In this document: piece by piece, positions 1 to 64,000 of the stretch
Position numbering within the stretch: the first letter of the stretch is position 1
How the letters are laid out: the number at the start of each line of letters is the position of its first letter
Origin: [Clostridium] saccharolyticum WM1
GTDB lineage: Bacteria > Bacillota > Clostridia > Lachnospirales > Lachnospiraceae
Direction of reading: 5' to 3'
Assembly (NCBI RefSeq): GCF_000144625.1
Contig: NC_014376.1
Span: 248,001-312,000 of the forward strand
DNA: 64,000 nucleotides
Position numbers and translations under genes: made by a program
Notes under the pieces: generated by a model
Seen by the model: the letters and a program-made list of their open reading frames with translations, nothing else
Databases searched by the model: none
Told to the model about the DNA's origin: nothing

Positions 1-2
1 CT

Positions 3-875
3 TATGAGGTAGTGGTCAAAGACCGCTTGTGGAAGGCGGACTATATTGCGGGAGTTGCCACGGACCCGGATTACCGCCATCAGGGACTCATGAGGCGGCT
101 TTTAAGCCGCTGTTTTTCCGATATGTATATGGAACGGATGGGCTTTTGCTTTTTGGTGCCTGCGGATCCGGCCATTTATTTTCCTTTTGATTTCACCTAT
201 ATCTGCGACCTGCCGGAAGCGGACCTGAATGAAAAGGGACGCATGCATTTAAGCCGCCGGGCTTTTGTGGAGCGGTCAGATGAATGCCGGGAGGCTGCCA
301 GATTTGTTGGAAAACAGTTGGAAAAAAGGTATGAGGTCTATACGCTCAGAGATGAGGAGTATTATCAGAACTTAAGCAGGGAAGTCAGAAGTGACAGAGG
401 GGATTTAATTCTTCTTTTCACCCGGGATGAAAGGGAAAGACTGGCTGGAGTATGGGCTTATTACGGTGAAACGGCGGCAAACCAGAGAGAGCTGATTTGC
501 CTGCCTGATTTTGTAAAGGAAACAGGCCCCTTAAAGCCGGCTGTCATGGGCAGGATCATTCACCTGGAACAGTTCGTTTCCGTGATACGCTTAAAGGAAG
601 AATGCCCGGTCAGTGAGATGGAATTGCTCATTGAGGTAAAGGATGATTTTATCCGCCCAAATGACGGAGTGTTCCGGTGGCGGCTGGGGCAGGAAGGCTC
701 CTCTCTGGTACCTGTAAGGGCTGGGGAGAAGATCAGGCCTCATTTATCCCTGGGGATCAGTGAAATGACTTCCTGGCTTTTTGGATACGGGATTCCAACC
801 GTGCCAGAGGACAGACGGTCCATGGTGGAACGGATCCGGCCTTTAAAAGGAGTGTTCTTTGATGAGATCACCTAG
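3..875 (+). CDS. GNAT/Eis-like N-acetyltransferase (5' end outside window)
   Basis: The reading frame is open to the left edge, so the true start is upstream and about 290 residues are visible. Near the visible N-terminus, VATDPDYRHQG followed by LMRRLL matches the acetyl-CoA pyrophosphate-binding loop of GNAT enzymes. The remaining ~230 residues fit the two-lobed Eis-like arrangement, a second GNAT-like fold plus an SCP2-like C-terminal domain. By family knowledge such proteins acetylate amines of small molecules or peptides; the substrate is not deducible here. It is followed by a hairpin terminator, so it ends its own transcription unit. The GNAT call is firm and the Eis subgroup is probable. 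Confidence 0.7.
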   Translation, partial: YEVVVKDRLWKADYIAGVATDPDYRHQGLMRRLLSRCFSDMYMERMGFCFLVPADPAIYFPFDFTYICDLPEADLNEKGRMHLSRRAFVERSDECREAARFVGKQLEKRYEVYTLRDEEYYQNLSREVRSDRGDLILLFTRDERERLAGVWAYYGETAANQRELICLPDFVKETGPLKPAVMGRIIHLEQFVSVIRLKEECPVSEMELLIEVKDDFIRPNDGVFRWRLGQEGSSLVPVRAGEKIRPHLSLGISEMTSWLFGYGIPTVPEDRRSMVERIRPLKGVFFDEIT

Positions 876-907
876 GAGCTTTCGCCGGATGGAAACACAG
901 AAGCTTT

Positions 908-937
908 GGCGGATTCGTTTGAATCCGCCTTATATTT
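908..937 (+). terminator. Terminator after acetyltransferase gene
   Basis: GGCGGATTC and GAATCCGCC form a 9-bp GC-rich stem around a TTT loop, followed by a short T-rich stretch (TTATATTTT). It lies 33 bases after the stop codon. Confidence 0.65.
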
Positions 938-1026
938 TACCCGGGGTTTTCTTAACCTGATAAATCCCGGCTGGGGAAGCTATTGTCATGTTTCCATGAT
1001 AAAAGAATGAATAGGAGAGAAAGGAT

Positions 1027-2016
1027 ATGTATCAGGCTGCAGAAAACAGATATAAGAAGATGGAATACAGGCGCTGCGGAAGGAGCGGAGTGCTGCTTCC
1101 CATGGTATCCCTTGGCTTATGGCAGAATTTTGGTCTGGAAAAGCCATTGCAGGAGCAGAGGGAGATTCTTTTAAAGGCATTTGATATGGGTATCACTCAT
1201 TTTGACCTGGCAAACAATTACGGTTCCCCGGCAGTAGGGAAAGCAGAGGAAAATTTCGGAGAGATACTAAAAAGTGATCTGGGAAAATACCGGGATGAGC
1301 TGATGGTCTCTACCAAAGCCGGATTTGATATGTGGCCGGGACCTTATGGCAACTGGGGTTCCAGAAAATATTTAATGGCCAGCCTGAACCAAAGTTTAAA
1401 ACGAATGGGGCTGGAATATGTGGATATCTTCTATCATCACCGGCCGGATCCGGAGACTCCCTTAGAGGAAACCATGGGGGCCCTGGCCGACATGGTTAGA
1501 CAGGGGAAGGCTCTATATGTGGGAATCTCCAATTATGGAGATCAAGAGGCCAGGGAAGCGGTTCTCATGTTAAAACGTATGGGAGTTCCCTGCCTGATCG
1601 AACAGCCAAGATATAACCTGTTTGAGAGAGGGGCGGAAGAAGGGCTGTTTGATACACTCCTTGAAAACGGCGTGGGCTGCATCTGCTACAGCCCTCTGGC
1701 ACAGGGAGCCCTGACCGACAAGTATTTAAAAGGCATTCCACAGGGCTCCAGAGCCGCAAGGCAGGGTACCACCGTAGGCGGCCGCTATTTATCAGAGGAA
1801 AAGCTGGATCAGATCAGGCAGTTAAATGAACTGGCTCTGGAGCGGGGACAGACACTGGCACGGATGGCTCTTTCCTGGGTGCTTCGGGAAAAGGCTGTAA
1901 CTTCTGTTCTCATTGGTGCCAGCAGTGTAAAGCAGCTGGAGGACAGCACATCCTGTCTTGAGAATCTGAAATTTACACAAGAAGAATTGGAAAGAATAGA
2001 TTCCATTTTAAAATAA
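1027..2016 (+). CDS. Aldo/keto reductase, YghZ/Gpr-like
   Basis: A 329-residue NADPH-dependent oxidoreductase with the (beta/alpha)8 fold. The catalytic tetrad is visible: Asp and Tyr in HFDLANNYG, Lys in STKAGFD, His in FYHHRPD. The sequences GLWQNFG near the start and RYLSEEKLD near the end resemble the YghZ/L-glyceraldehyde-3-phosphate reductase branch, and the length fits. The chosen ATG follows GGAGAGAAAGGAT; an internal ATG at residue 13 has a weaker site. Likely role is reduction of reactive aldehydes in the cytoplasm; the true substrate is unknown. It is monocistronic or weakly linked to the DUF951 gene 49 bases downstream. Confidence 0.85.
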   Translation: MYQAAENRYKKMEYRRCGRSGVLLPMVSLGLWQNFGLEKPLQEQREILLKAFDMGITHFDLANNYGSPAVGKAEENFGEILKSDLGKYRDELMVSTKAGFDMWPGPYGNWGSRKYLMASLNQSLKRMGLEYVDIFYHHRPDPETPLEETMGALADMVRQGKALYVGISNYGDQEAREAVLMLKRMGVPCLIEQPRYNLFERGAEEGLFDTLLENGVGCICYSPLAQGALTDKYLKGIPQGSRAARQGTTVGGRYLSEEKLDQIRQLNELALERGQTLARMALSWVLREKAVTSVLIGASSVKQLEDSTSCLENLKFTQEELERIDSILK

Positions 2017-2065
2017 GCAGAAAATAAGGATATTTTTTCATAGGCAGAAGGGGCTTGTAAATGAT

Positions 2066-2263
2066 ATGAATTATGAGGTTGGAGATATTGTAAAACTCAA
2101 AAAGCAGCATCCCTGCGGAAGCCAGGAGTGGGAAATCTTAAGAGTAGGAGCGGATTTTCGTTTAAAATGCATGGGCTGCGGCCATCAGGTCATGGTTTCA
2201 AGGAAGCTGGTGGAAAAGAACACCAGAGGATTAAAGGGGCATGACGGTCTGCCAAAGGCATAA
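2066..2263 (+). CDS. DUF951 family small protein
   Basis: A 65-residue protein with N-terminal YEVGDIVKLKKQHPCGS, then WEILRVGADFRLKC and CxxC in CMGCGHQVMVSR, the hallmark pattern of DUF951 (YyzM-like) proteins of Firmicutes. The fold is predicted to be a small beta-barrel that may bind zinc or nucleic acid; no function is established. Immediately upstream of rpsF, which is its usual neighbourhood in clostridia and supports the call. Confidence 0.8.
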   Translation: MNYEVGDIVKLKKQHPCGSQEWEILRVGADFRLKCMGCGHQVMVSRKLVEKNTRGLKGHDGLPKA

Positions 2264-2309
2264 TATGACGAAAAACAAAGGAAAAAGTTCGGGAAAATGG
2301 GAAAAGGAC

Positions 2310-2338
2310 TTGCTTTTATCAAATGTTTCCTGTATAAT
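2310..2338 (+). promoter_or_regulatory. Promoter of rpsF-ssb-rpsR
   Basis: TTGCTT, 17-base spacer, TATAAT. The leader to rpsF is about 70 bases and contains CCTTGCT pairing with AGCAGGG. Firmicute rpsF leaders often carry an S6:S18-binding structure for autoregulation; this hairpin could be part of one, but I cannot match the full motif by eye. Confidence 0.8.
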
Positions 2339-2414
2339 ATTAATCCGTGACATATAGATTCCTTGCTCCTGAAACTGAAAGCAGGGGCCAGAGACCACAA
2401 GGAGGTAAAGAAGC

Positions 2415-2702
2415 ATGAACAAATATGAGTTAGCCGTTGTTCTTAACGTAAAGCTCGAAGATGAAGAGAGAGCAGCAGCCATCGAAAAAGTTACAGGTTA
2501 TATTACTCGTTTCGGCGGCACTGTAACCAACGTTGATGAATGGGGTAAGAAGAGATTAGCTTACGAGATTCAGAAAATGAAAGAAGGATTCTACTACTTC
2601 ATCAAATTTGATGGCGATTCCACAACTCCCAACGAGTTGGAAGCACACGTTCGTATTATGGAACCTGTCATCAGATACTTATGCGTAAGACAAGAGGCAT
2701 AA
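2415..2702 (+). CDS. rpsF: 30S ribosomal protein S6
   Basis: Ninety-five residues, the usual length. MNKYELAVVLNVKLEDE at the start, the central RFGGTVTNVDEWGKKRLAYEI and YYFIKFDG are the S6 signature; the protein sits in the platform of the 30S subunit and binds S18. GGAGG lies 9 bases before the ATG. First gene of the conserved rpsF-ssb-rpsR operon. Confidence 0.97.
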   Translation: MNKYELAVVLNVKLEDEERAAAIEKVTGYITRFGGTVTNVDEWGKKRLAYEIQKMKEGFYYFIKFDGDSTTPNELEAHVRIMEPVIRYLCVRQEA

Positions 2703-2724
2703 TAGATAAAGAAAGCGTGATCGT

Positions 2725-3177
2725 ATGAACAAAGTAATCCTTATGGGCAGATTAACCCGTGATCCAGAAGTAAGATATTCCCAGGGAGAGCGTGCTATGG
2801 CGGTTGCAAGGTATACCCTTGCGGTAGACCGCAGAAGCCGCAGGAATCAGGACGGTAATGAGCAGACAGCCGATTTTATCAATTGCGTTGCATTTGACAG
2901 AGCAGGAGAGTTTGCGGAGAAGTATTTCCGTCAGGGCATGAGAGTACTGATTTCCGGAAGGATCCAGACTGGAAGTTATACGAATAAAGACGGCATTAAG
3001 GTTTATACAACGGATATCGTTGTAGAAGATCAGGAATTCGCTGACAGCAAGGGCGGAGCAGCAGGAGAAGGCGGCGGTTATCAGCCAGTCTCCAGACCGG
3101 CACCTTCCAGTGCAATCGGTGATGGATTTATGAATATTCCGGATGGAGTCGAAGACGAAGGGCTTCCATTCAACTAA
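2725..3177 (+). CDS. ssb: Single-stranded DNA-binding protein
   Basis: A 150-residue SSB. The OB-fold spans residues 1-105, starting MNKVILMGRLTRDPEVRYS and including FINCVAFDRAGEFAEKYFRQG. A glycine-rich linker follows, and the acidic tip ends GVEDEGLPFN, a variant of the DDDxPF tail that recruits replication and repair partners. It lies 22 bases after rpsF and 21 before rpsR, so it is translated from the ribosomal-protein operon. Confidence 0.96.
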   Translation: MNKVILMGRLTRDPEVRYSQGERAMAVARYTLAVDRRSRRNQDGNEQTADFINCVAFDRAGEFAEKYFRQGMRVLISGRIQTGSYTNKDGIKVYTTDIVVEDQEFADSKGGAAGEGGGYQPVSRPAPSSAIGDGFMNIPDGVEDEGLPFN

Positions 3178-3198
3178 ATCTAACAGGAGGTAGTACCA

Positions 3199-3465
3199 AT
3201 GGCATATAACAAGAATGATAAAGCTGATGGCGCTAAGATCAGAAGAGGCGGCATGCGCAGAAGAAAAAAAGTATGCGTATTCTGCGGAGAGAAGAATGGC
3301 GTTATTGATTACAAAGATGTTAATAAATTAAAAAGATATGTGTCTGAAAGAGGAAAAATTCTTCCAAGACGTATTACAGGTAACTGCGCAAAACATCAGA
3401 GAGCGCTTACCGTTGCAATTAAGAGAGCAAGACATATCGCTCTGATGCCTTACACCATGGAATAA
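3199..3465 (+). CDS. rpsR: 30S ribosomal protein S18
   Basis: Eighty-eight residues. The basic N-terminus [13 protein letters not shown], then [49 protein letters not shown] are diagnostic of S18, the partner of S6 in the 30S platform. GGAGG precedes the ATG. The first half carries two cysteines (CVFCGEKN), as in zinc-type S18. Confidence 0.97.
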
Positions 3466-3540
3466 AGCGGTTTATTGCCGCTTGGGCCTGGTTTAAACAA
3501 GTTATAAATAAACATCAGAAGAATTGGATGCTTACAGGGA

Positions 3541-3571
3541 GACTCTGCATGAAAGTGCGGGGTCTTTTTTT
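3541..3571 (+). terminator. Terminator of the rpsF operon
   Basis: GACTCTGCA pairs with TGCGGGGTC (one G-U pair) around a short loop and is followed by eight T residues. It lies about 75 bases after rpsR. Confidence 0.85.
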
Positions 3572-3674
3572 ACTCAAAATGATGCGAAGCCCAGCTGGAA
3601 AAATTTAAAAATCTAATGCCGTAATGTTTGAAGTCAGCATAGGAAAGTAAAAAAACAAATATTACAGTCTTGCT

Positions 3675-3709
3675 GCAGCTGCAAATACCATATTGGAATT
3701 TGCAGCTGT
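3675..3709 (-). terminator. Hairpin between convergent rpsR and receptor genes
   Basis: A 12-bp stem (GCAGCTGCAAAT and ATTTGCAGCTGT) around an 11-base loop. On the minus strand a run of seven T follows about 20 bases later, so it probably stops transcription from the chemotaxis receptor gene, though the T-run is not adjacent. Confidence 0.5.
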
Positions 3710-3774
3710 ATTTATTTGAGCCATATACTTTATATCTCAGAAATAACAATAATTAAATCTTATTAATGTTTATT

Positions 3775-5844
3775 TTAATACTTTCCATCAGTAACGCTTA
3801 CCATATTGTTATTAAGCAAAAAGGAATCATCAGAGTCCACATTATCATTCTTTGAATATAACAAATCATTGGTTTCAGTAAGGCTGAATTTAGAAATAAG
3901 CTCCTTTAGAACATTGGATTGACCAGATAGTTCTTCACTTGCTGCGGCACTTTCTTCCGCGGTAGCGGCGTTTGTCTGAACCACTGATGAAATTTGATCA
4001 ATTCCCTGATTTATTTGAACTATTGCCATAGCTTGTTCTTGAGAAGTTTGTGCAATCTCGTCTATTAATGCAACTGCCTCCATTGTCACTTCTACGTTTT
4101 TCTCTAGAGAAGCTGCTGTATTGCTGGAAATTCGGGATCCATTTTCAACCGCTTTGATTGTTTCACCGATTAAAACAGTTGTATTCTTTGCTGCCTCAGC
4201 TGACTTCCCGGCAAGGTTTCTGACTTCATCTGCAACAACAGCAAAGCCCTTTCCGGCTGAACCTGCACGGGCGGCCTCAACTGCAGCGTTCAATGCGAGA
4301 ATATTTGTTTGGAACGCAATGTCATCAATAATTTTAATGATCTTAGATATTTCAGATGATTTTAAGGTGATCTGATTCATTGCGGTTATCATATCCTTCA
4401 TCTGGTCAATGCTGCCATGTAATTCCTTTTCTGCAAATCCTGATTTCTCATGTGCTGATTTTGCATTTTCAGCGCTTTTTCTAATTTGTTCAGTTAATTC
4501 TGCAAGTGAAGCGGATAATTCCTCAATAGAGCTGGCTTGTTCGGTTGCTCCCTGGGAGAGGGCTTGTGCACTGTTTGCAACTTGCTCTGCGCCACTATTC
4601 ACTTGTTCTGCAGATTGATTGATTTGCAGTAATGTAGAATTTAAATTTTCAAGTAATGCCTGCATATTATCTTTAAGTTTTTTAAATTGGCCTGCATATT
4701 CCTTATGAAGCTCAATCCTTAAATTACCATGTGACATATCTTGTAAAGCATCGCATATTTCATCTATATATCCCTGATAATTTACCAGCTGCTTAATGGT
4801 AAGGTTAAACGCATCAGCAAGCTGGCCAACTTCGTCTTTGGACTTTATAGAGAGCATAACATCAAATTTGCCTTGAGCGATTTCCTGTGCTGCAGTAGTG
4901 ACCGTTTTAATAGGCATAGATATACTGCTGCTGACAAAATACGTTATTAATGCACCTATGAGGATTGCCGCAATAGATATCAACGCAAGGGTTTTTACCA
5001 GCAAGTTAATACTGGATAAAATATCATTTTTTTCAACGCCGAATATGATAATCCAGGGAGTATCCTGAATTGGTGCGTAGCCTGCGATTTTAGTAACTTT
5101 GTGATATGTATATTCCCCGCTGCCAATTTCGCGAGAAGTCATTTTTTGGGTAAGCTCTCCCAGTTCTCGTAAAGATTCATCAGTTTTCATATTTTCGATG
5201 TCATTATCCTGAGCAAAAACCAAATCTGTATTTTTGTGACCCACTGTTACGCCTTGATTGTTAATCATATAAGCGTAGCCTGTTTGCTTATAACTTACGC
5301 TGCTTACAATTTCACTTAGTGTATTGCCATCCCTTCTTCCATAGATGACACCTACAAGCTCGCCCTGATCATAAACAGGTGCGGAAAAAATGGTAACAAG
5401 TTCACTGGTAGCACTGCTGATAATCAAGTCTGATACCGATGCCTGGCCACTTAGGGCAGTTTTAAAGTACTCGCGGGAAGCCACATTTGTGGTTTCATGT
5501 TTAGAGTTGAAAACGGTTGCGTTTCCTTCCTTATCAGCAAAGGCGAAAGCAAGATAACCAGATCGTTTGGCTTCTTCTTCAAAAAAGGCAACTTTTTCAT
5601 CAAACGTCAGTTTTTCATCTAATAAAATAGGATTTTGGGCAAGAGAACTGATATATGCCAGTTGCCCGTCAATTCTTGCCTGTACATACCTTGCCTCTTG
5701 CTTTGCCATATCCATTAAATGGTCATGGGCATCCCGGACAAGTTGGTTGGTAATGGCAGTTGTTGTAAAGGTCCCTATGCCTATATTTAAGATAAGAATA
5801 ATTGCTGTAAATATCAGTAAAAGCTTGTATTTAATTGATTTCAT
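3775..5844 (-). CDS. Methyl-accepting chemotaxis protein with dCache sensor
   Basis: A 689-residue transmembrane chemoreceptor. Transmembrane helix near residues 7-27, extracellular dCache-type sensor to about 280 (contains [11 protein letters not shown] and [14 protein letters not shown]), second helix about 283-305, HAMP, then the cytoplasmic signalling helices. The signalling tip is visible as [20 protein letters not shown] with [16 protein letters not shown] start at the ATG at 5844 because GGAGG lies 8 bases upstream; a start 35 codons earlier lacks such a site. It would signal through CheW/CheA, which are not in this window. The ligand is unknown; dCache domains often sense amino acids or carboxylates. 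Confidence 0.93.
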
Positions 5845-5960
5845 GGTCTTAACCTCCAGGTAATATTTTGTGATTTTAAATGTTTTGATTTTTAAATATT
5901 GAATAATGCAACTTATTAATTCTTTGGTGGCAGGTGTTTTTCCTTGCAAGGAATACTTTA

Positions 5961-6093
5961 TTATTTTTCTTTTTCTACAAAGATTTCGGCAGAGCCTCTG
6001 CAGGCATGATCAAATGGCCTTATGCATTTCCTTTTTTAATTCTGACACAGTAACACCATATTCTTTAGCAATTTTTCTATGGATTTTTTTCAT
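5961..6093 (-). pseudogene. Frameshifted small Spo0A-C-like HTH protein
   Basis: From an ATG with GGAGGG upstream, the frame reads MKKIHRKIAKEYGVTVSEL and stops at 27 codons (TGA at 6010-6012). Removing one T in the TTT just before that stop lets the frame continue as [12 protein letters not shown] to a stop at 5961. The rejoined ~43-residue product resembles the small HTH proteins often annotated as Spo0A C-terminal-like, including the one at 60090-60308 here. Either a pseudogene or a truncated peptide; a sequencing error would restore it. Confidence 0.5.
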
Positions 6094-6284
6094 GTATGAA
6101 ATCCCTCCTTTGATTAAAGCCTCATTGATCGATTTGTCATATTATAAAAGGCATAACATTTAACAAGTGGAAACCTCCTGTTTTGTGGTTTAATTGCTAA
6201 TAACGAGACTTTACAGTTAATTAATTTTAGCATATAATTAGATAACCCACCGTGTCACATGCTACGATTTTGAGGCGAATTTTG

Positions 6285-6938
6285 ATGAAATATGTAGATT
6301 TGATAAAAAATACTTTTATTGGATGTCAATTGACAGATGATGAAATAAGGATGGCTCGCAAGAATTCTGATTTGATAATTAAGCATTTCTATAAAGGGCA
6401 ATTTTTACATTTGGAGGGTGAGAAATGTATTAACCTGGAAATTCTGCTGGTTGGCAGTATTGTTAGCATGCAAATTGATGAATATGGGACAGAATTAGTG
6501 ATAAATACTTTTGAAAGCTATGAAATAATTGCCGGTAATATCCTGTTTGGAACTTTACCAAAGTATCCCTTGTCCTTTTTTTCTGAAACAGAAGGCACCT
6601 TATTGCAAGTTAATAAGTTGTTTTTGTTTGATCTTTTTATAAAAAGGCCCAAGGTACTTAAACAGTTTTTAATTCTTATTTCCGATCGTGCTATAAGTCT
6701 GGGCGGTAAAATCAGGCTTGCCAAGCGAAAGTCATTAAGGAATAATATTATGGAATATTTGTATTCACAAAGTTTATTTCAGGGTTCCTCTATCATTACT
6801 TTACCTATTTCAAAAACAGAGCTTGCTAATAGATTTGGAGTACAACGAACCTCTGTGTCAAGGGAATTTTCCAGAATGGAAAGGGATGGATTAATAAAAT
6901 TAAATAATAAAGCGATTGAAATATTAAATAGACTATAA
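6285..6938 (+). CDS. Crp/Fnr family transcriptional regulator
   Basis: 217 residues. An N-terminal cyclic-nucleotide-binding-type beta-roll (about 20-130; FYKGQFLHLEGEKCINLEILLVGS) is followed by a dimerisation helix and a C-terminal winged HTH (LPISKTELANRFGVQRTSVSREFSRMERDGLI), where the recognition helix is RTSVSREFSRM. The four cysteines of FNR and the cAMP-contact residues of CRP are not evident, so the effector is unknown. The ATG at 6285 follows GAGG; a GTG 33 bases earlier is less likely. It is divergent from the receptor gene across a ~440-base gap. Confidence 0.88.
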   Translation: MKYVDLIKNTFIGCQLTDDEIRMARKNSDLIIKHFYKGQFLHLEGEKCINLEILLVGSIVSMQIDEYGTELVINTFESYEIIAGNILFGTLPKYPLSFFSETEGTLLQVNKLFLFDLFIKRPKVLKQFLILISDRAISLGGKIRLAKRKSLRNNIMEYLYSQSLFQGSSIITLPISKTELANRFGVQRTSVSREFSRMERDGLIKLNNKAIEILNRL

Positions 6939-7087
6939 AGTGCTGCAATTTATCTTTCTTCTGGAGTCTTTTTTGCCATTTTATCAAAAGCAGGGTAACG
7001 GTACAAAAACTGTACGCAAGAGGTGAAATACAGCACCTATCAATTTGATAATATATTAAATGAGGGAGATAAGAAAACTAATTGAAT

Positions 7088-7930
7088 CTAAGCATGGTTG
7101 AGATGGCCGTCCTCAATTTCAACCAATATTAAGGTAACATAATCCTCTCTGTTTTTTGTACCTATCTCAAATATCAAATATTCCTCATAGGCATTTTTCC
7201 CTAGTTTAATCTGCTGTTCATCTGCGTACTGCAGGATCTTTGTATATATTTCATCAATATTACGATAGCTCCCTTTATAGTAGACCTGCAGATACCAGCC
7301 CTCCTTTCGTACCAGAGTGTTGTTTTTTTTATCAGCGCTGTTAGCTTTCGTATACAAATAGGAAAAGCTGTCAAATTTTTTTTCACGAATATTATCAATG
7401 GTCAGTGATCCTCCCAGAAAATCAATCATACTTGCATTGCTGTCATTGCGGAATGCAATCAATTCTGTTAAAAAGCCTGCGTAAGAATCATCTTTCCCAT
7501 TATCCAAATAGGTACTGCATAGAGCCTTCATGCTTTTATGATAAGCCGGCTGAATGCGATTAAACTCAACGGTTAAGGCTTTCTCTGTTAAATCTTTTAG
7601 AAAATCAATCCCTTTTTTCGTGTTTTTTAATTTTATAATTTCCTTTGCTACTTCCTTTGACTTTTGATCCAGTAAGCTTATTAAATTTGCGGGATTTCTT
7701 TCATCCATGTACTTCTTAATTTCTTTTAATGGCATTCCCAGCTTTTTAAGCGCAGAAATAATAGAAAAAGTATCGAACTGCCGGAAGGAGTAATAACGGT
7801 AGCCATTTTCTTTTGTAATCTCGGGCTGAAAAAGTTCAATCTGATCGTAATAAAATAATATATGCTTGGGGATTCCGCAGATTTTTGCAAATTCACCTGT
7901 TGTTAAGTACTCATTTTTGTTTTCAGACAT
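7088..7930 (-). CDS. MerR family regulator with effector-binding domain
   Basis: 280 residues. The MerR winged HTH is at the N-terminus ([38 protein letters not shown]), then a coiled-coil dimerisation helix to about residue 115, then a ~150-residue GyrI/BmrR-like ligand-binding region ending in LILVEIEDG. The start is the ATG preceded by GAGG at spacing 7; a longer start adds 23 residues without a good site. It is transcribed away from the ABC exporter at 8133, and the shared intergenic region carries a classic MerR promoter. Likely a drug- or peptide-responsive activator of that exporter. Confidence 0.88.
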
Positions 7931-8023
7931 AAAAATACCTCGGTTTCTATGCTGCATCCTGCCAATTTCATGCTTGCTGCATCTGTGTTTATGTATCATT
8001 TACTTCCGTGTGATGTTTTCTTC

Positions 8024-8054
8024 TTGACTATAAGACAACCTTATAGTTTATAAT
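8024..8054 (+). promoter_or_regulatory. MerR-type promoter with 19-base spacer
   Basis: TTGACT and TATAAT are separated by 19 bases, too long for unaided RNA polymerase and typical of MerR-activated promoters. The perfect inverted repeat CTATAAG-acaac-CTTATAG (8028-8046) fills the spacer. It drives the exporter genes downstream and is likely bound by the divergent MerR protein. Confidence 0.9.
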
Positions 8055-8132
8055 AGTCAAACAGCCTTTTCCTGTCAAGGATGATGGCTGAATTATTTAT
8101 GTTTCTATATCGTTAAGCAAAGGAGTTATGTT

Positions 8133-9860
8133 ATGAAATTAATGTTAAAATATTTAAAAAGATATCCCTTACTAATTCTGTTAAACATCATAGGGATCTT
8201 TAGTTTCGCAGCAGTACAGCTGGGAATTCCCACGGTCATGGCATGGATGATTGATAACGGAATAGGGAATGGTGATATCGCTTATATAAAAAGCATGGGA
8301 GGAATCATGCTGATGGTCTGTATCCTTGGAGGAGCAGGGACCATTTTATTAACCTATGCCTCATCAAGAATTTCAACTTATATGATTCGTGATATCAGGA
8401 ATGATGTTTTTGTCCAGTCTCAGAACTTCTCCCATACAGAATACAATAAATTTGGGGTATCTTCTATGATTACACGAACAACGAATGATGCGTTTCAGTT
8501 AATGCTGTTCTCTAATCTGTTGTTCCGAACGGCACTTTTGGCGCCTGTAATGATTTTTATCAGTGTTTTTATGACCATCAGAACCAGTATGACTCTTTCT
8601 CTGGTAATCGGAGGAAGTCTCCCATTGATAGTAGCGGGCGTCATAATCATTGCCAAATTGACCAATCCACTTTCTGAGAAGCAGCAAAAGGGTATGGACC
8701 GGATGAATCGAATTTCAAGAGAGAGTTTAACTGGGGTCCGTGTGATCAGGGCCTTTCGGAAAAGTGAATATGAGGCAGAGCGTTTTGCAAGAACCAATGA
8801 AGACTATACGGCTGATTCCAGAAAACTATATAAGATCATGTCATTTACTCAGCCGGCCTTCTTCTTCTTATTGCACCTTGCAATGATGGCAGTGTTTTGG
8901 ATTTCAAGTGTTATGATTGAGAAGGGCAGCTTGCAGGTTGGACAGTTCGTTGCTTTCTTAGAGTATCAGTTTCATGCAATGTTCTCAATTATGCTGTTTT
9001 CCATGGTATTTGTAATGTACCCCAGAGCCCGGGTATCAGCAAACCGCATACAGGAGTTATTCGATGAAGTCCCCTTGGTGAATAATCCTTCCCAGGGTAT
9101 TACCGCCGAAAATAAAGGTATGGTAGAATTTGACCATGTTACGTTTCAGTATCCCGATGGGGAGCTCCCGGTGATAAAGGATATTTCCTTTATTGCGAAC
9201 AAAGGAGAAACGGTAGCATTTATCGGAAGTACAGGGAGCGGAAAGAGTACATTAATCAATTTAATTCCAAGATTTTATGATGCAACAAGGGGTTCTATTA
9301 AAATTGACGGAGTGGACACACGTAATTATGACTTAAAGGAACTCCGCCAAAAGATTGGTTTTATTCCTCAAAAAGCATTTTTATTTAAAGGAACCATAGA
9401 GGAAAATATTAAATTCGGCAATCCTAATGCCACTCCGGAAGAAATCGATCATGCAGTTGAAACAGCACAGGCTAAGGACTTTATACAGAATAAGCCCAAT
9501 AAATTACAGGAGCAAATCAGTGAAGGTGCAAAAAATATTTCGGGAGGTCAAAAGCAGAGGATTTCCATTGCCAGAGCATTGGTCAGAAGACCTGAAATCT
9601 ATATTTTTGATGATAGCTTTTCTGCACTGGATTATAAAACAGATGCTGCTTTGCGTATTGCACTGAAGGAAGAAACGAGGGAATCTGTTGTATTCATAGT
9701 TGCACAAAGAATCAGTACAATCATGAATTCAGACAAAATAATAGTACTGAATGAGGGCGAAGTGGTTGGTATGGGAACTCATAAAGAGCTGTTAAAGTCA
9801 TGCAATGTATATTATGAAATTGCAGATTCACAATTAACAAAGGAGGAACTGGAGCGATGA
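8133..9860 (+). CDS. ABC exporter half-transporter, degenerate ATPase site
   Basis: 575 residues: a six-helix exporter membrane domain (1-310) fused to a nucleotide-binding domain. Walker A is GSTGSGKST and the signature is ISGGQKQR. The Walker B region reads YIFDDSFSALD, with Asp where the catalytic Glu normally sits, and the switch-loop His is replaced by Gln (VAQRIS). That is the pattern of the inactive site of asymmetric heterodimers such as BmrC/D, LmrC/D and TM287/288. Its TGA overlaps the ATG of the next half-transporter, so the two are translationally coupled. Likely exports a drug, peptide or lipid. Confidence 0.92.
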   Translation: MKLMLKYLKRYPLLILLNIIGIFSFAAVQLGIPTVMAWMIDNGIGNGDIAYIKSMGGIMLMVCILGGAGTILLTYASSRISTYMIRDIRNDVFVQSQNFSHTEYNKFGVSSMITRTTNDAFQLMLFSNLLFRTALLAPVMIFISVFMTIRTSMTLSLVIGGSLPLIVAGVIIIAKLTNPLSEKQQKGMDRMNRISRESLTGVRVIRAFRKSEYEAERFARTNEDYTADSRKLYKIMSFTQPAFFFLLHLAMMAVFWISSVMIEKGSLQVGQFVAFLEYQFHAMFSIMLFSMVFVMYPRARVSANRIQELFDEVPLVNNPSQGITAENKGMVEFDHVTFQYPDGELPVIKDISFIANKGETVAFIGSTGSGKSTLINLIPRFYDATRGSIKIDGVDTRNYDLKELRQKIGFIPQKAFLFKGTIEENIKFGNPNATPEEIDHAVETAQAKDFIQNKPNKLQEQISEGAKNISGGQKQRISIARALVRRPEIYIFDDSFSALDYKTDAALRIALKEETRESVVFIVAQRISTIMNSDKIIVLNEGEVVGMGTHKELLKSCNVYYEIADSQLTKEELER

Positions 9861-11611
9861 GAAAATTATATCCATATATAAAGCCATATTTAAAATATTT
9901 TATAGCGGCGGTTCTTCTGACCATAGGATACTCCGGCTTCTTATCCGCGGCACCAATGGTGGAAGGTTTCATCACAACCAGATTAAAAGATGATATTGCA
10001 GATATTGCAAACAACGTCCCCGGGGCTTCGATCAGTTTTTCCTATATCATTAAAATCTTAAAGCTCTTACTTATCATTTATATTGGAAATGTACTTAGCA
10101 ATTTCGGTTCACAATACTTTTTAACAAACGGCATACAAAATACAATGCGTGATTTAAGAAACGATGTGCAGAAAAAGATTTCCAAGCTGCCAATCAGTTA
10201 TTTTGACACACGTACCGTGGGAGACATTCTCAGTATCATCTCTAATGATATTGATACCATGTCAAATGCGCTGCAGCAAAGTTTATCAAGGATATTGAGT
10301 GCTTTCTTATCCATTTTATTGGCAGCAGTATTAATGTTTTATATTAATCCGGTTATGGGTGCTGTTGCAGTTATTCTGATTCCGGGAAGTGCTTTGATTA
10401 TGAAAATCATCATGAAACGTTCTTCTGTTTTGTTTGATAAACAGCAGGTTGCACTTGGCGACTTAAATGGATACATTCAGGAAAGATATACCGGGTTAAC
10501 GGAAATCAAACTATACGGAAAGCAGGAAGATTCCATTGAGCAGTTTAAGGAAATTAATAATAATCTATGCGAAAACGGCTTTATGGCACAGTTTATCTCC
10601 GGCCTGATGTCGCCGTTAATTTCATTCATCACTTATATTGGAATTGTAGCTGTCTGCATATTAGGTGCCGCCTTTGCAATTACAGGTTCTATAACGGTTG
10701 GACAGCTCCAGGCATTTATCCGGTATATGTGGCAGCTAAATGAGCCTCTGGAGCAGGCGGCACAATTATCGGCCTCCATTCAATCTGCCATAGCAGCATC
10801 AGGAAGAGTATTTGAATTTCTTTCAGAAACAGAAGAGGTTGCAGAAGCATCCGACCCGGTAAAAATAGAAAATTTAAAGGGTAATGTTACCTTTGAAGAT
10901 GTATCGTTTGGTTACAGCAAAGATAAGATGCTGATAGAGCATTTGGATCTTACGGTGAAAAGCGGTCAGATGGTAGCAATTGTCGGTCCTACCGGTGCAG
11001 GAAAAACTACGCTGATCAACCTGTTAATGCGTTTTTATGACATCAATGAAGGGGAAATCAAGGTTGACGGGGTGAATATTCAGGATATGAAACGGGATGA
11101 TCTTCGTTCAATTTTTGGCATGGTGCTTCAGGATACCTGGTTATTTAACGGAACCATTGCGGATAATATAAAATACGGGAAAGAGGATGCAGTCCGGCAG
11201 GAGATTGTAAATGCTGCAACGACTGCAAATGTCAATCACTTTATCAAAACACAGCCAGATGGATACAATATGATATTAAATGAAGAATCTTCAAACGTAT
11301 CAGCAGGTGAAAAGCAGCTTTTAACAATAGCCAGAGCGTTCTTAGCAGACCCTGCAATTTTAATTCTTGATGAGGCGACAAGCTCCGTGGACACCAGACT
11401 TGAGTTAATGCTTCAGACAGCAATGAAAAATATTATGAAGGGCAGGACTAGCTTTGTAATTGCTCATCGCCTTTCGACCATTAGAAGTGCGGATTTAATC
11501 CTTGTTATGAAGAACGGTACGATTATTGAACAGGGAACCCATGATGAATTAATCGCAAGGAAAGGATTTTATGAAAAACTGTATATGAGTCAGTTCCAGA
11601 ATCATGCCTGA
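9857..11611 (+). CDS. ABC exporter half-transporter, catalytic partner
   Basis: 584 residues, membrane domain then ATPase. Walker A is GPTGAGKTT, Walker B ILILDEATSSVD keeps the catalytic Glu, and the switch loop AHRLS keeps His. The signature is altered to VSAGEKQ instead of LSGGQ. The altered signature faces the degenerate Walker site of the partner in such heterodimers, so the two proteins together form one catalytic and one non-catalytic site. ATGA overlap with the upstream gene. No recognisable terminator follows directly. Confidence 0.92.
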   Translation: MRKLYPYIKPYLKYFIAAVLLTIGYSGFLSAAPMVEGFITTRLKDDIADIANNVPGASISFSYIIKILKLLLIIYIGNVLSNFGSQYFLTNGIQNTMRDLRNDVQKKISKLPISYFDTRTVGDILSIISNDIDTMSNALQQSLSRILSAFLSILLAAVLMFYINPVMGAVAVILIPGSALIMKIIMKRSSVLFDKQQVALGDLNGYIQERYTGLTEIKLYGKQEDSIEQFKEINNNLCENGFMAQFISGLMSPLISFITYIGIVAVCILGAAFAITGSITVGQLQAFIRYMWQLNEPLEQAAQLSASIQSAIAASGRVFEFLSETEEVAEASDPVKIENLKGNVTFEDVSFGYSKDKMLIEHLDLTVKSGQMVAIVGPTGAGKTTLINLLMRFYDINEGEIKVDGVNIQDMKRDDLRSIFGMVLQDTWLFNGTIADNIKYGKEDAVRQEIVNAATTANVNHFIKTQPDGYNMILNEESSNVSAGEKQLLTIARAFLADPAILILDEATSSVDTRLELMLQTAMKNIMKGRTSFVIAHRLSTIRSADLILVMKNGTIIEQGTHDELIARKGFYEKLYMSQFQNHA

Positions 11612-11803
11612 AAATGTTATCTCACACATAGAGCAGCATGTTTATTAGATGATCCGTATGCTTGTTCAGACCGGGGAATATACATCTGGTAAATATAAAC
11701 TAATTGATATATAATTATTAACAGCAGATTCCATAGGATACAAAGCTGGGGATAAGAACTTAGATTTCTATAAGCATGATGATAATAAGAAAGGCGGCGG
11801 CTT

Positions 11804-12580
11804 ATGATTGCAATTTATGATTGGTTTGGCTATGAATTACCAATAAGGGAACGATATCAGTTAATAAAAAGAGTCGGATTTGAAGGTGTTTTATTATGGT
11901 GGAGTGAAGGCTTTGGCCGGAATTATTACCGCAATGCACCCATGATTGCAAGGGAGGCAGGTCTTTTTATAGAGAATATCCATGCGCCGGTGGAAAATCA
12001 AAACGACCTCTGGCTTGACAATCTGGACGGAGAGACATTAACGAATTGTTACTTGCAATGTGCAGCAGACTGCGCCGAATTTGAGATTCCTACCATGGTG
12101 GTACACCTGCCGGACGAAGATAATCCATACAATATTTTAGGTCTGAACAGAATCAATAGAATCGCTGAAAAAGCAGAACAGCTTGGTATCAATGTAGCGT
12201 TTGAAAACTTAAGAAACCTTACCAATCTGGCTTATGTGCTGGAGGAAGTGGATTCCCAGCGTTTGGGATTTTGCTATGATTGCGGACATCATTACCGCTA
12301 CTATCCGGACCATGATTTTTTATCCAGTTACGGTTCCCGGCTGATGGCACTGCATCTGCATGATATTGGGGGGAGTTATGCCCAACACCAGTTACCATTT
12401 GACGGCCCAATTAATTGGTCTGCAGCCATGAAAAGAATTGCAGAAGCGGATTATTCAGGTGCAACTGCAATCGAAGCTATGAATTGGGATTATAAGCATT
12501 TGCCGGCAGAGGAATTTTTGCAGGAGGCGTTTAAACGGGCAAAAAGTCTGGAAGCTTTAAGAGTCAATGCCCGTGGATAG
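11804..12580 (+). CDS. Sugar phosphate isomerase/epimerase (TIM barrel)
   Basis: 258 residues with the xylose-isomerase-like AP endonuclease 2 fold. Visible metal-site elements: ENIHAPVEN, VVHLPDED, NVAFENLRN (Glu), FCYDCGHHY (Asp and His), LHLHDI (His-x-His-Asp) and AIEAMNWD near the end. Such enzymes bind Mn or Zn and act on sugars, inosose or related polyols; the substrate cannot be assigned. It starts 193 bases after the ABC pair and ends before a terminator, so it is its own unit. The 11612-11803 gap shows no gene. Confidence 0.82.
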   Translation: MIAIYDWFGYELPIRERYQLIKRVGFEGVLLWWSEGFGRNYYRNAPMIAREAGLFIENIHAPVENQNDLWLDNLDGETLTNCYLQCAADCAEFEIPTMVVHLPDEDNPYNILGLNRINRIAEKAEQLGINVAFENLRNLTNLAYVLEEVDSQRLGFCYDCGHHYRYYPDHDFLSSYGSRLMALHLHDIGGSYAQHQLPFDGPINWSAAMKRIAEADYSGATAIEAMNWDYKHLPAEEFLQEAFKRAKSLEALRVNARG

Positions 12581-12646
12581 CGTCCATGTCCATGAATCCT
12601 TTGCAGTTGCTTTTACGGCAGGAAAAAGGAGCTGTTGATAAACACG

Positions 12647-12678
12647 GACTTCACATAAGTGTGAGGTCTTGTTTTTTT
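12647..12678 (+). terminator. Terminator after sugar isomerase gene
   Basis: GACTTCACA pairs with TGTGAGGTC around TAAG, followed by TTGTTTTTTT. Confidence 0.85.
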
Positions 12679-12771
12679 ACAAGATTGATACATGTATATG
12701 TTAATTTATAAGGTAAGAGGTACAATATGGAATTGTGCCCAAAACAGGTAGTTTTGCAGAGAGGAATGAAA

Positions 12772-13425
12772 ATGCATCATATTTTAATTATTGAAGATGA
12801 AAAACCTATTTCTGATTTCATCAAGCTAAGCTTGCGGGCTATGGGGTATGGGTGTGAACAGGCTTATGACGGAGAAGAAGCCGCAAATAAAATTTTAGAA
12901 AGAAGGGTTTCCCTGATTCTTCTGGATATTATGCTGCCCAAAGCCAATGGGTTTGAATTAATGGAATTTATTCGTCCCATGGAGATTCCGGTAATATTTC
13001 TGACTGCAAAAGGCAGTGTACAGGACAAAGTGAAAGGCTTTCGGCTGGGGGCGGATGATTACCTGACCAAACCATTTCAGATAGAGGAATTGCAAGTCCG
13101 AATTGAAAACGTCCTTCGGCGATACTACAAAACTGATGAAATTCTGACTTATCGGAATATTTCCGTAAATGTGTCCTCTCACAGAGTTACAAAGGGTGAA
13201 AAGGAGGTCACACTTACGGAAAAGGAATTTAAATTACTGGTGCTGTTTATCAGCAATAAGAATCTGGCACTGTTCAGGGAGCAGATCTATGAGAAGGTAT
13301 GGGAAGGAGAATATACCGGGGACAGCAGGACCGTGGATATGCATATACAAAGACTGCGCAAAAAATTGGATTTATATGATCAGTTGGTATCTGTGTTTAA
13401 AATTGGATACCGTTTGGAGGAATAA
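12772..13425 (+). CDS. OmpR/PhoB-type response regulator
   Basis: 217 residues. A receiver domain (IIEDEKPISDF acidic pocket, LILLDIMLPKANG phospho-acceptor Asp, FLTAKG, DYLTKPF with the conserved Lys) is joined to a winged-helix DNA-binding domain (LTEKEFKLLVLF, VDMHIQRLRKKL). The ATG at 12772 has GAGAGG 7 bases upstream; an earlier ATG would add 15 residues. The gene for its histidine kinase starts directly after its stop codon. Confidence 0.93.
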   Translation: MHHILIIEDEKPISDFIKLSLRAMGYGCEQAYDGEEAANKILERRVSLILLDIMLPKANGFELMEFIRPMEIPVIFLTAKGSVQDKVKGFRLGADDYLTKPFQIEELQVRIENVLRRYYKTDEILTYRNISVNVSSHRVTKGEKEVTLTEKEFKLLVLFISNKNLALFREQIYEKVWEGEYTGDSRTVDMHIQRLRKKLDLYDQLVSVFKIGYRLEE

Positions 13426-14844
13426 ATGAAGCTTTCCTGGAAAATATTTTCAAATACCTTTCTTGTGGTTTTATTTTCCTTAACTCTGGAAGGGGTTGTA
13501 TTGCTGTCAATGACATTCCACAAAACATATTTACTGGAAGTTGAAAGAGAAAAGGAAAATATCGAGAATATTCATAGAGAATTGGTTACAGTACTTGCAA
13601 ATGACAGCAGTACGTTGTATAAGGAACCCATGAAAAGCGTGGAAGAAGCTGTTGATGTTTTAAAAGATAATTGGAAAGAGGAATCTTACAGAATCAGTGA
13701 TAAAAGCGGAAAGGTGATTTTTCAAAACGATGATGCAGAGTTTTCCGGTATAAAGGCTGACAGGCTGTCTCCTTATAGGATTGTATATGGCGTGGAAAAA
13801 AAAGGGGATGAATATTTTTTACAAATGACGGTTCTTGCAAAACTGCTGGATGAACCTGTTGTCCTTGAGACTCAAAGAGACTTGACACATATATTCGATG
13901 AGAAAGAAGAGCAGCAAAAAGTATTCATGATAACCGTAATTGCAGTAGGTATTTTAAGTGCTTTGATCAATGCGGTTAACGTTATAAAATTAACGAAGCC
14001 AATCCATAATCTGATTGATGCAGTGAAAAAAATCAGGTCAGGAGATTATACGGAGAGAGTGAAATATAAGGAAAAAGATGAGGTGGGCATTCTTGCATCT
14101 GATTTTAATCGTATGGCGGAGCAATTGGAAGAAAAAATCCGGTTGCTGAAGGAAACGGCAAAAAAGCAGGAGGAGCTGGCTGGAAGCCTGGCCCATGAGA
14201 TCAGAACGCCCCTTACAGCCATGATAGGATATGCGGATCTGATAAAGAGAAGCAAAATGGAGGAAGAAGATTTCCTGTATGCGGTAGATTATATTATTTC
14301 TGAGGGAAAGAGGCTGGAGACACTTTCTAACAGGATGATGCAGCTTTTGATCCATAAGAACGCAATGCCCAGCGATACCGTCAGTACAGTTCAAAATTTA
14401 TTGGATGACGCACTGGAAGCAATGAAACCGGTTTTTGTCAAAAGAAATATTACTGTAAAAAAGTCATCTACAGATTTTCCGGTAAGGGCAGATATGGAGC
14501 TTATGAAGAATGTATTATTAAATATATTGGACAATGGCGGAAAAGCGGCTGGCAGGAATGGTGAAATTACCATTGAAACTGGCTGCAAGGAAGGGAAAGT
14601 ATGGATATCCATAAGGGATAACGGAATTGGCATGCCAAAAGAGGAACTATCGAAAATCCGGGAAGCCTTTTACCGGGTGGATAAATCCCGCTCCAGGGCA
14701 GAAGGAGGAGCAGGCTTGGGATTAGCGATCTGTTCTAATATTATGAAGATTCATAAGGGCGAGATGCTGTTTGAAAGCGAAGTCGGCAAAGGAACTACAG
14801 TAACATTGATATGGAAGGGAATTGTAGATGGACAGGAAGTTTAA
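13426..14844 (+). CDS. Two-component sensor histidine kinase
   Basis: 472 residues. Two transmembrane helices (about 8-30 and 165-190) flank a ~135-residue extracellular sensor, then HAMP (LTKPIHNLIDAVKKIRSGDY), dimerisation box with the phospho-His (GSLAHEIRTPLTAMIGYADL), and an HATPase domain (NILDNGGKAAG N-box, DNGIGMP, GGAGLGLAI). The neighbouring OmpR regulator is its obvious partner. Its 3' end overlaps the next gene by 17 bases. The stimulus is unknown; the cotranscribed envelope proteins suggest surface sensing. Confidence 0.93.
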   Translation: MKLSWKIFSNTFLVVLFSLTLEGVVLLSMTFHKTYLLEVEREKENIENIHRELVTVLANDSSTLYKEPMKSVEEAVDVLKDNWKEESYRISDKSGKVIFQNDDAEFSGIKADRLSPYRIVYGVEKKGDEYFLQMTVLAKLLDEPVVLETQRDLTHIFDEKEEQQKVFMITVIAVGILSALINAVNVIKLTKPIHNLIDAVKKIRSGDYTERVKYKEKDEVGILASDFNRMAEQLEEKIRLLKETAKKQEELAGSLAHEIRTPLTAMIGYADLIKRSKMEEEDFLYAVDYIISEGKRLETLSNRMMQLLIHKNAMPSDTVSTVQNLLDDALEAMKPVFVKRNITVKKSSTDFPVRADMELMKNVLLNILDNGGKAAGRNGEITIETGCKEGKVWISIRDNGIGMPKEELSKIREAFYRVDKSRSRAEGGAGLGLAICSNIMKIHKGEMLFESEVGKGTTVTLIWKGIVDGQEV

Positions 14845-15376
14845 TTATGGATTATATATAACAAAGATCACTGTTTTTGCTTTTGGAATCCTGTTCTTTC
14901 CATATTTTTATTTTCAATATCAGGACCGGAAGCTGCTGAGTGAGATCAGTGAATTGGAAATGAATGTTTTTCACATGGACAGAGTAGAAACCAATTCTTT
15001 CACCCTGGAAGAAAAGTTGATGATGATAACGGAAAGCAATGCAGAACTGATGCATATTGAGCTTAAGACAGGAGACCGGTATAGCTTATATGAGGCACGC
15101 AGGCAGTGCTTCCGGGAACTGTGCAAGATACCTGTTTTAGAAGCCAGTATCTATGGTCCCATATTAAGTGAGATCAATATAACTCCTTACCTGTTCCTTG
15201 ACTCAGAGACACCGTCAAGCTCTATGCTGATCTGGAAAGGCTTTCTTACAATAAAGGATATGAAGTACCAGGTGGCCTTGGAAGAAGAAAGCGGTAAGCT
15301 TCTGCTTATTCAGCCGGTTGGAAAAGAAGATGCTGCATTGAACATCCAGTGGAAAGAATATTTAAAGAAACCCTAG
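14828..15376 (+). CDS. Membrane-anchored protein of unknown function
   Basis: 182 residues, unrecognised. One N-terminal hydrophobic segment (ITKITVFAFGILFFPYFYF, about 10-30) and an outside-facing alpha/beta region of ~150 residues with no cysteine motif or catalytic signature I can name. It begins inside the histidine kinase gene (17-base overlap), indicating translational coupling. It may be an accessory protein modulating the kinase or an envelope protein whose expression is tied to it; this is inference from position only. Confidence 0.7.
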   Translation: MDRKFNYGLYITKITVFAFGILFFPYFYFQYQDRKLLSEISELEMNVFHMDRVETNSFTLEEKLMMITESNAELMHIELKTGDRYSLYEARRQCFRELCKIPVLEASIYGPILSEINITPYLFLDSETPSSSMLIWKGFLTIKDMKYQVALEEESGKLLLIQPVGKEDAALNIQWKEYLKKP

Positions 15377-15447
15377 AGATTATACAAGTTTGTTACATTT
15401 GTTTGTGAAAATACAGTATAACATAAAAACAAATGGAGGATTTTAAA

Positions 15448-16224
15448 ATGAAAAACAAAAATAACAGAATGCTGCTGTTAGGAAGCCTTGCGGTTGCTGC
15501 CGCATTGTCAATAAGTGCCTGCGGAAATACTACATCAAACGTGAAAAAGGATCACAGTACTGCAAACGTTTCTGAGGAAACGACCAGGGAAGAACCGGCA
15601 GAGAAAGAAGGTACTGTTTCTGAACAAGCTGATTTACAAGAAACTTCGGTTTCCCTTGCAACTTCAACTGCTGATAACGTACAGCCTGGAGCAGACGGGA
15701 TACCAATGGTGAAGCTGCCGGAGGGCATATCAGGCATGAAAGCAGAGACAAAGCCCTTGAAGGAGCTGAGGGATTTGATCATCGAGGATATGGAGGTACC
15801 GGAGGATTATTACGATACAACCCATTACTTCTATAACTATATTGATTTAAATGATGACGGAAAAAATGAAATATTTGTTATGGTTACAGGTCCATACACC
15901 AGCGGTACCGGTGGAAGCAGTGCCTTGCTGATATCGGAAAATGGAGGAAAACTGCACATTACCCAGGAGTTTACATTAGTAAATGAACCAATCATTGTAA
16001 GTGATAAGTCGGAAAATGGATATCATGATCTGATCATTCCTTATTTTGGTAATCACAAAACTCAGTATTCCGTATTGAAGTATACCAATGGAGCATATAT
16101 AAATGTGCCGGATGGAGAGATGATAGATCGTCTGGATGGAATCACGGGGAAAGCAATCATAGCCAATGACTTGCTTAATGAGGTGCAGGCAGGAATCATG
16201 GGACTCAGTCTCAGTGATAAATAA
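15448..16224 (+). CDS. Putative lipoprotein with Ca-loop-like motif
   Basis: 258 residues. A lysine-containing signal peptide ends in the lipobox SISAC, so the mature protein is probably lipid-anchored. A low-complexity Thr/Glu linker (about 25-75) leads to a ~180-residue globular part containing YIDLNDDGKNEIFVMV, a DxNDDGxxE loop like calcium sites of FG-GAP/EF-hand-like repeats. The start follows GGAGG at 8 bases; an ATG five codons earlier overlaps that site. It is 71 bases after the membrane protein gene and precedes a strong terminator, closing the two-component cluster. Confidence 0.8.
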   Translation: MKNKNNRMLLLGSLAVAAALSISACGNTTSNVKKDHSTANVSEETTREEPAEKEGTVSEQADLQETSVSLATSTADNVQPGADGIPMVKLPEGISGMKAETKPLKELRDLIIEDMEVPEDYYDTTHYFYNYIDLNDDGKNEIFVMVTGPYTSGTGGSSALLISENGGKLHITQEFTLVNEPIIVSDKSENGYHDLIIPYFGNHKTQYSVLKYTNGAYINVPDGEMIDRLDGITGKAIIANDLLNEVQAGIMGLSLSDK

Positions 16225-16330
16225 ATGGTGCAGCTTTCAATGGCGAAGTTGATCCTGTATGATTGGTGGATATTAAAAAGGGATTATGGAAACAGGTTGT
16301 GCGGATGACCTTGAGAAGATGAGAAGATAT

Positions 16331-16367
16331 AAGGAACCTTACATTGGATTGTGAGGTTCCTTTTTTT
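16331..16367 (+). terminator. Terminator after lipoprotein gene
   Basis: AAGGAACCTTACA pairs with TGTGAGGTTCCTT around a 6-base loop, followed by a run of T. Confidence 0.9.
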
Positions 16368-16470
16368 ATGATATCATAGAATTCCGGCTTCTACAATGAA
16401 CGGAACCAGCCTTCAATAATTGAAATGCTCTAAAATTCGAAAAAATAATTCATTGTGAATTACAACAGGT

Positions 16471-16499
16471 ACCCCAAAAAATAAAATGTATTTGCCGAA
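16471..16499 (+). promoter_or_regulatory. Possible SigI-type promoter of sigI-rsgI
   Basis: ACCCCA and CGAA are separated by 19 bases in an AT-rich region upstream of sigI. SigI promoters are described as having an ACCCC-like -35 and a CGAA -10, and sigI genes are often autoregulated. The spacing here is at the long end, so this is tentative. Confidence 0.45.
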
Positions 16500-16569
16500 T
16501 AATCATATATAGAATAAAAAAAATAAGTAAAATTAATGATATAAAAAAATCGGATAAGGGGGGATTGTC

Positions 16570-17289
16570 CTGAGAGAACTGGATTATCTGGCTCTGGAAG
16601 CAGCCCAGAATGAAAAAATATTAAACGGTTTTATTGAAAAGCATGAAACGGTCATTTTGAATACAGCATCAAAGGTTACAGGTCATTACATAACAAAAAG
16701 CGATGATGAGTGGTCTATAGCTTTAAGTGCTTTTGTACAGGCTGTTAAGGATTATGATTTAAAAAAGGGCAGTTTTTTAAAATTTGCAAAATTAGTTGTA
16801 AAAAGACGGTTGATTGATTATATCAGACAGCAGGTTAAATACCAACAGGAGATCAGTGTGAATCCGGTTGTATTTGACTCAGATTTTGATGAGGATGAGA
16901 ACCGCCATATCCAATTTGCAGTTACCCAAAGATCAATGGAGTCTCAAAAACAGGAAAGCCTTTCGATTGAGATCCATACAGTGAACGAAGTTTTTAAGGA
17001 TTTTGGTTTTACCTTTTATGATTTAATAAAATGTTCACCAAAAGCAGCAAAAACAAAATCAGCCTGTGGGAAAGTCATTGCCTATTGCATAGAGGATCCT
17101 GTGGCTGCAAATGTTTTAAAAATCACGAAATTATTACCAGTAAAAATTCTTGAAAAAAACACAAATACACCCCGAAAAATCATAGAGCGCCATCGAAAAT
17201 ATATAATAGCAGCCGTAGTGATACTATCCGGAGAGTATCCAGGGCTAGCAGAGTATCTGCGTAACATCAGAGAGGAGAGAAGACAATGA
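16570..17289 (+). CDS. sigI: RNA polymerase sigma factor SigI, non-AUG start
   Basis: About 239 residues. The region-2 block DDEWSIALSAFVQAVKDYDLKKGSFLKFAKLVVKRRLIDYIR is split here only by numbering (about 50-90) and is diagnostic of SigI; the C-terminal half (FYDLIKCSPKAAKTKSACGKVI, TPRKIIERHRKYIIAAVVIL) is the SigI C domain. The first ordinary start codon is a TTG at 16657, but the conserved N-terminal helices (LRELDYLALEAAQNEKILNG) lie upstream and in frame. A CTG at 16570, six bases after GGGGGG, is the best-placed start. Overlaps rsgI by ATGA. Confidence 0.88.
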   Translation: MRELDYLALEAAQNEKILNGFIEKHETVILNTASKVTGHYITKSDDEWSIALSAFVQAVKDYDLKKGSFLKFAKLVVKRRLIDYIRQQVKYQQEISVNPVVFDSDFDEDENRHIQFAVTQRSMESQKQESLSIEIHTVNEVFKDFGFTFYDLIKCSPKAAKTKSACGKVIAYCIEDPVAANVLKITKLLPVKILEKNTNTPRKIIERHRKYIIAAVVILSGEYPGLAEYLRNIREERRQ

Positions 17290-18644
17290 AATCAGTTGTA
17301 GTCGAAATAAAAGGGCGATTTGCAGCAGTACTGTCTGATGATGGCAGCATGAAAAAAATTAAAAATAAAGATTATGCGGTAGGTCAGGAGGTTCAAATAA
17401 TAGAAAATACCTTTTCCAATAAGAGACCTGGCATACACATACGACAAAAAAAGGATGGGATGAAATTGAATAGCTTACTTACGAAAAAGTCAGTATTATG
17501 TACAGCATGTGTGGCGGTCATGTTATTATGTTCCGGTGCAGGGATATGGGCCTATGCAGCTCCATATTCCTATGTCAGTCTGGATGTGAATCCTTCGATT
17601 GAATACACACTGAACCGTTTTAAAAGGGTAATCAGGGTTCATGCAGTAAACGATGACGGACAAGACATATTAAATGAAATCAACCTTGGGGATTTCAATC
17701 ATAAATCTATCGAAGATGCAATCATGGCAACGGTGCAGCAGATTTCAAAAGAGGGTTATTTCACAGACAGTCAGGCTGGTTCGGTTACTGCCAAAGCAAG
17801 GGAAGCTGCGGAAGGCAGTCATACAGGTGAAGGATCGGTAACCGGTTCTGCGAAATATATCGATGGAGGCATTGTTATCACAGTTTCCAGCGCTAATGCA
17901 AAATTGGACGATGAATTTGTCCTTGAAATACGCAATGCGGTCAGAGAATTTGTAGATGATAATGTGGAGGTCGAGGTTTCAAGGGTAGGGCTAGAGCGGG
18001 TCAAAGAGGCAAGGGAGCTGGGAGTAACGCCTGGAAAGCTGAATTTAGTTGAGAAGCTGAGGGCAAGTGCCAGTGATCCGGACAGCATAGTAATTGAGGA
18101 ATGGCTGAATAAACCTGTCAAAGATGTTATGAAAGAAATAAAAAATAATAGAAAAGCTGCCAATGAGGATCGCTCTGAAGCACCATATGACAAAGCAACC
18201 GATTCTTCTGCAAAAAGCAATAGACCGGCTGACATCAACATCCCCTCCGGTAAAAATGACGAAAGCACAGGAAAAACAAAAAAGGAAAAAGCAACGGATA
18301 AAGAACAGGCAAAATCCGTCAATGCAGATCAAACCAACGGGAACGCTTCCGGGGATAAGAAAGAACCAACAGGAAAGCAGACTGATTCAGAGATAAAAGT
18401 ACAGAACAAGGAAGAAAAGGCATTGGAAAAAGCAGAATCCAAGGCTGAAAAAGCAGAAGAAAAAGAACTGCCCAGGAATGAGAATAAAGAGGAGCATGGG
18501 ATTCAAGAAACGATAAAAAGTACCGAAAGCGGAACAGAGAGCAATGATAAAACTGAAAATAATAAAGGCAATTCCAATGCCGGAAAAGAAAAGCAGGAAA
18601 CATCAGTTAAAAAATCAGATCCGGGTAATTCAAAAAAGCATTAA
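17286..18644 (+). CDS. rsgI: RsgI-type membrane anti-sigma factor
   Basis: 452 residues. An N-terminal RsgI domain (VVVEIKGRFAAVLSDDGSM) that binds SigI is followed by one transmembrane helix (about 63-85), then an extracellular region beginning YVSLDVNPSIEYTLN, where the NP pair marks the conserved self-cleavage site. The final ~170 residues are highly charged Lys/Glu/Asn/Ser low complexity, with no carbohydrate-binding or catalytic module, unlike RsgI proteins of cellulolytic clostridia. ATGA overlap with sigI. It should hold SigI at the membrane until an envelope signal triggers proteolysis. Confidence 0.9.
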   Translation: MKSVVVEIKGRFAAVLSDDGSMKKIKNKDYAVGQEVQIIENTFSNKRPGIHIRQKKDGMKLNSLLTKKSVLCTACVAVMLLCSGAGIWAYAAPYSYVSLDVNPSIEYTLNRFKRVIRVHAVNDDGQDILNEINLGDFNHKSIEDAIMATVQQISKEGYFTDSQAGSVTAKAREAAEGSHTGEGSVTGSAKYIDGGIVITVSSANAKLDDEFVLEIRNAVREFVDDNVEVEVSRVGLERVKEARELGVTPGKLNLVEKLRASASDPDSIVIEEWLNKPVKDVMKEIKNNRKAANEDRSEAPYDKATDSSAKSNRPADINIPSGKNDESTGKTKKEKATDKEQAKSVNADQTNGNASGDKKEPTGKQTDSEIKVQNKEEKALEKAESKAEKAEEKELPRNENKEEHGIQETIKSTESGTESNDKTENNKGNSNAGKEKQETSVKKSDPGNSKKH

Positions 18645-18788
18645 TCAGTCTCTTTTTATATTCCATGTATATTTGATACATTTTTGGTACAATATAACTA
18701 TGGATAGAAATTTATATGTGGTATCCCTTGGGACATTGCCAGGGTGATTGAAAAATTTATTATAAATGAATGGAAAGAGAGGTAATAA

Positions 18789-19049
18789 ATGATGGGAATA
18801 ATAAGCTGGATTATTATTGGTGCTCTTGCCGGTTGGATTGCCAGTATGTTTACCGGTAACAATAAAAGTATGGGGGCTGGTGCCAATATTTTAGTTGGAA
18901 TCGTGGGCGGTCTGATCGGCGGGTTCATAATGAGCCTCCTGGGAGGAACCGGTATCACCGGCTTCAATATATGGAGCCTGATCGTCTCTGTTATTGGTTC
19001 AGTTATTTTATTATCAGTCATCAATGCAATGAAAAGGCAGAGAGAATAA
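18789..19049 (+). CDS. GlsB/YeaQ/YmgE family membrane protein
   Basis: 86 residues with three hydrophobic, glycine-rich helices (GIISWIIIGALAGWIASM, ILVGIVGGLIGGFIMSLLGG, SLIVSVIGSVILLSVI), the standard layout of this stress-associated family (formerly 'transglycosylase-associated'). No enzymatic residues are apparent. GAGAGG precedes the ATG pair. It stands alone between rsgI and a terminator. Confidence 0.88.
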   Translation: MMGIISWIIIGALAGWIASMFTGNNKSMGAGANILVGIVGGLIGGFIMSLLGGTGITGFNIWSLIVSVIGSVILLSVINAMKRQRE

Positions 19050-19107
19050 GTTGGTTTGGCGGTTGTTGCCTTATATAAAGTTACATGACACAATAAGATC
19101 AAGAAAA

Positions 19108-19157
19108 AACAAGCATGGAAAATGCCGGTGTTCCCGGTAACTTTTCATGCTTGTTTT
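19108..19157. terminator. Bidirectional terminator
   Basis: AACAAGCATG...CATGCTTGTT forms a long stem with an internal GCCGG/CCGGT extension. T-rich runs follow on both strands (TTTTCTG on plus, TTTTTTCTTG on minus). It separates glsB from the convergent kinase gene. Confidence 0.75.
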
Positions 19158-19294
19158 CTGTGTAACCCCTCTTTTTTATAGTCTTCCATGATGTTAATGG
19201 TTTATTTAATCCTGTCTGCTGCTTAGGAGAACTTATCTGCGGGGATAGGTTTATAAAACCGGATGGTTTCCCTTTGTACGAAAGCCATGGTTTT

Positions 19295-20599
19295 TTAAAT
19301 GCTGGAGCGGTCCATGATGGTTACCATGGCTGTAAAGGTGGTATCATTGAAGCATACGTCAAAATCATCTCCAGGGCGGTTCAGGATCCTGCGGACGCTT
19401 ATAAGCCCCAGACCGCCATCCTGTTTGCTGGATAAAAGTCTTCCTCCGCTTTCTTTGACCTGGCCATTATAGGAATTTTCCGCCAGCATCATCAAATGAT
19501 CCTGCATCCATCTTGCCTGAAGATGAATAAAACGGTTCTCCTTAAGCTTTAAGCAGGCTTCCATGGAATTTTCCAGCAGGTTTCCCATGACGATGCAAAG
19601 GGTCAGGTCATCAATGGGGATATGGGCGGATATATCAAGGCTTGCCACAAATTCAATATGGTTTTCCTGGCAACGGGCGCCGTATTCCTGAAGGACCTGA
19701 TTGACGGCGGGATTTTCGCAGTAGTTTTGTTCCTTTGAGGTATCCAGCTCTTTGTTTAAATCAAGGAGGTATTTTCTCTGCTGGTCCTTATCCATATGGA
19801 GAAGGGCATGGATGTGATGCCTGAAATCATGGCGTATGATACGTAGCTCCTCCCCATGTTCCAGCAACTGATTGTAATGATCTCTCTGCTTCCCGATGAG
19901 CTGCCTTGCGAATATAAGCTCTTCCTCCGTCTTTTTCCTGGTTACAGCCTCCAGGGTACCATCCAGGATCATGACATACAGCACCAGGATCATGGTACAG
20001 AACGCCAGATAAAATACCACATCCTCAAAGCCTCTTCTTTCCAGGGATTCCCTGGAAAATATGGTGGAGGTGCCAAACAGAGAAATGGCCAGGGAAATGG
20101 CCGGATAGGATGCAAGGAGCAGATGGGAGCGTCTGGACAGCTGGATAAAAAGCTGGCCGGTCATGGTCCTTAACCAGTAACGGACAAAAATATAAAAGCC
20201 GCAGGCAGAAAGGAAGGAGACGATGACGCAGATCTGGCTATAGGAAAGAAATATGGATTTCCCCAATACCGTGGCGGCAAATTCATTTAATGACATGGAC
20301 AGGACTGCAAAAAGCCAGGCGGATATATAAAGAAACACCTTTTTTAACAGCTCTCCATTAAAAAATATAAGGAGCAGCAAAAAAAAGAGACAGGAAAAGA
20401 TTCCCTGGACAAAGAGAAACACCGGTTCCCTGATGTGAAACAGGGACTGGAGGGAGACCATAATGACCCAGAGATATACCGATACGGCCGCAATGTTCTC
20501 CCGGTTCTTCTTTTTGGGTTCCAGGCAGACGAAAATAGGCATCATGCGGACCGCCAGATTGATCAGATTTAATATGACATTACATGCTGCTTCGTTCAT
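19295..20599 (-). CDS. GHKL-type sensor histidine kinase (AgrC-like)
   Basis: 434 residues. Six or seven transmembrane helices fill the first ~215 residues. A cytoplasmic coiled coil leads to the phospho-His motif (IIRHDFRHHIHALL) and a GHKL ATPase (NLLENSMEACLKL N-box, GGLGLISVRRI). This architecture is that of AgrC/ComD-like and citrate/solute-sensing LytTR partners. It lies 7 bases downstream of the LytTR regulator gene, so the pair forms an operon. The signal is unknown; no peptide precursor gene is visible next to it. Confidence 0.9.
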   Translation of the reverse strand: MNEAACNVILNLINLAVRMMPIFVCLEPKKKNRENIAAVSVYLWVIMVSLQSLFHIREPVFLFVQGIFSCLFFLLLLIFFNGELLKKVFLYISAWLFAVLSMSLNEFAATVLGKSIFLSYSQICVIVSFLSACGFYIFVRYWLRTMTGQLFIQLSRRSHLLLASYPAISLAISLFGTSTIFSRESLERRGFEDVVFYLAFCTMILVLYVMILDGTLEAVTRKKTEEELIFARQLIGKQRDHYNQLLEHGEELRIIRHDFRHHIHALLHMDKDQQRKYLLDLNKELDTSKEQNYCENPAVNQVLQEYGARCQENHIEFVASLDISAHIPIDDLTLCIVMGNLLENSMEACLKLKENRFIHLQARWMQDHLMMLAENSYNGQVKESGGRLLSSKQDGGLGLISVRRILNRPGDDFDVCFNDTTFTAMVTIMDRSSI

Positions 20600-20606
20600 A
20601 TCGGCC

Positions 20607-21314
20607 TCATTTCAATTGAAAATGGTAGAATACATGTTTGCATTCTTTATAAAAATTGCGGGAAACAGGCACCAAGTCTCCGTTGGTCATCACAAAGCCC
20701 GCGTTTTCCAGAGCTTCCACATGGTTTAAGTTCACGATATAGCTTTGGTGGCAGCGGATAAAGTAAGTCTGGGCCTTTAATTCTTCCTGAATCTCATTGA
20801 GCTTCTGATGGACGGAAAGGACTTCTCCGCTTTTAAGGACAATATAGACCCGGTGCAGCCTGTTTTCAAAATACAGGATCCGGCTTAGTTTCAGCTCCAT
20901 AGGGACCCGGTTATGAACGATGGAGATGGAGGCTTCCCGTGATTTAAAATTTTGTTCCATGACCCGCTTTAAGGTTTCCTCAAAATCTCTTTCCACCAGT
21001 GGTTTCAGGACAAAGCCTGAGGCGTTGACCCGGTAACCGTCTACAGCGGACTCCAGAGAGGAAGTGATGAAGATGATCACAGGAGCTTCTTTCTTTTTAA
21101 GCAGTTTTTTGGCAGTTTCTATTCCGGTCATGTCTGGCATGATAACATCCAGAAGATAGATATCATAGGTATCTTCTGCGGAAAGTAATTTCCCCGCAGA
21201 TTCAAAATCATCAATCTGAACATCCATATCATGGGTTTTATAATAGTCGCGCACAAAGTCAAGAATCCTCTTCCTGTCCTCTCTGCTGTCGTCACAGATG
21301 GCTATACGCAGCAT
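20607..21314 (-). CDS. LytTR-type response regulator
   Basis: 235 residues: receiver domain (IAICDDSREDR, YDIYLLDVIMPDMTG phospho-Asp, FITSS, GFVLKPL) and a C-terminal LytTR domain (ILYFENRLHRVYIVL, FIRCHQSYIVNLNHVE, VPVSRNFYKE). LytTR proteins bind paired direct repeats. It is divergent from the symporter gene at 21494 across 179 bases, making that promoter the likely target. GGAGGT precedes the start. Confidence 0.92.
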   Translation of the reverse strand: MLRIAICDDSREDRKRILDFVRDYYKTHDMDVQIDDFESAGKLLSAEDTYDIYLLDVIMPDMTGIETAKKLLKKKEAPVIIFITSSLESAVDGYRVNASGFVLKPLVERDFEETLKRVMEQNFKSREASISIVHNRVPMELKLSRILYFENRLHRVYIVLKSGEVLSVHQKLNEIQEELKAQTYFIRCHQSYIVNLNHVEALENAGFVMTNGDLVPVSRNFYKECKHVFYHFQLK

Positions 21315-21493
21315 AGAAAAGTACCTCCGATCTCATTCCATTGTATTGAGATTTTTCACAGAAGTCAAGCAGGGAGAAAGAATCTGCATATTTGGTGGGA
21401 AATCGGCAGATTCGGTTGTGTTATTGGAATTATAATTGTGTTAAACTGAATTTACAAAAGAGTATTCATAAAAAAAGTCAGGAGGGGTTTTTT

Positions 21494-22951
21494 ATGGGAG
21501 CAAATGTTATTGTAACTGCGATTGTTATCATTTATCTGCTGCTCATGCTGTGGATCGGCTGGTATTCATCCACCAAGATTTCCACCAATACGGATTTTCT
21601 GGTAGCCGGACGCCGTCTTGGCCCGCTTTTAATGGCCGGTACACTTGCCGCCACGGAAATCGGGGGTGGAAGTTCACTGGGAGTGGTGCAGAACGGTATG
21701 TCGGGTTTTGGCCTCAGTGCTGCCTGGTACATCATTACCATGGGGATTGCTTTTGTCATATTAAGTTTTATTGCACCCCGGTTCCGTGCAGCGACGGTTA
21801 AAACAGTGCCGGAATATTTCCGGAGGCGTTACGGCAAATCCTGCGGTATTATTACGGCTGTTATCATGCTTTTGCCTTTGGTCGGTCTTACGGCTGGGCA
21901 GTTTATTGCCTCTGCGGTCATTTTATCCACCATGCTTGGCATTGATTATCAGGTGGCGGTAATCATTGTGGCAGTGGTAGTAACGGTATACTCCATTATG
22001 GGTGGTTTATGGAGTGTTACCCTGACGGATTTTGTCCAGGTGTTTCTCATCGTGATCGGCATGATCATTGCTGTTCCATTTGCGCTCCGTTATGCAGGGG
22101 GCTGGGACAATGTGACGACTAATATTCCGGCGGGAACATTAAACATGTTCCAAGGCTATGATTTGTTTGGAATCATTTCCCTTGTTATCATGTATACTGC
22201 CACGTTCTCTGTGGGACAAGAGGCGGTATCCCGCTTTTATGCGGCCAGGGATGAGAAGGCGGCAAAAGGCGGTGCTTGGCTGGCCGCGCTCATAAATTTC
22301 ATATATGCATTTGTTCCTACAATTCTTGGAATAATTACACTGGCATTAATCAATATGGGTAAATTCAGTACAGATCAGTTTGCAAAGGTAGGAGCCCGTT
22401 ACGCCCTTCCGATTCTGGCGATCAATACCATGCCGGCCATCGTCTGCGGATTTCTGTTTGCCGGTATTATTTCCGCCACTATGTCCAGTTCGGATTCAGA
22501 CTTACTGGGAGCAGGTTCGATCTTTTCCAACGATATTTACAAGGCAGTATTGAAGCCGGATGCATCCAGCCAGTCTGTCATGAGAGTTACAAAGATCGTC
22601 ATGTGTTTGGTGGGAGTGGCCTCCATGCTTATTGCACTGTTTAATACACAGAGCATCGTATCCATTCTCATGTTCTGTTTTACTCTCCGGGCAGCGGGTT
22701 CTTTCTTCCCTTATGTCATGGGACATTACTGGAAGAAGGCATCACCGGCAGGAACGATTGCTTCCCTTATAGCAGGTACCATTGTGGTTGTATATCTGGA
22801 GCATGTTTCCAAAGGCATTCTGTTTGGGATCAAGTTCAGCCAGCCCATCATACCAGGACTGGTTGCAGCATTCATCTGTTTTATCATCTTTTCCTTTGCT
22901 ATGCCGCCCAGGATTGAGACAACGGAACTGGCACCGGAGGAAGATGACTGA
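21494..22951 (+). CDS. Sodium:solute symporter (SSS family)
   Basis: 485 residues, about 13 transmembrane helices. SSS landmarks: TDFLVAGRRLGPLLMAGTLAATEIGGGS near residues 28-55, TVPEYFRRRYGK, YSIMGGLWSVTLTDFVQ, and SSSDSDLLGAGSIFSNDIYK. The first residues are MGANVIVTAIVIIY; the ATG has GGAGGGG upstream. The substrate is not deducible from motifs (family members carry sugars, amino acids, pantothenate and others). Single gene with its own terminator; probably regulated by the divergent LytTR system. Confidence 0.9.
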   Translation: MGANVIVTAIVIIYLLLMLWIGWYSSTKISTNTDFLVAGRRLGPLLMAGTLAATEIGGGSSLGVVQNGMSGFGLSAAWYIITMGIAFVILSFIAPRFRAATVKTVPEYFRRRYGKSCGIITAVIMLLPLVGLTAGQFIASAVILSTMLGIDYQVAVIIVAVVVTVYSIMGGLWSVTLTDFVQVFLIVIGMIIAVPFALRYAGGWDNVTTNIPAGTLNMFQGYDLFGIISLVIMYTATFSVGQEAVSRFYAARDEKAAKGGAWLAALINFIYAFVPTILGIITLALINMGKFSTDQFAKVGARYALPILAINTMPAIVCGFLFAGIISATMSSSDSDLLGAGSIFSNDIYKAVLKPDASSQSVMRVTKIVMCLVGVASMLIALFNTQSIVSILMFCFTLRAAGSFFPYVMGHYWKKASPAGTIASLIAGTIVVVYLEHVSKGILFGIKFSQPIIPGLVAAFICFIIFSFAMPPRIETTELAPEEDD

Positions 22952-23022
22952 TCACCTTGTGAGGCAACCGGCTGTTATATTAGGGGATTGGGGGAAAAGC
23001 TTAAGATAATTCAGCAGGGAAA

Positions 23023-23067
23023 GAGGGGGCTGTCACACTAAGTAATTAGTGTGCAGCTTCTTTTTTG
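23023..23067 (+). terminator. Terminator after SSS symporter
   Basis: CACACTAA-GTAA-TTAGTGTG forms a strong stem, extended by CTG/CAG with a bulge, followed by six T. Confidence 0.9.
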
Positions 23068-23166
23068 CGTTCAATGTTGTAGGTTCTATAAGACGAAGGT
23101 CCTGAAATCCACCCGGCAGCGGAAAGAGTTTAGCCAGGACCAACAGACGTTAGCCTGTTGATTTTT

Positions 23167-23811
23167 CTATGGATTGTATCCTTTAATCAGTGAAAGGCCG
23201 TGGATATAGTGCTGCTCAAGAAGCCTGGAGGCAAGGTCAAATTGGCCGGAGCTGTAGGCATTGACGATATCCCTGTGCTGCTTGGTGGAACAGGACCGGT
23301 CCTCAGCGGTGCGGATAGCAAACTTAATCAGAAGGAACCGGATAAGATTGTATCTTTTGTAGGTCTCTTTCAAGAACTGATTGCCGCAGAAGTCATAGAA
23401 CGACTTATGAAAATGGAAATCTGCGTCAAAATAGGCATCGTCATCCGGAGCACTTGTCTGCTTTTCCAGATATTCCTTCAAATGCTTTGTCACTTCCTTG
23501 TCGGCACCCTTGGCGATGGTCATATGGAGCGCTACACCGGAGATCGCAGCAATGAATTCATTGATCTCTGCCGCATATCCATAGTCAAAGCTGATTACCT
23601 GGGCACCTGTTTTTGTAACTTCTTTTACGAGGCCGTCCTGATAAAGTTTGTTGATGGTATCTCGCACCGGTGTGGAGGAAACTAAAAAGCGTTCCTGCAA
23701 TTCTCTGTTTGTTATTTTACTTCCCAGAGGAATGGTTCCGCTCATGATTTCATTTTTCAGGATGTTGTATATCTGTTCACTTAAGGTCATTTTCACAAGA
23801 GTACTCTTCAT
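23167..23811 (-). CDS. GntR/FCD family regulator
   Basis: 214 residues. N-terminal GntR winged HTH (LSEQIYNILKNEIMSGTIPLGSKI, FLVSSTPVRDTINKLYQDGLV) and a C-terminal FCD effector domain whose metal ligands appear as FDADFHFHKSFYDFCGN and the late HRDIVNAYSSGQFDLA. Such regulators typically sense carboxylates or amino acids. It is divergent from the symporter/tyrosine phenol-lyase operon, with a strong palindrome just downstream of that operon's promoter, so it probably represses that operon. Confidence 0.9.
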   Translation of the reverse strand: MKSTLVKMTLSEQIYNILKNEIMSGTIPLGSKITNRELQERFLVSSTPVRDTINKLYQDGLVKEVTKTGAQVISFDYGYAAEINEFIAAISGVALHMTIAKGADKEVTKHLKEYLEKQTSAPDDDAYFDADFHFHKSFYDFCGNQFLKETYKRYNLIRFLLIKFAIRTAEDRSCSTKQHRDIVNAYSSGQFDLASRLLEQHYIHGLSLIKGYNP

Positions 23812-23958
23812 TTTCCTCTCCTTCCTGCTTGTCTTAATTGCTAGTATTTTACATTTTACTATAAATTACTTTTAAATGCAATAAAATGGACAATGGCCAA
23901 TAGGACTTTCCTATATAATTCCCCGATTTACACAAATATAAAAATATTAAAAAAAATA

Positions 23959-23986
23959 TTGACAAAATGCCTTTCTATTGTATAAT
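23959..23986 (+). promoter_or_regulatory. Promoter of the symporter-tpl operon
   Basis: Perfect TTGACA and TATAAT with a 16-base spacer, about 95 bases before the symporter gene. A strong promoter like this suits control by repression. Confidence 0.9.
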
Positions 23987-23999
23987 ATAACTAACGAAT

Positions 24000-24024
24000 A
24001 TGATGCATCATACATCATGCATCA
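24000..24024. promoter_or_regulatory. Probable GntR operator
   Basis: The 12-base perfect palindrome ATGATGCATCAT (24000-24011) is followed by a second half-matching copy TCATGCATCA (24015-24024). It lies 14 bases after the -10 box, over the expected transcription start, where a bound repressor would block the symporter-tpl operon. The divergent GntR protein is the obvious candidate. Confidence 0.7.
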
Positions 24025-24081
24025 CAGGACGGACTTGAAGGTTGAATTGAAAAAATTAAATATGAGAAGGAGGATGGGGAA

Positions 24082-27020
<2,939 letters not shown>

Positions 27021-27103
27021 ACCTTGGAATGAAACAGACTGCTGGAACCAAAGTGCACCGGAGAAATAGGATCAAAAAATAAAATAAAGTGTTGTGAAAT
27101 AAG

Positions 27104-27152
27104 AAAAAATGCTGTTTTTAGCCTGGACTGGGCTGGAAACAGCATTTTTTTG
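27104..27152 (+). terminator. Terminator after tpl
   Basis: AAAAAATGCTGTTT pairs with AAACAGCATTTTTT, with an inner CC/GG pairing. T-run on the plus strand and A-run upstream. Confidence 0.9.
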
Positions 27153-27274
27153 TGGTATTATTAAGTATATTTTTTTACGAATGAAAAACCAGGGGCGGAA
27201 ATTATTCCCTTATATTTCTATTGTGGATTTTATATAATTTACTTATGAGTTTGGTCAGACAGGGGGGATTGGAT

Positions 27275-28903
27275 ATGGTGAAAATATTTCTGGCAGAGGA
27301 TGAAAAAATAGTCCGTGAGGGAATCAAAAACGGCATTCCATGGGAAAAATACGGATTCGAATTCGCCGGGGAGGCGCCGGATGGGGAACTGGCCTATCCT
27401 CTGATTTTAAAATCTAAGCCGGATATTCTGCTGACAGACATCCGCATGCCCTTTATGGATGGGCTTGAACTGGCTGAGATGGTGAAAAAGGAGCTGCCGG
27501 GGATCCGCATCATGTTTTTCAGCGGGTACGATGATTTTGAGTATGCAAAGCGTGCCATAAGAATCGGCGCGGCGGACTACCTTCTTAAGCCTGTAAGCAG
27601 CAGCCAGCTTTTGGAGGCGTTGGAGCGGATGAGTGAAGCCATCATCCAGGAAAGAAGCGAGAAGGGTTATAAGCTGGAGTTTTTAAAGCAGCAGGAGGAG
27701 AGAAAACGGATGGAGCGGGACCGGCTGTTTGATACCATTGTTTCAGGAAATTTAAGCCTCCAGGAAATCCTGTTAAAGGGGCGGGAGCACAGCCTGTCTC
27801 TCAGCGCACCCGCTTATAACCTGATTCTGTTTCAGGCAAGAGCTTCCCATAACCAGGAACAGTATACAGACCAGGAGGTTCTTTTTGATGAGATGCTAAA
27901 GGAGCAGTTGGAGGGGCGGACAGAGGTCATCCCCTTCAACCGCCTGACAGAGGGGTATGCTTTCCTGATCATGGGAAATGACTTTAAAGACTTAGAGAAA
28001 AAATCGGCTGCCTGTTCCGGGCTTTTGATCCGCCTGGTGGAGTCTTGTCCGGGCATGGAGTATTTCGGCGGAACCGGTGTACCGGTCCGCAGACTCAGTG
28101 AGCTTAAATCCTGCTTTCAAGCGGCCAGCAGAGCTTATGCCTGCCGTTATATGCTGGAATATAACCAGTTTCTTACGGCAGAGGCGGCTGTCCGCCTTCA
28201 CGATGATTCTGGAAGCATCAGCCTGGAAGGAATGGATATGACCAAGCTGAGCAGGGACATTGTCCCTAATTTTCTTAAAAACGGTTCAGTCCCTGAGGTA
28301 AAATATTTTCTGGAAGAATATTTAGAGGCATGCGGAAATAATTTGAAATCCCTGATTTTCCGGCAGTATCTGATCATGGACATGTATCTCGCTGTGGTAA
28401 GCTTTGTCACCCAGCTGGGCTTTGAGCCGGAGCAGGTGCTAAAGGAATTCGGAGATGCAGAGACCATAAAGCCCTGGGTGGGATCGGAAGAAGCGGCAGT
28501 TAAATATGCCAGGGAGATCCTCACAAAGGCTATCACATTCCGCACCACCTGTTCCCAGAAGAAGTACCGCCTGGTCCTTGATAGGGCCAGGGATTATATT
28601 GGAAGCCATTATCTGGACGAGGATATTTCCTTAAATGTGGTGGCTTCCACCGTGAATATAAGTCCCAATCATTTCAGCACCATATTCAGCCAGGAAATGG
28701 GGATCACTTTTGTAGAATATTTAACAAAGGTGCGCATGGAGGCTGCAAAGGAGCTGCTTCTTAAAACGGACCTTCGGGCCTCGGAGATCGGATATCAGGT
28801 GGGATACAAGGATCCTCATTACTTCAGCTATATCTTTAAAAAGACGCATGGAATTACGCCCAAAGCATTCCGGGCAGGAGGCAGAAATGAAGCACGAACG
28901 TGA
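27275..28903 (+). CDS. YesN-like AraC-type response regulator
   Basis: 542 residues. Receiver domain at the N-terminus (FLAEDEKIVREGI, PDILLTDIRMPFMDG phospho-Asp, FFSGYDDFEYAK, DYLLKPVSS), a ~280-residue middle region, and a C-terminal pair of AraC HTHs (ISLNVVASTVNISPNHFSTIFS; EIGYQVGYKDPHYFSYIFKK). The ATG at 27275 follows AGGGGGG; a further upstream ATG is unlikely. It overlaps the sensor kinase gene by 17 bases and precedes a sugar ABC importer operon, which it probably activates. Confidence 0.92.
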   Translation: MVKIFLAEDEKIVREGIKNGIPWEKYGFEFAGEAPDGELAYPLILKSKPDILLTDIRMPFMDGLELAEMVKKELPGIRIMFFSGYDDFEYAKRAIRIGAADYLLKPVSSSQLLEALERMSEAIIQERSEKGYKLEFLKQQEERKRMERDRLFDTIVSGNLSLQEILLKGREHSLSLSAPAYNLILFQARASHNQEQYTDQEVLFDEMLKEQLEGRTEVIPFNRLTEGYAFLIMGNDFKDLEKKSAACSGLLIRLVESCPGMEYFGGTGVPVRRLSELKSCFQAASRAYACRYMLEYNQFLTAEAAVRLHDDSGSISLEGMDMTKLSRDIVPNFLKNGSVPEVKYFLEEYLEACGNNLKSLIFRQYLIMDMYLAVVSFVTQLGFEPEQVLKEFGDAETIKPWVGSEEAAVKYAREILTKAITFRTTCSQKKYRLVLDRARDYIGSHYLDEDISLNVVASTVNISPNHFSTIFSQEMGITFVEYLTKVRMEAAKELLLKTDLRASEIGYQVGYKDPHYFSYIFKKTHGITPKAFRAGGRNEART

Positions 28904-30326
28904 TTCGATCAAAGCGAAAATACAGTCCATGCAGGCAATCGTATTTATCCCGGTCATTATTATGATTGGGATATTGCTGTATATGATGGCATGGCAGAAT
29001 AAGCAGTACCGGCAGAGCATCAGAAACTTAACCATGGCAACCGAGTTTAATTTTGATTTTAAATCAAACATTGATTATAAGATGTACCGCATTGTCATTG
29101 GAGCAGACACCTTTGACACCTTAAGTCCCTATGAGGAGCTGGAGAATTCCCGAAGACTTTTTGAGCAGCTTAAGAATTCCACTCCTCAGGAAAACAGCAA
29201 AAAGGGGCTGGATGGGATCATCATCCTCATAGGCATTCTGGAAAAAAGGATTAAGGACATCCAAACCAGCAATATCATCGGAGATTATGACCGGAACATG
29301 GAGCGCCTGGATAAGGACATTTACGTTATCACAGACTTAATTGAGGAGACCATGTCGGATTATATCTATAATGAAACAAAGACCCTGGAATCCGTGCGGC
29401 AAAAGCTGGATTCCCAGACCAAGCGGGTCATTGCCTTATGCATTATGGTTTCGGCTTATATCATCGTCTTTTTAATGGCGTCCTTTTCTTCCTTTGGCAA
29501 GAAGATCACAAAGCCCATAGAGGAACTGTGTGAATATACCATGGTACTGGCAAACGGCAGCTTAAAGGTCAATGCTCCCAGAAGCAACATCCGGGAGATC
29601 CAGATGCTAAGCGACCGGTATGATCACATGGTGGTACGAATCGGAGAACTGATCAACCATATCAAAGAGGAACAGGAGCTAAAGAGAAAGACGGAATTAA
29701 AGCTTCTTCAGGCTCAGATCAACCCTCATTTTCTCTACAATACTCTGGATACCATTGTCTGGCTGGCAGAGGGAAAACGCCATCAGGAGGTGGTGGAAAT
29801 GATCACAGCACTTTCTTCCTTTCTGCGCATGGGCTTAAATAACGGACGGGATTTTATTACCGTCCGGGGAGAAGCGGAGCATGTAAACAGTTACCTTCAG
29901 ATCCAGCATTTCCGTTATGAGGACATTCTTGATTATGAGATTCACTTTCAGGAGCAGATCATGGATTACTCCATCTTAAAGCTGACCCTGCAGCCCATTG
30001 TGGAGAATGCCCTTTATCATGGGATCAAAAATTGCAGAAAAAAGGGATTTCTAAAGATCACCGGCTGGCAGGAGGAAGGGGACATCCTGCTGAGGGTGGA
30101 GGATAACGGCATTGGAATGAAGCCGGAAGAACTTGAAAAAATGCAGAAGCTGGTACGAAGGGGCGGTGAGGATGTGGGCCTGCGGGAAGGCTTTGGAATT
30201 GCCAATGTGGCGGAGCGGATCCGGCTGAATTTCGGGGAAGCGTATGGGCTTCTTATTGAAAGTGAGTATGGGGCAGGCACCTCTGTGACTGTCAGGATAC
30301 CGGCTTCTTTAAAGGGGAACAGATAA
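28887..30326 (+). CDS. YesM-like sensor histidine kinase
   Basis: 479 residues. Two transmembrane helices (about 20-40 and 185-210) enclose a mostly helical extracellular domain, then HAMP, the phospho-His motif LLQAQINPHFLYNTLDTI, and an HATPase domain (PIVENALYHGIKN, EDNGIGMKPEEL, GFGIANVAERI). The ATG at 28887 has GGAGG; an earlier ATG would deepen the overlap with the regulator gene. YesM-type kinases usually sense sugars, sometimes through the binding protein of the linked ABC system. Confidence 0.92.
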   Translation: MKHERDSIKAKIQSMQAIVFIPVIIMIGILLYMMAWQNKQYRQSIRNLTMATEFNFDFKSNIDYKMYRIVIGADTFDTLSPYEELENSRRLFEQLKNSTPQENSKKGLDGIIILIGILEKRIKDIQTSNIIGDYDRNMERLDKDIYVITDLIEETMSDYIYNETKTLESVRQKLDSQTKRVIALCIMVSAYIIVFLMASFSSFGKKITKPIEELCEYTMVLANGSLKVNAPRSNIREIQMLSDRYDHMVVRIGELINHIKEEQELKRKTELKLLQAQINPHFLYNTLDTIVWLAEGKRHQEVVEMITALSSFLRMGLNNGRDFITVRGEAEHVNSYLQIQHFRYEDILDYEIHFQEQIMDYSILKLTLQPIVENALYHGIKNCRKKGFLKITGWQEEGDILLRVEDNGIGMKPEELEKMQKLVRRGGEDVGLREGFGIANVAERIRLNFGEAYGLLIESEYGAGTSVTVRIPASLKGNR

Positions 30327-30330
30327 AAAA

Positions 30331-30437
30331 ACCAACCTTTTTCCGAAAAAAACCAACTTTGTTTTGGAATGTGTGGAAAAGACGTAAAAAACTCAACCCT
30401 TTGCAAAAGATTTTCCATTGAGAAAAGGGTTTATAAT
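30331..30437 (+). promoter_or_regulatory. Direct-repeat activator sites and -10 upstream of sugar importer
   Basis: Two copies of ACCAAC preceded by A-runs (30331-30336 and 30352-30357) are spaced 21 bases, two helical turns, with a third looser copy (ACTCAACC) near 30391. A TATAAT at 30432 lacks a good -35, as expected for an activator-dependent promoter. Tandem sites with this spacing suit an AraC-type activator such as the YesN-like regulator encoded just upstream. Confidence 0.5.
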
Positions 30438-30495
30438 GGCTATGATACAGGTAGTTGCAATGCAAACACCATATATCATTTTGGAGGGAACGGAT

Positions 30496-31575
30496 ATGAA
30501 GAAAAGATTACTGGGCATGATGACGGCGGCGGCCATGACCGCAGCCATGGTTTTATCCGGCTGCAGCGGATCTCAGACTGCAGCAACAACGGCCGGCGGG
30601 GAAACAAAAACAGAGGCTGCTGCTGAAACAAAGACAGAGGCGGCAAAGACAGAAGCTGCTAAGGCAGAGGAAAAAAAGGATCAGCTTGTGGTAGGTTTTT
30701 CCCAGGTAGGTGCGGAGTCTGACTGGAGAACGGCCAACACCGAGTCCATGAAATCCACATTTACGGAGGCAAATGGTTATAAGCTGATTTTTGATGATGC
30801 GCAGCAGAAGCAGGAGAACCAGTTAAAGGCTGTCCGCAACTTTATTCAGCAGGATGTGGACTATATTGTGATCGCTCCGGTCACGGAAACAGGCTGGGAT
30901 ACGGTTTTGCAGGAAGCAAAGGATGCGGGGATTCCGGTTATCATCGTTGACCGTATGATCGATGTTTCCGACGATTCCCTCTATACCGCATGGGTCGGAT
31001 CCAATTTCCTTCAGGAAGGTTATGATGCGGTAGCGTGGCTTGATGAATATTTAAAGAAAAACAACCGTGCAGACGATGACATCAATATTGTCACTCTCCA
31101 GGGAACCATCGGTTCTTCTGCCCAGATCGGTCGTACGGACGGCGTGGAAGAAAAGATGAAGGATCATCCCAAGTGGAAGATGTTAGAGCGGCAGACAGGA
31201 GAATTTACTCAGGCAAAGGGGCAGGAGGTTATGGAGTCCTTCTTAAAGACCTATGATGACATTGATGTTGTGATTGCTGAAAATGACAACATGGCCTTTG
31301 GGGCTATTGACGCCATTAAGGCGGCTGGAAAGACCTGCGGACCAAAGGGCGATATTATCATCATTTCCTTTGACGCAGTTGCAGCTGCATTTGATTCCAT
31401 GATCGCCGGAGATATGAACGTATCTGTAGAGTGCAATCCTCTTCACGGTCCCCGTGTGGCTGAAATCATTCAGAAACTGGAAAAGGGCGAAAGCGTAGAT
31501 AAGATCGCTTATGTACAGGAAGGCGTGTATCCGGCTGATACGGCGGAACAGGAAAAACCCAAACGGGCATATTGA
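30496..31575 (+). CDS. YtfQ-like sugar-binding lipoprotein
   Basis: 359 residues. The signal peptide ends in lipobox LSGC, followed by a low-complexity Thr/Glu/Ala/Lys linker (about 28-65) and a periplasmic-binding-protein type I fold. VVGFSQVGAESDWRTANTES, DDAQQKQENQLKAVRNFI, IAPVTETGWDTVL and TLQGTIGSSAQIGR track the E. coli galactofuranose-binding protein YtfQ closely. It should capture a furanose or related sugar for the downstream importer. GGAGG precedes the chosen ATG; an upstream in-frame ATG would add 26 residues ahead of the signal peptide. Confidence 0.88.
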   Translation: MKKRLLGMMTAAAMTAAMVLSGCSGSQTAATTAGGETKTEAAAETKTEAAKTEAAKAEEKKDQLVVGFSQVGAESDWRTANTESMKSTFTEANGYKLIFDDAQQKQENQLKAVRNFIQQDVDYIVIAPVTETGWDTVLQEAKDAGIPVIIVDRMIDVSDDSLYTAWVGSNFLQEGYDAVAWLDEYLKKNNRADDDINIVTLQGTIGSSAQIGRTDGVEEKMKDHPKWKMLERQTGEFTQAKGQEVMESFLKTYDDIDVVIAENDNMAFGAIDAIKAAGKTCGPKGDIIIISFDAVAAAFDSMIAGDMNVSVECNPLHGPRVAEIIQKLEKGESVDKIAYVQEGVYPADTAEQEKPKRAY

Positions 31576-31621
31576 TCCCCAGGGGACATGGAGCCGTAAA
31601 TAGGAGCGAGTCAAAATAAAC

Positions 31622-31676
31622 AGGTGTGGGGGGAATGGAGGATGTCGGATAAAATCCTCCCCTCCCCACCTTTTTT
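31622..31676 (+). terminator. Hairpin between binding-protein and ATPase genes
   Basis: GGTG-GGGG-TGGAGGAT pairs with ATCCTCC-TCCCCACC, then six T. Lying inside the operon, it probably lets only part of the transcription continue, keeping the binding protein more abundant than the membrane parts. Confidence 0.8.
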
Positions 31677-31728
31677 GATCCCCGGATCTGCGGTTTAAGC
31701 AGGACAGGGGAGGAAAGGAAGGGTTTCT

Positions 31729-33249
31729 ATGCCCAATGATATCGTATTAGCCATGCGGAGCATATCAAAAACATTTCCAGGCGTGAAGGCCCTTGATCAT
31801 GTGGATTTTACCTTAAGAAGGGGGGAGGTCCATGCCCTGATGGGAGAAAACGGAGCCGGAAAATCCACTCTTATCAAGGTTTTGACAGGAGTGGAAGAGT
31901 TTGAATCAGGAGAAATCACCATTGACGGGTTTCCGGGGAACAGGATCAACCATTCTCCCCAGGAGGCCCAGGCTCATGGGATCAGCACGGTCTATCAGGA
32001 GGTCAATCTCTGTCCCAACTTATCTGTAGCAGAAAACTTATTTATCGGCAGAGAGCCGAAACGGGCAGGCTTGATCGACTGGAAAACCATGAATAAACGG
32101 GCAAAAGACCTTCTGGAAGGTCTGGATATCCACATAGATGTGACCAGGGCCCTGGAAAATTACTCCATCGCCCTGCAGCAGATGTTTGCCATTGCCAGGG
32201 CAGTGGATATGTCCGCAAAGGTTTTGATCCTTGACGAACCCACCTCTTCCCTGGATGACCATGAGGTGGAGAAGCTGTTTAAGCTGATGAAGCGACTGAA
32301 GTCGGAAGGGGTCGGCATCATTTTTGTCACTCATTTCTTAGAGCAGGTGTATGAGGTATGCGACAGGATTACGGTTCTTAGAAACGGGGCTTTAGTAGGA
32401 GCGTATGAAACGGAAAAACTGCCCAGAGTGCAGTTGGTGGCTAAGATGATGGGAAAGGATTTTGACGATTTGGCTGCCATAAAGAAACGGGGAGATTCCA
32501 GGGAAAGATCAGAGGAAGTGGTGATCCATGCAAAGGAGATCGGAAAGCAGGGAAGCATTAAGCCTTATGACCTTACCATACGGAAGGGGGAAGTGATCGG
32601 TCTTACGGGGCTTTTAGGCTCCGGCCGCTCGGAGCTGGCCAGAAGTCTTTACGGAGCGGATAAGCCGGACAGCGGAGAGCTGAAGGTAAAAGGCCGTCCG
32701 GTTTCAGTGACTGCTCCTCATGATGCCATGATGGCTGGGATGGCTTATCTTCCGGAAAACAGGAAAGAAGAAGGAATCGTAGCGGATTTAACTGTGAGGG
32801 AGAACCTTATTCTGGCGATTCAGGCAAAGAAGGGCATGCTTCATCCCATTGGAAGAAAAGAGCAGGAGGAGCTTGCAGATAAATATATTGAGCTTTTACA
32901 GATCAAGACAGCCAGCAGAGAGACCCCCATAAAGAGCTTAAGCGGAGGAAACCAGCAGAAGGCGGTCTTAGGAAGATGGTTACTTACGGACCCGGATTTC
33001 CTTATTTTGGATGAACCCACCAGAGGGATCGATGTAGGGACCAAGACAGAGATTCAGAAGCTGGTGGTAAAGCTTTCAGAGGAGGGGAAATCCGTGATGT
33101 TCATTTCCTCGGAAATAGAGGAAATGCTGCGTACCTGCAACCGCATGGCTGTGCTCAGGGATGGGCAGAAGGTGGGAGAGCTGGAGGAAGAGGAACTGGA
33201 CCAGAACAACATTATGAAGGCGATTGCAGGAGGTACGGAAGATGAATAG
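31729..33249 (+). CDS. Sugar ABC importer ATPase (YtfR/MglA-like)
   Basis: 506 residues with two fused ATPase domains. The first has Walker A GENGAGKST and Walker B VLILDEPTSSLD with a non-canonical signature (YSIALQQM); the second has a degenerate Walker A (GLLGSGRSE) but intact LSGGNQQK and LILDEPTRGID. One working and one impaired site is usual for this class (RbsA, MglA, YtfR). Overlaps the first permease gene by 8 bases. Confidence 0.93.
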   Translation: MPNDIVLAMRSISKTFPGVKALDHVDFTLRRGEVHALMGENGAGKSTLIKVLTGVEEFESGEITIDGFPGNRINHSPQEAQAHGISTVYQEVNLCPNLSVAENLFIGREPKRAGLIDWKTMNKRAKDLLEGLDIHIDVTRALENYSIALQQMFAIARAVDMSAKVLILDEPTSSLDDHEVEKLFKLMKRLKSEGVGIIFVTHFLEQVYEVCDRITVLRNGALVGAYETEKLPRVQLVAKMMGKDFDDLAAIKKRGDSRERSEEVVIHAKEIGKQGSIKPYDLTIRKGEVIGLTGLLGSGRSELARSLYGADKPDSGELKVKGRPVSVTAPHDAMMAGMAYLPENRKEEGIVADLTVRENLILAIQAKKGMLHPIGRKEQEELADKYIELLQIKTASRETPIKSLSGGNQQKAVLGRWLLTDPDFLILDEPTRGIDVGTKTEIQKLVVKLSEEGKSVMFISSEIEEMLRTCNRMAVLRDGQKVGELEEEELDQNNIMKAIAGGTEDE

Positions 33250-34297
33250 GATGACGGTGTTTGTGAAAAAGCTGACAGGAACCCGTTTGTTCCTGCCCCT
33301 GTTTTGTCTGGTTCTGGTGCTGCTTTCAAACCTCATTAAAACGCCCACCTTTTTTCAGGTGACTATAAAAAACGGCGTTTTGTACGGGTACATTATTGAT
33401 GTAATCAACCGGGCCAGTGATCTGGTGATCCTGGCAGTGGGGATGACCATGGTGGTGGCGGCTTCCGGAGGGACGGATATTTCCGTGGGGGCGGTTATGT
33501 CCGTGGCAGGAGCCGTATGCTGCTACATTCTAGCAGGCGGCCAGCAGACGGTGAATGAGTTTCAGAATCCTTATCTATTAGGCGTGGCGGCAGCAGTCCT
33601 TGCAGGGATTCTGTGTGGCTGCTTTAACGGGTATCTGGTGGCAAAAATGAAGATCCAGCCTATGGTGGCAACCCTCATCCTGTTTACGGCAGGGCGGGGC
33701 ATTGCCCAGCTGATCACCAGAGGGCAGATCACCTATATCCGGGTGGAATCCTATAAAATGCTGGGTGCCAGCATTCCTGGAATCCCTGTCCCGACTCCTG
33801 TGTTCGTGGCTCTTCTGGTGGTGGTACTTACCTATGTACTGCTTAAAAAAACCACCCTTGGGCTTTATGTCCAGACTGTGGGGATCAACTCCAGAGCTTC
33901 CAGGCTCATGGGGATCAAGTCCACCATGATCATCTTTCTTTCCTATGCTTTCTGCGGCCTCTGCGCCGGTGTATCCGGATTGGTTGCATCGTCAAGAATC
34001 TATTCGGCAGACGCCAATAACATCGGGCTTAACCTGGAGCTGGATGCCATCCTTGCGGTAGCCCTGGGCGGCAACAGCCTGGGCGGCGGTAAATTCTCCC
34101 TGCTTGGAAGTGTAATCGGTGCCTACACCATTCAGGCCCTCAGTACCACCTTATATGCCATGGGTGTTTCTCCGGACCAGATTCCGGTTTATAAGGCTGT
34201 GGTTGTAGTAATTATCGTAGCCCTTCAGTCAACGGAACTAAAGAAAATGGCAAAGAAGTTTCAAACAGGATATAAAGCTGGAAAGAAGGTGGCGTAA
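33242..34297 (+). CDS. Sugar ABC importer permease (YtfT-like)
   Basis: 351 residues, about nine to ten transmembrane helices, with the RbsC-family motif VAASGGTDISVGAVMS and the cytoplasmic coupling loop NSRASRLMGIKS. The ATG at 33242 lies 8 bases after GGAGG inside the ATPase gene. Immediately followed by a second permease, matching the YtfT/YjfF pair of galactofuranose importers. Confidence 0.9.
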   Translation: MNRMTVFVKKLTGTRLFLPLFCLVLVLLSNLIKTPTFFQVTIKNGVLYGYIIDVINRASDLVILAVGMTMVVAASGGTDISVGAVMSVAGAVCCYILAGGQQTVNEFQNPYLLGVAAAVLAGILCGCFNGYLVAKMKIQPMVATLILFTAGRGIAQLITRGQITYIRVESYKMLGASIPGIPVPTPVFVALLVVVLTYVLLKKTTLGLYVQTVGINSRASRLMGIKSTMIIFLSYAFCGLCAGVSGLVASSRIYSADANNIGLNLELDAILAVALGGNSLGGGKFSLLGSVIGAYTIQALSTTLYAMGVSPDQIPVYKAVVVVIIVALQSTELKKMAKKFQTGYKAGKKVA

Positions 34298-35311
34298 ATG
34301 AAGAATAAAGGAAAAATCGATGGAAAGATATTCCTGCTTTTGATTACGATTGTCCTTTTTATGGGAATGTACATAGCCGGAATCGTTATTTTCAAAAGCA
34401 AAGGCTTTGCAAAGCCCCAGGTATTTTTAAACCTTTTTATTTCAAACGCCGGCCTGATTGTCATAGCGGCCGGTATGACAATGGTCATGATAACCGGTGG
34501 CATTGATATTTCCGTAGGTTCTGTTGTTGCACTTACCTGTATGATGCTGGCATGGATGATGGAAATAAAAGGAACCGGTGCCGTTCCTGCTCTTTTGACG
34601 GTACTGGTCATGGGAACCCTCTTTGGACTGGCACAGGGGTTTCTGATTGCTTACCTAAAGATCCAGCCCTTTATTGTTACCCTGGCCGGTATGTTCTTTG
34701 CCAGAGGAATGACGGCCATGATCAGTCAGGAAATGATCAGTGTGAAGAATGAGCTGTTCTTAAAATGGGCAAAGAGTAAGATCAATCTGACTTTTCTTGG
34801 GGGAACGGTAAACAAAAAGGGTGTGGTCAACTATCCCTTTATTTATTCAAGTGTGATCATCGCGCTGGTGGTCCTGGTTCTGGTTTTTGTAGTGCTAAGG
34901 TATACGAAATTCGGAAGGACGATTTATGCAGTGGGAGGAAATGAACAGTCCGCGCTGATGATGGGTCTGAATGTAAAGCGCACCAAGCTTTTGGTGTATG
35001 TTATCAATGGTTTTTTATGCGCCTTGGGTGGTTTTTTGTTCTGTCTCAATACTTGTGCTGGCTTTGTAGAGCAGGCAAAGGGCTTTGAAATGGAAGCCAT
35101 TGCTTCGGCAGTGATCGGGGGAACCTTATTAACCGGAGGGGTGGGAAATGTTTTCGGAAGCCTGTTCGGTGTCTTGATTAAGGGAACCATAGAGACGTTC
35201 ATCACCTTCCAGGGAACCCTTTCTTCCTGGTGGACGAAAATCACCATTGCCGCACTGCTGGCATTCTTTATCATTCTTCAGAGCCTGTTTGCCAAGGCAA
35301 AGGAAAAGTAG
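34298..35311 (+). CDS. Sugar ABC importer permease (YjfF-like)
   Basis: 337 residues, similar layout to the preceding permease: MVMITGGIDISVGSVVALTCM and the coupling loop NEQSALMMGLNVKRTK. It starts on the base after the stop codon of its partner. Two different permeases with one double ATPase agree with the YtfQRT-YjfF arrangement. Followed by a hairpin terminator. Confidence 0.9.
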   Translation: MKNKGKIDGKIFLLLITIVLFMGMYIAGIVIFKSKGFAKPQVFLNLFISNAGLIVIAAGMTMVMITGGIDISVGSVVALTCMMLAWMMEIKGTGAVPALLTVLVMGTLFGLAQGFLIAYLKIQPFIVTLAGMFFARGMTAMISQEMISVKNELFLKWAKSKINLTFLGGTVNKKGVVNYPFIYSSVIIALVVLVLVFVVLRYTKFGRTIYAVGGNEQSALMMGLNVKRTKLLVYVINGFLCALGGFLFCLNTCAGFVEQAKGFEMEAIASAVIGGTLLTGGVGNVFGSLFGVLIKGTIETFITFQGTLSSWWTKITIAALLAFFIILQSLFAKAKEK

Positions 35312-35340
35312 CAGGCGATAAAGTGAAAATTTTAGGGGCT

Positions 35341-35362
35341 GAGCTGGTGCCCAGCTCCTTTT
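35341..35362 (+). terminator. Terminator of the sugar importer operon
   Basis: GAGCTGG-TG-CCCAGCTC stem, extended upstream by GGGGCT, followed by CTTTTG and a second T-rich stretch. Confidence 0.65.
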
Positions 35363-35595
35363 GAATGCTTTTTGTAATCTTTTATGAATAAAGGTTGCAA
35401 ACAATCTGAGACTATCTCCGTTGATAATGTCCTGTCTATGGTAACAGAACCGAAAAACCAGATAAAATGGAAGGATTTTGTTGACATAGGCCTTCATTCC
35501 ATATAAAGTTATGATACGGAAATAATTAGGCTGAATCAACAGAAAATTACATCACGGAGGTATAACAGAAAAGTACGCTTTTGCTGGAAGAATTT

Positions 35596-36972
35596 ATGAA
35601 AAAACTTATTGGTAATAAAGCATTTTACAGGATGGTGCTGACAATCGCCATTCCCATTATGGTCCAAAACGGGATCACGAACTTTGTCAGCCTGCTGGAC
35701 AATATTATGGTGGGCATGGTAGGAACGGAGCAGATGTCCGGCGTAGCGATCGTGAACCAGTTGATGTTTGTCTTTAACATCAGCGTTTTTGGGATCATTT
35801 CAGGAGCAGGTATTTTCGGCGCCCAATTTTACGGCTGCGGAAAGCATGACGGAGTCCGGCATACGTTCCGTTTTAAGATTATCTTCTGCGGTCTTTTGAC
35901 TTTGGCTGCAGTTGCTGTGTTTTTCTTCTTCGGGGAGGACATGATCGCCATGTATCTTCATGGAGACGGCAATGATGCGGAGCTTGCTACGGCACTGCAT
36001 CATGGGAGGCAGTATATGCTGGTCATGATCGTGGGAACCATACCCTTTGCACTGGAACAGGCATATGTCAGTACCTTAAGGGAGTGCGGAGAAACAGTTG
36101 TACCCATGAAAGCCGGAATCGTGGCGGTTCTGGTAAACCTTGTGTTTAATTATATCCTGATCTTTGGAAAGCTGGGTGCCCCGGCACTGGGAGTGGTGGG
36201 AGCAGGAGTTGCCACCGTTATGGCCAGGTGTGTGGAAGCGGCGATCATCGTTATATGGACCCATAGAAATGAGAGGAAGCATCCGTTTATATCTGGAGCC
36301 TATCAAAGCTTTTATATCCCGTCAGGTCTTGTTGGGAAGATTCTGGTGAAAGGAACGCCTCTTATTGTAAATGAAGCCCTCTGGGCAGCCGGAGTGGCTA
36401 CCTTAATGCAGTGTTATTCTGTAAGAGGATTGACTGCAGTGGCTGGCCTTAATATATCCTCCACCATAGGAAACGTGTTCAACGTGGTATATCTGGCCCT
36501 TGGAAGTGCGGTCTCCATTATTGTGGGACAGCTTTTGGGAGCCGGAAAAATGGAAGAAGCCAAAGATACGGATACAAAGCTCATTGCCTTTTCCGTTGGC
36601 TCCTGTGTGATCATGGGAGGACTTCTGGCAATCACTGCCCCATTGTTCCCCATGATCTATAACACTTCGGATGAGGTCAGGAGCCTGGCCGTCTGGTTTA
36701 TCCGCATACTGGCGTTGTGCATGCCCATGAATGCGTTCATGAATGTGGCCTACTTCACCCTCCGTTCCGGCGGAAAAACAGTGATCACCTTTTTGTTTGA
36801 CAGCGTATTCATGTGGGTGGTCAGCATACCGGTTGCCTATACCTTAAGCCGGTATACCTCCATCCCCATTGTGCCCCTGTATTTTATGTGCCAGATGGTG
36901 GAGATCATCAAATGCATTGTTGGATTTGTGCTGGTAAAAAAAGGTGTTTGGATACATAATATTGTAACGTGA
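35596..36972 (+). CDS. MATE family efflux transporter
   Basis: 458 residues, 12 predicted transmembrane helices in two six-helix halves. Family motifs: IAIPIMVQNGITNFVSLLDNIMVG at the start, QAYVSTLRECGETVVPM, and in the second half INEALWAAG-like VNEALWAAGVATLMQ. Exports cationic or aromatic compounds by Na+ or H+ antiport. The start is uncertain: a TTG at 35581 in frame lies 21 bases after GGAGG, while the ATG at 35596 has only GGAAG; I prefer the ATG. Preceded by a ~240-base gap without another gene. Confidence 0.9.
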   Translation: MKKLIGNKAFYRMVLTIAIPIMVQNGITNFVSLLDNIMVGMVGTEQMSGVAIVNQLMFVFNISVFGIISGAGIFGAQFYGCGKHDGVRHTFRFKIIFCGLLTLAAVAVFFFFGEDMIAMYLHGDGNDAELATALHHGRQYMLVMIVGTIPFALEQAYVSTLRECGETVVPMKAGIVAVLVNLVFNYILIFGKLGAPALGVVGAGVATVMARCVEAAIIVIWTHRNERKHPFISGAYQSFYIPSGLVGKILVKGTPLIVNEALWAAGVATLMQCYSVRGLTAVAGLNISSTIGNVFNVVYLALGSAVSIIVGQLLGAGKMEEAKDTDTKLIAFSVGSCVIMGGLLAITAPLFPMIYNTSDEVRSLAVWFIRILALCMPMNAFMNVAYFTLRSGGKTVITFLFDSVFMWVVSIPVAYTLSRYTSIPIVPLYFMCQMVEIIKCIVGFVLVKKGVWIHNIVT

Positions 36973-37014
36973 AAGGGAGATGGAATTTGTCCCGTGAAGG
37001 ATTAAGACTCCTGC

Positions 37015-37057
37015 AAAAAAGCCGTTCCTGTTCCCGCATGACAGGGCCGGCTTTTTT
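37015..37057 (+). terminator. Terminator after MATE gene
   Basis: AAAAAAGCCG and CCTGT pair with ACAGG and CCGGCTTTTTT. Confidence 0.9.
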
Positions 37058-37143
37058 GATATAGCTTCACGACTGCGTCTTGTACATCTTCGCTTCTTAC
37101 GGCCTCCCATCAGGGAAATAAAAATACGGATGCCATGTAAAAG

Positions 37144-37172
37144 TTGTAATAAACAGGACAATACGCTATAAT
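37144..37172 (+). promoter_or_regulatory. Promoter of topB
   Basis: TTGTAA, 17-base spacer, TATAAT, 30 bases before the topB start. Confidence 0.8.
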
Positions 37173-37201
37173 TGGGTGAGAGATAAGCTTGGAGGAATGA
37201 T

Positions 37202-39406
37202 ATGAAATCTTTGATTATAGCAGAAAAGCCCTCGGTTGCCAGGGACATTGCCCGGGTGCTTCATTGTACAAAAAACCATGACGGAGTGATAGAAGGGGAA
37301 GCCTATGTGGTAACCTGGGGGCTGGGCCATCTGGTCACATTAGCTGACCCGGAAGATTACGATCCCAAATACAAGGAATGGAAAATGGAAGATCTTCCCA
37401 TGATGCCGGACCAGTTCCGGCTGGAAGTCATCAAACAGACCGGAAAGCAGTACCGGGTGGTAAAAGCCCAGATCCACCGGTCTGATGTGGGGGAAATTAT
37501 CATTGCAACCGATGCCGGACGGGAGGGAGAGCTTGTAGCCAGGCTGATCCTGGAAAAGGCAGGAAACAAAAAGCCAATAAAAAGGCTGTGGATTTCCTCT
37601 GTCACGGATAAGGCCATTAAAGAAGGATTTGCAAAAATAAAAAACGGCCATGAGTATGATAACCTGTACGATGCAGCTATGTGCCGTGCCGAAGCGGACT
37701 GGCTGGTGGGCATCAACGCTACCAGGGCACTGACCTGCAAGTACAATGCCAGCTTAAGCTGCGGACGGGTGCAGACTCCTACTCTGGCAATCATTGCAAG
37801 GAGAGAAGAGGAAATCAAAAATTTTGTTCCAAAGCCCTACTATGGAATTTCTGCCAAATGTGCTGATCCGGCCCTTTCCTTTACCTGGCGGGATGAGAAA
37901 TCAAAGAGCTTCCGTTCCTTTGACAGGGACCGGGTGGAAGCCCTTTTTAATCATAGGAAGGCAATCGGCGAAGGTGTGATTACTGAGGTGAAAAGCGTTC
38001 CAAAGAAAACGGAACCGCCTCAGCTTTATGATCTGACAGAGCTACAAAGGGAAGCCAACCGCCGGTTTAACTATTCTGCAAAAGAGACCTTAAACATCAT
38101 GCAGAGGCTCTATGAAAACCACAAAGTCCTGACTTACCCCAGAACGGATTCCAGGTATTTAAGCTCGGATATTGTTCCTTCTATAAAGGAAAGGCTTGAG
38201 GCCTGCGGCGTCGGGCCGTACCGGAAGCTGGCAGGAAGGCTGGCAAACCAAAAAATCAAGACAGCTCCTTCCTTTGTAAACGATAAGAAGGTGACGGATC
38301 ACCATGCCATCATCCCAACAGAGCAGTTTGTCCAGCTGGACCATATGACCATTGAGGAACGGAAGATCTACGACCTGGTGGTCCGAAGATTTTTAGCAGT
38401 GCTGTATCCGCCTTTTGAATATGAACAGACGGAAATTACCCTGGATTTAGGGGGAGAGACACTTGCGGCCAGGGGAAAGACCGTGAAAGCCCAGGGCTGG
38501 AAGGAAGTTTATGAAAATCAGGATGAGGAAGAGGAAGAGCAGGAATTAAAGGAACAGAATCTTCCTGTCATGAAAAAAGGGGACATGATCAATGGGCTGA
38601 CCGTGACCATGACGGAAGGAAAGACAAAGCCTCCGGCCCCGTTTCAGGAATCCACCCTTCTTTCTGCCATGGAAAATCCGGTTTCCTATATGGAAACAAA
38701 GGATAAGGACATGGCTAAGACCCTGGGAGAAACCGGGGGACTTGGGACTGTGGCAACAAGGGCGGATATCATTGAAAAATTATTCTCCGGCTTTCTGTTA
38801 GAAAAAAGGGGAAAGGATATTTTCCTTACCTCCAAGGCCAGGCAGCTCCTTACTCTTGTGCCAGAGGATCTAAAGAAACCGGAGCTTACGGCAGAATGGG
38901 AAATGAAGCTGTCTGAAATTGCAGGGGGAAAATTAAAACGGGCCGCATTCATGAAGGACATCAGGCAGTATTCCGGGGAATTGATCCGACAGATCAAGAC
39001 GGGAGAAGGAAGCTTTCACCATGACAACTTAACCAGCCATAAATGTCCGGTCTGCGGTAAGCGGATGCTGGCAGTGAAGGGGAAAAATAACGAGATGCTG
39101 GTGTGCCAGGACAGGGAGTGCGGGCACCGTGAAGTGGTTTCCAGGACCAGCAATGCAAGATGCCCGGTCTGCCATAAGAAGCTGGAGCTGAAAGGAAAAG
39201 GGGATTCACAGATTTTTGTCTGCAAATGCGGATATAAGGAAAAGCTTTCTTCCTTTAAAGAGCGTCGTGCCAAGGAAGGGGCCGGAGTTTCCAAAAGGGA
39301 TGTGGCAAAGTATATGAGTGAACAGAAGAAGGAAGGGAATCAACCCATGAATTCGGCATTTGCAGATGCGTTTGCAAAGCTGAACCTTGGAGATAATGGG
39401 AAGTAA
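37202..39406 (+). CDS. topB: DNA topoisomerase III
   Basis: 734 residues, type IA topoisomerase that relaxes and decatenates DNA through a 5'-phosphotyrosine. TOPRIM domain at the start (LIIAEKPSVARDIA, IIIATDAGREGELVARLI with the acidic metal residues), catalytic Tyr in VLTYPRTDSRYLS (about residue 310), and CGRVQTPTLAII. The C-terminus carries zinc-finger repeats (CPVCGKRML, CQDRECGH, CPVCHKKLE, CKCG). It is chromosomal here, far from the ICE. Monocistronic, with its own promoter and terminator. Confidence 0.95.
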   Translation: MKSLIIAEKPSVARDIARVLHCTKNHDGVIEGEAYVVTWGLGHLVTLADPEDYDPKYKEWKMEDLPMMPDQFRLEVIKQTGKQYRVVKAQIHRSDVGEIIIATDAGREGELVARLILEKAGNKKPIKRLWISSVTDKAIKEGFAKIKNGHEYDNLYDAAMCRAEADWLVGINATRALTCKYNASLSCGRVQTPTLAIIARREEEIKNFVPKPYYGISAKCADPALSFTWRDEKSKSFRSFDRDRVEALFNHRKAIGEGVITEVKSVPKKTEPPQLYDLTELQREANRRFNYSAKETLNIMQRLYENHKVLTYPRTDSRYLSSDIVPSIKERLEACGVGPYRKLAGRLANQKIKTAPSFVNDKKVTDHHAIIPTEQFVQLDHMTIEERKIYDLVVRRFLAVLYPPFEYEQTEITLDLGGETLAARGKTVKAQGWKEVYENQDEEEEEQELKEQNLPVMKKGDMINGLTVTMTEGKTKPPAPFQESTLLSAMENPVSYMETKDKDMAKTLGETGGLGTVATRADIIEKLFSGFLLEKRGKDIFLTSKARQLLTLVPEDLKKPELTAEWEMKLSEIAGGKLKRAAFMKDIRQYSGELIRQIKTGEGSFHHDNLTSHKCPVCGKRMLAVKGKNNEMLVCQDRECGHREVVSRTSNARCPVCHKKLELKGKGDSQIFVCKCGYKEKLSSFKERRAKEGAGVSKRDVAKYMSEQKKEGNQPMNSAFADAFAKLNLGDNGK

Positions 39407-39459
39407 CCTATTCCGAAAGAATATCCCTTATCCCTGCCTGACAGCGGGAGGCCATAGAG

Positions 39460-39515
39460 AGGATGTCCCAAGTATGTTTGTGCTTTTAAATATACGGTTG
39501 GGACATCCTTTTTTT
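39460..39515 (+). terminator. Terminator after topB
   Basis: AGGATGTCCCAA pairs with TTGGGACATCCT around a 26-base loop, then seven T. Confidence 0.88.
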
Positions 39516-39566
39516 ACCTGCTTTGTTATGGTTTGGTAAAAATTTAGTAAAATTTTACTTTACTTA

Positions 39567-39595
39567 TTGACGGTAACAGAAACTGCAATTATAAT
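39567..39595 (+). promoter_or_regulatory. Promoter of the lacI-phn-type operon
   Basis: TTGACG, 17-base spacer, TATAAT. A 14-base perfect palindrome (AGTAAAATTTTACT, 39546-39559) lies just upstream of the -35 and may be a regulator site. Confidence 0.82.
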
Positions 39596-39622
39596 GAAAA
39601 TTGAAAGGTGAGGATATAGATT

Positions 39623-40597
39623 ATGGCTACAATAAAAGAAATTTCGCAGCTTGCGGATGTATCCATTGCAACGGTATCAAGAGTGCTGAATCAGGACGAA
39701 ACCATTGCAGTGAGTCCGGAAGTGAAAAAAAGGATATTCAGAATTGCCCACCAGCTAAAATATGTCCCACCCAGGATGCGTCATGCGCAAAAACAAAAAG
39801 GAATTGTCATAGGTGTGGCTGACTGGCATATTATCCGGAAGAACAGAACCAACATCAGGCTTTCCTCCCTGGATCTGATCGTGAAGTCCATGTCAGGGAA
39901 AAATGATGTGCGGTTTGAACGGATGGATAAAAATCAGCCGGGACAGTACGACGGCATTATGGCTTTCGGTGTCTTTTCGGAGGAAGAGATGGAGTTTCTC
40001 CGCATGCAGAGCTATGCCATCGTATTCATTAATTCGGACCCAAAGGATTATGAATACGACAGCATTGTCATGGACTTTAATAAAGGAATCCATGAAATGC
40101 TGGATTATCTCATGGACCGGAAAAAATACTGCAGTGTCGGCTACATCGGAGGCCTTTACGAAGAAGGCCAGGTGAAGATCGGCTACAGGAGACTGGAAGG
40201 AATCCAGGCAGCTTTTAAGCAGAGAGGCTTTTATGAGGAAGAGAATTTTTACATAGGCGATATCAGCAGGGAAAGCGGCTATCAGCAGGCAAAGCGGGCA
40301 GTGGAATCAGGCCGTCTTCCGGAAGCGGTGCTTCTGGGGAGCGAAGAAGTGGCGGAAGGTGCTTTGGAGGCGTTTCAGGATGCCGGGCTTCGTGTGCCAA
40401 AGGATGTGGCGGTTGTCATCTATAAGGACATTGAAACGCTGGAGTCCCAATGGCCCACTTACACCAAGGTACGGATGTTTCCTGATATCGTATGGCAGAC
40501 GGCGATCAAGCTTCTGCTGGAGCAGATCCAGGAAGGCCGCAAGGACAATATGACAATTTATCTCCCAACAAAGCTGGAAGTCGGAGACAGTGCATGA
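39623..40597 (+). CDS. LacI family transcriptional regulator
   Basis: 324 residues. The N-terminal HTH and hinge are clear (ATIKEISQLADVSIATVSRVLN; HQLKYVPPR), followed by a periplasmic-binding-protein-like effector domain (IVMDFNKGIHEMLDYLMDR, VGYIGGLYEEGQVKIGYRR, AVLLGSEEVAEGALEAF). It lies 48 bases before the importer binding-protein gene on the same strand and shares its promoter, so it probably regulates its own operon. The effector is unknown; LacI proteins usually sense sugars or nucleosides, which fits the nucleotidase at the end of the operon. Confidence 0.9.
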   Translation: MATIKEISQLADVSIATVSRVLNQDETIAVSPEVKKRIFRIAHQLKYVPPRMRHAQKQKGIVIGVADWHIIRKNRTNIRLSSLDLIVKSMSGKNDVRFERMDKNQPGQYDGIMAFGVFSEEEMEFLRMQSYAIVFINSDPKDYEYDSIVMDFNKGIHEMLDYLMDRKKYCSVGYIGGLYEEGQVKIGYRRLEGIQAAFKQRGFYEEENFYIGDISRESGYQQAKRAVESGRLPEAVLLGSEEVAEGALEAFQDAGLRVPKDVAVVIYKDIETLESQWPTYTKVRMFPDIVWQTAIKLLLEQIQEGRKDNMTIYLPTKLEVGDSA

Positions 40598-40645
40598 TGA
40601 CTCATGATCCCAAGAACCGATGAATCACACAAAAAGGAGAGCAGT

Positions 40646-41752
40646 ATGAAAAAAACAGTTTCTGTATTAATGGCAGCAGCACTTTGTGCAGCAATGATCG
40701 GCGGATGTTCTGGCGGCAGCCAAACAGGAGCCACAACCGCAGCAGGGACAGAAGAAGCATCCACTGCAGATGGAGAGACCACAAAGGCGGAGGCAAAAGC
40801 GGAGAATAAGAAGATTGACAAACTGAATGTATACTTTGTTCCTTCCAGAGAGCCGGAAGAGATTGTAACCGCCACAGAGCCTTTAAAAGACATGCTGAAG
40901 TCGGAGTTGGGAAAAGAAGGCTATGACATAGGCGAAGTAGTGATCACGGTGGGAACCAGCTACGAAGCGGTTGGAGAAGCACTTTCCGCAGGAACTGCGG
41001 ATATCGGCCTGATTCCTGGTGGCACTTATGTTCTTTACGATGACGGGGCAGAAGTAATTCTTACGGCTACCAGAGATGCACTGAGTAAAAACTCCGATTC
41101 CGCAAAGGACTGGAATGACGGGAAGGCCACCGAGGGCACTTCGGAACAGGCTACTTCCTACCGGGCTCTTATCCTTGCAGGTCCTTCCGAAAAGGGAAAA
41201 GCATTGGCTGAAAAGGTAAACAAAGGCGAAGCACTGGCCTTTGAGGATTTAGACGGAGCAAACTGGAGCGTTATGTCATCCTCCTCCCCAGCAGGATACA
41301 TTTACCCCTCCTTATGGCTTCAGGATAATTTCCAGAAGAACATATTAAACCTTACCCATGCAGTACAGTCTGATTCCTATGGAAGTGCATTTGCAAGACT
41401 TGCTTCCGGCCAGGTGGATGTTCTCTGTACCTATGCAGATGCCCGCAGGGATTATGAGGAAAAGTGGAAATCCGAATACGGCAGAACCGGTTCTATCTGG
41501 GAAGAAACAGGGGTTATCGGTGTGACTCCTCCGATCTTCAATGATACGGTCAGCGTAAGTAAAACCTCTAAAATTATGGATGATGGTTTTAAAAAGGCAG
41601 TTCAGAACGCGTTTATCAACATCGGCAATACGGAAAAGGGTAAGGAAGTCATCGCTATCTACAGCCATAAGGGATATGAGCCTGCACAGAGTTCTGATTA
41701 TGACAATGAACGGGCCGCACAGAAAATGATCAAGGAATTAAATGCAAAATAA
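40646..41752 (+). CDS. PhnD-like phosphate/phosphonate-binding lipoprotein
   Basis: 368 residues. The signal peptide ends in lipobox IGGC, then a Thr/Ala/Glu linker and a type II binding-protein fold (LNVYFVPSREPEEIVTATEPL, VGTSYEAVGEALSAGTADIGLIPGGTYVL, FARLASGQVDVLCTYADARR). This is the PhnD superfamily, whose members bind phosphonates, phosphite or phosphate esters. GGAGA precedes the ATG; the longer alternative adds 14 residues before the signal peptide. It is first of four transport genes. Confidence 0.85.
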   Translation: MKKTVSVLMAAALCAAMIGGCSGGSQTGATTAAGTEEASTADGETTKAEAKAENKKIDKLNVYFVPSREPEEIVTATEPLKDMLKSELGKEGYDIGEVVITVGTSYEAVGEALSAGTADIGLIPGGTYVLYDDGAEVILTATRDALSKNSDSAKDWNDGKATEGTSEQATSYRALILAGPSEKGKALAEKVNKGEALAFEDLDGANWSVMSSSSPAGYIYPSLWLQDNFQKNILNLTHAVQSDSYGSAFARLASGQVDVLCTYADARRDYEEKWKSEYGRTGSIWEETGVIGVTPPIFNDTVSVSKTSKIMDDGFKKAVQNAFINIGNTEKGKEVIAIYSHKGYEPAQSSDYDNERAAQKMIKELNAK

Positions 41753-41767
41753 TAATACACACAGGCT

Positions 41768-41813
41768 GCGGAGGCGTCGTAAACGGAAAACATTTGCGGC
41801 GCCTCCGCTCTTT
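41768..41813 (+). terminator. Intercistronic hairpin after binding-protein gene
   Basis: GCGGAGGCG pairs with CGCCTCCGC; the following TCTTTA is a poor T-run. It more likely stabilises or partially terminates the upstream message than fully terminates. Confidence 0.6.
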
Positions 41814-41834
41814 ATCCTGGGAAATGAGGAAAAT

Positions 41835-42590
41835 ATGATTGAATTCAATCAGGTGGGTAAAAAATATCCCAATGGCTTTCAGGCCTTAAAAGATATGAAC
41901 CTGAAAATTGAACAGGGGGAATTTGTGGCGATTATCGGCCTTTCAGGTGCAGGAAAATCCACGCTTCTTCGGACCATCAACCGTATGCATGACATTACGG
42001 AAGGAACCTTAACCGTGGATGGGACCGATGTGATGCAGTTAAAGGGAAAGGAGTTAAGGCGCTTCCGCCGCAGGATCGGCATGATCTTCCAGTCCTTTAA
42101 CCTGGTGACCAGGACTCTGGTCATTAACAATGTTCTTATGTCAAAGGTACCTGAGCTGCCGTTTTTAAAGGCGCTACTGGGCATTTACCCAAAGGAGGAT
42201 AAGCTGGAGGCTTTGGAGGCACTTGACAAGGTGGGAATTCTTGATAAGGCTTTTGTCCGTGCGGATCAGTTATCCGGAGGCCAGCAGCAGAGAGTTGCCC
42301 TTGCAAGAACTCTGGCCCAGAATCCACAGATCATTCTGGCAGATGAGCCGGTGGCCTCCTTAGACCCGGTCACTGCAAAGCAGGTCATGGGAGATTTTTT
42401 AAGGATCAACAAGGAAATGAATATCACCATCCTGTTAAACATCCACCATGTAGATTTAGCACTCCAATATGCCAGCCGGGTTGTAGGCATACGGGCAGGC
42501 CAGATCGTGTACGACGGCCCGGCTTCGGACGTTACCCAGGATATTTTAGATGAAATATACAAAGGAAAAGAAGAGGAGGCGGCAGGATGA
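41835..42590 (+). CDS. PhnC-type ABC importer ATPase
   Basis: 251 residues, the usual PhnC length. Walker A GLSGAGKST, Q-loop FQSFNLVTR, signature LSGGQQQR, Walker B IILADEPVASLD, H-loop NIHHVD. The ATG at 41835 follows GAGG; a longer reading from 41742 would overlap the binding-protein gene and add 31 unconserved residues. ATGA-type overlap with the first permease gene. Confidence 0.92.
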   Translation: MIEFNQVGKKYPNGFQALKDMNLKIEQGEFVAIIGLSGAGKSTLLRTINRMHDITEGTLTVDGTDVMQLKGKELRRFRRRIGMIFQSFNLVTRTLVINNVLMSKVPELPFLKALLGIYPKEDKLEALEALDKVGILDKAFVRADQLSGGQQQRVALARTLAQNPQIILADEPVASLDPVTAKQVMGDFLRINKEMNITILLNIHHVDLALQYASRVVGIRAGQIVYDGPASDVTQDILDEIYKGKEEEAAG

Positions 42591-43408
42591 GTTTCTATGA
42601 CAAGATATTTCCCCCCAGGAAAATGGTATTGTCCGGGGGAAAGACCGTGTTCCGGCCGGCATCCAGGCTTCCTCTGGCGGCTTTGATCCTGGTGTTCTTA
42701 ACCGTGCTGTCCGTGAAAATCACCGGCTTTGATATGAGGGTCTTAGGGGAAAGAGGGGACCAGTTCTTTGTTATTCTGGGTATGATGGTTCCTCCGGCCA
42801 TTTCCTATAGCTCTCAGGTATGGAAGCCCCTGTTTGACACCATTAAAATGTCTCTTCTGGGGACGGTAACAGGGGCGGTGCTGGTCATTCCTTTTGCAAT
42901 GGCTGCTTCCACCAATATTATAAAAAGCCCTGCAGTGGTCAGCGTGATGAGGCTGTTCTTAAGTGTTGTAAGAACCCTTCCGACTTTGGTGACTGCTCTC
43001 ATTGCCACTTATGTGTTTGGCCTGGGCACTCTGGCAGGAACTACAGCCATAGGGGTTTTTACCTTTGCCTATATGGGTAAGATTTTATATGAAGAGATCG
43101 AAACTGCCGATATGGGAGCCTTTGAAGCCATGGAAGCCATTGGAGCCACCAAGGTTCGTGCCTTTGTAAGCGCCATCATTCCCCAGGTGCTTCCTTCCTA
43201 TATTTCCAATGGATTGTTCTGCTTTGAGGGAAATGTCCGTTATGCAGCCATCTTAGGTTATGTAGGTGCTGGAGGCCTGGGACTGATCCTGAATGAGAAA
43301 CTGGGCTGGCGGGAATACCCCAGTGTGGGCATGATCCTTATCATGCTGTTTGCTGCCGTGTTTTTGATCGAATCGGTGAGCCGTTACTGCCGCCGGAAGC
43401 TGGTTTAG
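42587..43408 (+). CDS. PhnE-type permease 1
   Basis: 273 residues, six transmembrane helices, with the PhnE signature around FEAMEAIGATKVRAFVSAIIPQVLPSYIS (EAA loop) and RYAAILGYVGAGGLGLIL. It pairs with the next gene as a heterodimeric channel, as in many phosphonate and phosphite importers of Firmicutes. Confidence 0.9.
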   Translation: MSFYDKIFPPRKMVLSGGKTVFRPASRLPLAALILVFLTVLSVKITGFDMRVLGERGDQFFVILGMMVPPAISYSSQVWKPLFDTIKMSLLGTVTGAVLVIPFAMAASTNIIKSPAVVSVMRLFLSVVRTLPTLVTALIATYVFGLGTLAGTTAIGVFTFAYMGKILYEEIETADMGAFEAMEAIGATKVRAFVSAIIPQVLPSYISNGLFCFEGNVRYAAILGYVGAGGLGLILNEKLGWREYPSVGMILIMLFAAVFLIESVSRYCRRKLV

Positions 43409-43420
43409 GAGGGCTGACAG

Positions 43421-44230
43421 ATGAATAAACAGATTGAAAAAGCATATGAAGAGCGCCCAAGAAGCACGGTTTACCGAATCACTGCCACTATCATCGTACT
43501 GGCTCTTGTTTTATGGTCCGGTTCTGCCGTGGATTTTTCAGGAGGCGGCCTTGGCGGGCTTAAAATCGCCGGGAATATTTTATACGGGATCTTTCATCCC
43601 GACACGAAGCTGCTGTTTAACTTTACCGTACAGGGAGTTCCATACCTTCTTTTGGAAACAGTCTGTATTGCGTTTTTAGGAACCCTTGTGGGGGCATTTC
43701 TTGCCATTCCCTTGTCTTTTTTATCGGCTTCCAATTTAATGCCTGCTCCCATTGCCTATATAAGCCGCCTGGTAATTATGGCAGTGAGGACCATTCCGGC
43801 CTTTGTCTATGGCCTGATGTTTATCCGGGTCAGCGGGCCCGGCGCATTTACCGGCCTTTTGACCATGTCTGTCTGCTCCATTGGCATGGTATCAAAAATG
43901 TATATTGAAGCAATAGAAGACTTGGATACCAGGATTTTGGAATCCTTAGATGCCTGCGGCTGCAATACATTTCTGAAGATACGGTATGGGATCCTGCCTC
44001 AGCTGATTCCAAACTTCGCATCAACGGTGATCTACCGGTTTGATATTAATTTAAGAGACGCAACAGTTCTGGGACTGGTGGGAGCCGGAGGCATCGGTGC
44101 ACCCCTGATTTTTGCTATGAATTCCTACCGCTGGAACGAGGCGGGAGCGATTTTAGTAGGTCTGGTAGTTCTGGTTCTTGCGGTGGAATACATATCCACA
44201 AAAATCCGCGTAAAGCTGGCCAGGGGGTGA
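43421..44230 (+). CDS. PhnE-type permease 2
   Basis: 269 residues, six helices, EAA loop LDACGCNTFLKIRYGILPQLIPN and RDATVLGLVGAGGIGAPL. GGAGG precedes the ATG 12 bases after the first permease. The nucleotidase gene follows after 4 bases, so transport and hydrolysis are co-expressed. Confidence 0.9.
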   Translation: MNKQIEKAYEERPRSTVYRITATIIVLALVLWSGSAVDFSGGGLGGLKIAGNILYGIFHPDTKLLFNFTVQGVPYLLLETVCIAFLGTLVGAFLAIPLSFLSASNLMPAPIAYISRLVIMAVRTIPAFVYGLMFIRVSGPGAFTGLLTMSVCSIGMVSKMYIEAIEDLDTRILESLDACGCNTFLKIRYGILPQLIPNFASTVIYRFDINLRDATVLGLVGAGGIGAPLIFAMNSYRWNEAGAILVGLVVLVLAVEYISTKIRVKLARG

Positions 44231-44234
44231 TCAG

Positions 44235-45803
44235 TTGGAGAAACAGGCAAAAATTTATTACACCTCAGATGTACACGGTTACTTATTTCCTACCTCTTAC
44301 GGGGACAGGGAAGAGCGGCCCATGGGCCTTTTAAATTGTATCTCCAACTTTAAAAAGGATGGAAATACCCTTGTTTTTGACGGAGGAGATTCCCTTCAGG
44401 GCGCTCCACTGGCAACCTACATGGCTTCCCGGAAAGAAGCTGTCCCGGATATGGATCCCATAGCAAAGGTATACAACGCCGCAGGCTACGATGCCGTTGT
44501 GCCGGGCAACCATGATTTTAACTTCGGCTATAACCGCCTTGCAGAGTACTTTCAGGCCCTTCAGGGGGTATGCCTCTGTGCCAATGCCAGGGACTTGGAA
44601 GGGAAGGCCCGGATATCAAGGAGCCACATTTTTGTCCTTGAAAATGGGCTCCGTCTGGGAGTGACAGGAATAGTGACGGATTATGTAAACGTTTGGGAAC
44701 AGCCGGAGCACTTAGAAAAAATCCGGATCACCGATGCGTTTGAAGCAGCTTCGGAGGAACTGCTGCAGTTAAAGAGCCAGGCGGATGTTACTGTATGCAT
44801 CTATCACGGCGGCTATGAGTGTGATCTTGACAACGGAGCGGTTTTAAGTACAACAGGGGAAAATGTGGGCTGCCGCATTTTAAGAGAACTGGATTATGAC
44901 ATCCTTTTAACTGCCCATCAGCACATGTCTGTTCCCGGAAAAGAGCTTTTTGGAACTCATACTCTGCAGCTTGCTCCCAATGCCCTGCAGTATGCCTGTG
45001 TGGATATAAAGGTGGAAGACGGAAGGGTTTCAGTGAAGTCTGCCATCTGTCCGGCCGGGGGGGTCCATGGGAAGGAACCGTATGAATCCCTGCTTCCTTT
45101 GGAGGAGGCCGTACAGGAATGGCTGGATGTGGACATCGGCCGCTTAATAGAGCCGGTTCCGGAAAAAAATAAGGTTGAGATGGCTCTTAACGGGTCTGCC
45201 ATAGCAGATTTTTTCAATCAGGTCCAGCTGGAATATTCAGGAGCTGATATCTCCTGTGTTGGCCTGGGAAACTCGCCCATCAGCCTGCCGGATCATGTGA
45301 CCATGCGGGATCTGGTACGGGTATACCCGTTTTCCAATACTCTTGTGGTCCTTGAAGTCAATGAGAAATCCCTTAAGAAGGCTTTGGAGCGGTGCGCCGA
45401 ATATTTTGCCCTAAGGGATGGGGAGATAACGATATCAGACGCATTTTTAAAGCCAAAGGTGGAACATTATAATTATGACTATTTTTCCGGTATTACCTAT
45501 GAAATGGACTTAAAGGAACCTGTGGGAAACCGGGTGAAAAGGATTCTGTATCAGGGAGAGCCTCTTGCAGGCCGCACCCTAAGCCTTTGCATGAGCGATT
45601 ACCGGGCCAGCGGTACCGGAGGCTATGAGGTATACAAGGAATGCCGGGTCTTAAAGCGCATTGGTAAGGAGGTTCCCCAGCTCGCTTTGGATTATTTCAG
45701 GAAGCACCCGGTAGTAAAAATAGAGAAACATGGGGGTATTATAACAGTTTCAAACCGGAACGCCTTTTGTATAACCTCAGGTTATGAAAGCCATGGATAT
45801 TAG
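44235..45803 (+). CDS. 5'-nucleotidase/UshA-like metallophosphoesterase, no signal peptide
   Basis: 522 residues. N-terminal metallophosphatase with all metal blocks (YTSDVHGY, FDGGDSLQG, PGNHDFNFG, CIYHGGYE, TAHQHMS) and the C-terminal 5'-nucleotidase substrate domain (SCVGLGNSPI, VYPFSNTLVVLEV, YRASGTGGYEVY). Family members hydrolyse nucleotides or 2',3'-cyclic nucleotides. The start is a TTG preceded by AGGGGGTGA. The enzyme begins directly with the catalytic domain and has no export signal, unlike periplasmic or wall-anchored UshA/CpdB. It therefore probably acts in the cytoplasm on what the PhnDCEE-type importer brings in. Confidence 0.9.
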   Translation: MEKQAKIYYTSDVHGYLFPTSYGDREERPMGLLNCISNFKKDGNTLVFDGGDSLQGAPLATYMASRKEAVPDMDPIAKVYNAAGYDAVVPGNHDFNFGYNRLAEYFQALQGVCLCANARDLEGKARISRSHIFVLENGLRLGVTGIVTDYVNVWEQPEHLEKIRITDAFEAASEELLQLKSQADVTVCIYHGGYECDLDNGAVLSTTGENVGCRILRELDYDILLTAHQHMSVPGKELFGTHTLQLAPNALQYACVDIKVEDGRVSVKSAICPAGGVHGKEPYESLLPLEEAVQEWLDVDIGRLIEPVPEKNKVEMALNGSAIADFFNQVQLEYSGADISCVGLGNSPISLPDHVTMRDLVRVYPFSNTLVVLEVNEKSLKKALERCAEYFALRDGEITISDAFLKPKVEHYNYDYFSGITYEMDLKEPVGNRVKRILYQGEPLAGRTLSLCMSDYRASGTGGYEVYKECRVLKRIGKEVPQLALDYFRKHPVVKIEKHGGIITVSNRNAFCITSGYESHGY

Positions 45804-45827
45804 GTATAAAGAAAACGTTAAAATTTC

Positions 45828-45856
45828 TTGATTTTCAATAAGTAAAGTGATACACT
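45828..45856 (+). promoter_or_regulatory. Promoter of the T-box/cstA transcript
   Basis: TTGATT, 17-base spacer, TACACT, just upstream of the T-box leader. Confidence 0.6.
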
Positions 45857-45862
45857 GCTCTT

Positions 45863-46172
45863 CAACAAGAGTTATATCGAAAAAATGATGATTGGGACAT
45901 ATCATGGCTTCATCCCACATTCCTTTACAGAGAGCAGCCCGGTTGGTGGAATGGGCGCAGAGGAAAGAGCGTGATCTCCCCCAGGAGTTCCGAACTGAAA
46001 GTTTTCCCGACAGGAAATACGATTAGGTAAGGACGGGATCTTTCCGTTAACGAAGAGCTGCGGCCCGACAGGCGGCAGATTGAAGTGGCTGCGTCTTCGC
46101 AGCAAACAGAGTGGTAACGCGGATTGATTGATTCGTCTCTGCATCTTATGATGCAGGGGCGTTTTTTCGATT
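45863..46172 (+). ncRNA. T-box leader controlling cstA
   Basis: The leader has the T-box landmarks: the stem I distal sequence ACAGAGAGC with GGTTGGTGGAA, a specifier region GTGATCTCCCCC-AGGAGTTCC, the antiterminator core GTGGTAACGCGG (46111-46122), and a terminator hairpin (CGTCTCTGCATC pairing with GATGCAGGGGCG, then TTTTTT, 46134-46166). T-boxes bind an uncharged tRNA and permit read-through when the matching amino acid is short. Aligned on the usual GA-N-codon-CC frame, the specifier reads CTC (45976-45978), a leucine codon; that assignment is by eye and tentative. Confidence 0.9.
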
Positions 46173-46226
46173 TACCGATTGTTTGGGGAATGGAAATTCC
46201 AATGAAATTGAAGAAGGAGAGAGAGT

Positions 46227-47945
46227 ATGAATGGTTTAACAATGATGCTGCTGGCCGTTGCGGTATTAGGCGGCGCCTATTTAATTTATGGCAGATATCT
46301 TGCCAGGACATGGGGGATCGATCCGAAAGCGAAGACTCCTGCTTTTGAAATGGAGGATGGCGTGGATTATGTTCCTGCTGATACCAATGTTGTTTTCGGA
46401 CATCAGTTTGCATCGATTGCAGGTGCAGGCCCTATCAACGGTCCTATACAGGCTGCTATGTTTGGATGGCTGCCGGTTATGCTCTGGATCCTCCTAGGCG
46501 GTGTTTTCTTTGGAGCGGTACAGGATTTTTCCTCCATGTATGCTTCGGTAAAGAACAAAGGGCGATCCATTGGATACATCATTGAACTTTACATAGGAAA
46601 ACTGGGAAAGCAGTTATTCCTCTTGTTTACCTGGCTGTTTTCCATTCTGGTAGTCGCTGCATTTGCTGACATTGTGGCTGGAACTTTTAACGGATTTTCT
46701 GCCGATGGTTCAGCGATCCCGGCAAACGGAGCCGTTGCCACGACTTCCCTGCTGTTCATTGCATTTGCCGTGGCTTTGGGATATTTTCTAAAATACACAA
46801 AATTCGGAAAAACAGTAAATACGCTAACTGCCATAGTATTTCTTATGTTAGCTGTTGGACTTGGTCTTGCCTTTCCGGTTTATGTACCTCAGAATACCTG
46901 GCTGATTTTTGTATTCTTATATGTGTTGGTTGCCTGCGTTACGCCGGTATGGGCACTTTTACAGCCTCGCGATTATCTGAACAGTTATCTGCTCATCGCT
47001 ATGATCGTGGGTGCTGTTTTGGGGATCCTGGTATACAATCCTTCTATGAATCTGCCATCTTTTACCGGGTTTCAACGGACTGGTACCAATGGCAGCGTAT
47101 CATATCTGTTTCCGACCCTGTTTGTTACCATTGCCTGCGGAGCCGTATCCGGGTTTCATTCTCTGGTAGCCTCAGGAACCGCATCAAAGCAGATCAAAAA
47201 TGAGAAAAACATTTTGCCGGTTTCCTTCGGTGCCATGCTGCTGGAAAGTCTGCTGGCAATTACAGCGCTGATTGCAGCCGGATTTATAGCAACCAAGGAA
47301 GGGCTTCCGGCAGGCACACCGCCCCAGCTCTTTGCCAGGGCCATTGCCGTTTTCTTAACAAGCCTGGGTTTGCCGGAATCAGTGTGTTATACGCTCATTA
47401 CCCTGTCCATATCTGCGTTTGCCCTGACCAGTCTGGATTCTGTGGCCCGTGTGGGACGTATTGCATTTCAGGAATTCTTTACGGATGATTCCTTGGAACC
47501 GGAGAAAATAAGTTCATTAAACAAGTTTCTGACAAATAAATATGTTTCTACCATCCTTACCCTGCTGCTCTGTTATGCCTTGTCCAGGGCCGGATATGCC
47601 AGCATCTGGCCGCTATTTGGTTCAGCCAACCAGCTGTTGTCTGCACTGGCTTTGATAGCCTGTGCCGTATACTTAAAGAAAACCAACCGTCAGGGATTTA
47701 TGCTATGGGGGCCAATGGTCATTATGCTGGGAGTGACCTTTACAGCACTTGGATTAAAGATTAAGGAATTGATCACAGCACTTTCCGGACAGTTTGTATT
47801 TGGAAATGCGCTGCAGCTTGTGTTTGCCGTTCTCCTTCTTATCCTCGGTGTGATTGTTGCTTTTGAAGGAATGAAAAAGCTCATTGGAAAAGAAGATGAG
47901 GACATGGCCAAGACCAAGGCCGGGAAAAAGGTACTGGCTCAGTAG
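46227..47945 (+). CDS. cstA: Carbon starvation protein CstA family transporter
   Basis: 572 residues, about 16 transmembrane helices. The CstA signature is visible: YLIYGRYLARTWGIDPK, TPAFEMEDGVDYVP, FGHQFASIAGAGPINGP, GGVFFGAVQDFSSMYAS, and SGFHSLVASGTASKQI. CstA proteins take up peptides or pyruvate. The gene lies behind a T-box leader, so its expression should respond to the charging of one tRNA, which favours a peptide or amino-acid-supply role here. AGGAGAGA precedes the ATG. Confidence 0.93.
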   Translation: MNGLTMMLLAVAVLGGAYLIYGRYLARTWGIDPKAKTPAFEMEDGVDYVPADTNVVFGHQFASIAGAGPINGPIQAAMFGWLPVMLWILLGGVFFGAVQDFSSMYASVKNKGRSIGYIIELYIGKLGKQLFLLFTWLFSILVVAAFADIVAGTFNGFSADGSAIPANGAVATTSLLFIAFAVALGYFLKYTKFGKTVNTLTAIVFLMLAVGLGLAFPVYVPQNTWLIFVFLYVLVACVTPVWALLQPRDYLNSYLLIAMIVGAVLGILVYNPSMNLPSFTGFQRTGTNGSVSYLFPTLFVTIACGAVSGFHSLVASGTASKQIKNEKNILPVSFGAMLLESLLAITALIAAGFIATKEGLPAGTPPQLFARAIAVFLTSLGLPESVCYTLITLSISAFALTSLDSVARVGRIAFQEFFTDDSLEPEKISSLNKFLTNKYVSTILTLLLCYALSRAGYASIWPLFGSANQLLSALALIACAVYLKKTNRQGFMLWGPMVIMLGVTFTALGLKIKELITALSGQFVFGNALQLVFAVLLLILGVIVAFEGMKKLIGKEDEDMAKTKAGKKVLAQ

Positions 47946-47998
47946 GAACTTGTGTAAAAGTGTAAAAAGAAGCCAAGACTGTTTGATATACCCTTTAA

Positions 47999-48063
47999 AA
48001 TGGGAGTATTGCTCCTGATATGAAATCATAAAGATTTCATATCATTTCGCAACACTCCCATTG
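47999..48063. terminator. Long hairpin between convergent genes
   Basis: AATGGGAGTATTGC pairs with GCAACACTCCCATT, and inside it GATATGAAATC pairs with GATTTCATATC. No long T-run follows on either strand, so its role as a bidirectional terminator between cstA and the collagen-like gene is probable rather than certain. Confidence 0.55.
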
Positions 48064-48117
48064 CTTAATTTATATTATAGCATTCTAAAAGAATAGAATC
48101 TTTTTATCTGCCTGTTT

Positions 48118-51834
<3,717 letters not shown>

Positions 51835-51864
51835 GTGTCCTCCTTCCTATCACATTACACTTAT

Positions 51865-51908
51865 ATTATACCATTTCAGCGTAATGCAAACAATGTTGTC
51901 ACGGCCTG
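51865..51908 (-). promoter_or_regulatory. Recombinase promoter with shared operator-like motif
   Basis: Minus strand: TTGTTT, 17-base spacer, TATAAT, 31 bases upstream of the recombinase ATG. The bases upstream and into the -35 (GACAACATTGTT preceded by GGCC) recur almost unchanged at 59609-59626. Confidence 0.75.
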
Positions 51909-51918
51909 TAAAGCCAGT

Positions 51919-52182
51919 TTACAGGCCGCTTTTCTTACGTTTGAGGAAGTCGGCAAACACATCTTGTAAGGGTGGAGCGTTCTCTGGAAATTCCAGTTTT
52001 ACGCCCATATCGCCCACACGAAAACAATAGGGATTTTTAACCGCCGCTATGACTTTCGCCGCACGTTGTTCCTGCGGTACAGTCGTATCAAAGGTGAAGC
52101 CGCTCACATCAACTAAATCCTCTTTGTTTACTGCTTCTATGTCCACGCTTGCCAACTCTGAAATTGGGATACGTTTCTTCAA
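51919..52182 (-). CDS. DUF6870-like ICE protein
   Basis: 87 residues: ELASVDIEAVNKEDLVDVSGFTFD, VPQEQRAAKVIAAVKNPYCFRVGDMGVKLEF, matching the DVDIxxVDxxxLVDI ... KNPYCYR pattern of DUF6870 proteins common in Firmicute ICEs. No known function. It lies between the recombinase gene and a copy of the 25-base palindrome. Confidence 0.75.
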   Translation of the reverse strand: MKKRIPISELASVDIEAVNKEDLVDVSGFTFDTTVPQEQRAAKVIAAVKNPYCFRVGDMGVKLEFPENAPPLQDVFADFLKRKKSGL

Positions 52183-52295
52183 TCACAATCGCCCCCTCCT
52201 TTCCATGTATATGAAATGCTCTGATTGTCCTATGAGAAAACACAAACAGCCACCATTTTTATCAGCAAAAGTGATGGCTGTTAATCTTGCCTCAT

Positions 52296-52320
52296 ACTTC
52301 GGGCCAAGTTGGCCCGAAGT
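52296..52320. repeat. ICE palindrome copy 1
   Basis: Perfect copy: 12-base arm ACTTCGGGCCAA, centre G, then the reverse complement of the arm. Its last base forms part of the TGA stop of the 64-residue gene at 52320-52514. Confidence 0.97.
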
Positions 52321-52514
52321 CAATAAGGGCTGTTCTGATAGTGGGTTTCCGCTTCCTCTATGCCGCAAGTATCGAAAACATAGTGAAGCTCTGAAACCAC
52401 ACGCTTTATATCGTCCGGGCTGAAATCACAGTTTTCCATAGCCCGAATGACATAGCCACGGCAAGCGCCGTTGCTCCATTGCTGATATAGCAATGACTGT
52501 AATTCCTTATCCAT
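52320..52514 (-). CDS. Small conserved-looking ICE protein
   Basis: 64 residues, MDKELQSLLYQQWSNGACRG, then AMENCDFSPDDIKRVVSELHYVFDTCGIEEAE. Helical, acidic, no named domain that I can confirm, but the composition and codon use are protein-like. It has no strong ribosome binding site. Its stop codon is shared with the first palindrome copy. Confidence 0.6.
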   Translation of the reverse strand: MDKELQSLLYQQWSNGACRGYVIRAMENCDFSPDDIKRVVSELHYVFDTCGIEEAETHYQNSPY

Positions 52515-52965
52515 AGTAAAACTCCATTCATCAATCGGGAGTATGCCGCGCCGTTATAAGTCGGCTTGTCGTAAGACAGAAAAAGCGGCGTGGCACTCCC
52601 TTTATATAAAAAACGATAATCCGGACGGGCGGCGGCAACCGCCCTCATGGGAATTTCACCCCGCCCCATGCTGATGGCGCGACGGTCAATGCTGTGAAGC
52701 GTTCAAACCGTAAGTATCATTGTATCAATCAAAAGATTTTCGCCGGGCAGATTGCCACATCTGCCTTGTCACAGTTAGTAGGAATCGCTCACGCTCCGTT
52801 TGGGTTTTCCCCCTTTCAACGGGCGGTCTTGGCGTACCCTGCGGCCTGGCTCCCTCTTGATTGAACGTATCCGGGTTATCGGTATTCAGTTGTCAAAGAA
52901 CAGCAGAGGGAGAAAAATTCCTTCTAATAGCCATGTGATTTAGAGGACAAATTCGGAACTGGAAA
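52515..52965. other. Gap of ~450 bases without a convincing gene; several hairpins
   Basis: No reading frame looks real. On the minus strand there is a possible promoter (TTGACA at 52896-52891 with a weak -10), then GC-rich segments with local stems: GGCAGAT...ATCTGCC (52746-52765) and GGGCGG...CCGCCC near 52635. The layout suggests an untranslated leader or structured RNA ahead of the small genes; this is inference. Confidence 0.45.
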
Positions 52966-53385
52966 TCAAGATTTTTTCAAAAATTCCTCCATGCTTTTCA
53001 ATCCTTTCTCAATAGCAACCCGGACTGCTTTTTCATTTACACCCTCTGCTCGTGCAATATCGGATTTACTCATGCCGAGTATGTAATGAGCGTAAATCCG
53101 TTTTCCTTGCTTGTCCGGCAGGGAAGCGATCGCGGAGTGTAACTGTTCGGCTGTGATTTTGCGTTCGTAAATCTCACAGGGAGAAAGGGATACGAAAAGA
53201 ATATCCTTTTCGATTCCGTCGCCAGCGTCCAGCGAATAGTGGGCTTTGTTATAGAAGCGGCGGCGAATGTAGTTTTTCTCCAAACGTTCCGCTTCCAGCA
53301 AAGCGTCCTTGATTACATCGGGTATTTCAACAAAGAAGTCGGAATTATAAAACGGGTAAAAATCCCGCAGATTGATTTTAGCCAT
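52966..53385 (-). CDS. ICE sigma-70-like factor (region 4 protein)
   Basis: 139 residues. The C-terminal ~55 residues (IASLPDKQGKRIYAHYILGMSKSDIARAEGVNEKAVRVAIEKGLKSM, read as a helix-turn-helix) resemble sigma region 4; the N-terminal FYPFYNSDFFVEIPDVIKDALLEAERLEKNYIRRRFYNKAHYSLD is typical of the sigma-like factors in Tn916-family elements (Orf7 type). Probably drives transfer genes. The ATG at 53385 has GGAGG; a start five codons upstream overlaps that site. Confidence 0.85.
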   Translation of the reverse strand: MAKINLRDFYPFYNSDFFVEIPDVIKDALLEAERLEKNYIRRRFYNKAHYSLDAGDGIEKDILFVSLSPCEIYERKITAEQLHSAIASLPDKQGKRIYAHYILGMSKSDIARAEGVNEKAVRVAIEKGLKSMEEFLKKS

Positions 53386-53461
53386 AGGGCGTTCCTCCAT
53401 TTCGATTTTTTAGGGAATAGTGAATCGAAACGGAGCGGGAGGGGAACGACAGCGGGGTCGG

Positions 53462-53486
53462 ACTTCGGGCCAAGTTGGCCCGAAGT
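53462..53486. repeat. ICE palindrome copy 2
   Basis: Perfect 25-base copy, 76 bases upstream of the sigma-like gene start. Confidence 0.97.
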
Positions 53487-53525
53487 GACAAAGCTTGTCC
53501 CATACGTTGTCAGTGAAAAAAGGGT

Positions 53526-53564
53526 ACAAAAAAACACCTTTACGCAAATTAGCGCGAAAGGTGT
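53526..53564 (-). terminator. Terminator hairpin on minus strand
   Basis: ACACCTTT pairs with AAAGGTGT, extended by GCG/CGC-type pairs; the minus-strand product is followed by seven T. Confidence 0.8.
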
Positions 53565-53570
53565 CGAACA

Positions 53571-53595
53571 AAAAATGGGCGCAATAGCCGCCCAT
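53571..53595 (-). terminator. Terminator hairpin on minus strand
   Basis: ATGGGCG pairs with CGCCCAT and is followed on the minus strand by TTTTTT. Confidence 0.8.
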
Positions 53596-53639
53596 TAGTT
53601 GATATAATATTTTAAAACTATGTAAATGAATTTTTTCTG

Positions 53640-53702
53640 CTATATTAAACCGTCACAATATGGCGGCGTTTCTCTCAGAGAAAAAAACGCTTTGGGGCAC
53701 AT
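53640..53702 (-). CDS. 20-residue leader peptide of a putative attenuator
   Basis: ATG at 53702 with GGAGG five bases upstream; the frame reads MCPKAFFSLRETPPYCDGLI and stops at TAG. The ribosome binding site and start codon lie in the loop of a terminator hairpin. Two minus-strand terminators follow, then the sigma-like gene. Position and structure suggest a regulatory leader rather than a functional peptide. Confidence 0.6.
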   Translation of the reverse strand: MCPKAFFSLRETPPYCDGLI

Positions 53703-53728
53703 AAAAACCTCCTTATCCCAAAGCCGCC
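53662..53728 (-). promoter_or_regulatory. Candidate ribosome-mediated attenuator
   Basis: On the minus strand GCTTTGGG (53724-53717) pairs with CCCCAAAGC (53697-53689) and is followed by seven T, a terminator that encloses the leader's ribosome binding site and ATG. An alternative pairing, GGCGGC (53728-53723) with GCCGCC (53667-53662), uses overlapping bases and would prevent it. Mutually exclusive stems around a short leader gene are the hallmark of attenuators in front of antibiotic-responsive genes. Confidence 0.6.
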
Positions 53729-53837
53729 AGATTAAGAAGAATTACAGATATACTCTTTCCGGTATTTAAAACGGAAAATGACGGCTTTGTATGTCTGTTA
53801 AATTTGTCAGCAATCGTATAGCAGAAAATTGTTGTAT

Positions 53838-53885
53838 GAAAAGAGCCGATAATCAAGAGATGTGTACTCATTGATTATCGGCTCT
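53838..53885 (-). terminator. Terminator of the KTR gene
   Basis: A 15-bp perfect stem (AGAGCCGATAATCAA with its complement) followed on the minus strand by TTTTC. It overlaps the KTR stop codon. Confidence 0.85.
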
Positions 53886-54063
53886 GCGTCTTTGCGTCTG
53901 GCTCTTTGATAACTGACATATTCAGTTGTCGCACATTGATTAGAGATTCTTGTTTGCATTTGGGACAGTATAGGGGGAAGTTTTCGAGTTTCGTATCTTC
54001 TCTAATTTTCAGTCTTGTTTTATTACCACATATAGGACATAGTAACCATTGAACTTCAATCAT
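53875..54063 (-). CDS. Cysteine-rich KTR domain protein
   Basis: 62 residues: WLLCPICGNKTRLKIREDTKLENFPLYCPKCKQESLI contains the CPxC-GNKTR ... CPKC zinc-ribbon pattern of the KTR family (read as two blocks). In Tn916-like elements this gene (Orf6 type) follows the tetracycline-resistance gene. Here it follows a methyltransferase gene, so a cargo slot appears to have been refilled. The ATG at 54063 has GGGGG upstream. Confidence 0.85.
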   Translation of the reverse strand: MIEVQWLLCPICGNKTRLKIREDTKLENFPLYCPKCKQESLINVRQLNMSVIKEPDAKTQSR

Positions 54064-54092
54064 TATCACCCCCTACATCATTTCATCAGTTA

Positions 54093-54818
54093 CTATTTTT
54101 CTGCTCTAATAATTACCGTTCCACAATTTTGATACAAAACCTCAACAGTTTTAAAACCGGCATTTTTCATAAGCTCAAATTGATGTTCCAATGTCAGTGG
54201 AATATCAATATGTATAAACATATCTTCGGGTATATTATTTTGCTTGCGCCTATATTCGTATCCCTCAAGACAAAGCGCTTCCTCTTCATCGCAACAGGCA
54301 ATATAGTCACATTCTATATAATATCCACCAGCTTTTATCGTCTGATAAAGTTTATTATAAATCAGTTGCTTTTTTTCATATTTAAAATGATGAAGTGTTT
54401 CAAAAGACATAGCAGCGTCAAACTTGTTTTCCTCAAACGGGTATTCAAAATAGTCCGCATTGATTATTTCAATGTTTTTATCACCATAGTTTTCTCGCAA
54501 CTTGTCAAGCATAGATTCAGACAAATCAATACCTGTAACCCTGACTTCGGGAAATCTCTTATACATTGATTCAAGCTCCAAACCTGTGCCACAACCAATA
54601 TCAAGTAATGTTTTCAAACCATCATCAAAGAAATCTGCAATATGAGCGTATTCCTCGCCCCAGTTTTTTAAATGAACATTATTATATTCACTAATCCTAT
54701 TAGCGAAAAAATTCGCCATTTCTTCCACAGGAACATTCTTTACCCCATCAAGCCAATCTTTTAATTCGCTTAAATATTTTTTGGTTTCCTCTTGAGTTCG
54801 GATTTTACTTTTTAGCAT
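54093..54818 (-). CDS. Class I SAM-dependent methyltransferase
   Basis: 241 residues. SAM-binding motif I LLDIGCGTGLELE, acidic motif II TGIDLSESM, IINADYFEYPF and SFETLHHF. The last third (YYIECDYIACCDEEEALCLEGYEYRR) should form the substrate side. Small-molecule methyltransferase fold; the target is unknown. AT-rich relative to the relaxase region. It lies downstream of the TetR gene on the same strand, probably in one operon under the palindromic operator at 55535. Confidence 0.87.
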   Translation of the reverse strand: MLKSKIRTQEETKKYLSELKDWLDGVKNVPVEEMANFFANRISEYNNVHLKNWGEEYAHIADFFDDGLKTLLDIGCGTGLELESMYKRFPEVRVTGIDLSESMLDKLRENYGDKNIEIINADYFEYPFEENKFDAAMSFETLHHFKYEKKQLIYNKLYQTIKAGGYYIECDYIACCDEEEALCLEGYEYRRKQNNIPEDMFIHIDIPLTLEHQFELMKNAGFKTVEVLYQNCGTVIIRAEK

Positions 54819-54895
54819 AACGATTTTGTCCTTTCATAAAAGCTGTTAATAATGAATTGATTATTTGATTTGCGTTGGGTTAGATAATAGGAGTA

Positions 54896-55468
54896 TCACT
54901 TATGTTCTTTGTCCTCTATTACTAAAGCAAATCGGTGAAAAGCATTTTTAATAAGCGTAATTACTTCCTCATATGGCAAGTCAATATCGTCTGATACAAT
55001 TTGAGTTGCAATACCATGTGAATAAAGCCACACATCCCTAAATAAATTTCGTGCGTTTTCCAGACTAAGGCCCGTTATTTCCTTTGCATTTAGAATTGAA
55101 AGTTGGTTCCAATCAGCATCAAGAATATCTTTAATACTTTTCCCCGCACAAGCTTTGTTCATAAAAAGGGTATTAAATATATTTTTTTCTTGTCTGGCAA
55201 ATTCAATGTAAGCAATTCCTTGCATTAGGAGGCGGTTATCATTACTCATTCGGGCTTCCATGAAAGTGTTATAATATATATTGAGTTGAGTAATGACATC
55301 TTGTTTTAGTGCTTCCATATTTTCATAAACGCGGAATAAAGGTTTGGTTGAGCAGTTCAATACGGAAGCAATACTTCTTGCGTTTATCCCCTCCATGCCC
55401 TGTTCGCGTACTATAGAAATAGCAGCCCTCAAAATTGCTTCCTTATTAGTTAATGGCTTTGGCGGCAT
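54896..55468 (-). CDS. TetR/AcrR family regulator
   Basis: 190 residues. N-terminal HTH (NKEAILRAAISIVREQGMEGINARSIASVLNCSTKPLFRVYENMEAL, read as the usual three helices), then an all-helical ligand domain. The ATG at 55468 follows GGAGG; a start ten codons upstream lacks one. A perfect 24-base palindrome lies just upstream, overlapping the expected transcription start, so autoregulation is likely, with the methyltransferase as co-regulated partner. Confidence 0.88.
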   Translation of the reverse strand: MPPKPLTNKEAILRAAISIVREQGMEGINARSIASVLNCSTKPLFRVYENMEALKQDVITQLNIYYNTFMEARMSNDNRLLMQGIAYIEFARQEKNIFNTLFMNKACAGKSIKDILDADWNQLSILNAKEITGLSLENARNLFRDVWLYSHGIATQIVSDDIDLPYEEVITLIKNAFHRFALVIEDKEHK

Positions 55469-55534
55469 ATAAAGTCCTCCTAAATGAATATTTATCATTG
55501 AAAAAATTGCTTTTTAATAATGAATATGAACGGA

Positions 55535-55558
55535 AACAGATGTTGCGCAACATCTGTT
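55535..55558. promoter_or_regulatory. Perfect 24-base operator palindrome
   Basis: The arm AACAGATGTTGC is followed directly by its complement GCAACATCTGTT. It lies 3 bases downstream of the minus-strand -10, as expected for a TetR repressor site. Confidence 0.85.
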
Positions 55559-55561
55559 ACT

Positions 55562-55589
55562 ATTATATCAGAACCACACAAAATGTCAA
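55562..55589 (-). promoter_or_regulatory. Promoter of tetR-methyltransferase operon
   Basis: On the minus strand TTGACA (55589-55584), 16-base spacer, TATAAT (55567-55562). Confidence 0.88.
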
Positions 55590-55805
55590 GGAGTTGGCCT
55601 AACAAGCTTAACAAAACTGATTAAGCAGTTCCTTGTGTAGCTCTCATTAACGGAGGTTATGCTAACCGGCAAGCAGTGCAAGTGTATTGACACTTGCACA
55701 TTTTTGAGATTTTCCCTGACGGGAAAACTAAAAAATTGCTTGTTGGGGTAGCCACCCCAAACCCGGTTAAAGTTGCGTCATTCGCTGTCGCTCATTCCTT
55801 GTTTA

Positions 55806-55830
55806 ACTTCGGGCCAATTTGGCCCGAAGT
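55806..55830. repeat. ICE palindrome copy 3
   Basis: Both 12-base arms are intact; the centre base is T instead of G on the plus strand. It is part of the 40-base direct repeat 55809-55848. Confidence 0.95.
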
Positions 55831-55848
55831 GGCTGCTTCGCACCTCAT
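55809..55848 (+). repeat. Left direct repeat flanking dehydrogenase/LysR cargo
   Basis: Forty bases (palindrome core plus TGCTTCGCACCTCAT) match 57704-57743 at 36 of 40 positions, in direct orientation. The cargo module lies between. Confidence 0.9.
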
Positions 55849-55926
55849 AGCAGTAGAGAAATTAACTATTGGCCGATAGCTTTTTGTATCTGCTATTTTT
55901 TATAGGTATAGAAGTTATACTGATAT

Positions 55927-56670
55927 TTACACTATGATCATGCCATTATTTGGACTAATAATTTGCCCAGTCATTGAATCCTGTGTGAGTATGGCACAGA
56001 TTAAATCCGCAATATCTTCGGGGGTGGATATACGTTGCAACGGGAGGTGTCCGCTTAATCTTTTCATTTTTTCTTCTTCTCCTGTCCACCAGCGGGTAGA
56101 TACCGCGGCAGGTGCCACGCAATTAACACGTATTTCTGGAGCAAGAGCATGTGCCAACGATTTCGTCAAGCCGTGAACAGCCGCCTTTGATACGGCATAT
56201 GGAAGAGAAGAACCAGAGCCGGTAATTCCGGCAATACTTCCCATATTCAAAATAGAGCCTACTTTGTTTTGTTTTATGATAGGAGCAACTGCGCGTGCGC
56301 AATAAAACATCCCTTTTAAATTTACATCAAGTAGATTGCTCCAAATATCATCGGTTACTGCTTCTAAGTTTGACAATTCAATCTGTTTCGTTATGCTCGC
56401 ATTGTTAATTAAAAAATGAATATTTCCAAAATGAGATAACGTCTTTTGCACCATTTCACGAACCTCATTATCTTGGGATACGTTTGCTTGAAGAAGCAAA
56501 ACTTCAGCACCAATAGTTTTAAGCTCATTTGCTGTATCAATCGCCTCTTGCTTTGAATGGTTATAATTCAAAACGATTTTGGCACCTTTTTCAGCAAGTT
56601 TCTTGCAGGCAGCTTTCCCTATACCTGTGCCACCTCCCGTTACTATAATCACTTTATTATAAATATCCAT
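55927..56670 (-). CDS. Short-chain dehydrogenase/reductase (FabG-like)
   Basis: 247 residues, classical SDR. Cofactor loop TGGGTGIG, NNAS, catalytic Ser in NMGSIAG, YAVSK with the Tyr-Lys pair. NADP is favoured by the fold but cannot be settled by eye. Substrate unknown. Divergent from a LysR regulator across 114 bases, the classic layout for a LysR-controlled gene. AT-rich compared with the ICE backbone and bracketed by direct repeats, so it is cargo. Confidence 0.9.
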   Translation of the reverse strand: MDIYNKVIIVTGGGTGIGKAACKKLAEKGAKIVLNYNHSKQEAIDTANELKTIGAEVLLLQANVSQDNEVREMVQKTLSHFGNIHFLINNASITKQIELSNLEAVTDDIWSNLLDVNLKGMFYCARAVAPIIKQNKVGSILNMGSIAGITGSGSSLPYAVSKAAVHGLTKSLAHALAPEIRVNCVAPAAVSTRWWTGEEEKMKRLSGHLPLQRISTPEDIADLICAILTQDSMTGQIISPNNGMIIV

Positions 56671-56784
56671 AAATTCATTCTTCCTTTCCGTATGTTTATA
56701 GGTTCATTATACCTTTTGAACAAAATAATGTATAATAGTTAGTAATGATACGACCTATCTGTATGAATGATGAGAGGAATCAAA

Positions 56785-57624
56785 ATGGAAAGCTTAGAGT
56801 TACGCATTTTTAGAGAAGTGGCTTATGAAAAATCTGTTTCAAGAGCCGCAGAAAAAATGGGATATGTTCAATCGAATGTAACAGCCCATATTCATAATCT
56901 TGAAGAAGAGTTAGGAACAGAATTGTTTATTCGTCATAGTAAAGGGGTTTCCCTTACTGATGATGGAAAACAATTATTATCCTATGCAGATCAAGTTATC
57001 AGCTTATTGGATAATGCTAAAAATAGCTTTATAAAAAGTTTGCCGACACTACGAATCGGGGCAACACAAACACTCTCCGCACACAGATTGCCTTTATGGT
57101 TGTCTGTTTTTAAAAAACAATATCCGCAAGTGAACTTATCTGTTTTCACAGATACACAAATCAATCTAATACAGTCCGTGGCAGACGGTGATTTAGATTG
57201 TGCCTTTGTAAATTCAGAATTTAATCACCCTAGGTTGGAATCTGTATTTTCATTTCAGGAGGAACTTGTGTTTATTACTCCACAAAATATGAAAGTTGGT
57301 GATATCCCATATCAGCCGATTGTTGTTACAAATATCTGCGGCTGTCCCTATCGCAATTTGCTTGAAACTTGGGTAATAAGAAACACTAACCGACAACCAG
57401 ATATCATTCAATACGATACGGTTGAAGGAATCATTAAAGCTGTATCGTTAGGAATGGGAATCTCTTTGTTGCCCCAAAACGTATTACCAGAGGCAAGCGG
57501 TATTCAAACATTTCCAGCAAAGGATATTGGCAGCCTAAATGTTCAGCTTTTAACGTCTAAAAATTTGAATAATCCCACTGTGAACTCCTTCATAGATATG
57601 ATTCAAAACCACTCTGATTATTAA
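56785..57624 (+). CDS. LysR family transcriptional regulator
   Basis: 279 residues. N-terminal HTH (LELRIFREVAYEKSVSRAAEKMGYVQSNVTAHIHNLEEELGTELF, seen as the usual helices), then a two-lobed effector domain (LRIGATQTLSAHRLPLWL, DGDLDCAFVNSEF, VSLGMGISLLPQNVL). The ATG at 56785 follows GAGAGG. It probably activates the divergent dehydrogenase gene. One of only two clear plus-strand genes inside the ICE. Confidence 0.9.
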   Translation: MESLELRIFREVAYEKSVSRAAEKMGYVQSNVTAHIHNLEEELGTELFIRHSKGVSLTDDGKQLLSYADQVISLLDNAKNSFIKSLPTLRIGATQTLSAHRLPLWLSVFKKQYPQVNLSVFTDTQINLIQSVADGDLDCAFVNSEFNHPRLESVFSFQEELVFITPQNMKVGDIPYQPIVVTNICGCPYRNLLETWVIRNTNRQPDIIQYDTVEGIIKAVSLGMGISLLPQNVLPEASGIQTFPAKDIGSLNVQLLTSKNLNNPTVNSFIDMIQNHSDY

Positions 57625-57703
57625 ATATACATTTGTAGTCTGTTGGCTGTCTATCTCATTGTTTTTATGTTGGGTGAGTTACTTTCTTATGGATACTGCG
57701 CAA

Positions 57704-57743
57704 TCGGGCCAAGTTGGCCCGAGGTGATTGCTTCGCACCTCAT
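57704..57743 (+). repeat. Right direct repeat with palindrome copy 4
   Basis: Second copy of the 40-base repeat. The palindrome inside it (57701-57725) is the most decayed of the nine: the core TCGGGCCAA-G-TTGGCCCGA is intact but the outer arm bases differ. Confidence 0.88.
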
Positions 57744-57757
57744 GTTACGTCATGTCG

Positions 57758-59158
57758 CTATCGCTCCATTTCCTTATTTTTCTGCGCGTCCGTCAGGCCG
57801 AGCAGATGGTCAATATTGCTTTTCATTGTTACAATTTCCTGCATGGCCTTTTTGGTTTCCCGGTACTCCCGATAAGCCTTTTTCTTGTCAGCCGACAACC
57901 GCTGAAATTCTGCTTTCAGCGTATCCATTTTGGGGAGCTTCGCCCCGGACAGCAAACGCCGGAACGTGTCCTGCGCCGCCCGGTAGGCGGCAATATCGGC
58001 TTCATGCTCCGCAAGATATTTCCGGCTATACTTCGCCGCCTTGTATCCCTCAAACACAGGCCTGGCTTTCGCATAATCTACCACCGCCGCCTTTAGCTCT
58101 GCATTGATATGTAGAGCGGCCTCGGTGGTTTTTATGCTGTCTGAAAGTGTATGGAAACGGTCGGTAAGCTCTGCGGTCTTTTGCTCTAAATCCGCATATT
58201 CCAGCAAACCATTTTCCTGCAAATACTGTAAGGCTGCCGCCATCTGCTTGAGGTTGAATACCTTTGCCCAGCGTTCATAGGCCGGGCCTTTTCCGGCTTT
58301 CATACGGGATTGAATATCCACAATCAGATTGACCTTGCGCCGTTCCTGCGGAGCGGCTTTTCCATCAATCGCCGCTTGTATATCCTCCTGCCCGTAGCCC
58401 TTGCCAAGCGTAGAAGCACGGAGCCGGGTAAAGCGTTCCTGCCCCTCTGCCCGAAAGCTGATTGTGCCGCCGCGCCCCTGCTTGATTTCATAGCCAGCCG
58501 CCGCCATTGCCTGTAAAAAGGTTTCCATATCCGGCGGCTTGGTTGCAAGGCAAATATCAATCTGCACCTTTAATTTCTCTTGAAAGGTAGGCGGCTTATG
58601 ACCGCCCAGCCATTCCCCGTAGTGCTTGAATTTTCCCTTGCTGTGGCGTTTCGGATTGGTGATAACAGACAATCCGTTTTCAAGGCATATCCGGTCGGAG
58701 AGCCGCCGCACCGCACGGGCTGAACCGATAAAATCCCGGAATTTCCGGGTGCAGTCCAGCGAGGTAGAATTGTAGTAAATATGGCAATGAGGGTGGGGAC
58801 GGTCAGCATGGGAAACCACGAAAAAGGCGTGTCGGCCTTTCGTCCAGCGCATGGCAAGGTCATAGCTGATTTTAAGAGCGGTTTCCGGGTCTGTTTCACC
58901 GGGCGGGAACGACTGCCGGATTTGGTAATATAGCACATCATTCTCCCGTTTTTGCTCCCGCCCTGTAATAGCTTTGTACTTTGCTTTGGATAGTAAAAAT
59001 TCTGCGTCAGCCGTGGCGGGGTCACATTCATAGGCAAGAATTAAATCGCCGTTGCGGGTCTTATCTGGATTTTTCCCGTAGTCAAAACCGTCCTTTAGGG
59101 TTTCCATAATGGTCATGCCGCTTCCAGTGTGACGGGTCATAAGGCGGGTGGTTGCCAT
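57758..59158 (-). CDS. Relaxase (MOBP-type mobilisation nuclease)
   Basis: 466 residues. N-terminal relaxase domain with the metal-binding His cluster HADRPHPHCHIYYN and the upstream KISYDLAMRWTKGRHAFFVVS; N-terminal MATTRLMTRHTGSGMTI is typical of the Tn1549-like relaxases. The C-terminal ~180 residues form long charged helices that may contact the relaxosome. It nicks the transfer origin and leads the strand into the recipient. The ATG at 59158 has AGGAGG upstream, and a palindrome copy ends 29 bases before it. GC-richer than the adjacent cargo. Confidence 0.93.
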   Translation of the reverse strand: MATTRLMTRHTGSGMTIMETLKDGFDYGKNPDKTRNGDLILAYECDPATADAEFLLSKAKYKAITGREQKRENDVLYYQIRQSFPPGETDPETALKISYDLAMRWTKGRHAFFVVSHADRPHPHCHIYYNSTSLDCTRKFRDFIGSARAVRRLSDRICLENGLSVITNPKRHSKGKFKHYGEWLGGHKPPTFQEKLKVQIDICLATKPPDMETFLQAMAAAGYEIKQGRGGTISFRAEGQERFTRLRASTLGKGYGQEDIQAAIDGKAAPQERRKVNLIVDIQSRMKAGKGPAYERWAKVFNLKQMAAALQYLQENGLLEYADLEQKTAELTDRFHTLSDSIKTTEAALHINAELKAAVVDYAKARPVFEGYKAAKYSRKYLAEHEADIAAYRAAQDTFRRLLSGAKLPKMDTLKAEFQRLSADKKKAYREYRETKKAMQEIVTMKSNIDHLLGLTDAQKNKEMER

Positions 59159-59187
59159 GTCCGGTTCCTCCTTTCCTCGAAAAAACA

Positions 59188-59212
59188 ACTTCGGGCCAAG
59201 TTGACCCGAAGT
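59188..59212. repeat. ICE palindrome copy 5
   Basis: One mismatch in the right arm (TTGACCC for TTGGCCC). Directly upstream of the relaxase ribosome binding site. Confidence 0.95.
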
Positions 59213-59238
59213 TGCCCGACAGTTCTGTTATTCTACTA

Positions 59239-59538
59239 TTAGCTTACAATAAAAAAACGGAGCGAATTGTTCAGGCTGTGCAATCCGTCAATGAGGTATT
59301 CCGCAATGCCGGGAATCCCAAGGGGAGAAATTAAAAATGACAGGAACAGGAACACGCCGAAGCCCAGCTTCTCGCCGCTTATCAGCAGGGCAATGCTGAT
59401 AAGAACGCCTATCCCGGAAACTACCTGTAAGAAAGCGGCGGCATAGCAGAACACAAATTCAATCATGGGTGTTACTATCGTCAGCAAAACCACAAACGGC
59501 GCGGCGATAATCTTAAATATCAGCTTGATAAACTTCAT
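59239..59538 (-). CDS. CD1845-like ICE membrane protein
   Basis: 99 residues, three hydrophobic helices (KLIFKIIAAPFVVLLTIV, VFCYAAAFLQVVSGIGVLIS, LGFGVFLFLSFLISPLGI) and the end AEYLIDGLHSLNNSLRFFI, the pattern of CD1845 family proteins found next to relaxases in clostridial elements. Function unknown. GAAAGGAGC precedes the ATG. Confidence 0.8.
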   Translation of the reverse strand: MKFIKLIFKIIAAPFVVLLTIVTPMIEFVFCYAAAFLQVVSGIGVLISIALLISGEKLGFGVFLFLSFLISPLGIPGIAEYLIDGLHSLNNSLRFFIVS

Positions 59539-59585
59539 AAAAATGCTCCTTTCATTGAGTTGCTTTCTTGTTGTATCCTACCTAT

Positions 59586-59626
59586 ATTTTACCATTTCGG
59601 GCAGGGTGCAACAATGTTGTCGAGGC
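59586..59626 (-). promoter_or_regulatory. Promoter of the CD1845-relaxase unit, twin of the recombinase promoter
   Basis: On the minus strand TTGTTG, 17-base spacer, TAAAAT. The stretch GACAACATTGTT and the spacer end GAAATGG match the recombinase promoter at 51865-51908. Confidence 0.72.
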
Positions 59627-59646
59627 CGCACCGATCTTGTCCCGGG

Positions 59647-59671
59647 ACTTCGGGACAAGTTGGCCCGAAGT
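59647..59671. repeat. ICE palindrome copy 6
   Basis: One mismatch in the left arm (GGGACAA for GGGCCAA). It lies between the XRE terminator and the promoter of the CD1845-like gene. Confidence 0.95.
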
Positions 59672-59683
59672 GGATTATGTAAA

Positions 59684-59716
59684 AGACGCGACAGCCTGTC
59701 AGGGACTGTCGCGTCT
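59684..59716 (-). terminator. Terminator of the XRE gene
   Basis: AGACGCGACAG and CTGTCGCGTCT form an 11-bp stem; on the minus strand TTT follows. Confidence 0.75.
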
Positions 59717-59730
59717 GCGTTCTTTTTCTC

Positions 59731-59958
59731 TTATTTTTTATTGTCCGGCGGTACAAATTCCAGCAGGTCGCCAATCTCACAATCCAGCACCGTACATATC
59801 CGGGCCAGAACATCAATATCCAGTCGGGTGATATTATTGTTGCAGTAATTGTTGATTTGGGTGCGCTGCATTTCCGCTTTGTGGCTCAATTTATTTTTGC
59901 TGATACCCTGCTGTTCAATCAGTTCGTCCAGCTTTATGCGAATGGTTCCATACTCCAT
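59731..59958 (-). CDS. XRE-type HTH regulator
   Basis: 75 residues, almost entirely one HTH domain: IRIKLDELIEQQGISKNKLSHKAEMQRTQINNYCNN, then ITRLDIDVLARICTVLDCEIGDLLEF. The ATG at 59958 follows GGAGGGG; a longer reading from 60000 lacks a site. Divergent from a small plus-strand HTH gene, with a short palindrome in the promoter between them, so it may act as a switch repressor. Confidence 0.9.
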   Translation of the reverse strand: MEYGTIRIKLDELIEQQGISKNKLSHKAEMQRTQINNYCNNNITRLDIDVLARICTVLDCEIGDLLEFVPPDNKK

Positions 59959-59993
59959 GAAAGCCCCTCCTTCCTGTGTAACACTCCACATCA

Positions 59994-60023
59994 TTGACAT
60001 ATATAGTATGTACTAAGTAGAAT
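59994..60023 (+). promoter_or_regulatory. Promoter of the small HTH gene with palindrome in spacer
   Basis: TTGACA, 18-base spacer, TAGAAT. The spacer contains the inverted repeat TAGTA-TG-TACTA (60004-60015), a plausible site for the divergent XRE protein. Confidence 0.65.
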
Positions 60024-60089
60024 TAAGATGTAAGCTCTAAGTAATCTAATTAGACATCTTGCACATACTACGAAAAAGGAGAGAACAAA

Positions 60090-60308
60090 ATGGATACTGC
60101 AAAAGCAAAAAAGGCACTGAAAAAACTTGCCAAGCAAAAGGGAATCAGCGAGAGGGCTGTACGCCAGGAAATTGAAATTGCGATACAGGAAGCAATGAAA
60201 AGTCCTGACCCACAGGCGCAGGCGTTCTGGAAGTCCATTCCCCACAAAGGAGAACAGCCAACGCCAGAAGAAGTCATTACCTACATAGCGGATATGGTAA
60301 AGGAATAA
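60090..60308 (+). CDS. Small Spo0A-C-like HTH protein
   Basis: 72 residues: LKKLAKQKGISERAVRQEIEIAIQEAMKSPDPQAQAFW resembles the C-terminal DNA-binding helices of Spo0A and the small proteins annotated that way in clostridial ICEs. No receiver domain. AGGAGA precedes the ATG. It is one of the few plus-strand genes in the element and faces the MobC gene across a shared terminator. May compete with or mimic sporulation control; that is inference. Confidence 0.8.
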   Translation: MDTAKAKKALKKLAKQKGISERAVRQEIEIAIQEAMKSPDPQAQAFWKSIPHKGEQPTPEEVITYIADMVKE

Positions 60309-60322
60309 TTGAGGATAGAGCA

Positions 60323-60363
60323 AAAGCGGGGAGCGGCGGCATTGTGCCAACGCTCCCCGCTTT
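60323..60363. terminator. Bidirectional terminator
   Basis: AAAGCGGGGAGCG pairs with CGCTCCCCGCTTT (13 bp) between the convergent small HTH and MobC genes. Confidence 0.8.
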
Positions 60364-60365
60364 CC

Positions 60366-60713
60366 TTATAGCTCCACTATCGCCGTAAGCTGTTTGAGTA
60401 CCTCTGAAACCCGGCCCCATAGCTCGGTATAATCTTTTTGCAGGGCGGCAATTTCGGACGGATAAACACCGTAGGTGTTGGCATGAATGGCAACCTGATT
60501 CAGATTGTTGGCACATCTGCGTTGCAGGGAAACCAGCTCCCGGACAGGGGCAAGGTCAACGTTCAGCACATATCCATTGAGGGCCATTTTGCGGATATAG
60601 GCGCTTAAATTCTGTGTTCCGGCCTGCGCCATACGCTCCTGAATGGCGGCGTATTCGTCATCACTGACCCAAACATAAAGGGGAACGCCCCGCCTGCGTT
60701 TGGGGCGGCTCAC
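60366..60713 (-). CDS. MobC-like relaxosome accessory protein
   Basis: 115 residues. Basic N-terminus then a ribbon-helix-helix-like region (VPLYVWVSDDEYAAIQERMAQAGTQNLSAYIRKMAL) and RRCANNLNQVAIHANTYG, the conserved MobC motif. Such proteins bind the transfer origin and assist the relaxase. The transfer origin should be close by, but I cannot identify it. Overlaps the upstream small gene by ATGA. Confidence 0.88.
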   Translation of the reverse strand: MSRPKRRRGVPLYVWVSDDEYAAIQERMAQAGTQNLSAYIRKMALNGYVLNVDLAPVRELVSLQRRCANNLNQVAIHANTYGVYPSEIAALQKDYTELWGRVSEVLKQLTAIVEL

Positions 60714-60892
60714 CGTTCTTCCCGTTCCCGGCTTCTGCGCTTTGCCGGCGGCTCCTTTACCCGGTCTTTCGGCCTTTCCTCCGGCATGGCCTGCACAACA
60801 GGCAGAGGGGCATTATTCGGAATCCCATCAATCATGTTATAATTCTGTTCCGTGGAAAGCTCCGCATTTTTCAAATAGTTATCCTTTTCCAT
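60710..60892 (-). CDS. Small DUF4316-like ICE protein
   Basis: 60 residues, MEKDNYLKNAELSTEQNYNM then IDGIPNNAP, matching the DNYLKNAEMxxEQNYNMIDG motif of DUF4316 proteins, with a basic tail (KRRSREREER). A TTG two codons earlier is an alternative start. It precedes mobC with ATGA overlap, so it belongs to the mobilisation operon. Confidence 0.75.
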   Translation of the reverse strand: MEKDNYLKNAELSTEQNYNMIDGIPNNAPLPVVQAMPEERPKDRVKEPPAKRRSREREER

Positions 60893-60915
60893 TCTCAAAA
60901 AACCTCCTTTTTGTG

Positions 60916-60940
60916 ACTTCGGGCCAAGTTGGCCCGAAGT
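60916..60940. repeat. ICE palindrome copy 7
   Basis: Perfect copy between the 195-residue ICE protein gene and the DUF4316-like gene, 23 bases before the latter's ATG. Confidence 0.97.
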
Positions 60941-60942
60941 GA

Positions 60943-61530
60943 TTACCTGTCTTTCTCTATGCTTCTTTCGGAAGCGGGACGGGTGGCGTTGTCCCGTGCG
61001 GCCTGTTTTGTCCCCTCTGCTAGCCGTGCGGCAATGGATTTGCTTTCTCCCGGTTCCCGCAAGGGGGCTTTTCTGTCGGGATTGCCGGGAGCCGCCCGAA
61101 GCTCATAATCGGCCATCTGCTTTTCTGTCAGAGGTGCGTCATATACAAGATAGCCCCATGCCAGAAAGCGGCCCTGTTCCACACTGTCCCGCTTATCAAA
61201 GTTCACAAAGTATAACGGGCCGTTCTCCGTTTTGGGGAATGTGCCAATATCCACCGGCCTTTGTGTAGAATAATACCGGTAAGCCGATTTTTCGGATATG
61301 CGGTAGTCATGCTGATATTCGGAAACACGGTTCTCATAATCCCTTGTGGCGGCGGCTTTATCGGTGGTATAGTGCCCCCAATAATAATCGCGCCTGCCGC
61401 TTGCGTCCTCGGTAAACTGCCATGTGGCAAAGGGCTGTACCGCCTGCGGATTTTCCCCAAGAGTAAAACCCCGGTCATTCTCAAAGGCAATGGCCCGTTT
61501 GATTTCATATCCTTTTACGTTATCGCTCAT
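60943..61530 (-). CDS. Conserved ICE protein of unknown function
   Basis: 195 residues: VKGYEIKRAIAFENDRGFTLGENP, QPFATWQFTEDASGRRDYYWGHY and YFVNFDKRDSVEQGRF. I recognise the type from clostridial ICEs (YodL/large-polyvalent-protein-like accessory regions beside DUF4316) but not its function. The C-terminal ~50 residues are charged and low complexity. GGAGGG precedes the ATG. Its stop lies next to palindrome copy 7. Confidence 0.7.
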   Translation of the reverse strand: MSDNVKGYEIKRAIAFENDRGFTLGENPQAVQPFATWQFTEDASGRRDYYWGHYTTDKAAATRDYENRVSEYQHDYRISEKSAYRYYSTQRPVDIGTFPKTENGPLYFVNFDKRDSVEQGRFLAWGYLVYDAPLTEKQMADYELRAAPGNPDRKAPLREPGESKSIAARLAEGTKQAARDNATRPASERSIEKDR

Positions 61531-61559
61531 TTTTCCCTCCGTTCTCATACATGGAAATG

Positions 61560-62045
61560 TCACGCTGTTACCCTCAAAAAGTGGGGGCAGGAAGCATAGA
61601 TCCCTTTTCCTTGAAACCGGAGCCGGAAAGCCCCGGAAATCAAGGCTTTTTCAAGCAAACTTCGTGACACCTTACCCCCTGTTTTGCGCCTGTGCCGCTG
61701 TTGGCGGCGGCGGTCTGCTTCGCGTTTTCCTTTCCGGCGGCAGGCTTCGGAGCAATAGACCTGACTGGTGACAGGAAGATAGACCGCACCGCAGACCGGG
61801 CAGGTCTTACGGGAAAGCACCGCAGGGGTTCCGGCTAAATCGGCTTCCAGTACCGGGTCAAGTGGAAGTACGGCCTTTTGAAAATACTTGCAGTCTGCGC
61901 CCGTCCACCATTTATTGAGCATATAGCACTCACAATCCAGCGGCAGACAGCCATATTCCGGGTCATAGTTGGCGCACATTCCCGTTACCAGTCTGCGGAT
62001 TGCGGCACGTTCCCGGCGGGTCAGTTCGCGGGAATCGGTACTCAT
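61560..62045 (-). CDS. Cysteine-rich VLP protein
   Basis: 161 residues. RLVTGMCANYDPEYGCLPLDCECYML and CPVCGAVYLPVTSQVYCSEACRRKGKREAD are the two zinc-binding cysteine clusters of the 'cysteine-rich VLP' family common in these elements. Basic C-terminus. Possibly binds DNA; function unproven. Start ATG at 62045 overlaps the upstream stop (ATGA) and has no ribosome binding site of its own, so translation is probably coupled. Palindrome copy 8 ends eight bases upstream. Confidence 0.82.
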   Translation of the reverse strand: MSTDSRELTRRERAAIRRLVTGMCANYDPEYGCLPLDCECYMLNKWWTGADCKYFQKAVLPLDPVLEADLAGTPAVLSRKTCPVCGAVYLPVTSQVYCSEACRRKGKREADRRRQQRHRRKTGGKVSRSLLEKALISGAFRLRFQGKGIYASCPHFLRVTA

Positions 62046-62254
62046 TTGTCCGACTTCGGGCCAAGTTGGCCCGAAGTTCCCTCCCTTTGCGGCAAAATCA
62101 AATCTCGGTAGCAAACGCCCACGCAGACAGAGCCGTTCCAATAACTACAATCCCGGCAGGGAGAGCCTTTCGGCGGCTTGTGCGCTGGAGCCGGGCGGCA
62201 GGGGCAGGGCTTTTCTTTCATCATTTTTTCATAGGGGCTGTTGGTGAAATTCAT
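62042..62254 (-). CDS. Small cysteine-rich ICE protein ending in palindrome-encoded tail
   Basis: 70 residues: PYEKMMKEKPCPCRP, then CRDCSYWNGSVCVGVCYRDLIL. The last codons (TSGQLGPKSDK) are encoded by palindrome copy 8. ATGA overlap at both ends (with DUF4366 upstream and VLP downstream). Function unknown; four to six cysteines suggest metal binding. Confidence 0.75.
   Translation of the reverse strand: MNFTNSPYEKMMKEKPCPCRPAPAHKPPKGSPCRDCSYWNGSVCVGVCYRDLILPQREGTSGQLGPKSDK
62053..62077. repeat. ICE palindrome copy 8
   Basis: Perfect copy read in frame as TSGQLGPKS at the end of the small cysteine-rich protein. Confidence 0.97.
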
Positions 62255-62928
62255 ACGTCCTCGTCCTCCCCAGTATCCGAAGCCTCCCCGTCTACTTCCC
62301 ACGGCGGGGTATCGTCCTCCTGCTCGTCGTAGGGGTCGGCTTCGTATTCGTCAAATTCGTCCTCGGTCAAAGCGGTCTGTTCCTGCTTCGGGCGGTAAAT
62401 CTTAAAGTAATATCCGGCCCCGCCGCCAATCACTACAACCGTCAGCACAAACAGGAGCATTGTAGTATTGCTTTTTTGCTCCGGCTCCGTAGAGGTTTCT
62501 AAAGAAGTTTCAGAGCTTATATCCGTTTCAGAATCGCTTTCCGGTTCGGGAGTGGATACAACGGCGGTTTCATTTTCCTCGGTATCCTCGGATTTCTCCG
62601 CAAGGGCCAGCAGGTCTTTTTCCGTCACGGCGTTCAGAAAATATACATTGTCCGTTTCCCGCTGAAGGTCAATGACAAGATAGAATACATTTTCGTCCGG
62701 GGTGGTGATGGTGTAAAACTGCTTGCCATCCTCGTCCGTGGCGGTATTGACTACGGTTCCCGTTCCGGCTGGGGTAAAGGGATTGGGGTCGCTGGTTGTT
62801 TCAGAAGTCGCCGGAGATTCCGTTACTTCCGGGGTTTCCTCACCGCCGCTGGCATAGGCCACAGTGCTAAAGGAAAATGCCATTAAAAAAGCGGCGCATA
62901 GCACCGCCATCATACGAAATTTCTTCAT
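62251..62928 (-). CDS. DUF4366 surface protein
   Basis: 225 residues. N-terminal signal peptide (MAVLCAAFLMAFSFSTVAYA), an extracellular domain with KQFYTITTPDENVFYLVIDLQR and VYFLNAVTEKDLLALAE, a Ser/Glu/Thr-rich linker, a transmembrane helix (MLLFVLTVVVIGGGAGYYF, about 158-178) and an acidic cytoplasmic tail. This is the DUF4366 layout found beside NlpC/P60 and DUF4315 genes in clostridial conjugative elements. Likely part of the cell-surface side of the transfer machinery. Confidence 0.88.
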   Translation of the reverse strand: MKKFRMMAVLCAAFLMAFSFSTVAYASGGEETPEVTESPATSETTSDPNPFTPAGTGTVVNTATDEDGKQFYTITTPDENVFYLVIDLQRETDNVYFLNAVTEKDLLALAEKSEDTEENETAVVSTPEPESDSETDISSETSLETSTEPEQKSNTTMLLFVLTVVVIGGGAGYYFKIYRPKQEQTALTEDEFDEYEADPYDEQEDDTPPWEVDGEASDTGEDEDV

Positions 62929-63194
62929 TCTTCGATTTCCTCCTTTTCAGTTTGGGCGGGTACTGCGGACTTCGGGCCAAGTTGGCCCGAAGTGGCGCCG
63001 CCTGCCTTTGCTGCTTTCAGCAGGTCGGCAAGGTCGGTCAGGGAAATATCCATGCCGCGCACCGCGTCCACGATTTCCAGATTTTCCAGCTCGGTTTTCT
63101 GCTTTTCCAGTTCTCGGAGCTTCGTTTGAAACTCATTGATTTTATCCTTAGTTTTCTGTATGTCCTTGCTAACACGTTCAATTTTTACGTTCAA
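62925..63194 (-). CDS. DUF4315 coiled-coil protein with palindrome-encoded insertion
   Basis: 89 residues. A coiled coil (IERVSKDIQKTKDKINEFQ, KLRELEKQKTELENLEIVDAV) precedes GMDISLTDLADLLKAAK, the DUF4315 pattern. Then TSGQLGPKS, encoded by palindrome copy 9, interrupts the C-terminal region before AVPAQTEKEEIEE. ATGA overlap with DUF4366. Function unknown. Confidence 0.85.
   Translation of the reverse strand: MNVKIERVSKDIQKTKDKINEFQTKLRELEKQKTELENLEIVDAVRGMDISLTDLADLLKAAKAGGATSGQLGPKSAVPAQTEKEEIEE
62969..62993. repeat. ICE palindrome copy 9
   Basis: Perfect copy inside the DUF4315 gene, in the same reading frame as copy 8. Confidence 0.97.
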
Positions 63195-63211
63195 AAGTTA
63201 CCTCCTTTTCG

Positions 63212-64000
63212 TTATGGCAAACGCCCATAGCCTAAAAAATGATTTTGCCAGTAGTTTGTATTGATCGAAGTGTACTGTATGGGAGAACCGCAATGGATCA
63301 TCATACCGTTTCCAACGTAAATTCCCACATGGCTTGCGCCGGAAGTGTCGTAGGTGCCTTGAAAGAAAATCAGGTCGCCGGGTTGTGCTTCACCCGGTGG
63401 GATATGGGAACAGGAATTAAAAAGCCCCGTTGCGGTGGTTCGCCCCACGCTTCCCACACCCGACTGATTGATGACCCAGCACACAAAGCCCGAACAATCA
63501 AAGGAAGTGGAGGGAGAAGAACCGCCCCAAACATAGGGGTAGCCTAAATATTTCTCCGCTTCCGTAATCATGGCGGCAAATTCCGGGTCGGCCAGAGCTT
63601 GTGGCGGTATGTCGTAATCGGTGTATTCCCCGGCATGGGCGTAAATATTGCCCTCGAACAGATAAGGGCGGTTGCCTTTGGTCTTTTGGTAAATGGCATA
63701 GCGTTCCGTCTGCTCCGGGTCGAGATTGGAAAGAGCCACGGCTCCCAATGACTTATTCTTCAAAGACACATTGAGGATATAGTAATCATAGGGAACCTCG
63801 TAGGTGTCGGTATGGGTTTCGCCGTTCTCGTCCGTCCAAGTGTCGGTTTCCGTGCGATAGCGTACCTCCACGGTTTCTGTGATGGTCAGGATATACTGTT
63901 GCCCGAACAGGGCTTGCAGTTCTGCCTGCGCCTGCGCCAGAGTGTAGCCGCCGTATTTTGCGGTCAGATAAGAAGCCAGCTCAAAGGGGTCATGCCCGAT
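63212..64000 (-). CDS. NlpC/P60 cell-wall hydrolase of the ICE (5' end outside window)
   Basis: 263 residues visible; the frame is open at the right edge, so the N-terminal part is missing. The C-terminal ~115 residues are an NlpC/P60 domain with catalytic Cys in TSFDCSGFVCWV, His in GASHVGIYVGNG and the third residue in MIHCGS. Upstream is a ~130-residue mixed domain (HDPFELASYLTAKYGGYTLAQ). In related elements this enzyme (often with an N-terminal lysozyme domain) opens the peptidoglycan for the conjugation channel. Confidence 0.9.
   Translation of the reverse strand: MGHDPFELASYLTAKYGGYTLAQAQAELQALFGQQYILTITETVEVRYRTETDTWTDENGETHTDTYEVPYDYYILNVSLKNKSLGAVALSNLDPEQTERYAIYQKTKGNRPYLFEGNIYAHAGEYTDYDIPPQALADPEFAAMITEAEKYLGYPYVWGGSSPSTSFDCSGFVCWVINQSGVGSVGRTTATGLFNSCSHIPPGEAQPGDLIFFQGTYDTSGASHVGIYVGNGMMIHCGSPIQYTSINTNYWQNHFLGYGRLP

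What the first reader, a model, noticed from the sequence alone, without database searches (positions are those of the whole stretch)
52296..62993. Nine copies of a 25-base perfect palindrome at ICE gene junctions
Copies at 52296, 53462, 55806, 57701, 59188, 59647, 60916, 62053 and 62969: five are identical, three differ at one base, one has decayed ends. Arms are ACTTCGGGCCAA and its complement around one base (G on the plus strand in all but copy 3, which has T). I see no copy in the 50 kb of host sequence. They sit 7-113 bases upstream of the next ICE gene start and have no T-runs, so they are not ordinary terminators. Possibilities: binding sites for an ICE protein (transcription, partition or replication), RNA processing hairpins between cistrons, or a small selfish repeat.
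Basis: seen in the sequence. Interest (0 to 1): 0.85.

Follow-up and report, generated by a model that had tools for sequence, protein, structure and literature searches.

The report
ParB-type binding-site array across an ICE
A mobile DNA element in a bacterial chromosome carries the same 25-letter mirror-image word at most of its gene junctions, and comparison with related elements indicates that the word is the docking site of a DNA-clamp protein of the ParB family encoded by the element itself, probably to control the whole element.

Summary
The window's genome has 18 copies of the palindrome (19-base core, up to 2 mismatches), all inside one ~30-kb ICE. The exact 25-mer recurs in many Firmicutes; 103 of 120 fetched stretches encode relatives of this ICE's proteins. 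The first gene of the ICE operon, outside the window (C1:322409-323890), encodes an orphan ParB-family protein with a ~200-residue mostly disordered N-terminus. Of 50 genomes with the 25-mer, long ParB occurs in 17 of 17 with 12 or more sites, 4 of 8 with 7-11, 2 of 25 with fewer. Nine loci whose ParB has helix VKQVQR have GGGCCA-type palindromes (53 of 57 sites; 4 ties); four with YKKVMR have only GGGACA-type (11 of 11); one of these (G506) was sought because of its helix. A more distant ParB (G176) sits beside 9 copies of a third palindrome. Four related elements with a short ParB lack a comparable array. So these are most likely ParB binding sites; KorB-like control of the element is inferred. 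RNA-hairpin and selfish-repeat readings are disfavoured. Caveat: each site type is one ParB clade, so only two independent shifts.

The parts
52296..52320 (.). palindrome copy 1, perfect, 113 nt 5' of the DUF6870 gene
53462..53486 (.). palindrome copy 2, perfect, 76 nt 5' of the sigma-70 region-4 gene
55806..55830 (.). palindrome copy 3 (centre T on plus strand), beside an oriT-like stretch; second copy flanking the SDR/LysR cargo
   Evidence: oriT resemblance recalled, not tested
57701..57725 (.). palindrome copy 4, decayed ends, 32 nt 3' of the relaxase stop (a position conserved in relatives)
59188..59212 (.). palindrome copy 5 (one change), 29 nt 5' of the relaxase start
59647..59671 (.). 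palindrome copy 6 (one change; one half of GGGACA type)
60916..60940 (.). palindrome copy 7, perfect, 2 nt 3' of the DarA_C-domain gene's stop
62053..62077 (.). palindrome copy 8, perfect, inside the 3' end of a 70-aa frame, 7 nt 5' of the Cys_rich_VLP gene
62969..62993 (.). palindrome copy 9, perfect, inside the 3' end of the DUF4315 gene, 40 nt 5' of the CD1107-like gene
50155..51834 (-). serine recombinase (Recombinase, Resolvase domains), left end of the ICE
52966..53385 (-). sigma-70 region-4 protein
57758..59158 (-). relaxase (MobA/VirD2-like)
60366..60713 (-). NikA/MobC-like mobilisation protein
62925..63194 (-). DUF4315 gene containing copy 9. The ParB gene itself is outside the window at genome C1:322409-323890 (minus strand), 10.4 kb past the window's right end

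Best explanation
The palindromes are binding sites of a ParB-family protein encoded by the first gene of the ICE operon, an orphan ParB (no ParA of the AAA_31 family in the element) with a long, mostly disordered N-terminus. A ParB dimer reads each palindrome with two recognition helices. [Supported here by comparison: the association, the co-change of helix and site, the fixed positions; binding not measured.] Like ParB, Noc and KorB it probably binds CTP, closes as a clamp and slides from each site, so that about 18 loading sites some 1.6 kb apart cover the whole element. [Inferred from family membership.] The likeliest use is KorB-like control of the element: keeping the conjugation operon quiet while integrated, with parB regulating itself through the sites about 90 nt upstream of its start and just 3' of its stop. 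[Inferred.]
For: (1) 18 of 18 sites in the ICE, none elsewhere in 4.66 Mb. (2) Of 50 genomes holding the exact 25-mer, long ParB (E 1e-80 or better) is found in 17 of 17 with 12 or more sites, 4 of 8 with 7-11, 2 of 25 with 1-6. (3) Helix/site segregation in 13 loci: VKQVQR with GGGCCA-type sites (9 loci, 57 sites: 53 nearer to GGGCCA, 4 ties, 0 nearer to GGGACA), YKKVMR with GGGACA-type (4 loci, 11 sites of 11). One genome (G649) has both ParBs, each beside its own site type. Own ParB is 62% identical in its core both to G656 (same helix, same site) and to G506 (other helix, other site). (4) G506 was looked at for GGGACA sites because of its helix; two are there (palindrome listing), one a few nt 3' of the parB stop. 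(5) A 33-35% identical ParB (G176) has 9 copies of AACATTCCCAANNTTGGGAATGTT on 30 kb of its contig; absent from 6 other genomes. Of 22 own-ICE proteins only VirD4 (queried as two pieces), relaxase and ParB have relatives in the fetched 20 kb of that element. (6) Elements with homologous VirD4, VirB4, TrbL and PrgI but a short ParB (L164, L166, L167, L169) have no comparable array. (7) The co-changing residues lie in the predicted recognition helix 353-362 of a 99% identical protein; residue 353 aligns with the arginine of GKxR in Spo0J (weak local alignment), one of four residues that set parS/NBS preference in Caulobacter ParB/Noc (PMC7383237, passages). (8) Sites keep the same places at homologous genes.
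Against: Each site type is one clade of ParB, so there are only two independent shifts. Four genomes with 7-11 sites (G630, G636, G637, G661) showed no long ParB; broken contigs are likely but were not proved. Of 25 genomes with 1-6 copies 22 have none, and of 9 palindrome genomes in the class sample 5 (G034, G042, G110, G155, G194; 1-4 copies each) have none. 3 of 9 own sites in L006 (4 of 18 in the ICE) have one half of the GGGACA type, so one half-site tolerates that base. The targeted G506 scan with a 10-base half-site found nothing; the sites came from the unbiased palindrome listing. The core motif reads GHRR, not GERR, so CTP hydrolysis is unsure. The AF2 model is of modest confidence (mean pLDDT 57.9). 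No promoter excess over 16 kb of the ICE (27 against 24.3 expected), so repression of promoters is not shown. Sites next to Shine-Dalgarno motifs and terminators leave room for an added role at RNA level.
Confidence: 0.72

Rival explanations
1. Same ParB-site reading, but the use is stability: the array is a dispersed centromere that helps the excised circle or replicating ICE be inherited, or a nucleoprotein that shields or organises the element around transfer.
For: ParB is best known for partition; a site lies beside the oriT-like stretch 3' of the relaxase in most relatives listed; dispersed sites suit hitch-hiking or compaction.
Against: No AAA_31 ParA hit in the element among 15 in the genome; one parS cluster would do for partition, whereas here sites are kept at most junctions.
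Confidence: 0.17
2. RNA hairpins between cistrons (processing, stability, translation or antitermination) made from the transcribed palindrome.
For: 67 of 288 distinct sites have a Shine-Dalgarno-like motif beginning 2-7 nt downstream on the transcribed strand, about 2.7 expected from the motif's frequency; intrinsic terminators follow the sites before the small membrane protein and before ParB (by eye); single changes at pair 9/17 lean to one strand (28 v 17; 17 v 5).
Against: Of 71 single changes at pair 9/17, 43 break the pair on the transcribed strand (C,A 17; C,T 17; A,G 5; G,G 4) and 28 keep a G-U pair; of 5 double changes 2 pair. The arms change together with a DNA-reading helix.
Confidence: 0.06
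3. Binding sites of another ICE protein (for example the small Cro-like protein, the sigma-70 region-4 protein or DUF6870), with ParB only co-inherited.
For: All ICE proteins diverge together; the two-class segregation is one event. The small Cro-like protein was not among the 22 queries.
Against: Own ParB is equally far from G656 and G506, yet site and helix agree with one only; in the third class only VirD4, relaxase and ParB of 22 queries are detectably shared in the 20 kb searched.
Confidence: 0.05
4. A small selfish repeat (REP- or RPE-like) spread in ICEs.
For: Single or few copies occur near cargo-type genes in some genomes.
Against: Fixed positions at homologous genes, nothing outside the ICE in the own genome, the sequence changes in concert with ParB.
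Confidence: 0.02

Closest known systems
KorB-OB system of plasmid RK2
   Same: ParB-fold protein of a conjugative element; many dispersed operators (12 sites, from a title in the paper's reference list); N-terminal disordered region; KorB lacks the usual glutamate in GERR (GARR), here GHRR (PMC11790492, passages). KorB structures are among the fold matches.
   Different: 25-bp palindrome rather than the 16-bp OB quoted there; sites mostly at gene ends, not shown to be placed by promoters; no KorA or IncC partner identified; Firmicutes ICE; sequence similarity to KorB weak (E 3e-4).
Chromosomal ParB-parS and Noc-NBS
   Same: ParB_N domain; recognition helix reading a palindrome; specificity residue at the same helix position (PMC7383237, passages).
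   Different: No ParA partner found; longer site; ~200-residue N-terminal extension. That the site is unrelated to parS and NBS is from recall of those sequences.
BisD of Pseudomonas ICEs
   Same: ParB-like protein of an ICE named as a regulator of gene expression (PMC12704722, one passage).
   Different: Proteobacterial; BisD and its sites were not compared here.
Tn1549/CD1115-type ICEs of Firmicutes with a short ParB
   Same: Homologous VirD4, VirB4, TrbL and PrgI, and a ~300-aa ParB about 46-50% identical to own in the core in the two measured.
   Different: No N-terminal extension, other recognition helices, no comparable palindrome array found. The name Tn1549 is recalled, not tested.

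Membership tests
ParB/Noc/KorB CTPase-clamp family (the protein) | ParB N-terminal domain | tested here: met
   PF02195 E 2e-18; TIGR00180 78.9 bits over the 58.45 cut-off; Foldseek top hits are ParB, Noc, Spo0J, KorB
ParB/Noc/KorB CTPase-clamp family (the protein) | helix-turn-helix DNA-binding domain with a palindromic cognate site | tested here: met
   predicted helices 341-348 and 353-362; helix/site co-change. Met by comparison only; binding itself not measured
ParB/Noc/KorB CTPase-clamp family (the protein) | CTP-binding motifs and CTP-gated clamp | tested here: inconclusive
   GHRR in place of GERR; G270, H271, R272, R273 invariant in 54 sequences chosen from the 120 listed; nucleotide binding not testable here
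ParABS partition system | ParA partner encoded with ParB | tested here: not met
   15 AAA_31 hits in the genome, none between C1:298155 and 328000; other ParA-like Pfam families not searched
KorA-KorB global regulation | many operators dispersed over one mobile element, absent from the host | tested here: met
   18 of 18 sites in the ICE
KorA-KorB global regulation | KorA clamp-lock partner | not tested
   no candidate sought
KorA-KorB global regulation | repression of element promoters | not testable with these tools
   promoter-like matches over 16 kb of the ICE at chance level
Structured RNA element | compensatory base changes | tested here: not met
   2 compensated (T,A) of 288 at the main variable pair; no Rfam family at the window's sites
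Selfish palindromic repeat | scattered, non-orthologous positions | tested here: not met
   fixed offsets at homologous genes, for example within 60 nt 3' of the ParB stop in 19 of 24

The most novel reading that the evidence does not exclude
A new branch of ParB biology: an orphan ParB with a long disordered arm (one conserved helix, residues 85-102) loads as a clamp at most gene junctions of a conjugative element, giving an element-wide sliding-clamp coat that holds the operon silent and may tie termination, oriT and transfer to one switch, with its own evolving helix-to-site code.
Probability: 0.35. Interest if true: 0.8.

Novelty: new variant of a known kind. Interest (0 to 1): 0.66.

Why it matters
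It would give a family of Firmicutes conjugative elements a candidate master DNA-binding protein and its exact operator, both testable at once. The pairs of helix and palindrome (GGGCCA, GGGACA, AACATTCCCAA) are a natural test set for how ParB-type proteins change DNA specificity, and the array, with no ParA found, asks what a ParB clamp does apart from segregation.

Tried and rejected
Plasmid and phage collections: no similar DNA (megablast) for window 57700-63230. Viral contigs: 3 stretches with one match each, followed only by one Pfam scan of a neighbour in two of them. Promoter scans: none in one 400-base stretch, chance level over 16 kb. De novo palindrome search in short-ParB loci: no family in L164, L166, L167, L169 and the other short-ParB loci with arms of 9; with looser settings L164 and L166 none, L167 AT-rich families and L178 two small ones taken as chance (L169 was not in that run). 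First G506 search (3-copy threshold) found nothing; its 11-kb contig piece has two sites. A scan of it with the 10-base half-site CTTCGGGACA at 4 mismatches also missed them; the palindrome listing in the same call showed them. G690: the ParB fragment lacks the helix, so it is left out of the helix count (one GGGACA-type match). In one search ties were counted as GGGCCA; one search separates them. The DUF4315 and NlpC rows of the position table show no site within the limits set, although own-ICE sites lie inside these genes. Strand and gene calls are from simple scripts, not a gene finder. The ParB association was run on 50 of the 62 loci I had picked, one per organism as far as titles show. 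G235 and G666 appear to be the same genome (same contig numbers and places).

Literature: searches listed no paper that by title and abstract start describes this palindrome or this ParB; one search covered the sequence itself and found only two mouse papers. I read passages of PMC11790492, PMC12704722 and PMC7383237; other papers were seen in listings only.
Full report
WHAT IS THERE. Shuffled sequence gives none. The whole genome (4.66 Mb, one contig, unnamed; the closest ParB in the protein search is from Faecalispora jeddahensis, 99%) holds 18 copies of the 19-base core with up to two mismatches, all at C1:300299-327794. The ICE runs from the serine recombinase (window 50155-51834) to about C1:327.9k, and the core genes that I annotated are on the minus strand. 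Collagen-like repeats lie on both sides, so it seems inserted in such a gene. Its genes include a relaxase, NikA/MobC-like, DarA_C, Cys_rich_VLP, CD1107-like and DUF4315 proteins, and DUF3801, DUF6674, DUF7768, TrbL, SpoVG-like, PrgI and VirD4 proteins. The first gene of the operon, C1:322409-323890, is a ParB-family protein of 493 aa.

HOW WIDE. In an even sample of 245 genomes of the window's class 9 have it. Among 343 sites in the own ICE and loci L009-L128 (67 with flanks already seen were dropped), 201 are perfect and 99 have one change. In 288 sites with distinct flanks and an assigned strand the main loose arm pair is 9/17: unchanged 212, (T,G) 28, (C,T) 17, (C,A) 17, (A,G) 5, (G,G) 4, (T,A) 2, (T,T) 2, (A,A) 1; the centre is C or G in 266 of 288. 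Apart from the own ICE these stretches were chosen for holding at least one exact match, so conservation is biased upward.

WHO BINDS IT. Two searches over the genomes of 50 of 62 picked loci gave site counts and ParB matches. Counting a ParB as long if E is 1e-80 or better (the best short one there is 2e-76): 17 of 17 genomes with 12 or more sites, 4 of 8 with 7-11 (G650, G656, G666, G672; not G630, G636, G637, G661) and 2 of 25 with 1-6 (G649, G655); G664 has only decayed pieces of it. In the class sample of 245, ParB relatives at 1e-20 occur in 62 genomes, but a match reaching into the N-terminal half (or, for G235, a 96% identical contig-edge fragment) only in G000, G235, G072 and G176. 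All four are among the 9 palindrome genomes; the other five (G034, G042, G110, G155, G194, with 1-4 copies) have no long ParB. G176 counts here through a GGGACA-type palindrome on another contig, not through the array beside its ParB. One of the five, G042, keeps three sites on an ICE piece with TrbL and membrane-protein relatives but no ParB in the 20 kb fetched.

THE HELIX AND THE SITE. Aligning the ParBs shows the helix VKQVQR in nine elements (own, G650, G638, G649a, G655, G666, G072, G656, G651) and YKKVMR in four (G649b, G506, G786, G560). Within the fetched DNA (4.5-20 kb each, up to 3 mismatches) the first nine have 9, 4, 12, 4, 4, 3, 4, 11 and 6 sites: 53 nearer to TCGGGCCA..TGGCCCGA, 4 ties (three own sites with one half of each type, one G666 site with T in both halves), none nearer to TCGGGACA..TGTCCCGA; the four have 3, 2, 2 and 4 sites, all nearer to the second. 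G506 had been passed over by the repeat search; its helix led me to look for GGGACA sites. A scan with a 10-base half-site missed them, but the palindrome listing of the same call has two, at L206:6054 and 9508, the first a few nt past the parB stop, where own, G072 and G560 also have a site. Over whole genomes the pattern TCGRGACA..TGTCYCGA (one mismatch allowed) has 12 places in G560 and 3 in the own genome; the 3 are own-ICE sites with one changed half. It also has single or few places in G072, G176 and G651. A third pair is G176: ParB 33-35% identical with helix STTVLYR, and 11 copies of AACATTCCCAANNTTGGGAATGTT, 9 of them on C2:55616-85962 next to parB, none in six other genomes. G176's GGGACA palindromes lie on other contigs, one of them (C38) with its own transfer genes; no cognate ParB was found for them. 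In the predicted structure of the 99% identical P0001 the co-changing residues lie in helix 353-362. Residue 353 aligns with the arginine of GKxR in Thermus Spo0J, in a stretch of low alignment confidence; that arginine I equate with R173 of Caulobacter ParB, one of four residues shown to set specificity (PMC7383237 passages). A tree puts each helix class in one clade, so this is two shifts, not thirteen independent points; but own ParB is 62% identical in the core to both G656 (same helix, same site) and G506 (other helix, other site), so overall divergence alone does not explain the match.

NEGATIVE CONTROL. Elements with homologous VirD4, VirB4, TrbL and PrgI but a short ParB (L164, L166, L167, L169; L166 is in the own genome) have no palindrome family comparable to these (for all four; for the first three; for the genes). 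L169 has one GGGCCA-type match at the three-mismatch limit; L167 has AT-rich families taken as chance.

WHERE THE SITES SIT. Offsets at homologous genes are steady. A site lies within 60 nt of the stop, mostly within about 13 nt, at ParB (19 of 24 loci), DUF6674 (14 of 14), VirD4 C-part (19 of 19), TrbL (20 of 25) and DarA_C (13 of 13); 88-93 nt 5' of ParB (16 of 16); 27-30 nt 5' of the relaxase in 18, and further off in 2, of 23; and 31-35 nt past the relaxase stop (21 of 24). Many of these loci are close relatives. The site past the relaxase is usually followed by a GGGTTTGGGG...CCCCAACAAGC stretch that looks like part of an oriT (recalled resemblance). In 67 of 288 distinct sites a Shine-Dalgarno-like motif begins 2-7 nt downstream. 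Before the 70-aa membrane protein the palindrome is followed by an intrinsic terminator, and before ParB by what looks like one by eye (its loop is too long for the scanner).

MECHANISM. Supported by the comparisons: an ICE-encoded ParB and this palindrome belong together, and the site changes with the DNA-reading helix. Inferred from the family: CTP-gated clamp loading and sliding (ParB, Noc, KorB). Inferred with less certainty: KorB-like control of the operon and autoregulation of parB. KorB of RK2 is the nearest working analogue (PMC11790492 passages), and BisD is named as a ParB-like regulator in ICEs (PMC12704722 passage). No AAA_31-type ParA lies in the element, which speaks against ordinary partition but not against stability roles.

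RNA OR DNA. If the hairpin in RNA mattered, changes should keep pairing. At pair 9/17, 28 of 71 single changes keep a G-U pair on the transcribed strand and 43 break it (17+17+5+4); of 5 double changes 2 pair. There is a mild strand lean (28 v 17; 17 v 5, two-sided binomial about 0.14 and 0.02, my arithmetic, sites not independent), which I do not explain.

NOVELTY. Protein fold and idea are known; the family of long orphan ParBs, its site, the junction-by-junction array and the helix-site pairs were not met in the literature searches listed under Tried and rejected, which cover open-licence papers only.

The single-change count is now 71, not 73, and its broken pairs 43, not 45; ties in the site typing are shown apart; the five palindrome genomes of the class sample without a long ParB, and the range of gene distances, are now told.

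Noticed in passing
window 48549-50158 and genome C1:327925-329076: Collagen-like repeat coding sequence lies on both sides of the ICE, so the element appears to have inserted into a collagen-like gene; a collagen-repeat frame also lies next to the parB end in Scatolibacter (L076).
   Followed up: partly
genome C1:318495-320327 (L006:6495-8327): The VirD4 gene of the own ICE is interrupted by an in-frame stop; 23 of 24 matched places have a sense codon there, the own one being the exception, so this copy may be transfer-defective.
   Followed up: partly
window 55806-57725; genome C1:323984-327797: Two cargo blocks (SDR plus LysR; DNA methyltransferase plus GHKL-ATPase protein) each lie between two palindromes, and the first pair shares extra flanking sequence, as if cargo entered beside palindromes.
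   Followed up: partly
window 52645-52723 (-): Rfam pemK RNA motif (56.2 bits, gathering 34.8) inside the ICE.
   Followed up: no
ParB residues 75-95 (A1): A short motif (IPAPGDVVVSFDKINEIVSG) is conserved in the otherwise variable N-terminus of the long ParBs, with V82, V83, F85, K87, I88 invariant in 54 sequences: a possible partner-docking helix.
   Followed up: no
L043, L044, L046, L059, L069, L092: Single palindromes in genomes where one search found no long ParB lie near regulator, transporter or enzyme genes (response regulator, MerR, AraC, ABC-2, esterase, pyridoxamine oxidase), possibly relics or cargo that left an ICE with its site. L118 (FtsX-like permease) is similar, but its genome was not searched for ParB.
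   Followed up: partly
window 52966-53385, upstream stretch: The sigma-70 region-4 gene is preceded by a hairpin-like stretch (CCATTTCGATT...AATCGAAATGGAGG), seen by eye in several relatives, that would cover its Shine-Dalgarno sequence.
   Followed up: no
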